Shown here piece after piece: positions 1 to 64,000 of a stretch of DNA of 64,000 bases. The stretch is from Lelliottia sp. JS-SCA-14. GTDB taxonomy: Bacteria > Pseudomonadota > Gammaproteobacteria > Enterobacterales > Enterobacteriaceae. How positions within the stretch are numbered: the first letter of the stretch is position 1; each line of letters opens with the position of its first letter. Position numbers and translations under genes: made by a program. The stretch lies in NCBI RefSeq assembly GCF_035593345.1, contig NZ_CP141606.1:1488001-1552000 (forward strand). The letters are read 5' to 3'. The notes beneath the pieces were generated by a model that worked only from the letters and a program-made list of their open reading frames with translations, did no database searches and was not told where the DNA came from.

Positions 1-561
1 TGCGTCCAGCGCCATATTCAGCTCAACAATGTTTACGACCGGCATCCCAATAAAACTCACCAGTGGTTTTTGCGTGTGCTCGGCGACCAATTTGCTCACC
101 TGGTCGGTAGTCAGCCCGCGTGCGGTAGCGACGCGCGGAATTTGCCAGGCTACGGCAGCGGGCGTCAGGCTGTAGTCCAGCCCGCTGGCGGAAGCGGTGA
201 CCAGCTCAACCGGCACCGTCGGATTCGCCTGCGGATTGGCGGCGCGCAGGGCCCTGATGCGTTCGCTCACGGCTTTATCCAGCTCAGGATTGCTTCCGGC
301 CAGGTTGCTGCCCCCCGATGCCATCGGATTATACGGGCTTTCGGCGGTGGCGGAAGGACGCCCCTGAAAGTAGCCCGCGTCGGTAAAGTTCTGCCCAATC
401 AGGCGCGAACCGCGACTCTCGCCGTTTTGCAGAATCAGCGAACCGTTGGCCTGATCCTTAAACCACCACTGGCCCAGCGCGGTGGTCACCAGCGGGTAAA
501 GCCCGCCGGTCATCAGGGAGAGCAGAATAAACAGAAGTATAGCGGGACGTAACATAGTCAT
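1..561 (-). CDS. kdpC: KdpC, potassium-transporting ATPase subunit C (3' end cut by window edge)
   Basis: KdpC is the single-span inner-membrane subunit that stabilises the KdpFABC potassium pump and helps nucleotide binding. The visible 187 codons run from the start at 561 to the window edge. They lack only the last few residues of a protein that is about 190 aa in E. coli. An N-terminal membrane segment ([16 protein letters not shown]) is followed by the conserved [17 protein letters not shown] and [11 protein letters not shown] blocks. Start choice: ATG at 561 gives MTMLRPA, which parallels E. coli MSGLRPA; a second in-frame ATG lies two codons later at 555. The gene begins 12 nt after kdpB and is the last visible gene of the operon. 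It is incomplete only because the window ends. Confidence 0.95.
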
Positions 562-573
562 TTGATTTCTCTC

Positions 574-2622
574 TTAAACCAGCCCGAACAGGGTCAGTAA
601 CAGGTCGATAAGTTTGATCCCGATAAAAGGCACCACCAATCCGCCAAGACCGTAAATCCACAGGTTGCGGCGCAGCATGGCGGCAGCGGTCAGCGGTTTA
701 TAGCTCACCCCTTTCAGCGCCAGCGGGATCAGGAAGACGATAATCAGGGCGTTGAAAATCACGGCGCTGAGGATCGCCGACGCGGGCGAGTGCAGGTGCA
801 TCACGTTCAGGGCGTTAAGCTGCGGATAGGTGGCCGCAAACGCCGCCGGAATAATGGCGAAGTATTTCGCCACGTCGTTGGCGATACTGAAGGTAGTGAG
901 CGAGCCGCGGGTCATCAGCATCTGTTTCCCGATGTGCACCACCTCGATCAGCTTGGTCGGGTTAGAGTCCAGATCGACCATGTTGCCCGCTTCTTTTGCG
1001 GCCTGGGTTCCGGAGTTCATCGCCACCGCCACGTCGGCCTGGGCCAGCGCCGGGGCGTCGTTGGTGCCGTCGCCGGTCATCGCCACCAGACGGCCTTCGG
1101 CCTGGTACTGACGGATCAGCGCCAGTTTCGCTTCCGGCGTCGCTTCCGAGAGGAAATCATCCACACCGGCTTCAGCGGCGATGGCCGCGGCGGTCAGACG
1201 GTTATCCCCGGTTATCATCACCGTTTTGATCCCCATCTTGCGCAGCTGAGCAAAACGCTCTTTGATGCCGCCTTTGACGATATCTTTCAGGGCGATCACC
1301 CCGAGCACGTTCGCCCCTTCGGCGACCACCAGCGGCGTAGCCCCCTGGCGCGCCACGCTTTCCACCAGCTGATCGACCTGCGGCGGGAAGTGACCGTTGT
1401 TGGCCTCGATGTGGCGACGAATGGCGTCCACCGAGCCTTTACGGATCATGCGGTCCTGGATGTTAATCCCGCTCATCCGCGTCTGCGCCGTGAAGGGCAC
1501 AAAGGTGGCATGCAGGCTTTGCACGTCGCGCTGACGCAGGTTAAAGCGCTGTTTCGCCAGAATCACGATGCTGCGGCCTTCCGGTGTTTCATCGGCCAGC
1601 GACGAGAGCTGCGCCGCGTCGGCCAGGGTTTTCTCATCCACGCCAGGCGCAGGCAGGAAATCCGACGCCTGACGGTTGCCCAGCGTAATGGTCCCGGTTT
1701 TATCCAGCAGCAACACATCCACGTCGCCCGCCGCTTCGACCGCACGACCGCTGGTGGCGATGACGTTCGCGCCGAGCATCCGGCTCATCCCGGCCACGCC
1801 AATCGCCGACAGCAGGCCGCCGATGGTCGTCGGGATCAGGCAGACCAGCAGAGCCACCAGCACCGTGACGCTCACCGCCGTGCCGCCGTAGGCCGAGAAC
1901 GGCCACAGGGTGGCGGTCGCCAGCAGGAAGACGATGGTCAGGGCCACCAGCAGAATGGTCAGCGCGATTTCGTTCGGCGTTTTACGACGCTGCGCGCCTT
2001 CGACCATGGCGATCATCCGGTCGAGGAAAGTTTCGCCGGGGTTAACGCTGCACTGGATCACCAGCCAGTCGGAGAGAATGCGCGTCCCGCCCGTGACCGA
2101 GGCAAAGTCACCGCCGGACTCGCGGATCACCGGGGCGGACTCCCCGGTAATAGCGCTTTCGTCCACCGATGCGCCGCCTTCGATCACCTCCCCGTCGCAG
2201 GGGATGATGTCACCGGCTTCCACCAGCACCACGTCGCCTTTGCGCAGCTCATCGGCCGGGACGTGATCCATCTGTGCGCCGTATTTCGGCTCACGCAGTT
2301 TGCGGGCAAAGGCGGTCTTTTTGACCCCTTTCAGACTGTTGGCCTGTGCCTTGCTGCGGCCTTCCGCCAGCGCTTCGGCAAAGTTGGCGAACAGCACGGT
2401 AAACCACAGCCACAGGCTGATGGCACCGGTAAAGAGGGCATCGCCCGTCAGGTATCCGGTGCTCATGGCGACGGCCAGCACAGTGGTGATCACGCTGCCA
2501 ATCCAGACGATAAACATCACCGGGTTGTGCCACTGCACGCGCGGGCTGAGTTTTTTTACCGCATCCATCAACGCCTGGCGAACCAAGGTCGGTTCTAAGA
2601 GGGCCAGTTGTTTACGACTCAT
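574..2622 (-). CDS. kdpB: KdpB, potassium-transporting P-type ATPase catalytic subunit
   Basis: KdpB is the P-type ATPase subunit of the high-affinity K+ pump. It hydrolyses ATP at the cytosolic face while KdpA carries the ion. The 682-aa length equals the E. coli protein. Visible signatures are the actuator loop TGES (in [11 protein letters not shown]), the phosphorylation motif DKTGT near residue 307 (in [12 protein letters not shown]) and the hinge [18 protein letters not shown]. Several hydrophobic helices lie near the N terminus, around residues 215-275, and at the C terminus. It lies 19 nt after kdpA and 12 nt before kdpC, so it is translated from the kdpFABC mRNA. The serine of TGES is the known inhibitory phosphorylation site in E. 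coli, and it is present here. Confidence 0.98.
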
Positions 2623-2641
2623 GACTGATATCTCCGCTCTG

Positions 2642-4321
2642 TTAGCGTAAAGAAAGATGTTCCGCGACCGGGCCTAAAGCGAGGGCGGGGATAAAGGTCA
2701 GGGCACCGACCAGCAGGATGGTGCCAATCAGCAGGCCAATAAACAGCGCGCCGTGGGTTGGCAATGTCCCGGTCGACGTCGGCTGGATCTTTTTGCTCAC
2801 CAGCGACCCGGCGATAGCCAGCACCGGCACGATGACCCCAAAGCGGCCGAAGAACATGCAGAACGCCAGCAGGCAGTTCCAGAACGGTGAGTTGGCGCTT
2901 AACCCGGCAAAGGCGCTGCCGTTGTTGTTAGCGGCAGACGAGACGGCGTACAGCACTTCGCTAAAGCCGTGGATGCCAGGGTTGAAAATGCCGCTGCGCC
3001 CGGCTTCGGTCATCAGCGCCAGCGCGGTGCCGATCAGCACGAGAGCCGGTGTGACCAGGATAGCGAGGGCTGTCAGCTTCATTTCACGGACGTCGATTTT
3101 CTTGCCCAGATACTCCGGCGTGCGGCCAATCATCAGCCCGGCAATAAACACCGCCAGCAGAACGAACAGCAGCATGCCGTACAGACCAGACCCGACGCCG
3201 CCGAAGACCACTTCGCCAATCTGCATCAGCCACAGGGGGATCATCCCACCCAGCGCAGTGAAGGAGTCGTGCATCGCGTTCACCGCCCCGCAGGAGGCTG
3301 CCGTTGTGACGACGGCATACAGGCTGCTGGCGAGAATGCCGAAGCGGCTCTCTTTGCCTTCCATATTGATGCTGCTGTCAGCGCCCAGCTGCAGGAAGTG
3401 GCTGTTACCGTGCCATTCCGCCCACATCACCAGCGCCGCGCAGACCACGAAGATAATCGACATCGCCCACAGCAACGTGCGGCCCTGACGGCGATCGCTC
3501 ACCACATCGCCAAACGCAAAACAGAGCGCGGCGGGGATCAGGAAGATCGCCAGCATTTGCACGAAATTGGTCAGCGCAGTCGGGTTTTCGAACGGATGCG
3601 AGGAGTTGGCGTTAAAGAAGCCGCCGCCGTTGGTCCCGAGCATTTTGATCGCCTCTTGCGACGCCACCGGACCCATCGGCAGCATCTGTTTCACTCCTTC
3701 AAGCGAAGTGTAAGACGAGTAGGGCAGGAGATTCTGCAACGTCCCTTGCTGGATAAAGAACAGGGCAATCAGCAGAGAAATCGGCAGCAGCACCCACAGG
3801 GTGATGCGTGTGAGATCGACCCACGCGTTGCCGAGCGTGTTGATTTTTTGACGGGCAAAGGCGCGGGTCAGGGCGAAGATCACCGCGATACCGCTGGCGG
3901 CAGAGAGGAAGTTCTGCACCGTTAACCCGACCATCTGGCTGAAATAGCTCAGGGTGGTTTCCCCGGCATAGGACTGCCAGTTGGTGTTGCTGACGAAACT
4001 CACCGCGGTATTAAGCGCCAGATGCCATGACAGGCCCGGCAGCTGCTGCGGGTTCAGCGGCAGGATGCCCTGCAGCATCAGCATCGCGAACAGAAACGCC
4101 AGCCCGACGATGTTCAGCAGTAAAATCGCCGTCAGATACTGACGCCAGTTCATCTCCTCGGTATTCACGCCCAGTATGCGCCATACCCCGTTTTCGACGC
4201 CGCCGACTACCGGCAGCGCGCCGCCGTTAATCATCCGCGCCAGCCAGCTTCCTAGCGGTCTTGCAAGCACGAAAAGCACCAGCAGGAAGCTGGCGATCAG
4301 TAAAAATGCCTGGGCCACCAT
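2642..4321 (-). CDS. kdpA: KdpA, potassium-binding and channel subunit
   Basis: KdpA binds and passes K+ through the inner membrane and belongs to the superfamily of K+ transporters. Its 559 aa compare with 557 in E. coli. About ten hydrophobic spans are seen. The four selectivity-loop regions are recognisable, including [33 protein letters not shown] and the stretch [13 protein letters not shown]. The start ATG at 4321 overlaps the kdpF stop codon by one base (TGATG), so translation is probably coupled to kdpF. Expression should follow the KdpE box upstream of kdpF. Nothing unusual is seen in the reading frame. Confidence 0.98.
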
Positions 4322-4410
4322 CAGAAGGCCTCCGCATTAATCAGGGCATAAATCAGATAGCCCAACAACAGGAACACCAGCACGATGCCAGCAATCAGAC
4401 CTGCACTCAC
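4321..4410 (-). CDS. kdpF: KdpF, small stabilising subunit of the Kdp pump
   Basis: KdpF is a 29-residue single-span membrane peptide that stabilises the KdpFABC complex. The start codon is GTG at 4410, preceded by a strong GGAGGTG ribosome-binding site at about 4414-4420. The peptide begins [20 protein letters not shown] and ends ALINAEAF, nearly identical to the E. coli peptide. Its stop codon overlaps the kdpA start by one base. It is the first gene of the operon and sits about 80 nt from the KdpE box. Confidence 0.93.
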
Positions 4411-4492
4411 AATTCACCTCCGGGTGACTTTTGTCGTTGTGCAAAAGGTAGGATTTATGGCGCAAAGATTTCGCAAAAATCAGTGGGGTGGG

Positions 4493-4509
4493 TGTAAAAA
4501 AAGTATAAA
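4493..4509 (-). promoter_or_regulatory. KdpE-binding site upstream of kdpFABC
   Basis: On the minus strand this 17-bp stretch reads TTTATACTTTTTTTACA. It matches the T-rich KdpE target known in the E. coli kdpFABC promoter, and it lies at the expected distance upstream of the kdpF start. It would place the operon under the KdpD/KdpE two-component system, which responds to potassium limitation. The rest of the 4411-4719 gap is AT-rich and should hold the divergent ybfA promoter; no other element was recognised there. Confidence 0.8.
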
Positions 4510-4719
4510 AATGGCAAGACCCTAATTTAACTAATGGTAAGTATCTTGTTAACTTTTATGTAACTTAATTACAGGCGGAATGTAAATATTCACTAAACGG
4601 ACGAAAATAAGTGGTCGGATGAGTAGTAAAATTACAAACAAAGCGGTACTATTTTAGCCAGATAACCACTTTTGAATTTTCCGGATAACGTTTCCGGCCA
4701 AGCTATAGGGGAGAAAATC

Positions 4720-4926
4720 ATGGACCTGTATAAAGAGTTTCCAGCACATGTTGTCTTTTTACGTCGCACCTTCGCCGTAGTGGCCGGGATTGTGGCGCTG
4801 CCAGTGATGTTATTCTGGAAAGACCGTGCCCGTTTTTACAGCTATCTGCACCGCGTCTGGGCGAAAACCAGCGAGAAACCGGTATGGATGGACCAGGCCG
4901 AAAAAGCGACCTGCGATTTTTACTAA
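4720..4926 (+). CDS. ybfA: YbfA, small DUF2517 protein of unknown function
   Basis: This 68-aa protein matches E. coli YbfA in length and in the conserved tail [26 protein letters not shown]. It has one hydrophobic segment ([14 protein letters not shown], residues about 20-34) and is probably an inner-membrane protein. Its function is not established. ATG at 4720 was chosen because AGGGGAG lies just upstream and because this start reproduces the family N terminus; an upstream in-frame ATG at 4672 has no such support. It is divergent from kdp, as in E. coli, and is followed by a strong terminator. Confidence 0.88.
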
Positions 4927-4958
4927 GATAAAGCAAAGACTCACACAGCAATGTCGAG

Positions 4959-4985
4959 CCGCCACAGAGATGTGGCGGTTTTTTT
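4959..4985 (+). terminator. Rho-independent terminator after ybfA
   Basis: An 8-bp perfect stem (CCGCCACA / TGTGGCGG) with a GAGA loop is followed by a run of seven T. It lies 33 nt after the ybfA stop. Confidence 0.9.
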
Positions 4986-5154
4986 GTGTCTGTAGTTTAC
5001 CTCACGCTATCTGAGCGAAGGTTACACTTGCTCCTGTAACATAACTTAAACATTATAGAGTTCGTCATCTCGCCGTTTAAGGGAGTGACGACGCGGTTTC
5101 GGCCTGCGGTCAGAAACGCTACGCTTAGGTTATGGACAATTATTCAGGAGTGTT

Positions 5155-6567
5155 ATGACCACGCATCTGGTCTGGTTTCGCGCGGATCTGCGCCTTCATG
5201 ACAACATCGCGCTCGCTGCGGCCTGCCGGTCGCAACACGCCCGCGTGCTGGCCCTGTTTATCGCCACGCCCGAACAGTGGCGTGAGCACGGCATGGCGCC
5301 GCGACAGGCGGCGTATCTGCGCGCGCATCTTAACGAGCTGCAGCAAGGCCTGGCACAGAAGGGGATTCCCCTGATTTATGCCGAGGTGAACGACTTTGCC
5401 GCGCAGAGCGAAAAGGTTCAGCAAGTCTGCGACGAGCATGACGTCACCCATCTTTTTTACAACTACCAGTACGAATTCAACGAACAACAGCGCGACCGGG
5501 AGCTGGAAAAACGGCTGGATACGGTCGTCTGCCAGGGCTTTGACGACAGCGTGATGTTGCCGCCCGGCAGCGTCATGACCGGCAGTCACGAGATGTATAA
5601 AGTCTTTACCCCGTTCAAAAACGCGTATCTGAAACGCCTGAAAGAGGGGCTGCCGGAGTGCGTAGCCGCGCCTGCGTCTCGCGGAGCGGCGTTGACTGTT
5701 TCCAGCGATCTCAACTTCGATTACCCCCAGACCGATTTCGACCCGGACCACTTCCCCGCGACCGAAAAAGCCGCGATTGCGCAGCTGCGCCAGTTCTGCA
5801 AAGACCACGCCGCGGAGTATGAAGAACAGCGCGATTTCCCCGCCGTCGAAGGCACCAGCCGTTTATCGGCGTGCCTGGCGCTGGGCGTGCTTTCCCCGCG
5901 CCAGTGTCTGCATCGCCTGCTGGCCGAGCAGCCGCAGGCGCTGGACGGCGGCGCAGGTGCGGTGTGGCTCAACGAGCTGATCTGGCGCGAATTTTATCGT
6001 CATCTGATGACCTATCATCCTGATTTATGTAAACATCGCCCCTTCATCCGCTGGACGGATAAGGTGCAGTGGCAGCAGGATGACAAGCAATTACAGGCGT
6101 GGCAAAACGGTCAGACGGGCTATCCGATTGTCGATGCGGCGATGCGCCAGCTCAACGAAACGGGGTGGATGCACAACCGCCTGCGGATGATCGTCGCCAG
6201 CTTCCTGGTGAAAGACCTGCTGATCGACTGGCGCGCCGGGGAGCGATATTTTATTTCCCAGCTGATCGACGGCGATCTGGCGGCTAACAACGGCGGCTGG
6301 CAGTGGGCGGCCTCGACCGGAACCGACGCCGCACCTTATTTTCGTATATTTAACCCGACAACTCAGGGCCAACGATTTGACGCGACCGGCGAGTTTATCC
6401 GCCAGTGGCTGCCGGAATTGACCGATGTGCCGGGCAAATCCATTCATGAACCCTGGGCGTGGGCGGATAAAACGGGCGAAACGCTCGATTATCCACGCCC
6501 GATTGTTGACCATAAACAGGCGCGAGTCGCCACACTGGCGGCCTATGAAGCCGCCCGCAAAGCGTAA
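5155..6567 (+). CDS. phrB: Deoxyribodipyrimidine photolyase (CPD photolyase)
   Basis: The photolyase repairs cyclobutane pyrimidine dimers in DNA with blue light, using FAD and an antenna cofactor. The 470-aa length is close to the E. coli 472. The N-terminal Rossmann-like domain starts THLVWFRADLRLHDN. The helical FAD domain shows WLNELIWREFYRHL, GYPIVDAAMRQLNETGWMHN and NNGGWQWAASTGTD with the expected tryptophans. The ATG at 5155 follows CAGGAG at 5145-5150. In E. coli ybgA precedes phr; here no ybgA copy is present. The next gene, ybgI, starts 10 nt after the stop. Confidence 0.97.
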   Translation: MTTHLVWFRADLRLHDNIALAAACRSQHARVLALFIATPEQWREHGMAPRQAAYLRAHLNELQQGLAQKGIPLIYAEVNDFAAQSEKVQQVCDEHDVTHLFYNYQYEFNEQQRDRELEKRLDTVVCQGFDDSVMLPPGSVMTGSHEMYKVFTPFKNAYLKRLKEGLPECVAAPASRGAALTVSSDLNFDYPQTDFDPDHFPATEKAAIAQLRQFCKDHAAEYEEQRDFPAVEGTSRLSACLALGVLSPRQCLHRLLAEQPQALDGGAGAVWLNELIWREFYRHLMTYHPDLCKHRPFIRWTDKVQWQQDDKQLQAWQNGQTGYPIVDAAMRQLNETGWMHNRLRMIVASFLVKDLLIDWRAGERYFISQLIDGDLAANNGGWQWAASTGTDAAPYFRIFNPTTQGQRFDATGEFIRQWLPELTDVPGKSIHEPWAWADKTGETLDYPRPIVDHKQARVATLAAYEAARKA

Positions 6568-6577
6568 GAGAGTGATG

Positions 6578-7321
6578 ATGAAAAACAGCGAACTGGAAAC
6601 CTTAATCAATGAAAAGCTGAACAGCGCCAGCTTCAGCGACTACGGTCCAAACGGCCTGCAGGTGGAAGGGCGTGAAACGGTGCAAAAGATTGTCACCGGC
6701 GTCACGGCGAGCCAGGCTTTGCTGGATGAAGCGGTGCGTCTGCAGGCGGATGCGGTGATCGTGCATCACGGTTATTTCTGGAAAAACGAAGCGCCGATTA
6801 TTCGCGGCATGAAGCGCAACCGCCTGAAAACTCTGCTGGCGAATGACATCAACCTGTACGGCTGGCACCTGCCGCTGGATGCGCATCCGGAACTGGGTAA
6901 CAACGTCCAGCTCGCGCAGCTTCTCGGCATCACCGTGATGGGCGAAATCGAACCCCTGGTGCCGTGGGGCGAACTCTCGATGCCGGTTCCTGGCCTGGAA
7001 CTTGCTTCCTGGATTGAGGCGCGTCTGGGCCGTCGTCCACTCTGGAGCGGTGACACCGGCCCGGATCTCGTGAAACGTGTGGCGTGGTGTACCGGCGGTG
7101 GTCAGGGCTTTATCGACAGTGCCGCGCGCTTTGGCGTCGACGCCTTTATTACCGGTGAAGTCTCCGAGCAGACCATTCACTCTGCCCGCGAGCAGGGTTT
7201 GCATTTCTACGCGGCGGGGCACCACGCCACTGAACGCGGTGGCATTCGCGCCCTGAGCGAGTGGCTGACGGAAAATACCGATCTCGATGTGACCTTTATT
7301 GATATCCCTAATCCTGCCTGA
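6578..7321 (+). CDS. ybgI: YbgI, NIF3-like dinuclear metal-binding protein
   Basis: This 247-aa NIF3/DUF34 family protein has the same length as E. coli YbgI, a toroidal hexamer with a two-metal centre. Its cellular role is unsettled; it has been named a GTP cyclohydrolase 1 type 2 homologue and linked to envelope and DNA-damage phenotypes. Metal-ligand motifs are visible: VIVHHGYFWKN near residues 61-71 and AAGHHATERGG near the C terminus. Two ATG codons lie side by side at 6575 and 6578. The second is chosen because the AGAGAG ribosome-binding site at 6568-6573 is too close to the first. It is the first gene of the tight ybgI-pxpBCA run. Confidence 0.93.
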   Translation: MKNSELETLINEKLNSASFSDYGPNGLQVEGRETVQKIVTGVTASQALLDEAVRLQADAVIVHHGYFWKNEAPIIRGMKRNRLKTLLANDINLYGWHLPLDAHPELGNNVQLAQLLGITVMGEIEPLVPWGELSMPVPGLELASWIEARLGRRPLWSGDTGPDLVKRVAWCTGGGQGFIDSAARFGVDAFITGEVSEQTIHSAREQGLHFYAAGHHATERGGIRALSEWLTENTDLDVTFIDIPNPA

Positions 7322-7335
7322 TGAGAGGTGCGTAA

Positions 7336-7992
7336 GTGCAGCGAGCGCGTTGTTATTTATTAGGCGAAACGGCGGTGGTGCTGGAGCTGGAACCTCCGGT
7401 CACGATCACCACGCAAAAAAGGATCTGGCGCTTAACTCAGCGGCTGGCCGAAATCCCGGAAGTGGTGGAAGCCATTCCGGGGATGAACAACATTACCGTG
7501 GTACTGCGCAATCCGCAGTCGGTGGCGCTGGACGCTATCGAGCGCTTACAACGCTGGTGGGAAGAGAGCGAGGCGCTGGAGCCGGAGTCGCGCTTTATCG
7601 AGATCCCGGTGGTGTACGGCAAAGAGGCGGGGCCGGATCTGGGCGAGGTCGCGCGCCACGCCGGGTTGTCGGAAAAACAGGTTGTTGAACTGCACGCCTC
7701 GGTGGACTACGTGGTGTGGTTCCTCGGCTTTCAGCCCGGTTTTCCCTACCTGGGCGGGCTGCCGGAGCAGCTTCACACCCCGCGTCGCGGCGAGCCGCGC
7801 CTGCAGGTTCCGGCGGGATCTGTGGGTATCGGCGGGCAGCAAACCGGCATCTATCCACTCGCCTCACCGGGCGGCTGGCAGCTTATCGGCCTGACCCCGC
7901 TGGCATTGTTTGATGCTCACCGCGAAGAGCCGGTGCTGTTGCGACCGGGCGATACCGTGCGGTTCGTGCCGCAGAAGGAGGGGGTATGTTGA
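7336..7992 (+). CDS. pxpB: 5-oxoprolinase subunit PxpB
   Basis: PxpB, formerly YbgJ and related to KipI, is one of three subunits of the prokaryotic ATP-dependent 5-oxoprolinase. That enzyme opens 5-oxoproline (pyroglutamate) to glutamate. The 218 aa match E. coli in length. The cyclophilin-like C-terminal half shows [19 protein letters not shown] and [26 protein letters not shown]. The start is GTG at 7336, giving [11 protein letters not shown] as in E. coli. It overlaps pxpC by 7 nt, which points to coupled translation and complex formation. Confidence 0.95.
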
Positions 7993-8918
7993 AGGTCATT
8001 CGCGCAGGGTTATACACCTCGGTGCAGGACGGCGGTCGCACGGGGTTGCGTCAGTCCGGGATCAGCTACTGCGGCGCGCTGGACAAACCGGCGCTACAGA
8101 TTGCCAACCTGCTGGTGGGCAACGAGGCCAATGCCGCGGCGCTGGAGATAACCCTCGGGCAGTGTAGTTTTGAGTTTGCCCGCGACGGCTGGTTTGCCCT
8201 GACGGGCGCAGGCTGTGACGCGACGCTGGACGGCGCGGCGGTCTGGACCGGCTGGCGCTTGCAGGTGAAAGCCGGACAGCGCCTGACGCTCCACCGCCCG
8301 CAGCACGGTATGCGCAGCTATCTGGCGGTCAGCGGAGGAATTGATGTCCCCCAGGTGATGAACTCTTACAGCACCGATCTCAAAACCGGTATTGGCGGCT
8401 TCGAAGGACGACTGCTGAAGGATGGCGACAACCTGCCGCTGGGCGAGCCGTCGCGTGACTTCGCCGAAGCCCAGGGCGTGAAACAGCTGCTGTGGAGCAA
8501 CCGGATCCGCGCCCTGCCGGGGCCGGAGTATCACGAGTTTGATCAGGCCTCGCAGGATGCCTTCTGGCGTCTGCCGTGGCAGCTCAGCCCGCAGAGTAAC
8601 CGCATGGGTTACCGTCTGCAGGGCCAGCAGCTGGCTCGTACCACGGATCGCGAACTGGTCTCTCATGGCCTGCTGCCGGGGGTGATCCAGGTGCCGGGCA
8701 ACGGTCAGCCGATTATCCTGATGAATGATGCCCAGACCACCGGCGGCTATCCGCGCATCGCCTGCATTATTGAGGCGGACATGTACCATCTGGCGCAAAT
8801 CCCGCTCGGGCAGCCGATCCATTTTGTGGCCTGTACGCTGGAAGAGGCGCTGGAGGCGCGGCGCGTGCAGAAGCAGTTCATCGAACAACTGGCATGGAGG
8901 TTGAATGATCGTCGTTGA
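7986..8918 (+). CDS. pxpC: 5-oxoprolinase subunit PxpC
   Basis: PxpC, formerly YbgK, belongs to the KipA/biotin-dependent carboxyltransferase family and pairs with PxpB in 5-oxoprolinase. It has 310 aa. The N terminus [25 protein letters not shown] is typical of the family, as are [17 protein letters not shown] and the later [11 protein letters not shown] and [13 protein letters not shown] blocks. ATG at 7986 lies inside the end of pxpB, and its stop overlaps pxpA by 14 nt. The three genes therefore form a single translational unit. Confidence 0.95.
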
Positions 8919-9642
8919 TTTAAATGCGGATCTGGGCGAAGGCTGCGGGAGCGACGCCGAGTTACTGACGCTGGTCTCGTCGGCGAATATCGCCTGCGGA
9001 TTTCACGCCGGGGATGCGCAGACCATGCGCGAGAGCGTGCGCGAGGCGTTAAAAAACGGCGTGGCGATTGGCGCGCATCCGAGCTTTCCCGACCGGGAGA
9101 ACTTCGGGCGCACGGCCATGAACCTGCCGCCGGAGACGGTCTACGCCCAGATGCTGTACCAGATTGGTGCGCTGGCGGCGATTGCCCGCGCCGAAGGGGG
9201 GCAACTGCGACACGTGAAACCCCACGGAATGCTCTACAACCAGGCGGCAAAAGACGCGCAGCTGGCTGACGCGATTGCCCGCGCGGTGCATGACGTCGAC
9301 AGCGGCCTGATTCTGGTCGGGCTGGCGGGAAGCGAACTGATCCGCGTCGGAGAGCGTTACGGACTCGCTACCCGCGAAGAGGTGTTTGCCGATCGCGGCT
9401 ATCGCGCCGACGGCAGTCTGGTTCCGCGAAGCGAGCCGGGGGCGCTGATTGCCGATGAAGAGCAGGCGCTGGCGCAAACTCTGGAGATGGTCCAGCGCAG
9501 CCAGGTGAAAAGCATCAGCGGCGAATGGGCCACCGTACATGCGCAGACCGTTTGCCTGCACGGCGACGGGGAACACGCCCTGGAATTTGCTCGTCGCTTG
9601 CGCAAAGAATTTGAGTTAAATAATATAAAAATCAGTGCATAA
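8905..9642 (+). CDS. pxpA: 5-oxoprolinase subunit PxpA
   Basis: PxpA, formerly YbgL of the LamB/YcsF family, is the third 5-oxoprolinase subunit and is needed for the ATP-dependent ring opening. It has 245 aa against 244 in E. coli. The start [17 protein letters not shown] is diagnostic, and further conserved blocks are [33 protein letters not shown] and [11 protein letters not shown] at 8905 is preceded by TGGAGG at 8894-8899. In this genome the gene is followed at once by DUF969, DUF979 and pcp, unlike E. coli where nei comes next. Confidence 0.95.
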
Positions 9643-9691
9643 CGCACAAAAGCAAACACAACATAACGCTAAACAACGACAGGAAGAAAAA

Positions 9692-10411
9692 ATGGCAGAG
9701 ACGCTATCGCTCTGGCCACTCATCGGTATTGCGGTGATCGTGGTCGGGTTTATCTTACGTTTTAATCCGGTGCTGGTGGTCATAGTCGCCGGGATTGTCA
9801 CCGGCGTGGCGGCGCATATGCCCATCGCCACCATCCTTGAAAAGCTGGGCGAAGGGTTCCTGAATACCCGTAACCTGCCCTATATCCTTCTGATTCCTTT
9901 AGCCGTTATCGGCTTGCTCGAACGCCACGGACTGAAAGAGCGCGCCCAGGCGTGGATCGCTAAAATCCACAGCGCGACGGCAGGGCGCTTGCTGATTGTC
10001 TATCTCTTCGTGCGCGAGGCCACGGCAGCGATGGGCCTGACCAGTCTCGGCGGGCATCCGCAGATGGTGCGACCGCTGCTGGCACCGATGGCAGAGGGTG
10101 CGGCGGAGAAAAAATACGGCGAGCTGCCGGGCGCGGTGCGCTATCGCCTGCGGGCGATGTCGGCGGCGACGGACAACGTCGGGCTGTTCTTCGGCGAGGA
10201 TATCTTCGTCGCTTTCGGGGCGATTATCTTTATGCATAACTTTATGCTGGAGTCAGGCGGGATTCAGACCGAGCCGCTGCACATTGCCCTGTGGGGGATT
10301 CCGACGGCGATCTGTGCCTTCATCATTCACGCCACCCGCCTGTGGCGGCTGGATAAGCATCTTGAGCGCGAGCTGGCGAAAACCGCTCATTCGCAGGGAG
10401 ATGCATCATGA
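9692..10411 (+). CDS. DUF969 membrane protein, probable half of a 5-oxoproline transporter
   Basis: This 239-aa hydrophobic protein belongs to the DUF969 family, which nearly always travels with DUF979. Segments such as LIGIAVIVVGFILRFNPVLVV and ILLIPLAVIGLLERHG look membrane-spanning. ATG at 9692 was chosen because AGGAAG lies at 9681-9686; an open frame back to 9635 adds only residues that overlap pxpA. Its last four bases overlap the DUF979 start (ATGA). Position between pxpA and pcp suggests import of 5-oxoproline or pyroglutamyl peptides. This is inference from context; no substrate motif can be read from the sequence. Confidence 0.85.
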   Translation: MAETLSLWPLIGIAVIVVGFILRFNPVLVVIVAGIVTGVAAHMPIATILEKLGEGFLNTRNLPYILLIPLAVIGLLERHGLKERAQAWIAKIHSATAGRLLIVYLFVREATAAMGLTSLGGHPQMVRPLLAPMAEGAAEKKYGELPGAVRYRLRAMSAATDNVGLFFGEDIFVAFGAIIFMHNFMLESGGIQTEPLHIALWGIPTAICAFIIHATRLWRLDKHLERELAKTAHSQGDAS

Positions 10412-11403
10412 ATTTCCAGCAAAGCTATCTCTACTGGCTGGCAGGGCTGGTCCTGCTGATCGTTGCGGTGATGTCATTTCGCGATAAAGCCAACCCCAGA
10501 CGCATCACTACCGGCCTGTTCTGGGGCGTCTACGGCCTGATTTTCCTCCTCGGTGACTGGACCTATCAGCTGGTGGGCGATAAACGCACGGTGCATATCG
10601 CCGTCGGCGTGGCCGTTGTCGGCCTGGCGCTGATCGCCGGTTTTGGCGGCGTGAAGCTCGGCAGCTATCACCAGCGTAAACCCGAAGAGCGGGAGGCCAG
10701 CGCGAAGCGGCTCGGCAACCGACTGTTCTATCCGGCGCTCGCCATTCCGGTGGTGACGGTGGTGGGCGTGCTGATGTTCAACCATGTGCCAGGACTGCAG
10801 GAAGGTCTGTTTGGGCCGGGGAATCACTCGACGCTGGTGACGCTCTTCTCCATGACCGTCGGGTCGCTGATTGGCCTGGCGATGGCGGTCAAAATGACGC
10901 ACGAGAAAGTGCATCAGCCCCTGCAGGAGGCGCGCCGTCTGCTGGACTCCATCGGCTGGGCGTTTATCCTGCCGCAAATTCTCGCCACCCTGGGCCTGCT
11001 GTTTACCGCCGCGGGCGTGGGCGACGGCATCTCCTGGCTGACGAAAACCTATCTGGCTGTGGACAGCCGCTTTATCGCCGTGGCGGTGTATGCCATCGGC
11101 ATGGCGCTGCTCACCATGGTGATGGGCAATGCATTCGCGGCGTTCCCGATTGTGACGGCGGGGATCGGTATTCCGATTCTGGTGCTGCAGCACGGCGGTA
11201 ACCCGGCGGTAATGGCGGCGATCGGTATGTTCTCCGGCTACTGTGGCACGTTGATGACGCCGATGGCGGCGAACTTTAACATCGTGCCCGCCGCGCTGCT
11301 GGAGCTGCCGGATAAAAATGCGGTGATCAAAGCGCAGGTGCCGACCGGCGTGTTGCTCCTGATTGCCAACGTGTTCCTGCTCTATTTCCTGATGTTCCTG
11401 TAA
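10408..11403 (+). CDS. DUF979 membrane protein, probable second half of the same transporter
   Basis: A 331-aa protein of the DUF979 family with about nine to ten hydrophobic spans, for example YWLAGLVLLIVAVMSF, IAVGVAVVGLALIAGFGG and VLLLIANVFLLYFLMFL at the C terminus. The start overlaps the DUF969 stop by 4 nt, so the pair is probably made in equal amounts and acts as one permease. The conserved stretch GYCGTLMTPMAANFNIVPAALLEL resembles the re-entrant loops of large secondary carriers, but that is only a visual impression. It ends 9 nt before pcp. Function is inferred from the pxp/pcp context. Confidence 0.85.
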   Translation: MNFQQSYLYWLAGLVLLIVAVMSFRDKANPRRITTGLFWGVYGLIFLLGDWTYQLVGDKRTVHIAVGVAVVGLALIAGFGGVKLGSYHQRKPEEREASAKRLGNRLFYPALAIPVVTVVGVLMFNHVPGLQEGLFGPGNHSTLVTLFSMTVGSLIGLAMAVKMTHEKVHQPLQEARRLLDSIGWAFILPQILATLGLLFTAAGVGDGISWLTKTYLAVDSRFIAVAVYAIGMALLTMVMGNAFAAFPIVTAGIGIPILVLQHGGNPAVMAAIGMFSGYCGTLMTPMAANFNIVPAALLELPDKNAVIKAQVPTGVLLLIANVFLLYFLMFL

Positions 11404-11412
11404 GGAGAGACG

Positions 11413-12057
11413 ATGCGTTATGTATTAGTCACCGGTTTTGAGCCCTTTGGCGGCGAGACCGTTAACCCTTCCTGGGAAGTGGTCAGCCAGCTTGAGGGAA
11501 GTATTATCGACCGCTGTCGCGTGGTGACGCGCCAGCTTCCCTGCGTGTTTGGCGAGTCCTTAAGCGTGCTAAACGCGGCGATCGATGAACTGAATCCGGC
11601 GGTGGTGATTGCCGTTGGACAGGCGGGCGGGCGCGTGGATGTCACCATCGAGCGTGTTGCCATCAACGTGGACGATGCGCGGATCCCGGATAATCGCGGC
11701 CAGCAGCCGATTGATGTGCCCATTGTACCGGGCGGTCCGGCGGCGTGGTTTACCCGGCTTCCGATCAAGGCGACGGTGGCGGCGATGCGCGAGAGCGGCA
11801 TTCCGGCGTCTGTTTCCCAGACGGCGGGAACCTTCGTCTGCAACCACGTGATGTACGGATTGCTGCATAAAATCAGCGACAGCGCGGAGGTGAAGGGCGG
11901 GTTTATCCATATCCCTTACCTGCCGGAACAGGCCGCAGCCCATCCGGGCGCACCGAGCATGGCGGCGCAGACGGTGAAAGCGGCGCTGATCGTGGCGATT
12001 GAAGTGGCGCTGCGCCAGACGGATGACGTCAAAATCGTGGGCGGCGCGACGCACTAA
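11413..12057 (+). CDS. pcp: Pyrrolidone-carboxylate peptidase (pyroglutamyl peptidase I)
   Basis: Pcp removes N-terminal pyroglutamate from peptides in the cytosol and releases 5-oxoproline, the substrate of PxpABC. Its 214 aa fit family C15. The N terminus [20 protein letters not shown] is diagnostic. The catalytic Cys lies in [14 protein letters not shown], the His in [13 protein letters not shown], and the acidic residue in the region VTIERVAIN. The gene starts 9 nt after DUF979 with GGAGAG before the ATG and ends 13 nt before nei. E. coli K-12 lacks pcp. Linkage with pxp and DUF969/979 is strong evidence for one pathway. Confidence 0.95.
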
Positions 12058-12070
12058 CAAAGGAGCAAAG

Positions 12071-12862
12071 ATGCCAGAAGGTCCGGAGATCCGCCGCGCG
12101 GCGGATAGCCTGGAGGCGGCGATAAAGGGCAAACCACTCACCGATGCGTGGTTTGCTTTCCCTCAGTTAAAACCCTATGAAGCTCAGCTTATCGGGCAAA
12201 GCGTGACCCATATCGAGACGCGCGGCAAAGCCCTGCTGACACATTTCACCCATAACCTGACGTTATATAGCCATAATCAGCTTTATGGCGTCTGGCGGGT
12301 GATTAATGTGGGTGAGCAGTTACAAACCAACCGGGTGTTGCGCGTCAGATTGCAGACGGCGGAGAAGGCCATTTTGCTCTACAGCGCCTCGGATATTGAG
12401 ATGTTAACGCCGGAGCAACTGCTCACTCACCCGTTCCTGCAGCGGGTGGGGCCGGATGTGCTGGATTTGCGTCTGACGGCAGACGAGGTGAAAGCCCGGC
12501 TGTTGTCGCCCGCGTTTCGCAATCGCCAGTTTTCCGGGCTGCTGCTCGACCAGGCGTTTCTCGCCGGGTTAGGCAACTATTTGCGCGTCGAAATTCTGTG
12601 GGAAGTGGGTCTGGCAGGACAATGTAAGGCGTCTCAGCTCAATGAGGTTCAGCTTGATGCCCTGTCTCACGCGCTGCTGGATATTCCTCGTCTCTCCTAC
12701 AACACGCGCGGCGTGGTCGATGAGAATAAACATCACGGGGCGTTGTTCCGTTTTAAGGTGTTTCATCGCGAAGGGAAGCCGTGCGAGCGGTGTGGCGGGG
12801 CGATTGAGCGAACGATGTTATCGTCGCGGCCATTCTATTGGTGCCCGCAGTGCCAGAAGTAA
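12071..12862 (+). CDS. nei: Endonuclease VIII (DNA glycosylase/AP lyase)
   Basis: Nei removes oxidised pyrimidines from DNA and cuts the abasic site. Its 263 aa equal the E. coli protein. ATG at 12071 with AGGAG before it gives [15 protein letters not shown], so Pro2 and Glu3 are in place as nucleophile and general acid. The helix-two-turn-helix region includes [16 protein letters not shown]. The C-terminal zinc finger is complete: two cysteines in CERCGG and two in WCPQCQ. An in-frame ATG upstream (11999) lies inside pcp and was rejected. The gene is followed by a cluster of BIME repeats. Confidence 0.96.
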
Positions 12863-12866
12863 AAAA

Positions 12867-13125
12867 GCCGGGTGGCGGCTGCGCCTTACCCGGCCTACAA
12901 AGGATATACACGGCTGGGTTACTACCGTAGGCCGGGCAAACGCAGTGCCGCCCGGCAATGCCTGCGCGGAAATAAAAAAGCCGGGTGGCGGCTGCGCCTT
13001 ACCCGGCCTACAAAAGATATATACGGCTGAGTTATTACCGTAGGCCGGGCAAACGCAGTGCCGCCCGGCAATTCCTGCGCAGGAATAAAAAAAGCCGGGT
13101 GGCGGCTGCGCCTTACCCGGCCTAC
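12867..13125. repeat. BIME: tandem array of REP pairs (two full units plus a third half)
   Basis: The motif GCCGGGTGGCGGCTGCGCCT starts at 12867, 12980 and 13094, a period of 113-114 bp. Between copies the opposing REP arm, GTAGGCCGGGCAAACGCAGT, starts near 12928 and 13041. Each unit is thus an inverted REP pair, and the third copy has only the first arm. The array sits between the convergent ends of nei and gltA, the usual place for BIMEs, which can act in transcription termination, mRNA stability and gyrase binding. Units differ at only a few positions, so they are recent duplicates. Confidence 0.9.
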
Positions 13126-13136
13126 ATTCGAACATG

Positions 13137-13157
13137 AGCCCGGTACATGACCGGGCT
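13137..13157 (-). terminator. Hairpin after gltA
   Basis: A perfect 8-bp inverted repeat, AGCCCGGT / ACCGGGCT, with a 5-nt loop lies just downstream of the gltA stop. It lacks a clear U-tract on the minus strand, so it may be a 3'-end stabilising hairpin and not a strict intrinsic terminator. Confidence 0.5.
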
Positions 13158-13162
13158 GATTC

Positions 13163-14449
13163 TTACTTCTTCTTCACATCAGACTTAAAATCACGCTGGT
13201 CGTAGCCGGTATACAGCTGACGCGGACGCGCGATTTTCATGCCTTCGCTGTGCATTTCGTTCCAGTGGGCAATCCAGCCGACGGTACGCGCCATCGCGAA
13301 GATCACGGTGAACATGGAAGACGGAATGCCCATCGCTTTCAGAATAATGCCAGAGTAGAAATCGACGTTCGGGTACAGTTTCTTCTCGATGAAGTACGGG
13401 TCGTTCAGCGCGATATGTTCCAGCTCCATCGCCACTTCCAGCAGATCATCTTTAGTACCCAGCTCTTTCAGCACTTCGTGGCAGGTTTCACGCATGACGG
13501 TCGCGCGTGGGTCATAGTTTTTGTAAACACGGTGACCGAAGCCCATCAGGCGGAAGGAGTCGTTTTTGTCTTTCGCACGACGCACGAACTCAGGAATGTG
13601 CTCAACGGAGCTGATCTCTTCCAGCATCTTCAGTGCCGCTTCGTTCGCGCCACCGTGCGCCGGTCCCCACAGGGAGGCGATACCGGCAGCGATACAGGCG
13701 AACGGGTTCGCGCCTGAAGAGCCTGCGGTACGGACGGTAGAGGTCGATGCGTTCTGTTCGTGGTCAGCGTGCAGGATCAGAATACGGTCCATTGCGCGCT
13801 CAAGCACCGGGTTCACCTCGTAGGTTTCGCACGGTGTGGAGAACATCATGTTCAGGAAGTTGCCTGAATAGGAGAGGTCGTTACGCGGGTAAACAAATGG
13901 CTGACCGATGGAATATTTGTAACACATCGCCGCCATGGTTGGCATTTTGGACAGCAGACGGAATGCCGCGATATCGCGATGGCGTGGGTTATTCACGTCC
14001 AGGGAGTCGTGGTAGAACGCCGCCAGCGCACCGGTAATCCCACACATCACGGCCATCGGATGCGAATCACGACGGAATGCATGGAACAGACGGGTAATCT
14101 GCTCATGAATCATGGTGTGGCGGGTGACGGTGGTTCTGAATTCATCGTACTGTTCCTGCGTCGGTTTTTCGCCGTTCAGCAGGATGTAGCACACTTCCAG
14201 ATAGTTGGATTCGGTGGCTAACTGATCGATGGGGAAACCGCGGTGGAGCAGGATACCTTCGTCACCGTCGATATAGGTGATTTTGGATTCGCAAGATGCG
14301 GTGGAGGTGAAGCCAGGGTCAAAGGTAAATACCCCTTTAGAACCCAGAGTACGGATATCAATAACATCCTGACCGAGCGTGCCTTTTAGCACATCCAGTT
14401 CAATAGCAGTGTCACCGTTTAGGGTGAGCTTTGCCTTTGTATCAGCCAT
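13163..14449 (-). CDS. gltA: Citrate synthase (type II, NADH-sensitive)
   Basis: GltA condenses oxaloacetate and acetyl-CoA to citrate, the entry step of the TCA cycle. It has 428 aa against 427 in E. coli. The N-terminal NADH-binding extension starts [12 protein letters not shown]. Catalytic regions are visible: [15 protein letters not shown] (first histidine), [15 protein letters not shown] (second histidine) and [10 protein letters not shown] (aspartate). The C terminus ends SDVKKK, slightly longer than the E. coli tail. The start ATG at 14449 is preceded by GGAGA. It is divergent from sdhCDAB, and the two share a 770-bp regulatory region. Confidence 0.98.
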
Positions 14450-14485
14450 TTACGGTCTCCTTAGCGCCTTATGCTTAAGACCACG

Positions 14486-14612
14486 AAACACTTAGTCCTT
14501 CAAGCTAGCTCTGCGTTGGCTGCGCCCTCGAACCCATGTCACATAGTTATCTATGCTCCCAGGGATTCTCTGGCTTGCCGCCTTGATCTAGCTCGAATGC
14601 CTGCGTGTTTAA
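14486..14612. repeat. Diverged ERIC element in the gltA-sdhC gap
   Basis: An imperfect palindrome about 127 bp long is centred at 14548/14549 (CATAGTTATCTATG). Arms contain CGTTGGCTGCG on the left and GGCTTGCCGCC on the right, with ATGCTCCCAGGGATTCTC in between. These match the ERIC core (the family of the ERIC1R/ERIC2 primer sites), though less closely than the copy at 34259. The outer limits are approximate. It lies 37 nt upstream of the gltA start codon, so it is inside the gltA leader or promoter. Confidence 0.75.
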
Positions 14613-14971
14613 AACGGATTCGCTTTCAGCTGTTTATCACATCGTTACCAGTTTGTTATTTGGCTTGCCGCTCAGCTCGCGAGGAGAAACCAGGGTACAG
14701 AGCTATGGCGCCTTGCAGGTAAACGAATGAAAAATCAGAGAAACAACAGCAAATCAGTGTCTTCGCAGTCCGAATTATTCAAACCTGTATATCACTAATA
14801 ACTGTCCTGATAACTTCGGTCAATACCATCACACTGTTACATAACTAAATCTCAGGTGAAAGAGAGACCTCATAACTTTTGCGCATTATATGCCTTTTCT
14901 GCTGTTGTTTGTAACAATAATGTTTAATCTTTGTCAAATCCGATGATTAAAATTTAAAATAATGTTGTTAT

Positions 14972-14987
14972 CGTGACTCTGATCACT
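14972..14987. promoter_or_regulatory. CRP-binding site upstream of sdhC
   Basis: CGTGA-CTCTGA-TCACT fits the CRP consensus TGTGA-N6-TCACA at 8 of 10 positions. It lies about 68 bp before the -10 box of the sdhC promoter, and CRP control of sdh is known in E. coli. The rest of the 14450-15225 gap is AT-rich promoter DNA; no gene is seen. Confidence 0.6.
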
Positions 14988-15024
14988 GTTCCGCATAAAA
15001 CCCGACAAACTGTATGTAGGTTAA

Positions 15025-15053
15025 TTGTAATGGTTTTGTGAACGACCTATACT
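15025..15053 (+). promoter_or_regulatory. sigma-70 promoter of sdhCDAB-sucABCD
   Basis: TTGTAA (15025-15030), a 17-bp spacer and TATACT (15048-15053) form a good sigma-70 promoter. Transcription would start near 15060 and give a leader of about 165 nt before sdhC. The leader end (GACCGGAGGAAGGAAACAAT, 15181-15200) corresponds to the region where the sRNAs Spot 42 and RyhB act in E. coli. Confidence 0.6.
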
Positions 15054-15225
15054 GCCGCCAGGTCTCCGGAACACCCTGCAATCCCGAGCCACCCAGCGTT
15101 GTAACGTGTCGTTTTAGCATTTGGAAGCAATGTTTACCATGACGCGTAGTTATAGAAAGGACGCTGCTTGACCCGCACGCAGACCGGAGGAAGGAAACAA
15201 TAAGAACAGCATGTGGGCGTTATTC

Positions 15226-15615
15226 ATGATAAGAAATGTGAAAAAACAAAGACCTGTCAATCTGGATCTCAAAACGATCCGATTCCCCGTAACGGCAATA
15301 GCGTCCATTCTCCACCGTGTCTCCGGTGTGATTACGTTCGTGGCAGTGGGTATTCTGCTGTGGTTACTGGGGACCAGCCTCTCTTCTCCTGAAGGATTCC
15401 TCCAGGCCTCTGCCATTATGAGCAGCTTCTTCGTGAAATTTATCATGTGGGGCATTCTCACCGCGCTGGCATACCACGTTGTGGTTGGCGTTCGCCATCT
15501 GATGATGGACTTTGGCTATCTGGAAGAGACTTTTGAAGCAGGGAAACGCTCTGCCAATATTTCCTTTGTGATTACAGTCGTGCTCTCAATTCTTGCAGGA
15601 GTCCTCGTATGGTAA
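15226..15615 (+). CDS. sdhC: Succinate dehydrogenase cytochrome b556 subunit
   Basis: SdhC is a membrane anchor of complex II and helps bind haem b and ubiquinone. The 129-aa form from ATG at 15226 ([15 protein letters not shown]) equals the annotated E. coli protein. An in-frame ATG at 15211 (MWALF) is nearer the GGAGGAAGGA ribosome-binding site and is a real alternative start. Three membrane spans are seen. The haem-ligand histidine lies in [19 protein letters not shown], and the quinone-site Ser/Arg are in SILHRVSGV. It is the first gene of sdhCDAB and overlaps sdhD by 7 nt. Confidence 0.95.
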
Positions 15616-15956
15616 GCAACGCCTCCGCATTAGGACGCAACGGCGTACATGACTTCATTCTGGTCCGCGCTACCGCCATCGTCCTCACGCTTTACATCAT
15701 CTACATGATCGGTTTCTTCGCGACCAGCGGCGAGCTGACGTGGGAGATCTGGAGCGGGTTCTTCGGATCTGCCTTCACCAAAGTGTTCACCCTGCTGGCT
15801 CTGTTCTCCATCCTTATTCATGCCTGGATTGGCATGTGGCAGGTGTTGACCGATTACGTTAAACCGCTGGCTATTCGCTTGCCGCTGCAACTCCTGATTG
15901 TTGTCGCTCTGGTGGTTTACGTTATTTATGGATTTGTTGTGGTGTGGGGTGTGTGA
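15609..15956 (+). CDS. sdhD: Succinate dehydrogenase membrane anchor subunit
   Basis: SdhD, with SdhC, anchors complex II and forms the haem b and quinone sites. It has 115 aa, as in E. coli. Three hydrophobic spans are visible. The second haem-ligand histidine lies in [18 protein letters not shown], which also carries the quinone-site tyrosine. The start overlaps sdhC by 7 nt, and the stop overlaps the sdhA start by one base (TGATG). The four subunits are thus translationally linked. Confidence 0.97.
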
Positions 15957-17722
15957 TGAAACTGCCAGTCAGAGAATTTGATGCTGTTGTGATTGGTGCC
16001 GGTGGCGCAGGTATGCGCGCGGCGCTGCAAATTTCCCAGAGCGGCCAGACCTGTGCGCTGCTCTCTAAAGTCTTCCCGACCCGTTCCCATACCGTATCAG
16101 CCCAGGGTGGTATCACCGTGGCGCTCGGTAATACCCATGAAGATAACTGGGAATGGCATATGTATGACACGGTAAAAGGTTCCGATTATATCGGTGACCA
16201 GGACGCCATCGAATATATGTGTAAGACCGGCCCGGAAGCGATTCTGGAGCTGGACCACATGGGCCTGCCGTTCTCCCGCCTGGAAGATGGCACCATTTAT
16301 CAGCGTCCGTTTGGCGGCCAGTCGAAAAACTTCGGCGGCGAGCAGGCGGCACGTACTGCGGCAGCGGCTGACCGTACCGGTCACGCACTGCTGCACACCC
16401 TGTATCAGCAGAACCTGAAAAACCACACCACTATTTTCTCCGAGTGGTATGCGCTGGATCTGGTGAAAAATGAAGATGGCGCAGTGGTCGGGTGTACCGC
16501 TCTGTGCATCGAAACCGGTGAAGTGGTTTACTTCAAAGCCCGCGCGACCGTGCTGGCGACCGGCGGCGCAGGCCGTATTTATCAGTCCACCACCAACGCC
16601 CACATCAACACCGGCGACGGCGTAGGTATGGCGATCCGCGCGGGCGTGCCTGTGCAGGATATGGAAATGTGGCAGTTCCACCCGACCGGCATCGCCGGTG
16701 CTGGCGTTCTGGTGACAGAAGGCTGCCGTGGTGAAGGTGGTTACCTGCTGAACAAACACGGCGAGCGCTTCATGGAGCGTTATGCCCCGAATGCGAAAGA
16801 CCTGGCGGGTCGTGACGTGGTGGCGCGTTCCATCATGATCGAAATCCGTGAAGGTCGCGGCTGCGATGGTCCGTGGGGCCCGCACGCGAAACTGAAACTG
16901 GATCACCTGGGTAAAGAAGTTCTGGAATCCCGTCTGCCGGGCATCCTGGAGCTGTCGCGCACCTTCGCGCACGTTGACCCGGTAAAAGAGCCAATTCCGG
17001 TTATCCCAACCTGCCACTATATGATGGGCGGTATTCCGACCAAAGTGACCGGTCAGGCGCTGACCGTGAACGAGCAGGGCGAAGACGTGGTGATTCCTGG
17101 CCTGTTCGCCGTCGGCGAAATCGCCTGCGTATCGGTCCACGGTGCGAACCGTCTGGGCGGCAACTCGCTGCTCGACCTGGTGGTGTTTGGTCGTGCGGTT
17201 GGCCTGCATCTGCAGGAATCTATCGCCGAGCAGGGCGACCTGCGCGATGCCTCCGAGGCTAACATTGAAGCTTCCCTTGAGCGTCTTAACCGCTGGAACG
17301 GCAACCGCGACGGCGAAGATCCGGTGGAAATTCGCAAAGCGCTGCAAGAGTGTATGCAGCACAACTTCTCGGTCTTCCGCGAAGGCGATGCGATGGCCAA
17401 AGGGCTTGAGCAGCTGAAAGCGATCCGCGAGCGCCTCAAAAACGCCCGTCTGGACGATACTTCCAGCGAGTTCAACACCCAGCGCGTCGAGTGCCTGGAG
17501 CTGGATAACCTGATGGAAACCGCCTATGCAACGGCCGTCTCCGCAAACTTCCGTACCGAAAGCCGTGGCGCCCATAGCCGCTTCGACTTCCCGGATCGTG
17601 ACGATGAAAACTGGCTGTGCCATTCCCTGTATCTGCCAGAGTCGGAATCAATGACGCGTCGTAGCGTCAACATGGAGCCGAAACTGCGTCCGGCGTTCCC
17701 GCCGAAGATTCGTACCTATTAA
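15956..17722 (+). CDS. sdhA: Succinate dehydrogenase flavoprotein subunit
   Basis: SdhA oxidises succinate to fumarate with covalently bound FAD. It has 588 aa, identical in length to E. coli. The dinucleotide fold is [15 protein letters not shown] near residues 10-24. The FAD-linking histidine lies in [12 protein letters not shown] near residue 45, and the active-site blocks [11 protein letters not shown] and [17 protein letters not shown] are present. ATG at 15956 was chosen over an earlier in-frame ATG at 15944, which lies inside sdhD. sdhB follows after 15 nt. Confidence 0.98.
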
Positions 17723-17737
17723 TGCGGAGACAGGATA

Positions 17738-18454
17738 ATGAAACTCGAATTCTCAGTTTATCGTTATAACCCGGATGTTGATGACGCTCCGCATATGCAG
17801 GATTACACCCTGGAAGCGGAAGAAGGTCGCGACATGATGCTGCTTGATGCCTTAATGCAGCTGAAAGAAAAAGACCCGACACTGTCGTTCCGTCGCTCCT
17901 GCCGTGAAGGGGTCTGTGGCTCCGACGGCGTGAACATGAACGGCAAAAATGGCCTGGCCTGTATCACCCCGATTTCGGCGTTGCAGCGTGCGGGGCAGAA
18001 AATTGTGATCCGTCCTCTGCCTGGCCTGCCGGTCGTTCGCGATTTGGTGGTGGACATGGGGCAATTCTATGCACAATATGAGAAGATTAAGCCTTACTTG
18101 TTGAATAATGGGCAAAATCCACCCGCTCGCGAGCATTTACAGTCGCCAGAGCAGCGTGAAAAACTCGATGGTCTGTATGAGTGTATTCTCTGTGCATGCT
18201 GTTCGACCTCTTGCCCGTCGTTCTGGTGGAACCCGGACAAGTTTATCGGCCCGGCTGGCCTGCTGGCCGCGTATCGCTTCCTGATTGACAGCCGCGATAC
18301 CGAAACCGACAGCCGTCTCGAAGGGTTGAGTGATGCTTTCAGCGTATTCCGCTGCCATAGCATCATGAACTGCGTCAGTGTATGTCCTAAGGGGCTGAAC
18401 CCGACGCGCGCCATCGGCCATATTAAGTCGATGCTGTTGCAGCGCAGTGCTTAA
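17738..18454 (+). CDS. sdhB: Succinate dehydrogenase iron-sulfur subunit
   Basis: SdhB passes electrons from FAD to quinone through three Fe-S clusters. It has 238 aa, as in E. coli. The 2Fe-2S ligands are in SCREGVCGSDGVNM and the following NGLAC. The 4Fe-4S ligands are in CILCACCSTSCPS, and the 3Fe-4S ligands are in CHSIMNCVSVCPKGLNP. It ends the sdh part of the operon and is followed by a REP pair and a long hairpin before sucA. Confidence 0.98.
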   Translation: MKLEFSVYRYNPDVDDAPHMQDYTLEAEEGRDMMLLDALMQLKEKDPTLSFRRSCREGVCGSDGVNMNGKNGLACITPISALQRAGQKIVIRPLPGLPVVRDLVVDMGQFYAQYEKIKPYLLNNGQNPPAREHLQSPEQREKLDGLYECILCACCSTSCPSFWWNPDKFIGPAGLLAAYRFLIDSRDTETDSRLEGLSDAFSVFRCHSIMNCVSVCPKGLNPTRAIGHIKSMLLQRSA

Positions 18455-18461
18455 GTAACAC

Positions 18462-18527
18462 CGCCGGATGGCGCTTCGCTTATCCGGCCTACGTAAAGTA
18501 GGCCCGGTAAGCGGAGCGCCACCGGGC
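18462..18527. repeat. REP pair (BIME) between sdhB and sucA
   Basis: Two facing REP arms are seen: CGCCGGATGGCGCTTCGCTT (18462-18481) and GTAGGCCCGGTAAGCGGAGC (18498-18517). They lie inside the sdh-suc transcription unit and may set different mRNA levels for sdh and suc. Confidence 0.85.
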
Positions 18528-18541
18528 AAAGATAAATTGTA

Positions 18542-18590
18542 GGAAACCTCTAAAAACTGCCCTGAAGTGCAGACAGTTTTTAAAGGTTCC
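18542..18590 (+). promoter_or_regulatory. Long hairpin in the sdhB-sucA gap
   Basis: GGAAACCTCTAAAAACTG (18542-18559) pairs with CAGTTTTTAAAGGTTCC (18574-18590), about 17 bp with one bulge and one mismatch. The loop holds CCCTGAAGTGCAGA. It lies about 110 nt before sucA. It could act as an attenuator or an RNA-processing site, and a similar hairpin is, from memory, present in E. coli. Confidence 0.6.
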
Positions 18591-18701
18591 TTCGCGAGCC
18601 CAAGACAACATAAGAGCTCGCAGGTGAACCCCGGCACGTACACGAGGTGTGCGTGGTAGTTTCTACGGCGAAATAAGCATAAAAATGCTTAAGGGATCAC
18701 G

Positions 18702-21509
18702 ATGCAGAACGGCGCAATGAAAGCCTGGCTGGACTCTTCTTTCCTCTCTGGTGCAAACCAAAGCTGGATCGAACAGCTCTATGAAGACTTCTTAACCGAT
18801 CCTGACTCAGTGGACGCTAACTGGCGTTCCATGTTCCAGCAGTTACCTGGCACTGGGGTCAAACCGGATCAATTCCATTCCAAAACACGTGATTATTTCC
18901 GTCGTCTGGCGAAGGATGCCTCACGTTACTCTTCCTCGATCTCTGACCCTGACACCAATGTGAAGCAGGTTAAAGTCCTGCAGCTCATCAATGCTTATCG
19001 CTTCCGTGGTCACCAGCATGCGAACCTCGATCCGCTGGGACTGTGGAAACAAGAACGTGTGGCGGATCTTGATCCGGCGTATCACGATCTGACCGAGGCG
19101 GATTTCCAGGAAAGCTTTAACGTCGGCTCCTTTGCCAGCGGCAAAGACACGATGAAGCTGGGAGAGCTGCTTGAGGCGCTCAAACAAACTTACTGCGGCT
19201 CCATCGGCGCCGAGTACATGCACATCACCTCCACCGATGAAAAACGCTGGATCCAGCAGCGCATCGAATCGGTAACCGGCCACGCCAGCTTTAGCGTTGA
19301 AGAGAAAAAACGCTTCCTGAGCGAACTGACCGCAGCAGAAGGTCTGGAGCGTTACCTCGGTGCGAAATTCCCGGGTGCAAAACGCTTCTCCCTCGAAGGC
19401 GGCGACGCCTTAGTGCCAATGCTGAAAGAGCTGATCCGTCATGCGGGCAACAGCGGCACCCGTGAAGTGGTGCTGGGTATGGCGCACCGTGGTCGTCTGA
19501 ACGTACTGGTTAACGTGCTGGGTAAAAAACCGCAGGACCTGTTCGACGAATTCGCGGGCAAACATAAAGAACACCTCGGTACCGGTGACGTGAAGTACCA
19601 CATGGGCTTCTCATCGGATATCGAAACCAACGGTGGTCTCGTCCACCTGGCGCTGGCGTTTAACCCGTCGCACCTGGAGATCGTCAGCCCAGTGGTTATC
19701 GGTTCCGTGCGCGCGCGTCTGGACAGACTGGACGAGCCAAGCAGCAATAAAGTGCTGCCAATCACCATTCACGGTGATGCGGCGGTGACCGGGCAGGGCG
19801 TTGTTCAGGAGACCCTGAACATGTCCAAAGCGCGCGGTTACGAAGTGGGCGGTACCGTTCGCATCGTGATTAACAACCAGGTGGGCTTCACGACCTCTAA
19901 CCCACTGGATGCGCGCTCCACGCCGTACTGTACTGACATCGGTAAAATGGTTCAGGCGCCGATCTTCCACGTGAACGCGGATGACCCGGAAGCGGTCGCT
20001 TTCGTGACCCGCCTGGCGCTGGACTTCCGTAACACCTTCAAACGCGATGTGTTTATCGACCTGTTCTGCTATCGCCGTCACGGCCATAACGAAGCGGACG
20101 AGCCGAGTGCAACCCAGCCGCTGATGTACCAGAAAATTAAAAAGCATCCAACGCCGCGTAAAATCTACGCCGACAAACTGGAAGCTGACAAAATCGCGAC
20201 CCTCGAAGATGCCACCGAGCTGGTTAACCTTTACCGCGACGCGCTGGATGCCGGCGAGTGCGTGGTGAAAGAGTTGCGTCCGATGAATATGCACTCCTTT
20301 ACCTGGTCGCCGTACCTCAACCACGAGTGGGATGAGAGCTACCCGAACAAGGTCGAGATGAAGCGTCTGCAGGAGCTGGCGAAACGCATCAGCACCGTAC
20401 CAGAAGCGATTGAGATGCAGTCCCGCGTGCAGAAAATCTACTCCGACCGTCAGTCCATGGCGTCCGGTGAGAAGCTGTTCGACTGGGGCGGCGCAGAGAA
20501 TCTGGCCTACGCAACGCTGGTTGACGAAGGTATTCCGGTGCGTCTGTCCGGTGAAGATGCGGGCCGTGGGACCTTCTTCCACCGTCATGCGGTCATTCAC
20601 AACCAGACCAACGGTTCCACTTACACTCCGCTGCAGCACGTGCATAACGGTCAGGGCCAGTTCAAGGTCTGGGACTCCGTGCTGTCTGAAGAAGCCGTTC
20701 TGGCGTTCGAATACGGCTATGCCACCGCAGAACCTCGCACCCTGACCATCTGGGAAGCCCAGTTCGGTGACTTCGCCAACGGCGCGCAGGTGGTGATCGA
20801 CCAGTTCATCAGCTCCGGCGAGCAGAAATGGGGCCGTATGTGTGGCCTGGTGATGCTCCTGCCGCACGGCTACGAAGGGCAGGGTCCTGAGCACTCCTCC
20901 GCGCGTCTGGAGCGTTATCTGCAGCTCTGCGCTGAGCAGAACATGCAGGTTTGCGTGCCATCTACCCCAGCTCAGGTTTACCACATGCTGCGTCGTCAGG
21001 CGCTGCGCGGTATGCGTCGTCCGCTGGTAGTGATGTCGCCGAAATCCCTGCTGCGTCATCCGCTGGCCGTGTCCAGCCTCGATGAGCTGGCGAACGGCAC
21101 CTTCCAGCCCGCGATTGGCGAGATTGATGACCTCGATCCGCAAGGCGTGAAGCGCGTGGTGATGTGTTCTGGTAAGGTTTATTTCGACCTGCTGGAACAG
21201 CGCCGCAAGAAAGATCAGAAAGATGTCGCCATCGTGCGTATCGAGCAGCTTTATCCGTTCCCGCATCAGTCGGTGCAGGAAGCGTTGAAACCGTACGCAC
21301 ACGTGCATGATTTTGTCTGGTGCCAGGAAGAGCCGCTCAACCAGGGCGCATGGTACTGCAGCCAGCATCATTTCCGTGATGTGATTCCATTTGGGTCCGC
21401 CCTGCGTTACGCAGGTCGCCCGGCCTCCGCCTCTCCGGCGGTAGGGTATATGTCCGTTCACCAGAAGCAACAGCAAGATCTGGTGAATGACGCGCTGAAC
21501 GTCGAATAA
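18702..21509 (+). CDS. sucA: 2-oxoglutarate dehydrogenase E1 component
   Basis: SucA is the thiamine-diphosphate decarboxylase of the 2-oxoglutarate dehydrogenase complex. It has 935 aa against 933 in E. coli. It begins MQNGAMKAWLDSSFLSGANQ. Conserved blocks include GMAHRGRLNVLVNVLGK, the diphosphate-binding region GDAAVTGQGVVQETLNMSKA followed by INNQVGF, and GQGPEHSSARLERYLQ in the C-terminal part. ATG at 18702 follows AAGGGATCACG. The two-residue excess lies near position 190 (ESVTGHASF). It is followed after 14 nt by sucB. Confidence 0.98.
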   Translation: MQNGAMKAWLDSSFLSGANQSWIEQLYEDFLTDPDSVDANWRSMFQQLPGTGVKPDQFHSKTRDYFRRLAKDASRYSSSISDPDTNVKQVKVLQLINAYRFRGHQHANLDPLGLWKQERVADLDPAYHDLTEADFQESFNVGSFASGKDTMKLGELLEALKQTYCGSIGAEYMHITSTDEKRWIQQRIESVTGHASFSVEEKKRFLSELTAAEGLERYLGAKFPGAKRFSLEGGDALVPMLKELIRHAGNSGTREVVLGMAHRGRLNVLVNVLGKKPQDLFDEFAGKHKEHLGTGDVKYHMGFSSDIETNGGLVHLALAFNPSHLEIVSPVVIGSVRARLDRLDEPSSNKVLPITIHGDAAVTGQGVVQETLNMSKARGYEVGGTVRIVINNQVGFTTSNPLDARSTPYCTDIGKMVQAPIFHVNADDPEAVAFVTRLALDFRNTFKRDVFIDLFCYRRHGHNEADEPSATQPLMYQKIKKHPTPRKIYADKLEADKIATLEDATELVNLYRDALDAGECVVKELRPMNMHSFTWSPYLNHEWDESYPNKVEMKRLQELAKRISTVPEAIEMQSRVQKIYSDRQSMASGEKLFDWGGAENLAYATLVDEGIPVRLSGEDAGRGTFFHRHAVIHNQTNGSTYTPLQHVHNGQGQFKVWDSVLSEEAVLAFEYGYATAEPRTLTIWEAQFGDFANGAQVVIDQFISSGEQKWGRMCGLVMLLPHGYEGQGPEHSSARLERYLQLCAEQNMQVCVPSTPAQVYHMLRRQALRGMRRPLVVMSPKSLLRHPLAVSSLDELANGTFQPAIGEIDDLDPQGVKRVVMCSGKVYFDLLEQRRKKDQKDVAIVRIEQLYPFPHQSVQEALKPYAHVHDFVWCQEEPLNQGAWYCSQHHFRDVIPFGSALRYAGRPASASPAVGYMSVHQKQQQDLVNDALNVE

Positions 21510-21523
21510 TTTAAGGATACAAA

Positions 21524-22750
21524 ATGAGTAGCGTAGATATTCTTGTTCCCGACCTGCCTGAATCCGTCGCTGACGCAACGGTAGCGACCTGGCATAAAAA
21601 ACCGGGCGATAGCGTTAAGCGCGATGAAGTGCTGGTAGAAATCGAAACTGACAAAGTGGTACTGGAAGTACCGGCATCGGCGGATGGCATTCTGGATGCA
21701 GTGCTGGAAGACGAAGGCACCACCGTGACTTCTCGTCAGATCCTTGGTCGCCTGCGTGAAGGCAACAGCGCCGGTAAAGAGTCCAGCGCCAAGTCTGAAA
21801 GCAAAGAGTCCACTCCGGCTCAGCGTCAGCAGGCATCTCTGGAAGAACAAACGAATGATGCACTCAGCCCGGCGATCCGTCGCCTGCTGGGTGAACACAA
21901 TCTCGAAGCCAGCGCCATCAAAGGTACCGGTGTCGGCGGTCGTCTGACCCGTGAAGATGTGGAAAAACATCTGGCGAAAGCGCCTGCTAAAGAAGAAGCC
22001 AAAGCACCGGCGGCGGCAGCCCCTGCGGCAGCACAGCCTGCGCTTGGCGCACGCAGTGAAAAACGCGTGCCGATGACTCGCCTGCGTAAGCGTGTGGCTG
22101 AGCGTCTGCTGGAAGCGAAAAACTCCACCGCGATGCTGACCACCTTCAACGAAGTCAACATGAAGCCAATCATGGACCTGCGTAAGCAGTACGGTGACGC
22201 GTTTGAAAAACGTCACGGTATCCGTCTGGGCTTTATGTCCTTTTACGTGAAAGCGGTGGTTGAAGCGCTGAAACGTTATCCGGAAGTGAATGCCTCTATC
22301 GATGGCGAAGATGTGGTGTACCACAACTACTTCGACGTCAGCATGGCGGTTTCCACGCCGCGCGGCCTGGTGACCCCGGTTCTGCGTGACGTTGATACCC
22401 TGGGCATGGCGGATATCGAGAAGAAAATCAAAGAGCTGGCGCTGAAAGGCCGCGACGGTAAATTGACCGTTGAAGACCTGACCGGCGGTAACTTCACCAT
22501 CACCAACGGTGGTGTGTTCGGTTCCCTGATGTCTACCCCAATCATCAACCCGCCGCAGAGCGCGATTCTGGGTATGCATGCCATCAAAGACCGCCCAATG
22601 GCGGTTGACGGTAAAGTTGAGATCCTGCCGATGATGTATCTGGCGCTCTCTTACGATCACCGTCTGATTGATGGTCGTGAATCAGTGGGTTATCTGGTGG
22701 CGATTAAAGAGCTGCTGGAAGATCCAACGCGTCTGCTGCTGGACGTGTAG
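21524..22750 (+). CDS. sucB: 2-oxoglutarate dehydrogenase E2 (dihydrolipoyl succinyltransferase)
   Basis: SucB transfers the succinyl group to CoA and forms the complex core. It has 408 aa. The lipoyl domain (residues 1-78) carries the lipoyl lysine in [13 protein letters not shown]. The peripheral-subunit-binding domain is [20 protein letters not shown] near residues 113-132. It is followed by an Ala/Pro-rich linker ([20 protein letters not shown]). The catalytic domain ends with the motif [14 protein letters not shown], which includes the active-site His and Asp. The next genes, sucCD, follow after a 150-nt gap that holds a REP pair. Confidence 0.98.
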
Positions 22751-22760
22751 TAGTAAGTAG

Positions 22761-22840
22761 CGCCCGGCGGTACTGCGTTTGCCGGGCCTACCATAGATTC
22801 ACCTGCCCTGTAGGCCGGGTAAGCGAAGCGCCACCCGGCG
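22761..22840. repeat. REP pair between sucB and sucC
   Basis: Opposed REP arms CGCCCGGCGGTACTGCGTTT (22761-22780) and TAGGCCGGGTAAGCGAAGCG (22811-22830) form a BIME inside the operon, splitting the sucAB and sucCD segments. Confidence 0.85.
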
Positions 22841-22902
22841 CAAAAAATCGCACTGCTCTACAGGCTTTATGATAACGATTACCTGAAGGATGGATAGAAC
22901 AC

Positions 22903-24069
22903 ATGAACTTACATGAATATCAGGCCAAACAGCTGTTTGCCCGGTATGGCTTACCGGCTCCGGTGGGTTATGCCTGTACTACCCCACGTGAAGCTGAAGA
23001 AGCCGCATCTAAAATTGGTTCCGGCCCTTGGGTAGTTAAGTGTCAGGTTCACGCTGGTGGCCGCGGTAAAGCGGGCGGTGTGAAGGTTGTGAAGAGCAAA
23101 GAAGAGATCCGCGCCTTTGCTGAACACTGGCTGGGCAAACGCCTGGTGACCTACCAGACAGACGCGAACGGCCAGCCGGTAAACCAGATCCTGGTGGAAG
23201 CCGCGACTGACATCGCAAAAGAGTTGTACCTCGGCGCGGTAGTCGACCGAAGCTCTCGTCGCGTGGTGTTCATGGCGTCTACTGAAGGCGGCGTGGAAAT
23301 CGAAAAAGTGGCGGAAGAGACCCCGCACCTGATCCACAAAGTGGCTATCGATCCGCTGGCAGGCCCAATGCCTTACCAGGGTCGCGAGCTGGCATTCAAA
23401 CTGGGTCTTGAAGGTAAACTGGTTCAACAGTTCACCAAGATTTTCATGGGCCTGGCGACCATTTTCCTTGAGCGCGATCTGGCGCTGATCGAAATCAACC
23501 CGCTGGTCATCACCACTCAGGGCGACCTGATCTGCCTCGACGGCAAACTGGGCGCTGACGGCAACGCCTTGTTCCGCCAGTCCGATCTGCGCGAAATGCG
23601 CGATCAGTCTCAGGAAGATCCGCGTGAAGCGCAGGCGGCACAGTGGGAACTGAACTACGTCGCACTCGATGGCAACATCGGCTGCATGGTTAACGGTGCG
23701 GGCCTGGCAATGGGCACCATGGACATCGTTAAACTGCACGGCGGCGAGCCGGCAAACTTCCTCGACGTGGGCGGCGGCGCAACTAAAGAGCGCGTAACCG
23801 AAGCGTTCAAAATCATCCTCTCTGACGACAATGTGAAAGCCGTTCTGGTTAACATCTTCGGCGGCATCGTGCGTTGCGACCTGATCGCTGACGGCATCAT
23901 CGGTGCGGTAGAAGAAGTGGGCGTGAACGTCCCGGTTGTGGTTCGTCTGGAAGGGAACAACGCTGAACTCGGCGCGAAAAAACTGGCTGACAGTGGCCTG
24001 AATATTATTGCAGCGAAAAGTCTGACGGATGCAGCTCAGCAGGTTGTTGCCGCAGTGGAGGGGAAATAA
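22903..24069 (+). CDS. sucC: Succinyl-CoA ligase beta subunit
   Basis: SucC is the ATP-grasp subunit of succinyl-CoA synthetase, which makes ATP (or GTP) and succinate from succinyl-CoA. It has 388 aa, as in E. coli. Visible motifs are [18 protein letters not shown] at the N terminus, the nucleotide-binding region [20 protein letters not shown] and the ligase block [18 protein letters not shown]. The start ATG at 22903 follows GAAGGATGG. Its stop overlaps the sucD start by one base (TAATG). Confidence 0.98.
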
Positions 24070-24938
24070 TGTCCGTTTTGATTGATAAGAACACTAAAGT
24101 TATCTGCCAGGGCTTCACCGGTAGCCAGGGGACTTTCCACTCCGAACAAGCGATTGCTTACGGTACGCAGATGGTTGGCGGCGTGACGCCAGGTAAAGGC
24201 GGCACCACGCACCTGGGCCTGCCGGTGTTCAACACCGTGCGCGAAGCCGTAGAAGCGACCGGCGCCACCGCGACCGTGATCTACGTTCCGGCCCCGTTCT
24301 GCAAAGATTCCATTCTGGAAGCGATCGATGCAGGCATCAAACTGATCATCACCATTACCGAAGGCATCCCGACGCTGGATATGCTGACGGTAAAAGTGAA
24401 GCTGGACGAAGCGGGCGTGCGCATGATCGGGCCAAACTGCCCGGGCGTGATCACCCCAGGCGAATGCAAAATCGGCATCATGCCAGGCCACATTCACAAG
24501 CCAGGCAAAGTGGGCATCGTCTCCCGCTCCGGTACCCTGACTTATGAAGCAGTTAAGCAGACCACCGACTACGGTTTCGGCCAGTCCACCTGTGTGGGCA
24601 TTGGCGGTGACCCGATCCCTGGCTCTAACTTCATCGATATCCTGAAGCTGTTCCAGGAAGATCCGCAGACTGAAGCGATCGTGATGATCGGTGAAATCGG
24701 CGGTAGCGCAGAAGAAGAAGCCGCTGCGTACATCAAAGATCACGTCACCAAACCGGTTGTCGGTTACATCGCCGGTGTGACTGCGCCAAAAGGCAAACGT
24801 ATGGGCCACGCTGGCGCCATCATTGCCGGTGGTAAAGGCACAGCGGATGAGAAATTCGCAGCCCTGGAAGCTGCAGGTGTCAAAACCGTTCGTAGCCTGG
24901 CCGATATCGGCGAAGCACTGAGCGCTATCATTAAGTAA
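24069..24938 (+). CDS. sucD: Succinyl-CoA ligase alpha subunit
   Basis: SucD binds CoA and carries the phosphohistidine of succinyl-CoA synthetase. It has 289 aa, as in E. coli. The N-terminal CoA fold shows [20 protein letters not shown]. The active-site histidine lies in [20 protein letters not shown] near residue 246. It is the last gene of the sdh-suc operon. Its 3' untranslated region has two hairpins and corresponds to the source of the sRNA SdhX in E. coli. Confidence 0.98.
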
Positions 24939-25022
24939 ATCCTCTCTGCTCCCCGTGAGGGGAGCTTTGACATAATAAATGTCCGTTTCGACATGGTTGG
25001 CCGCTGAAAAGCGGCCTTTTTT
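24939..25022 (+). ncRNA. sdhX: sucD 3' UTR, probable SdhX (RybD) sRNA and operon terminator
   Basis: The region has a hairpin GCTCCCC-GTGA-GGGGAGC (24948-24965), a linker with GACATAATAAATGTCC, and a terminator GGCCGC-TGAAAA-GCGGCC (24999-25016) with six T. In E. coli the sRNA SdhX is released from this 3' end and controls acetate metabolism genes. Position and layout fit, but I am matching the sequence from memory. The T-run touches the stop codon of the convergent lyase gene at 25021. Confidence 0.6.
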
Positions 25023-26955
25023 ATGCCTGGTATTCCTGCTGTAATCTTTTATCCGTCACGATGATTTCCCCTTCGCATGACTCAATTTTCACTTCACCTT
25101 CGCCGCTTAAATCCGTCACAAACACCCAGCAAACCCGCGTGTCGTGGCCGCGCAAAATCAGGTAATCCAGTTCAGACGTCGAGGGGTTGTCTGGCCCTTT
25201 GGCCTGAATGATGTGCGCGTTGCTGAGCGAAAAACAGCTGATCGTCACGGGTTTATCAGCCTGATAGCGTAAGTTAGTCTGACCATTCAGCGGCATTTGC
25301 GTGGCCTGGTGGACGTAGGGATAACACAGGCTGATCCCGGTTTGCGGCGTATCCGACTGGGATTCACCGCGAATCAGATAGATCGCATCCACGCACTGGG
25401 CGTGCGGGTTTTCTACATCCCAACGGTCGATAAGCAGATTCTCCGTGACCTGCACGCTGCGGCGGAAAACGACATCGCGGTAAGCCTCCTCATCCCACTC
25501 TACGCGCGTTTTACTGTCGGGCAGGGCGGCGGGGGATCGCCAGTCCACTTCGGTAATCAGGCGCGTAGCAGCCGGTTTCTCCTCATACCGAATTACGCGC
25601 GGGACAGCGGGCGGTTGGTTTAGCCCGTTCACGCATAATGTATTGTGTGAAAAAGAGTTTTTGTAGTAGCCGTAGTGCAGCGGTGCGCCGTAGCCCGTGG
25701 TGCCGAGATCGGGAAACAGTGCTTTGCCCCGGTTGAAAACGATCAGGTTCAGACGATCGTAATGATCGTGCTCCCCGCCGTAAGGACCGTGTTTAATGCA
25801 CACCGCCCGTCCTGGCGCGTTTCGGATCAGGGTAAAACCTGCGCCGGGATGGTGCTCGCTGGCGGTCGGAGCTTGCAGGGCGTCAGCAGGCAGCGGTTGG
25901 CCGTAAAACAACGCGTCGATATGATTGCGCGGCGTGGTGCGATAGAGACAGGCCAGCAGCTGACCGTACGCCTCTTCGCCATAATAAAAATACGCGAATT
26001 CATAGATATCCGCATGACCGAGCCGCTCCTGGCCGTTCACGCAATCATTCACTTTGGGCAGCGTCATATCCGGTAGCAGGAATTTCATCGGCAGGCTAAG
26101 CATATGCGGATAGAACGGCTGATCCAGCAGGCTAAACGCGCTGTTTTTCGCCAGTTTCTCAAAGACGAAAAAGGCTTCCAGAGCGTAGTAGTGATAGTGC
26201 AGCGAGCCTTCAAACCATAATCCGCCCGGCAGCAGGGCGTGCTCCAGCTGATAGCGCAGGCCGTAAGGGCTGTTAACGGCAAACTCCAGATAAGCATTCT
26301 CTTCCAGCACGGCGCCGATGATGCCGACGGTGGCGCTGATCTTCACTTCATGATTGTGCATCTGATTGCTGCGGTGCTGCATTAAAAAATCTGCGCCGCA
26401 GCGCAGCAGACGGGTGGCGATGTATTCGTCCTGCTGAGCCGTCAGTTCGCAACGAATCAGATCAAAACCGCGGGCAAAATCGGCATGACAGTTCGCCTCG
26501 CACAGCGTCTGGGCGTTGGCTTTGCCGGGGCCGTTGTAGGGAATACCGCCGTGCTCCTGATAATCGGGATAGTACTTCGCGTACTGCATCAGAATATCGA
26601 TGACCTTATCCCGGTAGCGCGTCTCGCCGGTGAGCAGCCACAGCAGGCTCAGTTCATAGGTTGCTTTCGCATTTAGCCCGTTCAGCCAGCGCCACCAGGC
26701 ACCGTAGTAGGGTTCGCCCGTAAAAACGGCCCCGTCCACGGGGCAGCGATGTTTATTGGGGGAGTGCCGGTTCCACTGCAGACGCACGCTGTGTTGCGGG
26801 CAGAAGAAGTAGTGGTTCCAGGTGGCGCAGCCGGTTTCGGGCACCAGCGTGTCGCTGTCGATGACGTCGCGGTTGCCCTCAATCAGCCCGGCGAGGATCG
26901 CCGGGGTGACGTTTTGACGGGCGGCGGCAAGTTGTTCTGCAGTAAATTGTTTCAC
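25021..26955 (-). CDS. Heparinase II/III family polysaccharide (oligosaccharide) lyase
   Basis: This 644-aa protein belongs to the heparinase II/III-like superfamily, whose members (PL12, 15, 17, 21) split uronic-acid polymers by beta-elimination. It has an N-terminal helical toroid; residues about 195-203 read SNQMHNHEV, with the conserved Asn/His. The beta-rich Hepar_II_III domain has GGEHDHYDRLNLIVFN near 393-408 and FSHNTLCVNG near 435-444. No signal peptide is seen, so it should act in the cytosol on imported oligosaccharides. C and H residues around 43-73 (including CPQH and CPVDG) may bind a metal. It lies 17 nt after the alginate-lyase-family gene. The exact substrate cannot be read from the sequence. 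Confidence 0.8.
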   Translation of the reverse strand: MKQFTAEQLAAARQNVTPAILAGLIEGNRDVIDSDTLVPETGCATWNHYFFCPQHSVRLQWNRHSPNKHRCPVDGAVFTGEPYYGAWWRWLNGLNAKATYELSLLWLLTGETRYRDKVIDILMQYAKYYPDYQEHGGIPYNGPGKANAQTLCEANCHADFARGFDLIRCELTAQQDEYIATRLLRCGADFLMQHRSNQMHNHEVKISATVGIIGAVLEENAYLEFAVNSPYGLRYQLEHALLPGGLWFEGSLHYHYYALEAFFVFEKLAKNSAFSLLDQPFYPHMLSLPMKFLLPDMTLPKVNDCVNGQERLGHADIYEFAYFYYGEEAYGQLLACLYRTTPRNHIDALFYGQPLPADALQAPTASEHHPGAGFTLIRNAPGRAVCIKHGPYGGEHDHYDRLNLIVFNRGKALFPDLGTTGYGAPLHYGYYKNSFSHNTLCVNGLNQPPAVPRVIRYEEKPAATRLITEVDWRSPAALPDSKTRVEWDEEAYRDVVFRRSVQVTENLLIDRWDVENPHAQCVDAIYLIRGESQSDTPQTGISLCYPYVHQATQMPLNGQTNLRYQADKPVTISCFSLSNAHIIQAKGPDNPSTSELDYLILRGHDTRVCWVFVTDLSGEGEVKIESCEGEIIVTDKRLQQEYQA

Positions 26956-26972
26956 TCTGCACCTGTACCCGA

Positions 26973-28184
26973 TTATTTTACCAGCGGAGAGCCGGGCATT
27001 AAGAAGTTGATATTATCGGCATTCTCTTTGCTCAGAATGGCGACGCTCTGCGTAAAGGTGGCATCTTTATAGGCTCGCGCCGCCGCCAGCATCGGACCGG
27101 TGGCTTCCTCCGGGGTGTATTTCAGCTCCTTGTAAGGCCAGCTGCTGGCCGGTTTGCCAATTTGCTCGCTGATGAAGACAAACGCGCTTTTGGTGGTGCG
27201 GCTGTCGAGCTCGAAATTCCACACGTCATTGCCGGTCTGCTCCCCGTAACGCCCCATTCGGCCATAGGCGGCGAGGGCGAAACTGGAGTAATGGAAGGAG
27301 CGGGTGCGCTCAAGCTCTGCAGAAAGTTCGCCCTTGCTGTTGATCTGCGAGATCAGATGACGATGCTTAAAGATCTCAATCTGCTCTGTGGCCTGTTTTT
27401 TATCTCCGGTGAAAAGCGAGAACGCGGTGACCTGGGTGTCGTACCAGGCTCCATGATTGTTATACCAGTTCGCTTCTTCATGCCCGTTCTGACTGGTTTT
27501 CAGCCAGCGAGTGTAGTCAGCGTACCAGCGCTGGTAGCGTTTGAAATCCTGATCCGAAAGTGTTTTCGCGTTGTGTAACAGCACAATGCTGTCGGCGACA
27601 TCAATCAGCACGCGGGTGTCGATGATGCCAATTCCCCGTCCGTTCACGATGCCCGGAATGGCCTGGGCATAGTTGAGGTTCGGGTTCATCCGCGTCTCTT
27701 TGTGCAAGAACCAGGTCTGCAGCTGAGTATTCGCCTTTTGCGCATACTTAGGGTCGCCGCTGTAGAACGCCGCCAGGGCTAACGCGCGGATGTCATCAGA
27801 GAAATGGGCCATCCTCTCGCTGTCCGTATCATCGGTTTTGGAGGAAGGATTGATATGACCGTCGTCGCGGACGTAGGGGAGGTGGTCTTTGGTGTCCGGG
27901 TTTGGCCACCAGTAGGGGCCAAAACTGTAGTAATCGTGTTTGTTGCCGGAGGCGGGTACCAGCTTTTTCTGCGTTACGCTGTACGGCGGATGCTGCAGGG
28001 CCGCATCGGCTTTTTTCATCAGCGCCTGAATGGCTGGCGCGTAGACGGCGTCATTCTGGGCGATCTTCGTTTTGATCTCCAGCATCTGCTGGCAGTCGTA
28101 AGTCAGGCAGGGATCCGCAGCTGACTGGGCATACAGGGGGGCTGCGCACAGCAGGCCGGTGAAACACAGTGTCAGAATTTTCAT
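26973..28184 (-). CDS. Periplasmic alginate lyase family protein
   Basis: A 403-aa member of the alginate_lyase (PL5/PL38-like) fold. The signal peptide MKILTLCFTGLLCAAPLYAQ directs it to the periplasm. Family motifs are SFGPYWWPNPD near 87-97, YNNHGAWYDTQ near 241-251 with the catalytic Asn/His pair, and ELERTRSFHYSSFAL near 290-304 with Arg and Tyr at the expected spacing. ATG at 28184 was chosen because GAGGGAGAT lies upstream and because it starts the signal peptide; a longer frame to 28262 overlaps the MFS gene. It probably cuts a uronate polymer such as alginate or glucuronan; the polymer is not certain. Confidence 0.8.
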   Translation of the reverse strand: MKILTLCFTGLLCAAPLYAQSAADPCLTYDCQQMLEIKTKIAQNDAVYAPAIQALMKKADAALQHPPYSVTQKKLVPASGNKHDYYSFGPYWWPNPDTKDHLPYVRDDGHINPSSKTDDTDSERMAHFSDDIRALALAAFYSGDPKYAQKANTQLQTWFLHKETRMNPNLNYAQAIPGIVNGRGIGIIDTRVLIDVADSIVLLHNAKTLSDQDFKRYQRWYADYTRWLKTSQNGHEEANWYNNHGAWYDTQVTAFSLFTGDKKQATEQIEIFKHRHLISQINSKGELSAELERTRSFHYSSFALAAYGRMGRYGEQTGNDVWNFELDSRTTKSAFVFISEQIGKPASSWPYKELKYTPEEATGPMLAAARAYKDATFTQSVAILSKENADNINFLMPGSPLVK

Positions 28185-28210
28185 TTTTATCTCCCTCTTA
28201 ATAATGCTAT

Positions 28211-29470
28211 TCACGCGACCACAGGTTTCAATGCCGCGGCAGGATTTTTGATGAGCAGCCACAGGAATGCGGCACCGATCAGATCGAAAACGCCCAGACC
28301 AATAAAGAACGCGTTGTAGCCAACCACCGCGACCATCGCGCCGAGGAACAGACTAAACGCAAAGTTGCCCATGCTGCCGGTAAAAGCGGCAAAGCCGGTA
28401 GCGGTGGCGACTTTTTGCTTCGGGAAAAGGTCAGACGACATGCTGATCACGGTAATCGACAGACACTGATGGGCAAAACCGGCGATACAAAACAGCGCAA
28501 TGGCAGCATAGACGTTTTCGACGTAGCCGACTGCGGCCATGGACACCATCAGCAGTGCCGCGAAGGTAAAGGTGATGCGTTTGGCGTTGATAATGTGTAC
28601 GCCGCGATTGTTGAGAAACTTCGAGATGTATCCGGCAGCCAGACAGCCCAGGTCCGCCGTCAGGAATGGCAGCCAGGCGAACATCGCGATTTCACTCAAA
28701 TTCATATGACGCACGGTGACCAGATACAGCGGCATCCAGTAGTGCAGGGTTCCCCACGCCGGGTCGGCCATAAAGCGCGGGAGTGAGATGGCCCACAGGT
28801 TTTTATCTTTGATCATCGAGCTGAGAGTCGCTTTCTGCGTCGTCACGACCAGACTGTTGTCCGCCTGAACTTCGTCATACTCCGCTTTGAGCAGCGCCGG
28901 ATGGCTTTCCGGCGATCGATAGCACACCAGCCACAAAATACTCCACAGAATCCCCATCCCGCCGGTGACCACAAACGACATCTCCCAGTTGTAGTTGAGG
29001 ATCGCCCAGACCACCAGTGGAGGCGCGAGCATCGCTCCGAGAGAGGTGCCGAGACTGTAGATCCCGCAGGCCAGCCCGCGCTCTTTCGCCGGGAACCACT
29101 CGGCGGTGACTTTCATCCCCGCCGGGTTAAATGCCGCTTCGGTCAAACCGAGGCCGCCACGCAGGCAGGCTATCGGCAGCCAGGTGCTGAATAGCGCCGT
29201 CAGCATGTTGCATAACGACCACAGCGCCGCCAGCACGGCAAAGCTGATGCGCAGGCCAAATTTATCAATGATGAAGCCGCAGGCGATCCCGCCTATCGCG
29301 TAGGTGAAGGGAAAGACGGAGACGATCCAGGAGTACTGCTCGCTGGACAAGTTCAGGGTTTTCATCATTTCTGGGGCCGCCACGCCGAGGGTACTGCGTG
29401 CCAGGTAGTTGATTATTGTCCCCAGCATGACCAGGGAAATAATATACCAGCGGAGTTTCTTTATCTTCAT
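28211..29470 (-). CDS. MFS transporter, hexuronate/anion-cation symporter type
   Basis: A 419-aa major facilitator with about 12 membrane spans, resembling ExuT and other ACS-family hexuronate carriers. Typical pieces are TIINYLARSTLGVAAPEM, the loop FIIDKFGLR and the TM4-5 stretch RGGLGLTEAAFNPAGMKVTAEWFP. ATG at 29470 (MKIKKLRWY) has GGAAGCG seven bases upstream. An ATG four codons earlier at 29482 has no ribosome-binding site. The gene is first in the minus-strand operon and would bring the products of the periplasmic lyase into the cytosol. The substrate is inferred from context. Confidence 0.82.
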   Translation of the reverse strand: MKIKKLRWYIISLVMLGTIINYLARSTLGVAAPEMMKTLNLSSEQYSWIVSVFPFTYAIGGIACGFIIDKFGLRISFAVLAALWSLCNMLTALFSTWLPIACLRGGLGLTEAAFNPAGMKVTAEWFPAKERGLACGIYSLGTSLGAMLAPPLVVWAILNYNWEMSFVVTGGMGILWSILWLVCYRSPESHPALLKAEYDEVQADNSLVVTTQKATLSSMIKDKNLWAISLPRFMADPAWGTLHYWMPLYLVTVRHMNLSEIAMFAWLPFLTADLGCLAAGYISKFLNNRGVHIINAKRITFTFAALLMVSMAAVGYVENVYAAIALFCIAGFAHQCLSITVISMSSDLFPKQKVATATGFAAFTGSMGNFAFSLFLGAMVAVVGYNAFFIGLGVFDLIGAAFLWLLIKNPAAALKPVVA

Positions 29471-29508
29471 TATCGCTTCCATGAGTTGGTTGAAATTTCG
29501 TTGTTTTA

Positions 29509-29531
29509 AAAATGAAATGTAATTTCAATTT
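29509..29531. promoter_or_regulatory. KdgR-like palindromic operator 1
   Basis: The core TGAAATGTAATTTCA (29513-29527) is a palindrome in its arms TGAAAT / ATTTCA. It resembles the KdgR target (AATGAAAYRNYRTTTCATT). It lies 43 nt upstream of the MFS start codon, and a KdgR-type (IclR family) repressor is the likely ligand. Confidence 0.55.
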
Positions 29532-29558
29532 ATCGTATGGAAAAATTTGATGGTCATA

Positions 29559-29574
29559 ATTGATGAGGGTCACA
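29559..29574. promoter_or_regulatory. Possible CRP site
   Basis: ATTGA-TGAGGG-TCACA fits TGTGA-N6-TCACA at eight of ten arm positions, with a perfect right arm. It lies midway between the two operators in the divergent promoter region, where cAMP-CRP activation of sugar genes would be expected. Confidence 0.4.
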
Positions 29575-29642
29575 AATTTAAAAACAGAATAGATAATAAA
29601 TTATTTAAAAAACATATAGGCGGCATGAATTAGTTTTATTAA

Positions 29643-29660
29643 ATCATTTGCGCAAATGAT
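29643..29660. promoter_or_regulatory. Perfect 18-bp palindrome in the lyase/porin promoter region
   Basis: ATCATTTGCGCAAATGAT is its own reverse complement over all 18 bp. It sits almost in the centre of the 363-bp gap between the divergent MFS and porin genes. It does not match the KdgR-like sites beside it, so it may bind a second regulator. Downstream, TGATCT followed by a T-run recurs at 29657, 29714 and 29740. Confidence 0.5.
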
Positions 29661-29680
29661 CTATTTTTTATAAATATAAA

Positions 29681-29699
29681 AACGAAACGGTATTTCAAT
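29681..29699. promoter_or_regulatory. KdgR-like palindromic operator 2
   Basis: AACGAAACGGTATTTCAAT carries the same GAAA...TTTC dyad as operator 1 and fits the KdgR consensus. It lies 135 nt upstream of the porin start codon. Confidence 0.5.
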
Positions 29700-29833
29700 A
29701 AAAAGTGTGGGATTGATCTTATTTTTAAAAATATGCAGATGATCTGTTTTTAGTAATGAATATGATGCCTTCCTGTTGTCAACACCGAGTTCAATGCGGC
29801 AATACGTTTAATAAAATATAAAAGGGATGAATT

Positions 29834-30589
29834 ATGCAAAAGAAATGGCTATGGACATTACTGGCTTGTGTTAGCGCATGCCCGGTGGTTTGTCAGGCGC
29901 TGACGTTTGACGTACGGGGCGGCTACAGGGCAGGCAGTCACTCGTATGAATCGCGGTACAAGGTCAGCGAAAGCTGGAAAACGGGCTGGTGGGCCAGTAT
30001 TGAAACCGATAATAAAAACAATAAGAGTAATGGCCGGGGAGCCAATGGGGGGGATAAATCTGACAGTGCTCATTCATTGGGTGACAGCAAAACCGATTAC
30101 AATGAAATAGAATCTAATTACACGATTCCGTTATCGGATAAATGGAGTTTCCAGCCCGGTGGCATTTATCACTGGAGCAGTAACGGAACGCAAATACGCC
30201 CTTATCTCCGGCTGAATTATAAAATCACTCAGGATTTAAGTACGAGTTTACGTTATCGCTATGATTATAACACCTATGAAACCACGAATAGCGCAGGAGA
30301 GTCTCATCGCGATAGCGTTAACCGTCTGGACTTGTATCTGGGCTATAAAATCAACCCTAAGTGGAGTGTGCTCTGGCAGGGAACGATATATAAACATGTT
30401 AATGATGATTATAAATATAAGAATGACAAATCCTGGTCAACGGAAAATGCCGTTACGCTGCGTTATAAATGGAACAGCTGGTTTAGCCCGTATGTAGAAT
30501 ATGATTATCTCGATAAACAGGGTTTCTACGAAGGGGAAGGGTGCATTGCTGAGTCGCGCTACCGCATCGGTATGACGTTTACGCTCTAA
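29834..30589 (+). CDS. KdgM-family oligogalacturonate-type outer-membrane porin
   Basis: A 251-aa precursor with a signal peptide (MQKKWLWTLLACVSACPVVC, cleaved before LTFDVRGG). The rest is a chain of amphipathic beta strands ending RYRIGMTFTL, which is typical of the KdgM/NanC family of monomeric porins for acidic oligosaccharides. A low-complexity stretch of Asn, Gly, Lys and Ser (about residues 60-80) looks like an external loop. ATG at 29834 has AAAGGGATG before it. It is divergent from the MFS-lyase genes and shares their operators, so it should be the outer-membrane step of the same uptake route. Confidence 0.82.
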   Translation: MQKKWLWTLLACVSACPVVCQALTFDVRGGYRAGSHSYESRYKVSESWKTGWWASIETDNKNNKSNGRGANGGDKSDSAHSLGDSKTDYNEIESNYTIPLSDKWSFQPGGIYHWSSNGTQIRPYLRLNYKITQDLSTSLRYRYDYNTYETTNSAGESHRDSVNRLDLYLGYKINPKWSVLWQGTIYKHVNDDYKYKNDKSWSTENAVTLRYKWNSWFSPYVEYDYLDKQGFYEGEGCIAESRYRIGMTFTL

Positions 30590-31385
30590 GCAGCAGCAAA
30601 ATCTGCCCGGCGGATGTGCCGGGCAGGAAGCGCGATGAACATCGGCACTTCTTTCGGCATGAGTCTGCACATGTCACCCCTCAGCAGTACCCAGCCTGAC
30701 TAAAATTTACACGAACGGACCGGCTAAGACGTTTCGATGATCATTTCGTTAACGTTATAGTTGCGCGATGGTGTTAATTGAAAGCTGGCGTTGGGTGAAA
30801 TTAATGTTATTTTTGCCTGGGCTATTGCCGTAATGGAAAAAGAAGTCTAAGCCACTATCCTTAAATGTTTGTCAGCTTTATAAAGCGAGACGACAAGCAA
30901 CGTTAAAAAAAATCACTGTTGTTTATATCCCATTCCGCATTTGCTAACCATTGCTCCGATCAAATCCACATCCCATTAACATTGCATTTACTATGGCTAA
31001 TGCATTTAAACACCTTTAACAGAATCGGGCGTTTTTGATTTAAATCAATGTTTAATACTTGGAAATGCACCCTAAAAGGCGCTAAATTGTCGGCGATCAA
31101 ACTGGCTGAAAAGTGGTAAATTCGCTATATATTGATCACCGTCGTAAAACGTAAATCTCCTTCAATAAAAACCTGTTTATTGTAAGGGCTTTGCAGCGTA
31201 TTATATTTGCGGGATCAATTAGAGTTTTTTCTTAACGTATTTGTAACCTTTCGTCATGGCTTTTTCCTCTTTTGAAGAATAAGTCACGAAGAAGGGAAAC
31301 AGATAACTTTGTATTGGGGCATGTGTGTGAACCCTTTCGAAGGGATTCACTCTCGGAGTCTTCATGCGATGAGCAAGGAGTCATG
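30590..31385 (+). other. 796-bp gap: porin 3' end and cydA regulatory region
   Basis: No credible gene was found. Just after the porin stop a hairpin CTGCCCGGCGGATGTGCCGGGCAG (given in two arms: CTGCCCGGC and GCCGGGCAG, about 30602-30628) may end the porin transcript, though it has no T-run. The rest is AT-rich and should contain the several promoters and ArcA/FNR sites that control cydAB in E. coli. One perfect FNR box is listed separately. Confidence 0.6.
31035..31048. promoter_or_regulatory. FNR box upstream of cydA
   Basis: TTGATTTAAATCAA is a perfect match to the FNR consensus TTGAT-N4-ATCAA. FNR and ArcA tune cytochrome bd in E. coli, with FNR repressing under strict anoxia. The site is 338 bp before the cydA start codon. 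Confidence 0.8.
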
Positions 31386-32954
31386 ATGTTAGATATAGTC
31401 GAACTGTCGCGCTTACAGTTTGCCTTGACCGCGATGTACCACTTCCTTTTTGTGCCACTAACGCTCGGTATGGCGTTCCTGCTGGCCATCATGGAAACGG
31501 TCTACGTCCTTTCCGGCAAACAGATTTATAAAGATATGACCAAGTTCTGGGGCAAGTTGTTTGGTATCAACTTTGCACTGGGCGTGGCGACCGGCCTGAC
31601 CATGGAGTTCCAGTTCGGGACTAACTGGTCTTACTATTCTCACTACGTTGGGGATATCTTCGGTGCGCCGCTGGCCATTGAAGGTCTGATGGCCTTCTTC
31701 CTCGAATCCACCTTTGTAGGTCTGTTCTTCTTCGGTTGGGACCGTCTGGGTAAAGTTCAGCACATGGCCGTGACCTGGCTGGTGGCCTTAGGCTCCAACC
31801 TGTCCGCACTGTGGATCCTGGTCGCTAACGGCTGGATGCAGAACCCTATCGCGTCTGATTTCAACTTCGAAACCATGCGTATGGAGATGGTCAGCTTTGC
31901 CGAGCTGGTCCTGAACCCGGTTGCTCAGGTGAAATTCGTTCACACCGTGGCCTCGGGTTATGTCTGCGGCGCGATGTTCGTGCTGGGCATCAGCTCCTAC
32001 TATATGCTGCGCGGTCGCGACTTCGCTTTCGCCAAACGCTCCTTTGCTATCGCAGCAAGCTTCGGTATGGCAGCCATCCTGTCTGTTATTGTTCTGGGTG
32101 ATGAATCCGGTTACGAAATGGGCGACGTGCAGAAAACCAAACTGGCGGCTATCGAAGCCGAATGGGAAACTCAGCCGGCTCCGGCAGCGTTTACTCTGTT
32201 TGGTATTCCTGACCAGGATGCGCAGGAAAACCGCTTCGCCATTCAAATCCCTTACGCGCTGGGTATCATCGCCACCCGTTCTGTTGATAAGCAGGTCACG
32301 GGCCTGAAAGATCTGATGGTGCAGCACGAAGGACGTATCCGTAACGGTATGAAAGCTTATGCGCTGCTGGAACAGCTGCGTTCAGGCTCAACCGATCAGG
32401 CTGTTCGCGATCAGTTCAATGACGTGAAGAAAGACCTGGGTTACGGTTTGCTGCTTAAACGCTACACGCCGAACGTCTCTGATGCGACTGAAGCACAGAT
32501 TCAGATGGCGACCAAAGACTCTATTCCTCGCGTGGCTCCGCTGTACTTCGCGTTCCGTATCATGGTCGGTTGCGGCATCCTGATGCTGCTGATTATCGCG
32601 GCGTCCTTCTGGTCCGTGATTCGTAACCGTATCGGCCAGAAAAAATGGCTGCTGCGTACCGCGATGTACGGTATTCCATTGCCATGGATTGCGATCGAGT
32701 CCGGCTGGTTTGTAGCGGAGTATGGCCGTCAGCCATGGGCGATCGGTGAGGTGCTGCCAACGGCAGTGGCTAACTCGTCGCTGACTGCAGGGGATCTGAT
32801 TTTCTCCATGCTGCTGATTTGCGGTCTGTACACCCTGTTCCTGGTGGCTGAACTGTTCCTGATGTTCAAGTTCGCACGCCTCGGCCCGAGCAGCCTGAAA
32901 ACCGGTCGCTATCACTACGAGCAGTCCACTGTGACTACTCAGCCGGCACGCTAA
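31386..32954 (+). CDS. cydA: Cytochrome bd-I ubiquinol oxidase subunit I
   Basis: CydA binds haems b558, b595 and d and oxidises ubiquinol in the high-affinity terminal oxidase. It has 522 aa, as in E. coli. It begins [20 protein letters not shown], and His19 of this stretch is a haem ligand. The Q-loop region follows around residues 240-380, and the C terminus reads [18 protein letters not shown]. Two adjacent ATG codons occur at 31383 and 31386. The second has the better spacing to AAGGAG at 31375-31380 and reproduces the E. coli N terminus. It is followed by cydB after 15 nt. Confidence 0.98.
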
Positions 32955-32969
32955 GACAGGAGTCGTCAA

Positions 32970-34109
32970 ATGATCGATTATGAAGTATTGCGTTTTATCT
33001 GGTGGCTGCTGGTCGGTATCTTACTGATTGGTTTTGCGGTCACTGACGGTTTCGACATGGGGGTGGGCATGCTCACCCGTTTCCTCGGTCGTAATGACAC
33101 CGAGCGTCGAATCATGATCAACTCCATCGCCCCGCACTGGGACGGTAACCAGGTGTGGCTGATCACCGCGGGCGGCGCACTGTTTGCCGCCTGGCCGATG
33201 GTCTACGCAGCTGCGTTCTCCGGCTTCTATGTGGCGATGATTCTGGTGCTGGCGTCCTTGTTCTTCCGTCCGGTCGGTTTTGATTACCGCTCCAAGATCG
33301 AAGACACCCGCTGGCGCAACATGTGGGACTGGGGCATCTTCATCGGTAGCTTCGTGCCGCCGCTGGTGATCGGCGTGGCGTTCGGCAACCTGTTGCAGGG
33401 CGTTCCGTTCCACCTCGATGAATACATGCGTCTGTACTACACCGGTAACTTCTTCCAGCTGCTGAACCCGTTTGGTCTGCTGGCAGGTGTGGTGAGTGTC
33501 GCGATGATCATCACTCAGGGTGCAACCTATCTGCAGATGCGTACAGTAGGTGAACTGCACCTGCGTTCCCGCGCGACTGCTCAGGTTGCCGCGCTGGTGA
33601 CGCTGGTCTGCTTCGCGCTGGCAGGTGTTTGGGTGGTTTACGGTATCGACGGTTATGTCGTGACGTCGGCTATCAACCACACTGCGCCGTCTAACCCGCT
33701 GACTAAAGAAGTCGCGCGTCAGGCAGGTGCATGGCTGGTGAACTTCAACAATACCCCTGCGCTGTGGGCTATCCCGGCTCTGGGTGTGTTGCTGCCGCTG
33801 CTGACCGTGTTGACATCTCGTCTGGAAAAAGGGGCGTGGGCATTCGTCTTCTCCTCACTGACTCTGGCGTGCATCATCCTGACCGCGGGTATTGCGATGT
33901 TCCCGTTCGTGATGCCTTCCAGCACCATGATGAATGCCAGCCTGACCATGTGGGATGCGACGTCGAGCCAGTTGACGCTTAACCTGATGACGTATGTTGC
34001 TTGCGTGTTCGTACCGATTATCCTGCTCTACACCACCTGGTGTTACTGGAAGATGTTCGGTCGTATCACGAAAGAAGACATCGAAAGCAACACTCATTCC
34101 CTGTACTAA
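32970..34109 (+). CDS. cydB: Cytochrome bd-I ubiquinol oxidase subunit II
   Basis: CydB is the partner membrane subunit of cytochrome bd. It has 379 aa, as in E. coli, with about eight or nine spans. It begins MIDYEVLRFIWWLLVGILLI and holds the conserved GFDMGVGMLTRFLGRNDTER and IAPHWDGNQVWLITAGGA blocks. The start ATG at 32970 has AGGAG upstream. cydX follows after 14 nt. Confidence 0.98.
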   Translation: MIDYEVLRFIWWLLVGILLIGFAVTDGFDMGVGMLTRFLGRNDTERRIMINSIAPHWDGNQVWLITAGGALFAAWPMVYAAAFSGFYVAMILVLASLFFRPVGFDYRSKIEDTRWRNMWDWGIFIGSFVPPLVIGVAFGNLLQGVPFHLDEYMRLYYTGNFFQLLNPFGLLAGVVSVAMIITQGATYLQMRTVGELHLRSRATAQVAALVTLVCFALAGVWVVYGIDGYVVTSAINHTAPSNPLTKEVARQAGAWLVNFNNTPALWAIPALGVLLPLLTVLTSRLEKGAWAFVFSSLTLACIILTAGIAMFPFVMPSSTMMNASLTMWDATSSQLTLNLMTYVACVFVPIILLYTTWCYWKMFGRITKEDIESNTHSLY

Positions 34110-34123
34110 GTAAGGAGCTGAAT

Positions 34124-34237
34124 ATGTGGTATTTCGCATGGATTTTAGGGACGCTTCTTGCCTGTGCATTTGGTGTCATTACCGCGCTGGCGCTCGAACA
34201 TATCGAAGCGACCAAAACCGGTGAAGAAAAGCACTGA
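34124..34237 (+). CDS. cydX: CydX, small subunit of cytochrome bd-I
   Basis: CydX (formerly YbgT) is a 37-aa single-span peptide that stabilises the haems of cytochrome bd. It starts MWYFAWILGTLLACAFGVIT and ends EATKTGEEKH, like the E. coli peptide. TAAGGAG lies 7 nt before the ATG. In E. coli the stop overlaps the ybgE start; here an ERIC element has entered just downstream. Confidence 0.95.
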   Translation: MWYFAWILGTLLACAFGVITALALEHIEATKTGEEKH

Positions 34238-34374
34238 TGATGAATGTTATCGTAAAGCGATATACGACAGCATTCGGGCTGCATCGAGGCGGCAAGTCTG
34301 AGAATCCCCAGGAGCTGACATTAGTCAGTGACTGGGGTGAGCAGACGCAGCCAACGAAGAGGCAGCCTGAATGA
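34237..34374 (+). other. 45-codon open frame running from the cydX stop through the ERIC element
   Basis: The frame opens at ATG 34237, overlapping the cydX stop (TGATG) as the ybgE start does in E. coli. It runs MMNVIVKRYTTAFGLH and continues through the ERIC sequence to a TGA at 34372-34374. That stop overlaps the present ybgE ATG at 34371. The first seven or eight codons are probably the old ybgE 5' end. Ribosomes leaving cydX could translate it and re-start at ybgE. Whether the peptide has any role is unknown. Confidence 0.35.
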
Positions 34375-34385
34375 TTAAGTATATC
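34259..34385. repeat. Full-length ERIC element at the 5' end of ybgE
   Basis: The core GAATCCCCAGGAGCTGACAT (34302-34321) and CAGTGACTGGGGTGAGC (34326-34342) match the ERIC consensus at the ERIC1R/ERIC2 primer sites. Inverted arms CATTCGGGCTGC (34271-34282) and GCAGCCTGAATG (34361-34372) pair, and the outer arms GATATAC and GTATATC mark ends 127 bp apart, the known full ERIC length. The right arm contains the start codon of ybgE. Confidence 0.92.
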
Positions 34386-34655
34386 TATGCGGTAATGGAC
34401 AAGCGCCCGTTACGGGCGCTTTCCTTAGTGATGGCACTCGTGCTGGCAGGCTGCATTTTCTGGGACCCGTCGCGCTTTGCGGCGAAGACCAGCGAACTGG
34501 AGATCTGGCATGGTTTCTTGATCATGTGGGCAGTTTGCGCGGGCGTCATTCACGGTGTGGGCTTTCGCCCGAAAGCCGTTCACTGGCAAGGTATTTTCTG
34601 CCCGCTGGTCGCTGATTTAGTGCTTCTCGCAGGACTTGTTTTTTTCTTTAGCTGA
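34371..34655 (+). CDS. ybgE: YbgE, cyd operon membrane protein
   Basis: YbgE is an inner-membrane protein of the cydABX-ybgE operon with no settled function. It has 94 aa against 97 in E. coli. From YAVMDKRPLRALSLVMALVL onward it follows the family closely, including AAKTSELEIWHGFL and GVIHGVGFRPK, with three hydrophobic spans. The N terminus MIKYI is encoded by the right arm of the ERIC element, as is the AGAGG ribosome-binding site at about 34358-34362. The original start was probably at the cydX stop. The gene still looks translatable, but expression may have changed. Confidence 0.88.
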   Translation: MIKYIYAVMDKRPLRALSLVMALVLAGCIFWDPSRFAAKTSELEIWHGFLIMWAVCAGVIHGVGFRPKAVHWQGIFCPLVADLVLLAGLVFFFS

Positions 34656-34675
34656 ATAAGAACTGTCCGTTAATC

Positions 34676-34699
34676 TTATGGGCTTACCCGAGCCCATAA
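34676..34699 (+). terminator. Hairpin between ybgE and ybgC
   Basis: A perfect 9-bp stem TTATGGGCT / AGCCCATAA with a TACCCG loop follows ybgE by 20 nt. The T-run is weak (AAATTTAC), so termination may be partial and leave some read-through into tol-pal. Confidence 0.55.
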
Positions 34700-34804
34700 A
34701 AATTTACTCTCCGTTTACTTTCCCCCATTCCAAACCATCATTCCCGCGCGTATAGTAGCGAAGTTTAAAAGCTCTAAACTTTTGTTGCATTACCGGGATG
34801 TAAA

Positions 34805-35898
<1,094 letters not shown>

Positions 35899-35901
35899 AC
35901 C

Positions 35902-36330
35902 ATGGCCAGAGCGCGTGGACGAAATCGTCGCGAACTTAAGTCCGAAATCAATATCGTACCGCTGCTGGACGTATTGCTGGTGCTGCTGCTGATCTTTATG
36001 GCGACAGCACCGATCATCACCCAGAGCGTGGAAGTTGATCTGCCGGATGCGACAGAATCACAGGCGGTGAGCAGCAATGATGATCCACCGGTCATTATTG
36101 AGGTTTCCGGCGTTGGGCAATACAGCGTGGTGGTCGAGAAAGATCGTATGGATCAGCTGCCGCCAGAGCAGGTTATTGCCGAAGCGCAGCGCCGCCTGGA
36201 GTCAAATCCGAAAACGGTCTTCTTAATCGGTGGCGCCAAAGATGTGCCTTACGATGAAATTATTAAAGCGCTGAACTTGCTACATAGCGCGGGTGTTAAG
36301 TCGGTAGGCTTGATGACGCAACCGATCTAA
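35902..36330 (+). CDS. tolR: TolR, proton-channel subunit of the Tol-Pal system
   Basis: TolR is a single-span inner-membrane protein with a periplasmic domain and is the partner of TolQ. It has 142 aa, as in E. coli. The span INIVPLLDVLLVLLLIFMAT carries the proton-path aspartate in PLLDVL. The periplasmic part ends GVKSVGLMTQPI. tolA follows after 28 nt. Confidence 0.97.
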   Translation: MARARGRNRRELKSEINIVPLLDVLLVLLLIFMATAPIITQSVEVDLPDATESQAVSSNDDPPVIIEVSGVGQYSVVVEKDRMDQLPPEQVIAEAQRRLESNPKTVFLIGGAKDVPYDEIIKALNLLHSAGVKSVGLMTQPI

Positions 36331-36358
36331 TCATCTGCACAGTTTTTGGGAACCGATA

Positions 36359-37627
36359 GTGTCAAAGGCAACCGAACAAAACGACAAGCTTAAGCGAGCG
36401 ATCATTATCTCCGCGGTGCTGCATGTGGTTCTTTTTGCAGTGCTGATCTGGAGTTCGTTCGATGAGCATATTGACGCGTCAGCCGGCGGTGGTGGGGGCT
36501 CTTCCATCGACGCCGTCATGGTGGACCCTGGCGCGGTAGTGCAAAACTATAATCGTCAGCAACAGCAGCAGGCGAGTGCAAAACGTGCAGAAGAGCAGCG
36601 TGATAAACAGGCGCAACAGCAAGCCGAGGAACTGCGTGAAAAGCAGGCCGCGGAGCAGGAGCGTTTGAAGCAGCTCGAGAAAGAACGTTTGCAGGCGCAA
36701 GAAGCGGCGAAAGAGCAGGCTACCGAACAGAAACAGGCTGAAGCCGCCGCGCAAAAAGCGCAAGAGCAGCAGAAGCAGGCAGAAGAGGCGGCCGCTAAAG
36801 CCGCAGCCGATGCCAAGGCAAAAGCAGATGCTCAGGCGAAACAAGCCGCCGATGCGGCGAAGAAAGCCGCTGCGGATGCACAAAAAGTCGCAGAAGCAGA
36901 AGCCGTGAAGAAAGCCGCTGCCGACGCAGAGAAAAAAGCACAAGCAGAAGCAGCGAAGAAAGCAGCTGCTGACGCACAGAAAAAAGCAGAAGCTGAGGCC
37001 GCGAAGAAAGCCGCTCAGGAAGCGGAGAAGAAAGCCGCTGCCGATGCTGCGAAGAAAGCGGCTGCAGCAGAGAAGGCTGCCGCTGAAAAAGCCGCTGCTG
37101 CTGAGAAGGCCGCAGCGGACAAAAAAGCCGCTGCCGCTGAAAAGGCTGCTGCAGATAAGAAAGCTGCTGCCGATAAAGCCGCAGCCGCCAAAGCTGCCGC
37201 AGCGAAAAAAGCTGCAGCGGAGAAAGCTTCGGCATCCGATGTTGACGATCTTTTCGGTGACCTGAGTTCAGGTAAGAATGCGCCGAAATCGGGCGGTGGG
37301 GCGAAAGGAAGCAATGCATCGCCAGCAGGAAGTGGTAACACTAAGAATAACGGCGCTTCAGGCGCTGAAATCAATGGCTATGCCTCGCAGATTAAATCGG
37401 CGATTGAAAGTCGATTTTATGATGCTTCATCTTATGCCGGTAAAACGTGTACGCTGCGGATAAAACTGGCACCGGATGGCATGTTACTTGATATTCAGTC
37501 CGAAGGTGGCGATCCGGCCCTGTGTACTGCTGCGCTGGCAGCGGCGCGTCAGGCGAAGATGCCAAAACCACCTTCGCAAGCCGTCTATGAAGTCTTTAAA
37601 AATGCGCCGCTGGACTTTAAACCTTAA
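36359..37627 (+). CDS. tolA: TolA, periplasm-spanning energy-transducing protein
   Basis: TolA links the TolQR motor to Pal and TolB at the outer membrane. It has 422 aa against 421 in E. coli. The start is GTG at 36359. Domain I is the membrane anchor AIIISAVLHVVLFAVLIWSS. Domain II (about residues 60-300) is a long Ala/Lys/Glu/Gln-rich helix with repeated KKAAADA-type units. Domain III is the compact C-terminal domain, beginning near INGYASQIKSAIESRFYDAS with its two cysteines in KTCTLRI and PALCTAA. The repeat region makes this gene prone to length change. Confidence 0.97.
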   Translation: MSKATEQNDKLKRAIIISAVLHVVLFAVLIWSSFDEHIDASAGGGGGSSIDAVMVDPGAVVQNYNRQQQQQASAKRAEEQRDKQAQQQAEELREKQAAEQERLKQLEKERLQAQEAAKEQATEQKQAEAAAQKAQEQQKQAEEAAAKAAADAKAKADAQAKQAADAAKKAAADAQKVAEAEAVKKAAADAEKKAQAEAAKKAAADAQKKAEAEAAKKAAQEAEKKAAADAAKKAAAAEKAAAEKAAAAEKAAADKKAAAAEKAAADKKAAADKAAAAKAAAAKKAAAEKASASDVDDLFGDLSSGKNAPKSGGGAKGSNASPAGSGNTKNNGASGAEINGYASQIKSAIESRFYDASSYAGKTCTLRIKLAPDGMLLDIQSEGGDPALCTAALAAARQAKMPKPPSQAVYEVFKNAPLDFKP

Positions 37628-37761
37628 GTCACAATTTCTCCGTGCAAACGGGGAAAAATAGACCAGGTTTAGTCACAGGGTTCTGGTAGTTTTGTCTATT
37701 TGAGTTTGTTAACATTCTGCTAAATTATCGCGGGTAAGGTTACCCGGGTAAGGGAGATATG

Positions 37762-39054
37762 ATGAAGCAGGCATTACGTGTTGCAGTAGGTTTCTTTATG
37801 CTGTGGGCAGCTTTGCTGCACGCAGAGGTACGCATTGAGATCACCCAAGGGGTGGACTCCGCGCGTCCGATTGGCGTTGTTCCGTTCCAGTGGGCAGGCC
37901 CTGGCGCTGCACCTGAAGACGTTGGCGGCATTGTTGCGGCTGACTTGCGTAACAGCGGCAAATTCAATCCATTAGATCGTTCTCGTCTGCCACAGCAGCC
38001 GGGTACCGCTCAGGAAGTTCAACCTGCTGCCTGGTCCGCACTGGGTATTGATGCCGTGGTCGTGGGCCAGGTGACTCCGAATCCGGACGGTGGCTACACA
38101 GTGGCGTACCAGCTGGTGGATACTGGCGGCGCTCCGGGTACGGTTCTGGCGCAGAACTCGTATAAAGTGAACAAGCAGTGGCTTCGCTACGCAGGTCACA
38201 CTGCAAGTGATGAAGTGTTCGAGAAGCTGACCGGTATTAAAGGCGCTTTCCGTACCCGTATCGCGTATGTGGTGCAGACCAACGGCGGCCAGTTCCCGTA
38301 TGAACTGCGCGTCTCTGACTACGACGGTTACAACCAGTTCACCGTTCACCGTTCACCACAGCCGCTGATGTCTCCGGCCTGGTCTCCGGATGGTTCTAAA
38401 CTGGCTTACGTGACCTTCGAAAGCGGTCGTTCAGCCCTGGTTATCCAGACGCTTGCTAACGGCGCTGTGCGTCAGGTGGCTTCGTTCCCGCGTCACAACG
38501 GTGCACCAGCGTTCTCACCGGATGGTTCTAAACTGGCATTTGCTCTGTCTAAAACCGGCAGCCTGAACCTCTACGTGATGGATATCGGCTCAGGCCAGAT
38601 CCGCCAGGTGACGGATGGTCGTAGCAACAACACTGAGCCAACCTGGTTCCCGGACAGCCAGAACCTCGCGTTCACGTCTGACCAGGCGGGTCGTCCTCAG
38701 GTGTATAAAGTGAATGTAAACGGCGGTGCTCCACAGCGTATTACCTGGGAAGGCTCTCAGAACCAGGATGCGGACGTGAGCAGCGACGGTAAATTAATGG
38801 TAATGGTCAGCTCCAACGGTGGGCAGCAGCACATTGCCAAACAAGATCTGGTAACGGGTGGCGTGCAAGTTTTATCGTCAACGTTCCTGGATGAAACGCC
38901 AAGTCTGGCACCTAACGGCACGATGGTAATCTACAGCTCTTCTCAGGGGATGGGATCTGTGCTGAATCTGGTTTCTACAGATGGGCGTTTCAAAGCGCGT
39001 ATTCCGGCAACTGATGGACAGGTAAAATCACCTGCCTGGTCGCCGTATCTGTAA
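37762..39054 (+). CDS. tolB: TolB, periplasmic beta-propeller of the Tol-Pal system
   Basis: TolB is a periplasmic protein that binds Pal, TolA and, as a receptor, colicins. It has 430 aa, as in E. coli. The signal peptide ends ...LLHA before [15 protein letters not shown], the TolA-binding N-terminal box. The C-terminal six-bladed propeller shows repeats such as [15 protein letters not shown] and [16 protein letters not shown]. Two ATG codons lie at 37759 and 37762; the second is better spaced from AAGGGAG. Genes pal and cpoB follow. Confidence 0.97.
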
Positions 39055-39065
39055 ATAATAATTAA

Positions 39066-39611
<546 letters not shown>

Positions 39612-39620
39612 GAGAATTGC

Positions 39621-40415
39621 ATGAGCAGTAACTTCAGACATCAACTATTGAGTCTGTCGTTACTGGTTGGAATAGCGGCCCCCTGGGCCGCTTTTGCTCA
39701 GGCACCAATCAGTAGTGTCGGCTCCGGCTCGGTCGAAGACCGCGTCACTCAACTCGAGCGTATTTCTAATGCTCACAGTCAGCTTTTAACCCAACTCCAG
39801 CAGCAGCTCTCCGATAACCAAAACGATATTGATTCTCTCCGTGGTCAGATCCAGGAAAGTCAGTATCAGTTGAACCAGGTTGTCGAGCGTCAGAAGCAGA
39901 TCCTGTTGCAGATCGACGGCATGAGCAACGGTGGCGCAGCGGCGCAACCCGCGGCGGGCGATCAGAGTGGGGCGGCGACAGCCACTCCGGCTCCTGCAGC
40001 TGATGCGTCAGCCTCCACAGGCGCGCCTGTACAGAGCGGTGACGCGAATACTGACTACAACGCAGCGATTGCCCTGGTGCAGGATAAATCGCGTCAGGAC
40101 GATGCTATCGCGGCGTTTCAGAACTTCGTGAAAAAGTATCCTGATTCAACGTATCAGCCAAATGCGAACTATTGGCTCGGTCAGTTGAATTACAACAAGG
40201 GTAAAAAGGATGATGCGGCGTTTTATTTTGCCTCAGTGGTAAAAAACTACCCAAAATCACCTAAAGCCCCTGATGCCATGTTTAAGGTCGGCGTCATCAT
40301 GCAGGGTAAAGGCGACAGCGCGAAAGCGAAGGCCGTTTATCAGCAGGTGGTCACCAAGTACCCAGGCACCGAAGGTGCGAAACAAGCGCAAAAACGTCTT
40401 GGATCGATGGGTTGA
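39621..40415 (+). CDS. cpoB: CpoB, coordinator of PBP1B and Tol
   Basis: CpoB (YbgF) is a periplasmic protein that links the Tol system to peptidoglycan synthase PBP1B during division. It has 264 aa. A signal peptide ends near WAAFA before QAPISSVG. Residues about 35-105 form a trimeric coiled coil (VTQLERISNAHSQLLTQLQQ). After an Ala/Gly-rich linker there are tetratricopeptide repeats from DYNAAIALVQDKSRQDDAI to the C terminus. It closes the tol-pal operon 162 nt before the first tRNA. Confidence 0.96.
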   Translation: MSSNFRHQLLSLSLLVGIAAPWAAFAQAPISSVGSGSVEDRVTQLERISNAHSQLLTQLQQQLSDNQNDIDSLRGQIQESQYQLNQVVERQKQILLQIDGMSNGGAAAQPAAGDQSGAATATPAPAADASASTGAPVQSGDANTDYNAAIALVQDKSRQDDAIAAFQNFVKKYPDSTYQPNANYWLGQLNYNKGKKDDAAFYFASVVKNYPKSPKAPDAMFKVGVIMQGKGDSAKAKAVYQQVVTKYPGTEGAKQAQKRLGSMG

Positions 40416-40577
40416 GTGTCGCATGACCAGAAATCGCGTTATTTCTGGTCGTGCCGCCTGATTCGTAAGCAGTTAAGTGATCTTCGTCGAAATTTTTGTT
40501 GCGCTGAATTCTTAAATCAGTAATATATGCCGCCGTTGCCAAGGGATATCGAACAGCCCGAAAGCCGCGAAAAAAGT

Positions 40578-40653
40578 GGGTCGTTAGCTCAGTTGGTAGA
40601 GCAGTTGACTTTTAATCAATTGGTCGCAGGTTCGAATCCTGCACGACCCACCA
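40578..40653 (+). tRNA. lysT: tRNA-Lys (anticodon TTT), copy 1
   Basis: This 76-nt gene has acceptor arms GGGTCGT / ACGACCC, a D-arm AGCTCAGTTGGTAGAGC, anticodon loop ACTTTTAAT within TTGACTTTTAATCAA, and T-arm with GGTTCGAATCC. CCA is encoded. It is the first gene of the lys/val tRNA operon that lies between cpoB and nadA, as in E. coli. The symbol follows E. coli gene order. Confidence 0.96.
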
Positions 40654-40683
40654 ATTAACAAAGCAGTAAGATGGTAGACGTGA

Positions 40684-40751
40684 AGGATAACGTTGCTTCA
40701 GCAACGGCCCGAAGGGCGAGGCGAAGCCGAGTCATCCTGCACGACCCACCA
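40684..40751 (+). other. tRNA-Lys 3'-end duplicate joined to a three-hairpin insert
   Basis: Bases 40734-40751 (ATCCTGCACGACCCACCA) repeat the last 18 nt of the tRNA-Lys genes exactly. There is no 5' half. In its place stand three hairpins: CGTTGC-TTCA-GCAACG, GCCC-GAA-GGGC and GGC-GAA-GCC. AGGAT before and ATCCT after them can close the set into a branched fold. It lies in the tRNA transcript between the first Lys and the Val genes. It may be a scar or a structured spacer for RNA processing. Confidence 0.6.
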
Positions 40752-40787
40752 CTTAAGATTTTCCTGTAGTACCCGGTAGTATGCGTT

Positions 40788-40863
40788 GGGTGATTAGCTC
40801 AGTTGGTAGAGCACCTCCTTTACACGGAGGGGGTCGGCGGTTCGAGCCCGTCATCACCCACCA
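40788..40863 (+). tRNA. valT: tRNA-Val (anticodon TAC)
   Basis: A 76-nt gene with acceptor arms GGGTGAT / ATCACCC, anticodon stem CTCCTTTACACGGAG with anticodon TAC, T-arm GGTTCGAGCCC and encoded CCA. It lies four bases before the next tRNA-Lys gene. Confidence 0.96.
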
Positions 40864-40866
40864 TTC

Positions 40867-40942
40867 GGGGCGTTAGCTCAGTTGGTAGAGCAGTTGACTT
40901 TTAATCAATTGGTCGCAGGTTCGAATCCTGCACGCCCCACCA
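40867..40942 (+). tRNA. lysW: tRNA-Lys (anticodon TTT), copy 2 with altered acceptor stem
   Basis: A 76-nt gene, identical to the other Lys copies except that the fourth acceptor pair is G-C (GGGGCGT / ACGCCCC) in place of U-A. Both sides changed together, so pairing is kept. CCA is encoded. The symbol follows the E. coli order. Confidence 0.95.
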
Positions 40943-40971
40943 ATACTACAGAATTCAGGCAGCATCCGAGC

Positions 40972-41047
40972 GGGTCGTTAGCTCAGTTGGTAGAGCAGTT
41001 GACTTTTAATCAATTGGTCGCAGGTTCGAATCCTGCACGACCCACCA
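40972..41047 (+). tRNA. tRNA-Lys (anticodon TTT), copy 3
   Basis: A 76-nt gene identical to copy 1 (GGGTCGT / ACGACCC acceptor, TTT anticodon, encoded CCA). A spacer of 29 nt separates it from copy 2 and another 29 nt from copy 4. Confidence 0.96.
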
Positions 41048-41076
41048 GCCTGAATACAATTTGCCCGTCCCGAAAG

Positions 41077-41152
41077 GGGTCGTTAGCTCAGTTGGTAGAG
41101 CAGTTGACTTTTAATCAATTGGTCGCAGGTTCGAATCCTGCACGACCCACCA
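41077..41152 (+). tRNA. tRNA-Lys (anticodon TTT), copy 4
   Basis: A 76-nt gene identical to copies 1 and 3. It is the last of the operon and is followed by a strong terminator 37 nt downstream. Confidence 0.96.
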
Positions 41153-41188
41153 ATTTTAGCATTGTGACTTGATGTTAAATCTCAGTGT

Positions 41189-41215
41189 AAAAAGGCGCCC
41201 TAAAGGCGCCTTTTT
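41189..41215 (+). terminator. Rho-independent terminator of the tRNA operon
   Basis: AAAGGCGCC-CTAAA-GGCGCCTTTTT forms a 6-bp GC stem extended by A-T pairs and a T-run. Confidence 0.92.
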
Positions 41216-41257
41216 GCTATCCAAATATTGTGACTTTTTCCGCCCAACGCGCTATCT

Positions 41258-41275
41258 TGTTTAGTATACAAAACA
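41258..41275. promoter_or_regulatory. NadR operator upstream of nadA
   Basis: TGTTTA-GTATAC-AAAACA fits the NadR box TGTTTA-N6-TAAACA with one mismatch. NadR represses nadA-pnuC when NAD is plentiful. It lies 73 bp before the nadA start. Confidence 0.8.
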
Positions 41276-41347
41276 CAATTGTCGTATCTTTCGTTCAGAA
41301 CGCAAAAGAGAGACATTATTGTTAAGCCAGTAAAACGAGAAGCTATG

Positions 41348-42391
41348 ATGAGCGTGATGTTTGATCCTGAAGCCGCAATCTATCCTTTCCCGCCTAAGCC
41401 CGTGCCATTAGATCTGGACGAAAAACAGTTCTACCGTGAAAAAATCAAGCGCCTGTTGAAGGAGCGAGATGCGGTGATGGTCGCGCATTACTACACCGAT
41501 CCTGAAATCCAGCAGCTGGCGGAAGAGACGGGCGGTTGTATCTCGGACTCCCTGGAGATGGCCCGCTTCGGGGCGAAGCATCCTGCCTCGACGCTGCTCG
41601 TCGCGGGCGTACGCTTCATGGGCGAGACGGCCAAAATCCTCAGCCCGGAAAAAACCATTCTAATGCCTACGCTCAATGCGGAATGCTCTCTGGATTTAGG
41701 CTGTCCGATCGACGAATTCAGCGCGTTTTGCGATGCCCATCCAGACCGCACGGTTGTGGTGTATGCCAACACCTCCGCCGCGGTCAAAGCGCGTGCGGAC
41801 TGGGTGGTCACCTCCAGTATCGCCGTCGAACTCATTGAGCATCTGGATAGCCTCGGACAGAAAATTATCTGGGCACCGGATAAACACCTCGGCAACTACG
41901 TGCAGAAGCAAACCGGCGCGGATGTCTTGTGCTGGCAGGGCGCGTGCATCGTGCACGACGAATTCAAAACCCAGGCGCTGGCGCGCATGAAGGCCTTATA
42001 CCCTGACGCTGCCATTCTGGTACATCCGGAATCACCCCAGTCGGTGGTGGACATGGCCGATGCCGTCGGCTCCACCAGCCAGCTCATCAATGCCGCGAAA
42101 ACGCTGCCGAATCAGAAGCTGATTGTCGCCACCGACCGTGGCATCTTCTACAAAATGCAGCAGGCGGTGCCGGACAAAGAGTTGTTCGAAGCACCGACCG
42201 CCGGGGAAGGCGCGACGTGCCGCAGCTGCGCCCACTGTCCGTGGATGGCGATGAATGGCCTCAAGGCGATTGCTGAGGGGCTGGAGACAGGCGGAGCGGC
42301 CCATGAGATCCACGTCGACGCTGCGTTGCGTGAGGGCGCGTTAATTCCGCTTAACCGCATGCTCGATTTTGCGGCTACACTACGCTCCTGA
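41348..42391 (+). CDS. nadA: Quinolinate synthase
   Basis: NadA condenses iminoaspartate with dihydroxyacetone phosphate to quinolinate in NAD synthesis, using a 4Fe-4S cluster. The 347 aa equal E. coli. The three cluster cysteines lie in the blocks [20 protein letters not shown] and [13 protein letters not shown]. Start: ATG at 41348 gives [10 protein letters not shown] like E. coli; an ATG one codon earlier and a longer frame to 41279, near the operator, were rejected. pnuC follows after 37 nt. Confidence 0.97.
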
Positions 42392-42428
42392 GATGAGATA
42401 ACGCGTATCACTACGCTCTGGGGAAAAG

Positions 42429-43148
42429 ATGGATTTTTTTAGCACGCAGAACATCCTGGTTCACATACCGATCGGGGCGGGCGGCTACGACCTGTCATGG
42501 ATTGAAGCTATCGGCACGCTGGCTGGACTGCTCTGCATCTGGCTGGCGAGTCTGGAGAAGATCAGTAACTACGTGTTTGGCCTGATTAACGTCACGCTGT
42601 TCGCGATTATTTTCTTCCAGATCCAGCTCTACGCCAGCCTGTTGCTGCAGCTGTTTTTCTTCGCCGCGAACATCTACGGCTGGTACGCCTGGTCGAGGCA
42701 AAACAGTGCGCAGGAAGCGGAGCTCCAAATCCGCTGGCTGCCGTTACCGAAAGCCATCGCCTGGCTCGCCGCCTGCGTGGTCGCCATCGGCCTGATGACG
42801 GTCTACATCAATCCGGTGTTTGGTTTCCTGACCCGCGTCGCGGTGTCAGTGATGTCGAGCCTCGGCCTGAACGTCACGATGCCCGAGCTTCAGCCCGATG
42901 CTTTCCCGTTCTGGGATTCCTGCATGATGGTGCTGTCGATCGCAGCGATGATCCTGATGACGCGCAAGTACGTCGAGAACTGGCTGCTGTGGGTCATCAT
43001 CAACGTGATTAGCGTGGTTATCTTCGCGCTGCAGGGCGTTTACGCCATGTCACTCGAATACCTGCTGCTCACCTTTATTGCCCTGAACGGCAGCCGGATG
43101 TGGATTAACAGCGCGCGTCAGCGTGGCTCCCACGCGCTGTCCAGTTAA
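42429..43148 (+). CDS. pnuC: Nicotinamide riboside transporter PnuC
   Basis: PnuC imports nicotinamide riboside by facilitated diffusion across the inner membrane. Its 239 aa match E. coli. About seven hydrophobic spans are visible, with the family stretch [17 protein letters not shown] and the later [20 protein letters not shown]. It is co-transcribed with nadA under NadR. Its stop overlaps the zitB stop by 4 nt on the other strand. Confidence 0.96.
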
Positions 43149-44083
43149 TGGTGGTGATGGTGTGAATGGTCGGGCTGCGTCTCGTTGAGATGGCAGTCCG
43201 GCCCGCTACAGGCCTGATACTCCATCTGGATCGTGACGTGCGAAATCTCGTACTGATGCTCCAGGAAGTGCTGGATACGTCCCAGCAACGCGTCGTGATC
43301 GTGCGGAGGGACAACCTGCACATGCAGGGTCATCACCGGTTTCTCACCGACCAGCCAGACATGAACATGGTGCACGTCGCGCACTTCCGGAATATCCCGG
43401 CACATCTTGCGTTTCAGGGCCGGAATATCCAGCGACACGGGCGCACCCTCCAGCAGCTCGTTCACGCTCTCCCGTAACAATCCCCACGCGCTGCGCAGCA
43501 CCAGGCACGAGACCAGCACCGACAGAATCGGGTCGATCGGTGTCCAGCCGGTAGAGATGATCACCAGCGCTGCCACGATAGCCCCCACTGAACCCAGCAG
43601 ATCGCCCAGCACATGCAGAGCTGCTGCGCGGACGTTGAGGTTTTTCTCCGAGCTGCCGCGATGCAAAATCCAGAATGCAAGGATGTTGGCCAGCAGCCCG
43701 GCCACCGCAATCACCATCATTGTCATCCCAGCAACCGGCTGCGGATCGCGGAAACGCTGGATGGCTTCCCAGACAATCAAAATCGTAATCACCACCAGGG
43801 CGATCGCGTTGACGAAAGCGGCGAGGGTGGTGAGACGCAGCCAGCCAAAGGTATGGCGCGCGTTAGGTGGGCGACGGGAAAACTGTACCGCGATCAGCGC
43901 AAACAGGAGCGCGGCGGCGTCAGTGAGCATATGCCCCGCATCCGCCAGCAATGCCAGCGAGCCGGAAACCAGTCCGCCAATAACCTCGATAACCATAAAC
44001 GTGGCGGTGACGCCGAAAGCCAGCATCAAACGTTTAGCGTTTTCGTCCCCTGAAGCCTGCGAATGAGAATGCGTGTGCGCCAT
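43145..44083 (-). CDS. zitB: ZitB, zinc efflux transporter (cation diffusion facilitator)
   Basis: ZitB exports Zn2+ in exchange for protons across the inner membrane. It has 312 aa, close to E. coli's 313. Six spans are seen. Metal-site residues lie in [16 protein letters not shown] and in [13 protein letters not shown]. The C-terminal cytosolic domain ends in a histidine-rich tail (PDHSHHHHH), and the N terminus also has HTHSHSQ. It is convergent with pnuC. Confidence 0.95.
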
Positions 44084-44136
44084 GAACTCTGTCCTGATGA
44101 GTAATCATACTAAGTGTAGATTTTTTAGTATTTTGC

Positions 44137-44169
44137 ACAAAAAAGAAAGGAGAGCTTTCGCTCTCCTTC
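44137..44169 (-). terminator. Rho-independent terminator after ybgS
   Basis: On the minus strand AAGGAGAGC-GAAA-GCTCTCCTT is a 9-bp stem followed by TCTTTTTTGTGC. It lies 22 nt after the ybgS stop. Confidence 0.88.
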
Positions 44170-44190
44170 ATTTATCCGATCGGGCTCGAA

Positions 44191-44589
44191 TTACTGGGTC
44201 GTGCCGTCGGTTTTGGTATTGACGTCGTTATTCATACCGTCACCGGTTTCAACTTTCTTGTTGATATCCGGGCATTTCCCGTCTTTACACATCGAGTTTT
44301 TGTGGATCTCATCCTTTGTCATACCGTCATGATTCATGGTACCGGAATCCGTCCCGTTCGGGTGCAGCATGGTTCCGCCGCTGGTCCCGCTGCCGGTATT
44401 GATGTTGCTGTTATCCACATTATTCGGAGCGACGTTCTGTTTCGCATCCGGTGCTACCTGGCCTGCCGCCGCGGCGGCGTTAGCCTGGCCGTTATTGTCG
44501 GAACTCGCTGAGTCCGCGGCCAGCGCGGCCCCGCTTGCCATGGTGAGGGTTGCGGTCAGGAAAAGGGTTGCCAGTTTAGTCATTTTCAT
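44191..44589 (-). CDS. ybgS: YbgS, secreted small protein of unknown function
   Basis: This 132-aa protein matches E. coli YbgS (126 aa), a homeobox-named but uncharacterised protein. A signal peptide ([20 protein letters not shown], cleaved near ALAADS) sends it to the periplasm. The mature part is rich in Asn, Asp and Gly, with the conserved end [20 protein letters not shown] and [16 protein letters not shown] at 44589 is preceded by AGGAG with 7-nt spacing; an ATG one codon earlier is too close. It is divergent from aroG. Confidence 0.9.
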
Positions 44590-44818
44590 CATGCTGCTCC
44601 TGTTCTGGTCGTTATATGCTGGATAACTTCTTCCAACAGTGCATGCGCGAAAGTATTCGCTCAGTGGTCAAAGATTCCAGAATCCGAACTTATGTCAGGA
44701 TGGAATCACGTTTAAATGCACAAACAGAGTGGTTACATTTAAAAAGTTTAGGGCAGATCTCGTTATTCGCTACTTTGTCGCGTTTTTTAGCCTAATTCCA
44801 GGAATTATCCGTGCGAAG

Positions 44819-44836
44819 TGTAAAAGCCCGTTTACA
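44819..44836. promoter_or_regulatory. TyrR box upstream of aroG
   Basis: TGTAAA-AGCCCG-TTTACA is a perfect strong TyrR box, with the palindrome extended to AAGTG/CACTT outside. TyrR with phenylalanine or tryptophan represses aroG in E. coli. It lies 70 bp before the start codon. In the rest of the 44590-44906 gap no gene is supported. Confidence 0.9.
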
Positions 44837-44906
44837 CTTCCAGGCTGACAAGTTAGATTGAAAGGATTGCATTCCTTACTAAAAATATGTCAGAGCCGGA
44901 ACGAAG

Positions 44907-45959
44907 ATGAATTATCAGAACGACGATTTACGTATCAAAGAGATCAATGAGTTATTACCTCCTGTAGCGCTCCTTGAAAAATTCCCCGCCACTGAAAACG
45001 CCGCCAACACGGTTTCTCATGCCCGCAAAGCGATCCACAAGATCCTGAAAGGCAACGACGATCGTCTGCTGGTGGTGATTGGCCCTTGCTCCATTCACGA
45101 TCCTGCTGCGGCGAAAGAGTACGCGGCGCGCCTGCTGACTCTGCGCGAAGAGCTGCAGGGCGAGCTGGAGATTGTGATGCGCGTCTATTTCGAAAAACCG
45201 CGCACCACCGTGGGCTGGAAAGGGCTGATTAACGATCCGCATATGGATAACAGCTTCCAGATCAATGACGGTCTGCGGATCGCGCGCAAGCTGCTGCTGG
45301 AAATTAACGACAGCGGTTTACCGGCGGCGGGCGAGTTTCTCGATATGATCACCCCGCAGTACCTGGCCGATCTGATGAGCTGGGGCGCGATTGGCGCACG
45401 TACTACGGAATCTCAGGTTCACCGCGAGCTGGCGTCGGGCCTCTCTTGTCCGGTCGGGTTCAAAAACGGGACCGACGGCACCATGAAAGTGGCGATCGAT
45501 GCGATCAACGCTGCCGGTGCGCCGCACTGTTTCCTGTCCGTCACCAAGTGGGGCCACTCGGCCATCGTCAACACCAGCGGAAACGGCGACTGCCATATCA
45601 TCCTTCGTGGCGGCAAAGAGCCGAACTACAGTGCAAAACACGTCGCAGAAGTGAAATCGGGCCTCGAAAAAGCGGGTCTGTCACCGAACGTGATGATCGA
45701 TTTCAGCCATGCCAACTCCAGCAAGCAGTTCAAAAAGCAGATGGAAGTGGGCGCGGACGTGTGTCAGCAGCTGGCAAACGGCGAAAAAGCGGTGATCGGC
45801 GTGATGATTGAAAGCCATCTGGTGGAAGGTAACCAGAGTCTGGAGAGCGGCGAGCCGCTGGTCTACGGTAAGAGCGTCACCGATGCCTGCATCGGCTGGG
45901 AAGATACCGACGCGATCCTGCGTCAGCTGGCGAAGGCGGTGAAAGCGCGTCGCGCCTGA
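44907..45959 (+). CDS. aroG: 3-deoxy-7-phosphoheptulonate synthase, Phe-sensitive
   Basis: AroG condenses phosphoenolpyruvate and erythrose 4-phosphate in the first step of aromatic amino acid synthesis. The 350 aa equal E. coli AroG. It begins MNYQNDDLRIKEINELLPP, the N-terminal part that helps feedback inhibition. The metal-binding cysteine lies in VVIGPCSIHDPAAA, and the substrate loop in KPRTTVGWKGLINDPHMD. The isozyme call rests on this N terminus, the length and the neighbours ybgS and gpmA. Confidence 0.97.
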   Translation: MNYQNDDLRIKEINELLPPVALLEKFPATENAANTVSHARKAIHKILKGNDDRLLVVIGPCSIHDPAAAKEYAARLLTLREELQGELEIVMRVYFEKPRTTVGWKGLINDPHMDNSFQINDGLRIARKLLLEINDSGLPAAGEFLDMITPQYLADLMSWGAIGARTTESQVHRELASGLSCPVGFKNGTDGTMKVAIDAINAAGAPHCFLSVTKWGHSAIVNTSGNGDCHIILRGGKEPNYSAKHVAEVKSGLEKAGLSPNVMIDFSHANSSKQFKKQMEVGADVCQQLANGEKAVIGVMIESHLVEGNQSLESGEPLVYGKSVTDACIGWEDTDAILRQLAKAVKARRA

Positions 45960-45974
45960 CCTTTTCCGACCCAA

Positions 45975-46007
45975 TAAAAAAGCGTGGAAGGCTCCACGCT
46001 TTTTTTA
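45975..46007. terminator. Bidirectional terminator between aroG and gpmA
   Basis: AGCGTGGA-AGGC-TCCACGCT is an 8-bp perfect stem with A6 on the left and T7 on the right, so it can end both convergent transcripts. Confidence 0.93.
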
Positions 46008-46021
46008 TGTCTGGCGAAAAA

Positions 46022-46774
46022 TTACTTCGCTTTACCCTGGTTCGCTACCGCGGCCGCTTTCGCTGCGATTTCGTCAGCGTTACCCAGATAGTAACGTTTG
46101 ATTGGGTTGAAGTTTTCGTCGAACTCATACACCAGCGGTACGCCGGTTGGGATGTTCAGTTCAAGGATTTCGTCTTCGCCCATCTTATCCAGGTATTTCA
46201 CCAGCGCACGCAGGGAGTTACCGTGAGCCGCAACGATCACGCGCTCACCGCTTTTGATGCGTGGCAGAATGGTGTCGTTCCAGTAAGGCACAACGCGATC
46301 GATGGTCAGCGCCAGGCTTTCAGTCTGTGGCAGCTCAGCATCAGTCAGTTTCGCGTAACGCGGGTCGTGGCCCGGGTAGCGCTCATCATCTTTGGTCAGC
46401 TCTGGTGGAGTCACCGCAAAACCACGACGCCACTGCTTAACCTGCTCGTCACCGTATTTTTCAGCGGTTTCGGCTTTGTTCAGACCCTGCAGCGCACCGT
46501 AGTGACGCTCGTTCAGTTTCCAGGATTTCTCAACCGGCAGCCAGGCCTGGTCCAGTTCATCCAGCACGTTCCACAGAGTGTGGATGGCACGTTTCAGCAC
46601 AGAGGTATAAGCAAAATCGAAGCTGAAGCCTTCATCTTTCAGCAGTTTACCTGCCGCTTTAGCTTCGCTCACGCCTTTCTCAGACAGATCAACATCATAC
46701 CAACCGGTGAAGCGGTTTTCGTTGTTCCACTGGCTTTCGCCATGGCGCACCAGAACCAGCTTAGTTACAGCCAT
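46022..46774 (-). CDS. gpmA: 2,3-bisphosphoglycerate-dependent phosphoglycerate mutase
   Basis: GpmA interconverts 3- and 2-phosphoglycerate in glycolysis through a phosphohistidine. The 250 aa equal E. coli. The catalytic His lies in [20 protein letters not shown]; the second His is in [14 protein letters not shown] and the acid in [12 protein letters not shown] at 46774 (MAVTKLV) has GGAGTGC upstream; longer frames add only non-family residues. It is likely under Fur, since a Fur-like box lies just upstream. Confidence 0.97.
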
Positions 46775-46799
46775 ATTGCACTCCTTAAGCATTTTGAAT

Positions 46800-46818
46800 G
46801 ATAACAATTCTCATTATA
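46800..46818. promoter_or_regulatory. Fur box upstream of gpmA
   Basis: GATAACAATTCTCATTATA matches 14 of 19 positions of the Fur consensus GATAATGATAATCATTATC. It is 26 bp from the gpmA start codon. Iron control of gpmA has been reported in E. coli. Confidence 0.65.
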
Positions 46819-46945
46819 TTGCCGTGATCGCTCAGGCGGCAACGCTTAACCCTAACCATAGCGAAAATAGTGTCTCAGTGTAAGATGCTTGTGAATTGCG
46901 GGTTATGATTTTGTCTGCGATCGGCGCTATTTTCAGCGATGCGGA

Positions 46946-46972
46946 CAAAAAAAAGCCCTCAGGACGAGGGCC
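46946..46972 (-). terminator. Terminator of the gal operon
   Basis: On the minus strand GCCCTC-GTCCT-GAGGGC is followed by a run of eight T. It lies about 60 nt after the galM stop. Confidence 0.85.
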
Positions 46973-46996
46973 GTGATGTAGTTTTCCGGAGGATCC

Positions 46997-47026
46997 GTAG
47001 GTCGGGTAAGCGAAGCGCCACCCGAC
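46997..47026. repeat. Single REP element after galM
   Basis: GTAGGTCGGGTAAGCGAAGC with the closing CGCCACCCGAC forms one REP stem-loop between the galM stop and the operon terminator. Confidence 0.8.
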
Positions 47027-47032
47027 ATGGTG

Positions 47033-48073
47033 TCAGCGCGCAGTAAACTGATATTCCGTCACGCTCACATACTCCTGCCCCGGACGCAGCACGCAGTCCG
47101 GCTGTGGCCACTCGGCATGGTTCGGACTGTCCGGCAGAAACTCGCTTTCCAGCGCCATTCCCTGCCAGTCGCTGTAATCACCTTCCTCGCGAGCAGGCGT
47201 ACCGCCGAGGTAATTCCCGGAGTAGAACTGCAGCGCAGGCGCGGTGGTGTATACCGTCATCTGCAGCTTTTCATCGGCGGACCATACCTGCGCGGCGGGC
47301 TGAGCCACATCGCCTTTGGCCTGCAGCAGAAACGCGTGATCGTAGCCTTTCACCCTGCGCTGATGATCGTCGCTGAGGAAATCCTGGGCGACGGTTTTCG
47401 CACTGCGGAAGTCAAAGCTGGTACCCGCCACGGCCTTCAGCCCTTCAAACGGAATACCCATCTCATCGACCGGCAGATAGGCGTCGGCGAGGATTTGCAG
47501 CTTATGGTTGCGCACGTCCGACTGATCGCCGTCGAGGTTGAAGTAGGCGTGGTTGGTCATATTGACCGGGCACGGCTGGTCGACCGTCGCACGATATTCG
47601 ATGCTGATACGGTTATCGTCCGTCAGACGGAAGAGGGCGGTCGCGGACAGATTGCCAGGGAAGCCCTGATCGCCGTCGGCGGATTCCAGCGCGAACAACA
47701 CTTCGCAGTCGTTCTGCTGCACGATGCGCCAGCGACGCTTGTCGAACCCGTCCGGGCCGCCATGCAGCTGGTTTTCGCCCTGGCTTGGGGCAAGGGCATA
47801 CTCTTTGCCATCAAGCGTAAAGCGGCTTTTGGCGATACGGTTCGCATAGCGCCCGACGGAGGCGCCAAGATAAGCCGCCTGATTAACATACTGCTCTGGC
47901 GATGCGCAGCCGAGCAGGGTTTCGCGCACGCTGCCGTCCGGCATTGGCACGCGGGCGGAAAGCAGCGTTGCGCCCCAGTCCATCAGCGTGACCACCATGC
48001 CCGCGCTGTTGCGCAGGGTCAGCAGGCGATACGACAGACCATCAGGGGCGAGGGTTGGCGTTTCGTTTAGCAC
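47033..48073 (-). CDS. galM: Galactose-1-epimerase (mutarotase)
   Basis: GalM converts beta- to alpha-D-galactose so that GalK can use it. It has 346 aa, as in E. coli. The catalytic His is in [16 protein letters not shown] and the acidic residue in [16 protein letters not shown]. It begins [20 protein letters not shown]. Its start overlaps the galK stop by 7 nt, so it is the last gene of galETKM. Confidence 0.97.
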
Positions 48074-49215
48074 TGTCCGGCTCCTTGGGTTGCTTTGCAG
48101 ACGTAGAAGGTTTCTTTGATGCCCGTTTTAGCTTCGTACTCTTTGGCAACGGCATCCTGAACGGCGGGGACCAGCTCTTCCGGGATCAGCGCCACGATGC
48201 AACCGCCGAAGCCGCCGCCGGTCATGCGCACGCCGCCTTTCTCACCGATGGTCGCTTTGACGATTTCCACCAGGGTATCGATCTGCGGCACGGTGATCTC
48301 GAAATCATCGCGCATGGAGGCGTGGGACTCTGCCATCAGCTCGCCCATGCGTTTCAGGTCGCCTTTCTCCAGCGCAGAGGTCGCTTCTACGGTGCGGGCG
48401 TTTTCGGTCAGAACATGACGGACGCGTTTCGCGACAATCGGGTCCAGCTCGTGCGCCACTTTATTGAATTCATTCAGGGTGACGTCGCGCAGCTTAGGCT
48501 GCTGGAAGAAGCGCGCACCGGTTTCGCACTGTTCGCGGCGGGTGTTGTACTCGCTGCCGACCAGGGTGCGTTTGAAATTACTGTTGATAATGACCACCGC
48601 CGCGCCTTTCGGCAGGGAAACGGCTTTGGTGCCGAGCGTGCGGCAATCGATCAGCAGGGCGTGCTCTTTTTTACCAAGCGCAGAAATCAGCTGATCCATA
48701 ATCCCGCAGTTACAGCCGACGAACTGGTTTTCCGCTTCCTGGCCGTTCAGCGCGATTTGCGCGCCGTCCAGCGGCAGATGATAAAGCTGCTGGAACACGG
48801 TGCCGACCGCCACTTCCAGCGAGGCGGAAGAGCTCAGGCCCGCGCCCTGCGGAACGTTGCCGGTGATCACCAGATCCGCGCCGCCGAAGTTTTTGTTGCG
48901 CTTCTGCAGATGTTTGACCACCCCGCGCACATAGTTCGACCATTGCTGAGTGTCGTGGGCGACAATCGGCGCATCGAGGGAAAACTCGTCGATCTGATTA
49001 TCGTAATCGGCGGCGATCACGCGCACCATACGGTCGTCGCGTTTGGCGCAGCTGATCACGGTCTGGTAGTCGATAGCGCAAGGCAGGACGAAACCGTCGT
49101 TGTAATCGGTGTGCTCACCAATCAGATTGACGCGGCCTGGAGCCTGAATCGCGTGGGTGGCAGGGTAGCCGAATTTTTCAGCAAACAGGGATTGTGTTTT
49201 ATCTTTCAGATTCAT
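48067..49215 (-). CDS. galK: Galactokinase
   Basis: GalK phosphorylates alpha-D-galactose at C1, the first Leloir step. It has 382 aa, as in E. coli. GHMP-kinase motifs are [33 protein letters not shown] (phosphate loop) and [14 protein letters not shown] near the C terminus. It is separated from galT by only 3 nt. Confidence 0.98.
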
Positions 49216-49218
49216 TTA

Positions 49219-50265
49219 TTAGACTCCTGATTCGCGGTAATGGATATCGCTGACGGCGCGCAGACGTTCTGCCGCCTGTTCTGCCGTCAGATCGCGCTGG
49301 GTTTCTGCCAGCATCTCGTAGCCCACCATAAATTTACGCACCGTCGCAGAACGCAGTAGCGGCGGATAAAAATGGGCATGTAACTGCCAGTGCTGATTCT
49401 CTTCGCCGTTGAACGGCGCGCCGTGCCAGCCCATGGAATAGGGGAAAGAGCACTGGAACAGATTGTCATAGCGGCTGGTCAGTTTTTTCAAAGCCAGGGC
49501 CAGATCGTCACGCTGGGCATCGCTCAAATCGGTGATACGCAGAACGTGAGCTTTCGGCAGGAGCAGCGTCTCGAACGGCCACGCCGCCCAGTACGGTACG
49601 ACGGCCAGCCAGTGCTCGGTTTCGACGACCGTACGACTGCCGTCTGCCAGCTCGCGCTGCACGTAATCCGCCAGCAGAGATGACTGGTTTTCGTTGTAAT
49701 AGGCCTTTTGCAGACGATCTTCGCGCTCGACTTCATTCGGCAGGAAGCTGTTCGCCCATACCTGGCCGTGCGGGTGCGGGTTGGAACAGCCCATCGCCGC
49801 GCCTTTGTTTTCGAACACTTGTACCCACGGATACTCCTGACCCAGTTCGGCGGTCTGCGCTTGCCAGGTAGTGATCACGTCGGTGAGCGCGCTCAGGCTC
49901 AGCTCCGGCAGCGTTTTGCTGTGATCCGGCGAGAAGCAGATCACCCGGCTGGTGCCGCGCGCGCTTTCACAGCGCATCAGCGGATCGGCACTTTCCGGGG
50001 CATCCGGTGTGTCGGTCATCAGCGCGGCGAAATCGTTGGTAAACACATAAGTGCTTTTATAGTCGGGATTTTTATCGCCGGTGACGCGGGTATTGCCCGG
50101 ACAGAGGAAGCAGTCCGGGTCATGCTGAGGCAGCGTCTGTTTCGCAGGCGTCTCTTGCGCGCCCTGCCACGGGCGTTTGGCGCGATGCGGAGAGACCAAA
50201 ATCCATTGCCCGGTTAACGGGTTATAACGCCGATGCGGATGATCGACGGGGTTGAATTGCGTCAT
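49219..50265 (-). CDS. galT: Galactose-1-phosphate uridylyltransferase
   Basis: GalT swaps UMP between UDP-glucose and galactose 1-phosphate. It has 348 aa, as in E. coli. The active-site HPH lies in [19 protein letters not shown] near residues 155-173. Zinc-ligand cysteines are visible in FLCPGN, and [15 protein letters not shown] is a typical block. It starts 9 nt after galE. Confidence 0.98.
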
Positions 50266-50274
50266 GTCGGATCC

Positions 50275-51291
50275 TTAATCCGGATAGCCCTGGGGATGGC
50301 GTGACTGCCAGTGCCAGGTATCCTGTGCCATTTCATCCAGCGTGCGAGTCACACGCCAGTTCAGCTCTTTATCGGCTTTGGAGGCATCTGCCCAGTAAGC
50401 GGGGAGATCGCCGTCGCGGCGTGGGGCGAAGTGGTACGCCACCGGTTTGCCACAGGCTTTGCTGAAGGCGTTGACCACGTCCAGCACGCTGCTGCCGACG
50501 CCTGCGCCGAGGTTATAGATATGCACGCCGGGTTTATTCGCCAGCTGCTGCATCGCGGCTACGTGACCGTCGGCCAGATCCATCACGTGGATGTAGTCGC
50601 GCACGCCGGTGCCATCTTCGGTCGGGTAGTCGTTGCCGAAAATCGCCAGCGAATCGCGACGACCCACGGCCACCTGCGCGATATACGGCATCAGGTTATT
50701 CGGAATACCCTGCGGATCTTCACCCATATCGCCTGACGGATGCGCGCCCACCGGGTTGAAATAGCGCAGCAGCGCGATGCTCCAGTCCGGCTGCGCTTTT
50801 TGCAGGTCGGCCAGAATCTGCTCCACCATCAGCTTGCTTTTGCCGTACGGGCTTTGCGGCGTACCGGTCGGGAAGCTTTCGACGTAAGGGATTTTCGGCT
50901 GGTCACCGTACACGGTGGCGGAAGAGCTAAAGATGAAGTTTTTCACGTTCGCGGCGCGCATCGCGGAGATCAGACGCAGCGTCCCGTTAACGTTGTTATC
51001 GTAGTATTCGAGAGGCTTCGCGACGGATTCACCGACCGCTTTCAGGCCCGCGAAGTGGATCACCGTATCGATGGCGTGATCGTGAAGGATTTCGGTCATC
51101 AGCGCTTCGTTGCGGATATCGCCTTCCACAAAGGTGGGCTGTTTTCCGGCCAGACGCTCAATGACGGGCAGCACGCTGCGCTTACTGTTGCACAGGTTGT
51201 CGAGGATGATGACATCGTGGCCATTTTGCAGCAGTTGCACACAGGTATGACTTCCAATGTAACCGCTACCACCCGTTACCAGAACTCGCAT
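50275..51291 (-). CDS. galE: UDP-glucose 4-epimerase
   Basis: GalE interconverts UDP-galactose and UDP-glucose with bound NAD. The 338 aa equal E. coli. The Rossmann motif is MRVLVTGGSGYIGSHTCVQL, and the catalytic Ser/Tyr/Lys are in SSSATVYGD and QSPYGKSKLM. ATG at 51291 is preceded by GGAGCG. The internal GalR operator lies over codons 7-12. It is the first gene of galETKM. Confidence 0.98.
   Translation of the reverse strand: MRVLVTGGSGYIGSHTCVQLLQNGHDVIILDNLCNSKRSVLPVIERLAGKQPTFVEGDIRNEALMTEILHDHAIDTVIHFAGLKAVGESVAKPLEYYDNNVNGTLRLISAMRAANVKNFIFSSSATVYGDQPKIPYVESFPTGTPQSPYGKSKLMVEQILADLQKAQPDWSIALLRYFNPVGAHPSGDMGEDPQGIPNNLMPYIAQVAVGRRDSLAIFGNDYPTEDGTGVRDYIHVMDLADGHVAAMQQLANKPGVHIYNLGAGVGSSVLDVVNAFSKACGKPVAYHFAPRRDGDLPAYWADASKADKELNWRVTRTLDEMAQDTWHWQSRHPQGYPD
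51257..51272. promoter_or_regulatory. Internal GalR operator (OI) within galE
   Basis: On the minus strand GTGGTAGCGGTTACAT has, from memory, the same sequence as E. coli OI. With the external operator it would allow GalR-HU looping over the gal promoters. Confidence 0.85.
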
Positions 51292-51322
51292 ATTTCGCTC
51301 CATTAGGCTTATGGTATGTAAT

Positions 51323-51386
51323 AACCATAGCATAACAGAGACGCGAAAAGTGTGACATGGGATAAAATAGTGGAATCGGTTACACT
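51323..51386 (-). promoter_or_regulatory. gal promoters P1/P2, CRP site and external GalR operator (OE)
   Basis: On the minus strand the order is OE (AGTGTAACCGATTCCACT, 51369-51386), a CRP site with the TCACA half (51351-51355), and overlapping -10 boxes TATGCT (P2) and TATGGT (P1) at 51324-51334. The plan is that of the E. coli gal regulatory region, so P1 should be CRP-activated and both promoters GalR-controlled. modF ends on the far side at 51499. Confidence 0.85.
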
Positions 51387-51498
51387 GAATCACACAGGCA
51401 ATTTCACAACGAATCAGCGCATTGTAAATCAAAGAGATAGCAATGTATTGCTGCCAGTTATCTGAAAAAGAGGGCCGCAGCCCCCTTTAAGAGGATGC

Positions 51499-52971
51499 TC
51501 AGTCAATGCGGTTTAACGCATAGCGATAACCTTCGCCATCAGGCACAAACTCCAGACGGTGGGTGATGCAGGCGGGGGCGTCTTCCGCGTGGTGTGAAAC
51601 GAACAGCAGCTGGGTTTCGCCTTCGCTAATTAAGACGTCGACAAAGCGGCGAATCAGCTGGCGGTTGAGAGGATCGAGCCCCTGCAGCGGTTCGTCCAGA
51701 ATGAGTAGCGTAGGGTGTTTCACCAGCGCGCGCACGATCAGCGCCAGACGCTGCTGCCCCCACGACAAGCTGTGGAACGGCGCATCCGCCACGCGTTTAT
51801 CCATCCCCAGAATATCCAGCCACTGCTGCGCCAGCTTGTGCTGCTTGTCGGAGACCGCCTGATAAATGCCAATCGAATCAAAATATCCCGAGAGAATGAC
51901 GTTGCGCACTGTCGTGCTGACGCGGTAATCGAGGTGCAGGCTGCTGCTGACGTAGCCGATATGCTTTTTGATATCCCAGATGGTCTCCCCGCTGCCGCGA
52001 CGACGGCCAAACAGGGTCAGATCGTTGCTGTAGCCCTGGGGATGATCGCCGGTAATCAGGCTCAGCAGGGTCGATTTCCCCGCGCCGTTGGGGCCGGTGA
52101 TCTGCCAGTGCTCGCCCGGATTCACCGTCCAGCTTAGCTGGTCGAGGATCGGACGATCGTTGTAGGAGACGGTGCCGTTTTTTAGCTCGATGCGCGGCTG
52201 GTGGCTCTCCAGCAAATGCCGCGCCGAAGGGGCATCCGGTTCCGGAAGGGCAATCCCGTCGAGCTTTTCGCTGTGCGCCAGCTGGGCAATCAGCGCCTGC
52301 TGGAGCAGCGCGTCTTTCTCGCCGGTTTCGGTCAGTGAGCAGTCCGCCAGCACGCCCGCGTACTGCACAAAATCCGGGATTTCATCAAAGCGGTTAAGCA
52401 CCAGCACCAGGGTATAACCTTGCTGATTCAGCGTGGCGAGCAGGGTGGCCAGCTGCGCGCGGGAGAGCACGTCCAGGCCGTCGAAGGGCTCGTCGAGGAT
52501 CAGCAGGTCCGGCTCGTTCATCAGCGCCTGGCACAGCAGGGTTTTGCGCGTTTCGCCGGTGGAGAGGTATTTGAAGCGTCGGTCCAGCAGGCCGGTGATG
52601 CCGAACAGCTCCGCCAGATCCCGACAGCGGGCGTCGTCTTTTCTCTCGTCCTGAATGATCTCCGCGGTGGTGCGGCCCGTATCCTCTTCACCAGGGCTGA
52701 GCAGGTCGGTGTTATTGCGCTGCCACTCGTCGCTGACCAGCTTTTGCAGCTGTTCGAAGGAGAGGCGCGTCACGCGCTGAAAGCTGCACTGGCGTTCACC
52801 CTTTAGCTGAGTGAGTTCGCCCGCCAGCGCGCGGGCCAGTGCAGACTTGCCGCTGCCGTTGGTACCAACAAACGCCCAGCTTTCGCCAGCGCGTAAAGTT
52901 AAGTCGGGCAGTGAGAGGGTTCGGGTGTCGCTAAGACGAAACGTGCCTTGCGAAATTTGCAATGATGACAT
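51499..52971 (-). CDS. modF: ModF, twin ABC ATPase linked to molybdate transport
   Basis: ModF (PhrA) is a 490-aa soluble protein with two ABC ATPase domains; its exact role beside molybdate uptake is not settled. The first domain has GTNGSGKSALARAL and LLILDEPFDGLDVLSR. The second has GPNGAGKSTLLSLI, SWGQQRLALIVRALV and LLILDEPLQGLDPLNR. No membrane segment is seen. It lies downstream of modE on the same strand, separated by 67 nt, as in E. coli. Confidence 0.95.
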   Translation of the reverse strand: MSSLQISQGTFRLSDTRTLSLPDLTLRAGESWAFVGTNGSGKSALARALAGELTQLKGERQCSFQRVTRLSFEQLQKLVSDEWQRNNTDLLSPGEEDTGRTTAEIIQDERKDDARCRDLAELFGITGLLDRRFKYLSTGETRKTLLCQALMNEPDLLILDEPFDGLDVLSRAQLATLLATLNQQGYTLVLVLNRFDEIPDFVQYAGVLADCSLTETGEKDALLQQALIAQLAHSEKLDGIALPEPDAPSARHLLESHQPRIELKNGTVSYNDRPILDQLSWTVNPGEHWQITGPNGAGKSTLLSLITGDHPQGYSNDLTLFGRRRGSGETIWDIKKHIGYVSSSLHLDYRVSTTVRNVILSGYFDSIGIYQAVSDKQHKLAQQWLDILGMDKRVADAPFHSLSWGQQRLALIVRALVKHPTLLILDEPLQGLDPLNRQLIRRFVDVLISEGETQLLFVSHHAEDAPACITHRLEFVPDGEGYRYALNRID

Positions 52972-53038
52972 GAGTTATCCCATTTTTTGCAGCGATATGC
53001 ATCAGGGATACCCACTGTCGTTCTGTTTGTCAACGCAC

Positions 53039-53827
53039 TTAGCACAACGTGGCGATAATCACCCGGTCGGCGTTGAAATATGCGGTGACTTGCGCGCCTT
53101 GCGTTAAATCTTCTGCATCGGCCAACGGAACCGTGGCGCACAACACTTGCCCGTCGGGCAGCGTCATCAGCACTTCGCACTGCTCCTCGCCGCGCGCGAT
53201 ATGGCTTATCGCCCCCTGCAACTGGTTATCGGCCTCTTTCGCCTGATTCGCGTCGAGCGTGATATTCACCCACGGCGCTTTGAGCAGCACCAGCACCTCT
53301 TTGCCTTCGTTCAGCCCCAGTCGCTCGCCGCTCTGCGCGGTAATCGCCACTTTGAGGCGCGTGGTGCCGTCGGCCAGCAAAATATCGACATGCTGCTGCA
53401 CCTGATCGTGATCGCGCGCAGTCACCGTGCCAAACCACTGGTTTCGGGCGCTGGTTTGCAATGAGAAGCGGGAGATGGCTGCCAGCAGGCTGTCGAGGGG
53501 CAGGGCGTCGTCATCACTCAGCACGTCGAAGGCTTTTTGCTGAATTTGCGCCAGCAGATCGTAGAGCTGAATCAGGCGCTGGCCGTAGCGCGTGAGAATC
53601 GCACCACCGCCACCCTTGCCGCCCGTGGCGCGGTCGACCAGCGTCTGCTCGCTCAGGGTGTTCATCTCGTTGATGGCGTCCCAGGCACTCTTATAGCTGA
53701 TGCCTGCATTCTTCGCGCCCTGGCTAATTGAGCCCGTTTGTTCTATCTGTTTAAGCAGGGCGATACGACGCGGATCGGCGAAAAGCTTCTGCTGAAGTCG
53801 AAGGGTAAGGAGAATTTCGGCCTGCAT
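53039..53827 (-). CDS. modE: ModE, molybdate-responsive transcription regulator
   Basis: ModE binds molybdate and represses modABC while activating molybdoenzyme genes. Its 262 aa equal E. coli. The N-terminal winged helix (residues about 15-60) shows GSISQGAKNAGISYKSAWDA, and the C-terminal half has two MOP-type molybdate domains (SARNQWFGTVTARD, GEEQCEVLMTLPDGQ). ATG at 53827 (MQAEILLTLRLQ) matches the family. It is divergent from acrZ and modABC. Confidence 0.96.
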   Translation of the reverse strand: MQAEILLTLRLQQKLFADPRRIALLKQIEQTGSISQGAKNAGISYKSAWDAINEMNTLSEQTLVDRATGGKGGGGAILTRYGQRLIQLYDLLAQIQQKAFDVLSDDDALPLDSLLAAISRFSLQTSARNQWFGTVTARDHDQVQQHVDILLADGTTRLKVAITAQSGERLGLNEGKEVLVLLKAPWVNITLDANQAKEADNQLQGAISHIARGEEQCEVLMTLPDGQVLCATVPLADAEDLTQGAQVTAYFNADRVIIATLC

Positions 53828-53956
53828 AAGACGGTGTCCTGGCAAAAAGCGTATTGTGACCCAATTGCCTGACAGCGCAAAGCCTACCGCACAAAAGGGG
53901 ATGTTTTTCTGACTTTTCAGGTTAGAATACGTCCTTCACAGAGTCAGGAGAACACC

Positions 53957-54106
53957 ATGTTAGAGTTGTTGAAAAGTCTGGTATTCGCCGTGATCATGGT
54001 ACCCGTAGTGATGGCCATCATCCTCGGCGCCATCTACGGCTTAGGTGAAGTGTTCAACGTCTTTTCGAACATCGGTCATAAAGACCAGCCTAAAAAGCAG
54101 CATTAA
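53957..54106 (+). CDS. acrZ: AcrZ, small AcrB-associated membrane protein
   Basis: AcrZ (YbhT) is a 49-aa single-span peptide that binds AcrB and alters drug export by AcrAB-TolC. It starts [20 protein letters not shown] and ends [10 protein letters not shown], like the E. coli protein. CAGGAG lies 6 nt before the ATG. It sits between modE and modA, as in E. coli, and is followed by a terminator. Confidence 0.95.
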
Positions 54107-54114
54107 TTCCTCCC

Positions 54115-54141
54115 AAAACGCCCGGCTAGCCCGGGCGTTTT
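54115..54141 (+). terminator. Terminator after acrZ
   Basis: AAAACGCCCGG / CCGGGCGTTTT forms an 11-bp stem around CTAGC. Confidence 0.9.
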
Positions 54142-54239
54142 GCTCTCAAGTTTCTGCTTCTCCCGCCGATAGTATTCTCATAATCAGCTTTGTTTACCCC
54201 TTAAACGGTACGATTTAACGCTAGGTTATCCTTACAGTT

Positions 54240-54267
54240 ATCGTTATATTTATAAATATATAACGAC
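54240..54267. promoter_or_regulatory. ModE operator upstream of modA
   Basis: The perfect arms TCGTTATAT (54241-54249) and ATATAACGA (54258-54266) match the ModE consensus ATCGNTATATA-N6-TATATAACGAT. The site lies 19 bp before the modA start codon, so molybdate-bound ModE would block transcription. Confidence 0.92.
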
Positions 54268-54284
54268 ACTCACAGGAGCTACAA

Positions 54285-55058
54285 ATGGCACGCACATGGT
54301 TACGCCTTTTCGCAGGGGCAACACTGACACTCTCCGTCGCCGGACATGCACTGGCTGACGAAGGTAAAATCACGGTCTTTGCGGCGGCGTCGCTGACCAA
54401 CGCGATGCAGGACATTGCGGCGCAGTACAAAAAAGAGAAAAACGTCGATGTTGTCTCTTCCTTTGCCTCGTCCTCAACCCTGGCTCGCCAGATTGAAGCC
54501 GGTGCGCCTGCGGATCTGTTTATTTCTGCCGATCAGAAATGGATGGATTATGCGGTAGAGAAAAAATCGATCGACACGGCCACCCGTGAAACCCTGCTGG
54601 GTAACAGCCTGGTGGTGGTGGCGCCAAAAGCCAGCGCGCAGGGCGAGTTTACCATCAACAAAGAGACCAACTGGACCAGCCTGCTGAAAGAGGGCCGTCT
54701 GGCGGTCGGTGATCCGGATCACGTTCCGGCGGGTATCTACGCGAAAGAAGCGCTGCAAAAACTGGGTGCGTGGGATACATTGTCACCGAAACTGGCTCCG
54801 GCTGAAGACGTGCGCGGCGCTCTGGCGCTGGTGGAGCGCAACGAAGCCCCGCTGGGCATTGTGTACGGTTCCGATGCGGTTGCCGGTAAAGGGGTGAAAG
54901 TAGTCGCGACCTTCCCGGAAGACTCGCACAAGAAAGTGGAATACCCGATCGCCATTGTTGATGGACATAAAAATGCGACGGTCAGCGCCTTTTACGACTA
55001 TCTGAAAGGGCCTGAAGCGTCAGCCATCTTTAAACGTTACGGATTTACGACTCACTGA
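54285..55058 (+). CDS. modA: ModA, molybdate-binding periplasmic protein
   Basis: ModA captures molybdate and tungstate for the ModBC importer. It has 257 aa, as in E. coli. A signal peptide ends near GHALA before DEGKITVFAAASLTNAMQD, where the Ser and Thr region forms part of the oxyanion site. The later block DPDHVPAGIYAKEALQKLG is also conserved. GGAG lies before the ATG at 54285. Its stop overlaps the modB start by one base (TGATG). Confidence 0.97.
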   Translation: MARTWLRLFAGATLTLSVAGHALADEGKITVFAAASLTNAMQDIAAQYKKEKNVDVVSSFASSSTLARQIEAGAPADLFISADQKWMDYAVEKKSIDTATRETLLGNSLVVVAPKASAQGEFTINKETNWTSLLKEGRLAVGDPDHVPAGIYAKEALQKLGAWDTLSPKLAPAEDVRGALALVERNEAPLGIVYGSDAVAGKGVKVVATFPEDSHKKVEYPIAIVDGHKNATVSAFYDYLKGPEASAIFKRYGFTTH

Positions 55059-55747
55059 TGATATTGACCGATCCTGAATGGCAGGCCGTGCTGCTGAGCC
55101 TGAAAGTCTCTTCCCTGGCAGTTGCCTTTAGTTTGCCCTTTGGGATCTTCTTTGCCTGGCTGCTGGTTCGCTGCCAGTTTCCGGGCAAAGCCCTGCTCGA
55201 CAGTATTCTCCATCTTCCTCTCGTGTTGCCGCCGGTAGTGGTCGGTTACTTATTGCTGATTGCGATGGGGCGACGCGGTTTTATCGGCCAGTATTTGTAT
55301 GACTGGTTCGGCCTGACGTTTGCCTTTAGCTGGCGCGGCGCGGTACTGGCGGCGGCGGTGATGTCCTTCCCGCTGATGGTGCGGGCCATTCGTCTGGCGC
55401 TGGAAGGCGTCGACATTAAGCTCGAGCAAGCGGCGCGCACGCTCGGTGCCGGGCGCTGGCGGGTGTTTTTCACTATCACGCTGCCCCTCACGCTGCCGGG
55501 CATTATCGTCGGCACGGTGCTGGCATTTGCCCGTTCGTTGGGCGAATTCGGCGCCACCATTACCTTCGTCTCCAACATTCCCGGTGAAACGCGCACCATT
55601 CCGTCGGCGATGTACACCCTGATTCAGACGCCGGGCGGGGAAGGGGCTGCCGCGCGGCTGTGCATTATCTCCATTGTGCTGGCGCTGGTGTCGCTGCTGA
55701 TTTCTGAATGGCTGGCGCGTTTGAGCCGCGAGCGGATGGGGAAATAA
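55058..55747 (+). CDS. modB: ModB, molybdate ABC transporter permease
   Basis: ModB is the inner-membrane channel of the ModABC importer. It has 229 aa, as in E. coli, and about five to six spans. The EAA-like coupling motif is [20 protein letters not shown]. The frame starts [20 protein letters not shown]. modC starts 2 nt after the stop. Confidence 0.97.
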
Positions 55748-55749
55748 TC

Positions 55750-56808
55750 ATGCTGGAACTCAACTTTAGCCAGACGCTGGGCAACCACTGCCTGACGCTC
55801 AACGAAACGCTGCCTGCATCCGGGATCACCGCCGTCTTTGGCGTGTCGGGCGCGGGAAAAACCTCGCTCATCAATGCCATCAGCGGGCTGACGCGTCCGC
55901 AGACGGGCCGGATTGTGCTCAACGACCGCGTGCTGCACGACGTTGAAAAGAAGATCTACCTGGCGCCTGAAAAACGCCGTGTGGGCTATGTTTTCCAGGA
56001 TGCGCGGCTGTTCCCGCACTACAAAGTGCGCGGCAATCTGCGCTACGGCATGGCGAAAAGCATGGCCGGGCAGTTTGATAATCTGGTCAATCTACTCGGC
56101 ATTGAGCCATTGCTGGAGCGCCTTCCTTCGTCACTCTCGGGCGGTGAAAAACAGCGTGTCGCGATTGGCCGCGCGCTGTTAACCGCGCCGGAATTGCTGC
56201 TGCTGGATGAACCCCTGGCCTCGCTGGATCTGCCGCGTAAGCGCGAGCTGTTGCCTTATCTGCAGCGTCTGGCGCGCGAAATCAACATTCCGATGCTCTA
56301 CGTCAGCCATTCGCTGGATGAGATCCTGCATCTGGCGGACAACGTACTGGTGCTGGAAAGCGGCAGCGTAAAAGCCTTTGGCCCGCTGGAAGAGGTGTGG
56401 GGCAGCAGTGTCATGCATCCGTGGCTGCCGAAAGAGCAGCAGAGTAGCATTCTGAAAGTCAGCGTGCTGGAGCATCATCCGCACTACGCCATGACCGCGC
56501 TGGCGCTGGGCGATCAGCATCTGTGGGTCAATAAGATCGACAAGCCGCTGCAATCCGCGCTGCGCATCCGCATTCAGGCGTCTGACGTTTCCCTGGTGCT
56601 CCAGCCACCGCTGCAAACCAGCATCCGCAATATTCTGCGTGCGAAAGTGGCGCAATGTCTGGACGATAACGGACAGGTGGAAGTGCAGCTGGAAGTGGGC
56701 AGCAGAAAGCTGTGGGCGCGCATCAGCCCGTGGGCCAGGGATGAGCTGGGCATCAAACCTGGCCTGTGGCTTTACGCGCAGATCAAGAGCGTCTCGATTA
56801 CCACCTGA
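55750..56808 (+). CDS. modC: ModC, molybdate ABC transporter ATPase
   Basis: ModC powers molybdate import. The 352 aa equal E. coli. Walker A is [14 protein letters not shown], the signature is [16 protein letters not shown], and Walker B is [14 protein letters not shown]. The C-terminal TOBE domain (about residues 290-350) should bind oxyanion and regulate activity. ATG at 55750 ([10 protein letters not shown]) was chosen; a longer frame from 55708 lies inside modB. It ends directly next to the convergent ybhA stop. Confidence 0.97.
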
Positions 56809-57627
56809 TCACAGCAGGTGGGTATAAATGTACTGCGCGATGCTGTCGGTGGTGTTGTCACCAATCACCACGTTAGCGCGCGCTTTCACCGCATCGTCGG
56901 CATTGCCCATCGCCACGCCGGTTCCGGCGGCTTCGAGCATGCTGATGTCGTTGTAGTTATCCCCGAAGGCGATCACGTCTTTCATCGACCCGCCCTGAGA
57001 TTCCACAAACTGCGTCAGGCGCTTGCCTTTGCTGTTGCCTTTGCGCGCGATATCCACCTGATCGTGCCATGACCATTCACACTCAAGGCCCAACGTCTGT
57101 TCAACGTGTTTCGCGAACGCGTTCAGTTTGCTGGTGTCTTCATCGGTCAGGGCAAATTTCCAGATGGCCTTCACATCAGTTGCAGCCTGACGCAGAGAGG
57201 AAACCTGGGTAAAGACCGGACGCTGCGCTTCGGGCAGAGACAGCGCCCAGTTGCTGGTGCGGGTCACGTGGCCGGTAGGGCGCTCATACATCATCGCATC
57301 ATCCACATACATCAGGCCGTGAATGGCGTGATCATCGAGCAGATCGATCAATTGCAGCGCCTGAGTCGAGGGCAGCGGATCGGCCTGGAGAACCTTTTTT
57401 GCATGATAATCATACAAATAAGTGCCATTACAACAAATTGCAGGTGTATCTAACGCCAGTGCCTGATAAAAAGGATGAATGGCAACGTGATGTCGACCGG
57501 TAACGATCAAGAGTTGATATCCCGCTTCCTGAGCACGTTTGAGTGCTTCGAGGGAGGAGGGAAGCAGGGTTTTTTGCGGGGTTAACAGCGTACCGTCTAA
57601 ATCCAGAGCAATCACACGCGAGGTCAT
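56809..57627 (-). CDS. ybhA: YbhA, HAD-family sugar phosphatase / PLP phosphatase
   Basis: YbhA is a 272-aa Cof-type HAD phosphatase that in E. coli dephosphorylates pyridoxal phosphate and several sugar phosphates. The nucleophile motif is VIALDLDGTLLTPQKT at the N terminus, and the metal motif is AFGDNYNDISMLEAAG near residues 213-228. The length equals E. coli. It is convergent with modC and divergent from pgl. Confidence 0.95.
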   Translation of the reverse strand: MTSRVIALDLDGTLLTPQKTLLPSSLEALKRAQEAGYQLLIVTGRHHVAIHPFYQALALDTPAICCNGTYLYDYHAKKVLQADPLPSTQALQLIDLLDDHAIHGLMYVDDAMMYERPTGHVTRTSNWALSLPEAQRPVFTQVSSLRQAATDVKAIWKFALTDEDTSKLNAFAKHVEQTLGLECEWSWHDQVDIARKGNSKGKRLTQFVESQGGSMKDVIAFGDNYNDISMLEAAGTGVAMGNADDAVKARANVVIGDNTTDSIAQYIYTHLL

Positions 57628-57755
57628 TTGTTCTTCCGGGTTAATATTGAATTTAAGGTCTTAAGGGATGGTACACCGAGAGACGTGGCCCACAAAATAC
57701 CAGGCTAAAATTCAGCATTCACCGTTAAATTTACGCGCAGTGGAGAGGAGTAGTC

Positions 57756-58751
57756 ATGAAACAAACCGTTTATACCGCCAGTCCTGAGAGCCAGCAGATC
57801 CACGTCTGGCGTTTGAATGCGGAAGGCTCGCTCACGCTGGTGCAGGTGGTTGATGTGCCGGGACAGGTGCAACCGATGGTGGTCAGCCCGGATAAACGTT
57901 TTCTGTATGTCGGCGTGCGCCCTGAGTTTCGCGTGCTGGCCTACCGCATTGCGCCGGACGATGGCGCATTGACCTATACCGCCGAAGCGCCGCTGCCGGG
58001 CAGCCCGACGCACATCTCTACGGATCGCAAAGGCCAGTTCATCTTCAGCGGCTCTTACAATTCCGGCTGCGTGAGCGTTACGCCTCTGGTCGATGGTCTT
58101 CCGCAGGGGACCGTGGATGTCGTCGAAGGGCTGGAAGGCTGCCACTCGGCGAATATCTCCCCGGACAACCGCACCCTGTGGGTTCCGGCGCTGAAACAGG
58201 ATCGTATCTGCCTGTTCACCCTGAGCGACGACGGTCATCTGGCCGCGCAGACTCCGGCAGAGATTACCACCGTGGAAGGCGCAGGTCCGCGTCACATGGT
58301 GTTCCACCCAAATCAGCAGTACGCCTACGTGGTGAACGAGCTGAACAGCTCAGTCGACGTGTGGGAACTGAAGGATCCGAAAGGCCAGATTGAGCGCGTT
58401 CAGACGCTGGACATGATGCCATCTGACTTCACCGACACCCGCTGGGCAGCAGATATTCACATCACTCCGGACGGTCGCCATCTCTACGCCTGCGATCGCA
58501 CTTCCAGCCTGATCACCATTTTCAGCGTCTCGGAAGATGGCAGCGTGCTGGCCATCGAAGGCTTCCAGCCGACCGAAACCCAGCCGCGCGGCTTTAATAT
58601 CGACAACAGCGGCAAATTCCTTGTGGCGGCGGGACAGAAATCCCACCACATCGCACTGTATGAAATTAAAGGCGAGCAGGGGCTGCTGGAAGAGAAAGGA
58701 CGCTATGCCGTCGGCCAGGGGCCAATGTGGGTGGTGATTAACGCGCATTAA
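57756..58751 (+). CDS. pgl: 6-phosphogluconolactonase
   Basis: Pgl hydrolyses 6-phosphogluconolactone in the oxidative pentose phosphate pathway. It is the bacterial seven-bladed beta-propeller type, with 331 aa as in E. coli. It starts [20 protein letters not shown] and has propeller blocks such as [20 protein letters not shown] and [28 protein letters not shown] lies before the ATG. Its terminator also appears to serve a divergent small RNA read from the other strand. Confidence 0.97.
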
Positions 58752-58763
58752 GTGGCGTAAAAG

Positions 58764-58796
58764 CAAAAAAAACCTCGCGGATGCGAGGTTTTTTTA
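58764..58796. terminator. Bidirectional terminator between pgl and the IstR-like RNA
   Basis: AACCTCGC-GGAT-GCGAGGTT is an 8-bp perfect stem with A-runs before it and T-runs after it on both strands. On the plus strand it ends pgl; on the minus strand it would end the small RNA starting near 58836. Confidence 0.92.
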
Positions 58797-58836
58797 TGCC
58801 CGGTGGTAACCGGAAAGCACGTCAATTATTACCAAC
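58764..58836 (-). ncRNA. IstR-1-like antitoxin small RNA (candidate)
   Basis: A minus-strand promoter TTTACA (58871-58866), 17-bp spacer, TATTAA-side -10 TAATAT (58848-58843) would start RNA near 58836. The RNA would be about 73 nt and end at the terminator above. It begins GUUGGUAAUAAUUGACGUGC and continues UUUCCGGUUACCACCGGGC. From memory, E. coli IstR-1 is 75 nt, also starts GUUG, and has GUGCUUUGCGGUUACCA, so the order of blocks is the same. It is divergent from a TisB-like ORF, as istR is from tisB. A stretch CTGGAAAGGCA at 58937-58947 could pair with its CUUUCC region over about ten bases. Expression is not shown by sequence. Confidence 0.65.
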
Positions 58837-58977
58837 ACAACGATATTAATCCTTGCTGCCCGGTATGTAAAATCGATTGATTAATAACTCAGGACATTGT
58901 GCCGGCCTAAGAAATCTATCTGTCTGATTTTAAGCGCTGGAAAGGCAAAACCTTTATAAATTCCTAATTAACCTTAA

Positions 58978-58993
58978 CTGGGTTTATATACAG
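58978..58993. promoter_or_regulatory. LexA (SOS) box candidate upstream of the TisB-like ORF
   Basis: CTGG-GTTTATAT-ACAG differs from CTGT-N8-ACAG at one base and has the usual A/T-rich centre and AA/TT flanks. A -35-like TTTATA (58983) overlaps it and a good -10, TATACT, lies at 59005-59010. Such a promoter would start only about 3 nt before the ORF start. A weaker LexA-like dyad, TTGA-TTAATAAC-TCAG, lies at 58877-58892, nearer the small-RNA promoter. Confidence 0.5.
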
Positions 58994-59019
58994 TTTTTAA
59001 CGGGTATACTTCGTGGCGT

Positions 59020-59109
59020 ATGAGCGGTGTGGAATGGACGATCCTGTTCCTGCAACTCATGGTTGCGATTATGCAACTGTTGGATGCGTATCTTAAACTA
59101 AGAGCCTGA
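59020..59109 (+). CDS. TisB-like small hydrophobic peptide (probable type I toxin)
   Basis: A 29-codon ORF from ATG 59020 to TGA 59107-59109. It starts MSGVEWTILFLQLMV and continues AIMQLLDAYLKLRA. E. coli TisB is also 29 aa; compared from memory, 15 of 29 positions are identical, including the run QLLDA-x-LK. TisB is an SOS-induced inner-membrane peptide that lowers the proton-motive force and favours persistence. One amphipathic helix with D/K spaced on one side is expected. No strong ribosome-binding site is seen, as is true of other toxins of this class that need a standby site. The setting (divergent IstR-like RNA, LexA-like box, own terminator) supports the call. It is not at the E. coli tisB locus. 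Confidence 0.72.
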   Translation: MSGVEWTILFLQLMVAIMQLLDAYLKLRA

Positions 59110-59126
59110 TGCATTCAGTCGCAGCA

Positions 59127-59152
59127 AAAAGGGGGATAATTATCCCCCTTTT
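59127..59152. terminator. Bidirectional terminator between the small ORF and ybhC
   Basis: GGGGGATAATTATCCCCC (59131-59148) is a perfect palindrome flanked by A-runs and T-runs. It can end both the TisB-like transcript and the convergent ybhC mRNA. Confidence 0.88.
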
Positions 59153-59161
59153 GCTTATCTC

Positions 59162-60445
59162 TTACTGCTTCGGCTCAGCAACCACTTTGCTACCCAGACC
59201 GCGGTTGTTGTATTCCCACATGCGGTTGAAGTTCGCGTCGTTCAGATTGCGCTGCACGTTGCCTTTATCATCCATCGCCCCGGTGTTACCAGAGTACGGA
59301 CGTTTGGAGATCGCCGCGTCGGCCCATGGTTTAGCCATGGTGAAGCCTTCGTTGATCACGCTGTCGCGGATCACGACCTGACCGTTGGTGGCAGAGTCGA
59401 TATCCAGCGAACGGCCCAGCTGTGCCACGCCGTCACCGGATGCGGTAAAGCGGCTGTTCACGGCCAGGAAGCCGTAGAACATGTTGGACAGGGTTGCCGG
59501 CGCAAACACGTAACCTTCCTGCTGCGTGCGGGAGTTCACCACGCGGAACTCAGTGTTATCAAACACCACCGCGCCACGACCGGAGACGATATCCACATCA
59601 CCTTCGATATAGCTGTTGGTGACCTGAGTACGGGTCAGACGGTTATTCTGCAGGGCATTCTGCACGCCGCTGTTGGTCACGAAGAAGGTGTTCTGGCGAC
59701 CGAGAATGTTCACGTTGTTAATCTGCACTTTGTCGCCGTCAGTACGCAGGGCAACCGCCTGATGGTTACCCGCATCCACGCTGTCACCCAGGGTGTTCTG
59801 GATGGTCAGGTTCTGCAGCTGCAGGCCGTTGTTCTGCGACCAGAATACTGCCGAACACATCATGCCGACCGTCGCGGTCTGCTTGCTCTGGCAATTGTCG
59901 AACATGTACCATGCCGGTTTGCCTGGCATATATTTCCCGGCCGGGTTCACCAGGTGACGCCAGGTATTACGGTCGATTTCAGAGTCGATCGCCAGACCAA
60001 TTTTCACGTCGATCGCTTTTTCACCGGTACCGTAAAGGGTGATGCTGCCCGGTGCGGCAGGAACGTAGACCGTCCCTTCATACTCGCCTGGCAGGATTGC
60101 GATGTACTGGCGCGATGCGCTGTGCTTAGTAATCGCAGCGTCAACGGCAGCCTGAATGCTGGTGTGCGTCACGCCTTGGGTGCCTGCCGGGCCAACCACG
60201 AAGTTAGGCTGCGCAGGGATACTAATAGAAGACGGTGTCCACGGAGCCGCGTTTGGGTCCATGGCAGAGTAATAATGTGCCGCGGTGAAGTTCTTCGCTT
60301 CACCGGCAGACAAAATTGGGCGAGAGCCGGTGCCTGGCGCAGTCTGCTCGGATGGCAGCTGGTCAGGTGGAGTTGAGCTGCACGCGGACAATGTCACGCC
60401 AAAGGCGAGTGCCAACGCCAGACGAGAAATCCTGGAAATGTTCAA
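59162..60445 (-). CDS. ybhC: YbhC, outer-membrane lipoprotein of the pectinesterase family
   Basis: YbhC is a right-handed beta-helix lipoprotein of the carbohydrate esterase 8 family; the E. coli protein has been reported as an acyl-CoA thioesterase and its natural substrate is unclear. It has 427 aa, as in E. coli. The lipobox is VTLSACSS near residue 21. The family blocks GVTHTSIQAAVDAAI, SYIEGDVDIVSGRGAVVFDN and LGRSLD are present, with Asp residues at the esterase site. Its stop lies 10 nt beyond a bidirectional terminator. Confidence 0.93.
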   Translation of the reverse strand: MNISRISRLALALAFGVTLSACSSTPPDQLPSEQTAPGTGSRPILSAGEAKNFTAAHYYSAMDPNAAPWTPSSISIPAQPNFVVGPAGTQGVTHTSIQAAVDAAITKHSASRQYIAILPGEYEGTVYVPAAPGSITLYGTGEKAIDVKIGLAIDSEIDRNTWRHLVNPAGKYMPGKPAWYMFDNCQSKQTATVGMMCSAVFWSQNNGLQLQNLTIQNTLGDSVDAGNHQAVALRTDGDKVQINNVNILGRQNTFFVTNSGVQNALQNNRLTRTQVTNSYIEGDVDIVSGRGAVVFDNTEFRVVNSRTQQEGYVFAPATLSNMFYGFLAVNSRFTASGDGVAQLGRSLDIDSATNGQVVIRDSVINEGFTMAKPWADAAISKRPYSGNTGAMDDKGNVQRNLNDANFNRMWEYNNRGLGSKVVAEPKQ

Positions 60446-60609
60446 GGGAAAGCTCCTTGCTTCACGAGTCTTAACGGGATGATCGAAATAGCCTGCTTTT
60501 TTATACTAAGTTGAGCGAAACGGGAAGATGAAAAGCTAAAAAGTTGCATATTTCACCCGCGCCCGGCGGGGAAGTCGTCACAAATAAATAACAATTTCCG
60601 TAAAGCGGG

Positions 60610-60648
60610 TTGACACAGGCAAACGAATGAAAATAAATGTCTATACAA
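60610..60648 (+). promoter_or_regulatory. hutIGC promoter with HutC operator
   Basis: A consensus -35 TTGACA lies at 60610-60615, with an A/T-rich -10 region near 60633-60639. The operator TGTCTATACAA (60638-60648) overlaps it and recurs exactly upstream of hutU. An ATG at 60637 is inside this operator and was therefore not taken as the hutI start. Confidence 0.7.
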
Positions 60649-60669
60649 CCCATGACAAGCGGAACTCCT

Positions 60670-61893
60670 ATGCAGCAGCTTCATCCCGACGATGTCCTTT
60701 GGCGTAACGCACGGCTGGCGACCATGAACCCTGAGGAGCCAGCACCTTACGGGCTGCGCGAAAAGGTGGCGTTGATTGTGCGCGGCGAGACGATTGTAGC
60801 GATCGTCCCTGAATTGGAGCTCCCGGCGACGCATGCGCATCAGGTCGATCTCGAGGGGCGTCTGGTCACGCCGGGCCTGATTGATTGCCACACCCATCTG
60901 GTGTTTGGCGGCGACCGCGCGGCGGAGTGGGAGCAGCGCCTGAACGGCGTCTCCTATCAAACCATTAGCGCCCAGGGCGGCGGGATCAATTCCACTGTTT
61001 CCGCCACGCGTGAAAGCGAGTCGCAAACGCTGCTGAAACGAGCGGAACAGCGCCTGCATCGCCTGATGCAGGAGGGCGTGACGACGCTGGAGATTAAATC
61101 GGGTTACGGACTCAACGCGCAGAGCGAAGAGAAAATGCTGCGCGTCGCGCAAACGCTCGCGCAAAACCATCCGGTGGAGATCAGCCCGACGCTGCTCGCC
61201 GCCCACGCCGTGCCGAAAGAGTATCGTCAGGATCCGGATGCGTACATCACACTGGTCTGCGAGCAGATCATGCCGATTCTCTGGCGCGAAGGGCTGTTTG
61301 AAGCAGTGGACGTGTTCTGCGAAAACGTCGGCTTTACGCCTTTACAAACCGAGCGGGTATTTCAGGCCGCCGCTGCGCTCGGCATTCCCGTTAAAGGCCA
61401 CGTTGAGCAGCTGTCTAATCTGGGCGGTGCGGCATTAGTCAGCCGCTATCACGGCTGGTCTGCCGATCATATTGAGTATCTCGATGATGCAGGCGTGAGT
61501 GCGATGGCACACAGCGGCACGGTGGCGGTATTGCTGCCCGGCGCGTACTACTTCTTACAGGAACGCCAGCGTCCGCCGATAGAACAGCTGCGAAAGCAGG
61601 GCGTGCCGATGGCCGTCGCGACGGATTACAACCCGGGCACCAGCCCGTTTGCCAGCCTGCATCTGGCGATGAACATGGCCTGCGTGCAGTTTGGTCTCAC
61701 GCCGGAGGAGGCGTGGGCGGGCGTGACGCGCCACGCTGCACAGGCGCTGGGGCGCGGGGCTACCCACGGTCAGTTAAAGGAAGGTTTCGTCGCCGATTTC
61801 ATTGTCTGGGACGCCGAACGTCCGGTGGAAATGGTGTATGAGCCGGGGCGTAATCCGCTGTATCAGCGCATATTCCGAGGGAAAGTCTCATGA
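60670..61893 (+). CDS. hutI: Imidazolonepropionase
   Basis: HutI opens imidazolonepropionate to formimino-glutamate, the third step of histidine breakdown. The 407-aa form from ATG 60670 ([20 protein letters not shown]) matches the family; in-frame ATGs at 60637 and 60652 are less likely because the first lies in the operator and neither has a good ribosome-binding site. Amidohydrolase metal ligands lie in [20 protein letters not shown]; the later His in [10 protein letters not shown] and the Asp in [11 protein letters not shown] are present. It overlaps hutG by 4 nt. Confidence 0.95.
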
Positions 61894-62828
61894 AACTCTG
61901 GCGGCCCACTTCGCCTGACATCTGGCAAGGGCGTGACGACAGCGCTGAGGCCCGCAACGCGCTGCGCCTCTACCAGACCCTTGCTCAGACCGGACATTTT
62001 GCCCCCAAACATTCAGGCATTGCGCTGATAGGATTCGAATGCGATGCCGGTGTGAAACGCAACCACGGCAGGACCGGCGCGGCACAAGCCCCGGATGTGC
62101 TGCGCAAAGCGCTGGCCAATATGGCAAGCCACAGCGGGCACGACAATATTACCGATATGGGCACCATCACCGTTCAAGGCGACCAGCTCGAAGCTGCCCA
62201 GCGCGCGCTAAGCGACGCGGTGCAAGCCTGCCAGCAGTCGGGCATGCGCACCCTGGTGTTCGGCGGCGGGCACGAAACGGCCTGGGCGCACGGTCGCGGG
62301 GTACTGGATGCCTTTTCGCAGGAGCGGGTGTTAATCATCAATCTCGACGCGCACCTCGATCTGCGCAAGGCCGAACACGCCACGTCGGGCACGCCGTTCC
62401 GCCAGCTGGCGCGGTACTGCGAAGAGCAAAACCGTGAATTTCAGTACGCCTGTTTTGGCGTCAGCCGGGCGGCGAATACCCAGGCGCTGTGGGATGAGGC
62501 GGCTCGTCTGCACGTCACCCTGGTGGAAGATCTCGATTTTCGCCGCGAGGCGTTACCCGCGCTGGAAAAGGTGCTGGCGCAGGCCGATCGCGTCTACCTG
62601 ACTATCGATCTCGACGTCCTGCCTGCGGGAGAAATGCCGGCCGTTTCCGCCCCGGCGGCACTCGGCGTTCCGGCCCTGGAGCTGCTGCCGGTCATCGGTG
62701 AAATCTGCCGCAGCGGAAAACTTCAGGCGGTCGATTTAGTCGAATTTAACCCAACCTACGATCGCGACGGACAGGGCGCACGGCTTGCCGCGCGTCTGGC
62801 CTGGCAAATTGCTCACTGGTGGGCATAA
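61890..62828 (+). CDS. hutG: Formimidoylglutamase
   Basis: HutG splits formiminoglutamate to glutamate and formamide, ending the pathway. It is a 312-aa ureohydrolase with a two-manganese site. Ligand motifs are [25 protein letters not shown] and [15 protein letters not shown]. The ATG at 61890 overlaps the hutI stop (ATGA). hutC follows after 17 nt. Confidence 0.95.
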
Positions 62829-62845
62829 AAATTTAAGGAGTTACG

Positions 62846-63580
62846 ATGTTTTCACGCTCACCGAATCCGCCCACCGGCGCACCCGCACCTTTCTATGAAA
62901 AGGTGAAACAGGCCATCAGCGAGAAGATCGCCACCGGCGTCTGGCAGCCCCACGATCGCATTCCTTCCGAGGCCGAGCTGGTGGCGCAGTTTGGCTTTAG
63001 CCGCATGACCATCAACCGCGCCCTGCGCGAACTCACGGACGAGGGTCTGCTGGTGCGTTTGCAGGGCGTCGGGACCTTTGTTGCCGAGCCGAAAGGGCAG
63101 TCGGCGCTGTTTGAAATTCGCAGCATCGCCGACGAGATCGCCGCGCGCAATCATCAGCACCACTGCGAAGTGCTGGTGCTGGAGGAGACCCAGGCCAGCG
63201 CCGAGCAGGCGGTGGAGCTGAATGTCAAAGAGGGGGCACGGATTTTCCACTCGGTGATGGTGCACTTTGAGAACGACATTCCGGTGCAAATTGAAGATCG
63301 CTGCGTCAACGCCGACCGGGTGCCCGACTATCTACAGCAGGATTACACCCAGACCACGCCCCATGCCTGGCTATCGCAGGTCGCGCCGCTGACGGAGGGG
63401 GAGCATATCGTCGAAGCGGTGCGCGCCACGCCGCAGGAGTGCGAGCTGCTGCGCATTAAAGAGCACGACCCGTGCCTGCTGATCCGCCGCCGCACCTGGT
63501 CTTCCGGGCAGATTGTGTCGCACGCCAGACTGTTATTCCCCGGCAGCCGATACCGCCTGCAAGGCCACTTTATGTCATAA
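62846..63580 (+). CDS. hutC: HutC, histidine utilisation repressor
   Basis: HutC is a GntR/HutC-family repressor that is released from hut operators by urocanate. It has 244 aa. The winged helix-turn-helix (residues about 16-80) shows IPSEAELVAQFGFSRMTINR and LQGVGTFV. The UTRA effector domain makes up the rest. AAGGAG lies before the ATG at 62846. As the last gene of hutIGC, with an operator at its own promoter, it should control its own level. Confidence 0.94.
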   Translation: MFSRSPNPPTGAPAPFYEKVKQAISEKIATGVWQPHDRIPSEAELVAQFGFSRMTINRALRELTDEGLLVRLQGVGTFVAEPKGQSALFEIRSIADEIAARNHQHHCEVLVLEETQASAEQAVELNVKEGARIFHSVMVHFENDIPVQIEDRCVNADRVPDYLQQDYTQTTPHAWLSQVAPLTEGEHIVEAVRATPQECELLRIKEHDPCLLIRRRTWSSGQIVSHARLLFPGSRYRLQGHFMS

Positions 63581-63652
63581 GTTTTGAAAGCGTGATAGCT
63601 AACACAATATAACAAAATTGTATCTTTATTGTTAAATTCGACCTTGTGCGGG

Positions 63653-63665
63653 GTTGTCTATACAA
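63653..63665. promoter_or_regulatory. HutC operator upstream of hutU
   Basis: TTGTCTATACAAG contains the same TGTCTATACAA as the hutI operator. It lies 43 bp before hutU. Further upstream an ACAAT...ATTGT inverted repeat (63603-63620) may be another control site. Confidence 0.75.
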
Positions 63666-63707
63666 GTATATCTGTTTGTATATTCCATCCCGTATGAGGA
63701 CCACACA

Positions 63708-64000
63708 ATGTCGTCAGGTAAATACCGTCAGCAGGATGTTCGCGCCCCGCGCGGCACCACGCTCACCGCCAAAAGCTGGCTCACCGAAGCGCCGCTGCGC
63801 ATGTTGATGAACAACCTCGATCCCGAAGTCGCCGAAAACCCGCACGAGCTGGTGGTGTATGGCGGCATCGGTCGCGCAGCGCGTAACTGGGAATGCTACG
63901 ACGCCATTGTGGAAGCGCTCACTAATCTCGAAATCGACGAAACCCTGCTGGTGCAATCCGGTAAACCGGTCGGGGTGTTCAAAACCCATAAAAATGCGCC
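63708..64000 (+). CDS. hutU: Urocanate hydratase (3' end beyond window)
   Basis: HutU converts urocanate to imidazolonepropionate with bound NAD. Only the first 97 codons are visible. The frame starts [20 protein letters not shown] and shows [20 protein letters not shown] and [17 protein letters not shown], which are diagnostic of the family. GAGGA lies 8 nt before the ATG. hutH would be expected next. It is incomplete because the window ends. Confidence 0.95.

Follow-up and report, generated by a model that had tools for sequence, protein, structure and literature searches.

Does the intergenic region between pgl and ybhC of Lelliottia sp. JS-SCA-14 encode a second, working TisB/IstR system? 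Among type I toxin-antitoxin pairs with a link to the SOS response, TisB/IstR is a well-studied one. In the Escherichia strains surveyed it always lies between ilvB and emrD, according to passages of PMC9040746. A preliminary description of 64,000 nt of the Lelliottia genome (NZ_CP141606.1, positions 1,488,001-1,552,000, forward strand) had proposed such a pair at another site. This whole stretch is referred to as the window, and positions are counted from its first letter.

A TisB/IstR-type locus between pgl and ybhC

The locus and its flanks comprise the following features:
57756-58751, plus strand: pgl, 6-phosphogluconolactonase, left flank (NCBIfam NF008258, 566.5 bits, cut-off 370)
58764-58836, minus strand: istR2, predicted antitoxin-like RNA of ~73 nt, 5' GUUGGUAAUAAUUGACGUGC (Rfam istR below gathering; homologous istR2 elsewhere)
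58766-58795, no strand assigned: hairpin, terminator of IstR2 on the minus strand (terminator prediction)
58843-58871, minus strand: istR2 promoter TTTACA-17-TAATAT (promoter prediction)
58978-58993, no strand assigned: LexA-type box CTGGGTTTATATACAG (same pattern at lexA, a umuD-type gene and recN)
58983-59010, plus strand: tisB2 promoter TTTATA-16-TATACT (promoter prediction)
59011-59019, plus strand: junction at which relatives are ~175 bp longer (IstR site, structured leader, Shine-Dalgarno; locus comparison)
59020-59109, plus strand: tisB2, 29-codon TisB-family ORF with Trp6, Gln12 and Tyr24 (ORF and family profiles)
59127-59152, no strand assigned: tisB2 terminator hairpin (terminator prediction)
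59148-59132, minus strand: terminator-like site within the tisB2 terminator hairpin, behind ybhC (terminator prediction)
59162-60445, minus strand: ybhC, right flank (NCBIfam NF007822 (PRK10531), 686.8 bits, cut-off 436)

Both flanks were matched by a family profile, in agreement with the proposed placement; we take the PRK10531 family to correspond to the gene name ybhC. The site indeed differs from that of E. coli MG1655, where tisB sits between ivbL/ilvB and emrD, and the peptide gene and the RNA gene are divergently oriented, as had been described. In the stretch examined three promoter-like and four terminator-like sites were predicted, compared to 1.0 (sd 1.1) and 0.4, respectively, in shuffled sequences. 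A hairpin like that at 58766-58795 was also found behind pgl in genomes without tisB2.

A second TisB ORF is located elsewhere in the same genome, and the two copies are far apart. This ordinary copy (tisB1/istR1) is accompanied by a full istR (95.8 bits in Rfam), and its leader is homologous to the tisB2 leader of relatives and carries a Shine-Dalgarno sequence as well as an IstR site. The TisB1 peptide is identical to E. coli TisB at 23 of 29 residues and to TisB2 at 15 of 29.

TisB2 belongs to the TisB family but carries Gln12

The preliminary description had counted 15 of 29 residues in common between the window ORF and TisB, and the same count was obtained with TisB of E. coli MG1655. The similarity of the peptide to TisB was borne out by family profiles, since the ORF scored above the cut-offs of Pfam PF13939 (33.6 bits, cut-off 25) and NCBIfam TIGR04459 (42.5 bits, cut-off 38). 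With NF011340, a narrower profile, it gave 32.1 bits, short of the cut-off of 53. Of the remaining TisB2 types, two lie over and two under the TIGR04459 cut-off. The control for the search with PF13939 matched 0 of 14 named genomes.

Activity of E. coli TisB requires Lys12 and Gln19, and Leu, Asp or Arg at position 12 render the peptide inactive; a variant with Gln at this position is absent from the passages of PMC11449926 that describe these results. Position 12 is Gln in 18 of 18 TisB2 peptides and Lys or Arg in 65 and 3, respectively, of 68 ordinary copies, as read with a peptide pattern that allowed K, R or Q at this position and that all loci examined fitted. Gln19 is present in all TisB2 and ordinary copies compared, so that the window peptide has the required Gln19 and Gln12 in place of the required Lys12. 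Both requirements concern the activity and not the homology of TisB2. The peptide may be weak, may act differently or may depend on TisB1. What Lys12 does could be tested directly on the Gln12 branch. The two groups also differ at further positions: Trp6 occurs in 17 of 18 TisB2 (the remaining one has a stop) and in 7 of 68 ordinary copies, and position 24 is Tyr or Phe in 18 of 18 TisB2 and Val in 68 of 68 ordinary copies.

An IstR-like RNA gene and a LexA-type box

A minus-strand unit with TTTACA-17-TAATAT, a terminator and an RNA of ~73 nt starting with GUUG had been described, and it was recovered here with the promoter at 58871-58843 and the terminator at 58795-58766. The predicted IstR2 RNA has 73 nt, starts with GUUGG, contains GUGCUUUCCGGUUACCA and has a predicted fold with a z-score of -4.73. 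Alignment with the annotated E. coli IstR-1 yielded 47 identical positions. Rfam istR (RF01400) matches 58767-58872 on the minus strand with 33.8 bits (E 2.5e-4), which is the best istR match in the stretch examined but does not reach the gathering score of 45. For the other genome of the window's species, istR2 scored 31.3 bits, again under the gathering score, and in the tisB2 loci of the relatives scanned (L004-L007, L047, L009, L010, L052, L057) no Rfam istR match was obtained at E <= 0.05. The predicted RNAs of relatives are assigned to IstR2 by homology of position and by pairing, not by Rfam. Near-matches of the istR2 hairpin to STnc370, Leu_leader and Phe_leader were rejected, every one being under gathering.

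The LexA-like box noted earlier is likewise present: CTGGGTTTATATACAG fits CTG-N10-CAG and is positioned at the promoter. A pattern derived from the window's own box, CTGNNTNTATATACAG, occurs four times in the 5.0-Mb genome, and its reversed control does not occur. The three occurrences outside the window locus precede lexA, a umuD-type gene and recN. A LexA-type box is found at the same place in relatives with a leader. Binding of LexA to the tisB2 box is suggested by these sequence patterns.

The tisB2 leader is missing in the window's species

In tisB2 loci, pgl and ybhC are spaced by 573-586 bp (13 loci), by 710 bp in one locus with an insert and by 297 bp in G078. The spacing in both genomes of the window's species is 410 and 409 bp compared to ~585 bp. 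About 175 bp are absent from both, including the IstR site and the Shine-Dalgarno sequence, and the missing piece starts right after the -10 box and stops right before GGCGTATG. The second genome (Lelliottia sp. V86_10, G084) has the same gap and encodes an identical TisB2 peptide; 7 of the 410 intergenic positions are not the same in the two genomes. No Shine-Dalgarno sequence was found within 20 nt upstream of the window tisB2 ATG. A GGAG-type Shine-Dalgarno is present in 15 of 17 tisB2 loci, and the two without it are those of the window's species.

The -10 box of window tisB2 ends 9 nt upstream of the ATG. By the usual -10 spacing, transcription would start at ~59016-59018, only 2-4 nt upstream of the ATG. 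This start is predicted, and one located further upstream, if present, would lengthen the tisB2 leader. The AUG lies within a predicted 6-pair stem. The IstR 5' end and the ATG are 184 nt apart in the window and 363 nt apart in E. coli.

Pairing of both window transcripts in silico, as suggested in the preliminary description, gave -18.2 kcal/mol for IstR2 and the remaining tisB2 mRNA. This value is at the background (mean -18.6 kcal/mol over 92 nt, sd 3.5). Complementarity of the antitoxin to the toxin mRNA, by which a type I pair is recognized, was found in 14 of 14 relatives with the leader site and was absent in the window. Of the proposed TisB/IstR system, the peptide, the RNA gene, their divergent order and the LexA-type box thus stand. 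A working pair is not supported, since the leader with its site and Shine-Dalgarno is gone and the predicted pairing is at background.

For the window ORF, pN/pS was 0.16 against the nearest intact group and 0.51 against the second tisB2 group. Within tisB2 groups pN/pS was 0.07 (6 loci) and 0.23 (7 loci), and it was 0.49 between groups. The low value and the identical peptide in two near-identical genomes are compatible with continued use and with recent loss.

IstR2 and its leader site vary together in relatives

At 14 of 17 tisB2 loci a leader of ~170-300 nt precedes the ORF in the mRNA. It includes a Shine-Dalgarno sequence and a site of 21-23 nt that is a close match to the beginning of the divergent IstR2 in the same genome. 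Each of the 14 loci with the leader site yielded a predicted duplex of IstR2 with its own leader in the range of -41.6 to -48.6 kcal/mol. Cross-pairing was analyzed in six genomes (parsed of eight; G023 and G020 were left out), the mRNA partners examined for IstR2 being the two tisB mRNAs. IstR1 on leader1 gave -40.9 to -49.9 kcal/mol in the six genomes and IstR2 on leader2 -43.0 to -46.0 kcal/mol in the five genomes with a leader. Crossed pairs reached -20.5 to -31.1 kcal/mol, compared to a background for 265 nt of -21.9 to -25.9 kcal/mol (sd 3.0-3.3) that was derived from the window, istR2 region included. Since crossed pairing is at or slightly over background, the IstR1 and IstR2 pairs look separate.

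In a permutation of IstR2 against sites, the sum for own partners was -631.6 compared to a shuffled mean of -524.2 (sd 18.6; 0 of 20000). This test is uncorrected for relatedness, and specific pairing is instead concluded from the same matrix, in which each specificity type pairs best with its own type. The tisB2 leader is conserved (mean column identity 89%) except in the middle of the site. This middle occurs in six types among 14 loci, and each type has its counterpart in the IstR2 of the same locus; further pairing-sequence types are found in G419 and in the window's IstR2 (one each). In the ordinary loci both copies, sought by likeness to the corresponding 18-mer, were found in 66 of 68. 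Of the 66 IstR1 copies, 52 have identical 18 nt, and among the 66 sites 63 have one of two forms that are one base apart. IstR2 and its site vary together between species, in contrast to the nearly invariant ordinary pair. With an antisense specificity that is its own and diversifies, such a paralogue would provide a natural series on the joint change of antitoxin RNA and target.

A consensus fold was computed for 13 of 14 leaders; L004 (G025) was left out for its insert. Here ~125 bp, which we take to be ERIC-like, lie between the IstR2 site and the Shine-Dalgarno sequence of the tisB2 leader. In the fold the 5' end pairs in cis with the IstR site. Pairs of this helix at columns 8-97, 9-96 and 13-92 are changed on both sides, and columns 8-97, 9-96 and 10-95 are broken in 1, 2 and 2 sequences, respectively. 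The arrangement recalls the inactive full-length tisB mRNA of E. coli as presented in passages of PMC7708055.

Explanations for the window locus

In relatives, tisB2 would very likely be controlled in the manner of E. coli TisB/IstR-1: LexA would repress the gene, the long tisB2 mRNA would fold over its own control site, and IstR2 from the divergent gene would pair with the 21-23 nt far upstream of the start codon and block translation. The long leader is taken as the older state because the ordinary locus has a homologous leader. In the window's species the leader is missing, the ORF, the promoter-like site and the LexA-type box are intact, a second TisB copy is present in the genome, and the promoter and terminator of IstR2 are kept. 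A deletion from after the -10 box to before GGCGTATG likely removed the site and the Shine-Dalgarno sequence. That the piece was deleted here and not inserted elsewhere, that transcription starts next to the ATG, that translation is near-leaderless and weak and that IstR2 is idle are all likely. We consider it probable that the window holds a second TisB/IstR-type locus, the toxin gene of which lacks the leader of relatives and gives rise to a likely DNA-damage-inducible mRNA that starts a few bases before the start codon, is poorly translated and escapes an antitoxin RNA that probably has no target. A weak, different or TisB1-dependent action of TisB2 with Gln12 could explain why loss of the antitoxin site was tolerated.

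The locus might alternatively encode an active toxin free of its antitoxin: DNA damage would lift LexA, ribosomes would start on the near-leaderless mRNA, and TisB2 would be made outside IstR control. The intact promoter-like site, LexA-type box, ORF and terminator are in line with this, as are the identical peptide in two genomes and the pN/pS of 0.16 against the nearest intact group, and initiation of 70S ribosomes on an AUG at or near the mRNA 5' end is an established route (passages of PMC9031893). However, the Shine-Dalgarno sequence is absent, the AUG is within the predicted stem, and a real toxin without control ought to be costly, and we regard this outcome as unlikely. Still less credit is given to a wider version, in which TisB2 is a separate TisB branch without need of Lys12, perhaps joins TisB1 and tunes its pore, the antisense code shifts between species and the window's species has an SOS-induced peptide without any antitoxin. 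IstR2 could also have been retained to regulate the mRNA of the ordinary tisB1 as a backup, as it pairs with leader1 at -24.5 kcal/mol and with its own short mRNA at -18.2 kcal/mol. The former value is within one sd of the 265-nt background (-21.9 kcal/mol, sd 3.1) and far weaker than that of IstR1 on leader1 (-46.4 kcal/mol), which makes such a role very improbable. A complete working pair, as originally proposed, has the TisB-family ORF, the IstR-like RNA gene, the divergent order and the LexA-type box on its side, but with the pairing of IstR2 to the remaining mRNA at background and the leader and Shine-Dalgarno gone, it is the least credible reading, with hardly any probability left.

Distribution of tisB2/istR2

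The preliminary description had named missing conservation of the ORF in relatives as evidence against the locus. Of the 61 genomes of the genus, 17 carry tisB2 (E <= 5e-4), in each case between pgl and ybhC. An exact-pattern scan of named genomes yielded five of these 17 loci, carried by Lelliottia sp. V86_10 (G084), Enterobacter sichuanensis (G078), E. chuandaensis (G072), Silvania confinis (G074) and Leclercia sp. 29361 (G032). Another TisB locus is present in 17 of 18 tisB2 genomes; S. confinis is the sole one in which the ordinary copy was not found. A family-wide search with a TisB2-type query matched 10 of 392 genomes, seven of which are ordinary by peptide, and the remaining ones are G000, G028 and G419. 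In G419, from another genus, tisB2 precedes a ybhC-like end. It is one of four genomes of its genus, and the contig may be foreign because the assembly is 94% complete with 3% contamination.

Of 43 genomes with a pgl match and without tisB2, 39 have an intergenic region of 56-131 bp. In G060 (L099) a remnant of 219 bp lies between pgl and ybhC; it begins like istR2, ends like tisB2 and represents a mostly deleted copy. A ybhC match was absent from the fetched stretch in three of the 43 (L091, L092, L113), and in G033 no pgl match was found. Many of the tisB2-less intergenic regions (among L094-L128) contain GC-rich, presumably REP-like repeats at the position taken by tisB2/istR2 in other genomes. 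In a tree of 57 genomes built from a 560-bp ybhC piece, tisB2 presence needs 12 changes, at least 8 of which are forced by well-supported branches, and 22 of 500 label shuffles needed as few. Repeated loss, transfer or recombination of the ybhC piece would each be sufficient for the patchy presence. A mobile origin was considered and is unsupported: tblastn of the peptide returned two plasmid- and two phage-collection records with 61.5-65.4% identity at E 0.08-0.4. A nucleotide search of E. coli genomes with the window locus yielded no match at E <= 1e-5.

Comparison with known systems and other broken copies

Among the literature matches listed, no title was on a second TisB locus. The paralogous TisB2/IstR2 group includes the window locus as an uncoupled member. 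Like the window locus, E. coli tisB/istR-1 and the ordinary copy consist of a 29-aa hydrophobic peptide, a divergent antisense-type RNA gene and a LexA-type box. The long structured leader, the far-upstream IstR site and the Shine-Dalgarno sequence of E. coli tisB, seen in passages of PMC7708055, are shared by tisB2 of relatives and lacking in the window. Further differences to the E. coli system are its chromosomal site by ivbL/ilvB and emrD (passages of PMC9040746), the pairing sequence and Lys12 in place of Gln12 (passages of PMC11449926). The zorO-orzO/zorP-orzP loci of E. coli O157:H7 are likewise duplicated type I pairs with a short variable stretch as antitoxin-specific target. They encode another toxin and form a duplicated locus, whereas the copies of the window genome are far apart (passages of PMC3919570). 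Orphan orz genes of E. coli, described in passages of PMC11264685, also are type I antitoxin genes without a partner; there the toxin gene is absent, whereas the window keeps the toxin ORF and has lost the antitoxin's site.

The uncoupled window copy, together with repeat fusions in two other species, illustrates how such pairs fall apart. In the ordinary locus of G023 (L036) an ISL3-family transposase gene (1731-2951, minus strand) is located directly upstream of the LexA box in place of istR1. No istR match was found at this locus, the TisB1 leader and ORF are intact, and tisB1 is a toxin gene without an adjacent antitoxin. G031 has no tisB2 and is the nearest relative outside the window's species on the ybhC tree. 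In its ordinary locus (L042) the copies in istR1 and in the tisB1 site have been fused; the LexA box and both promoters are gone and the TisB1 ORF is intact. G078 shows a fusion of istR2 with the copy in the site; it has lost both promoters and the box, and codon 6 is a stop. Antitoxin gene and target are direct repeats, so that one recombination between them deletes both promoters. The ~288 bp lost in G078 agree with the distance of 291 bp between the direct repeats in relatives.
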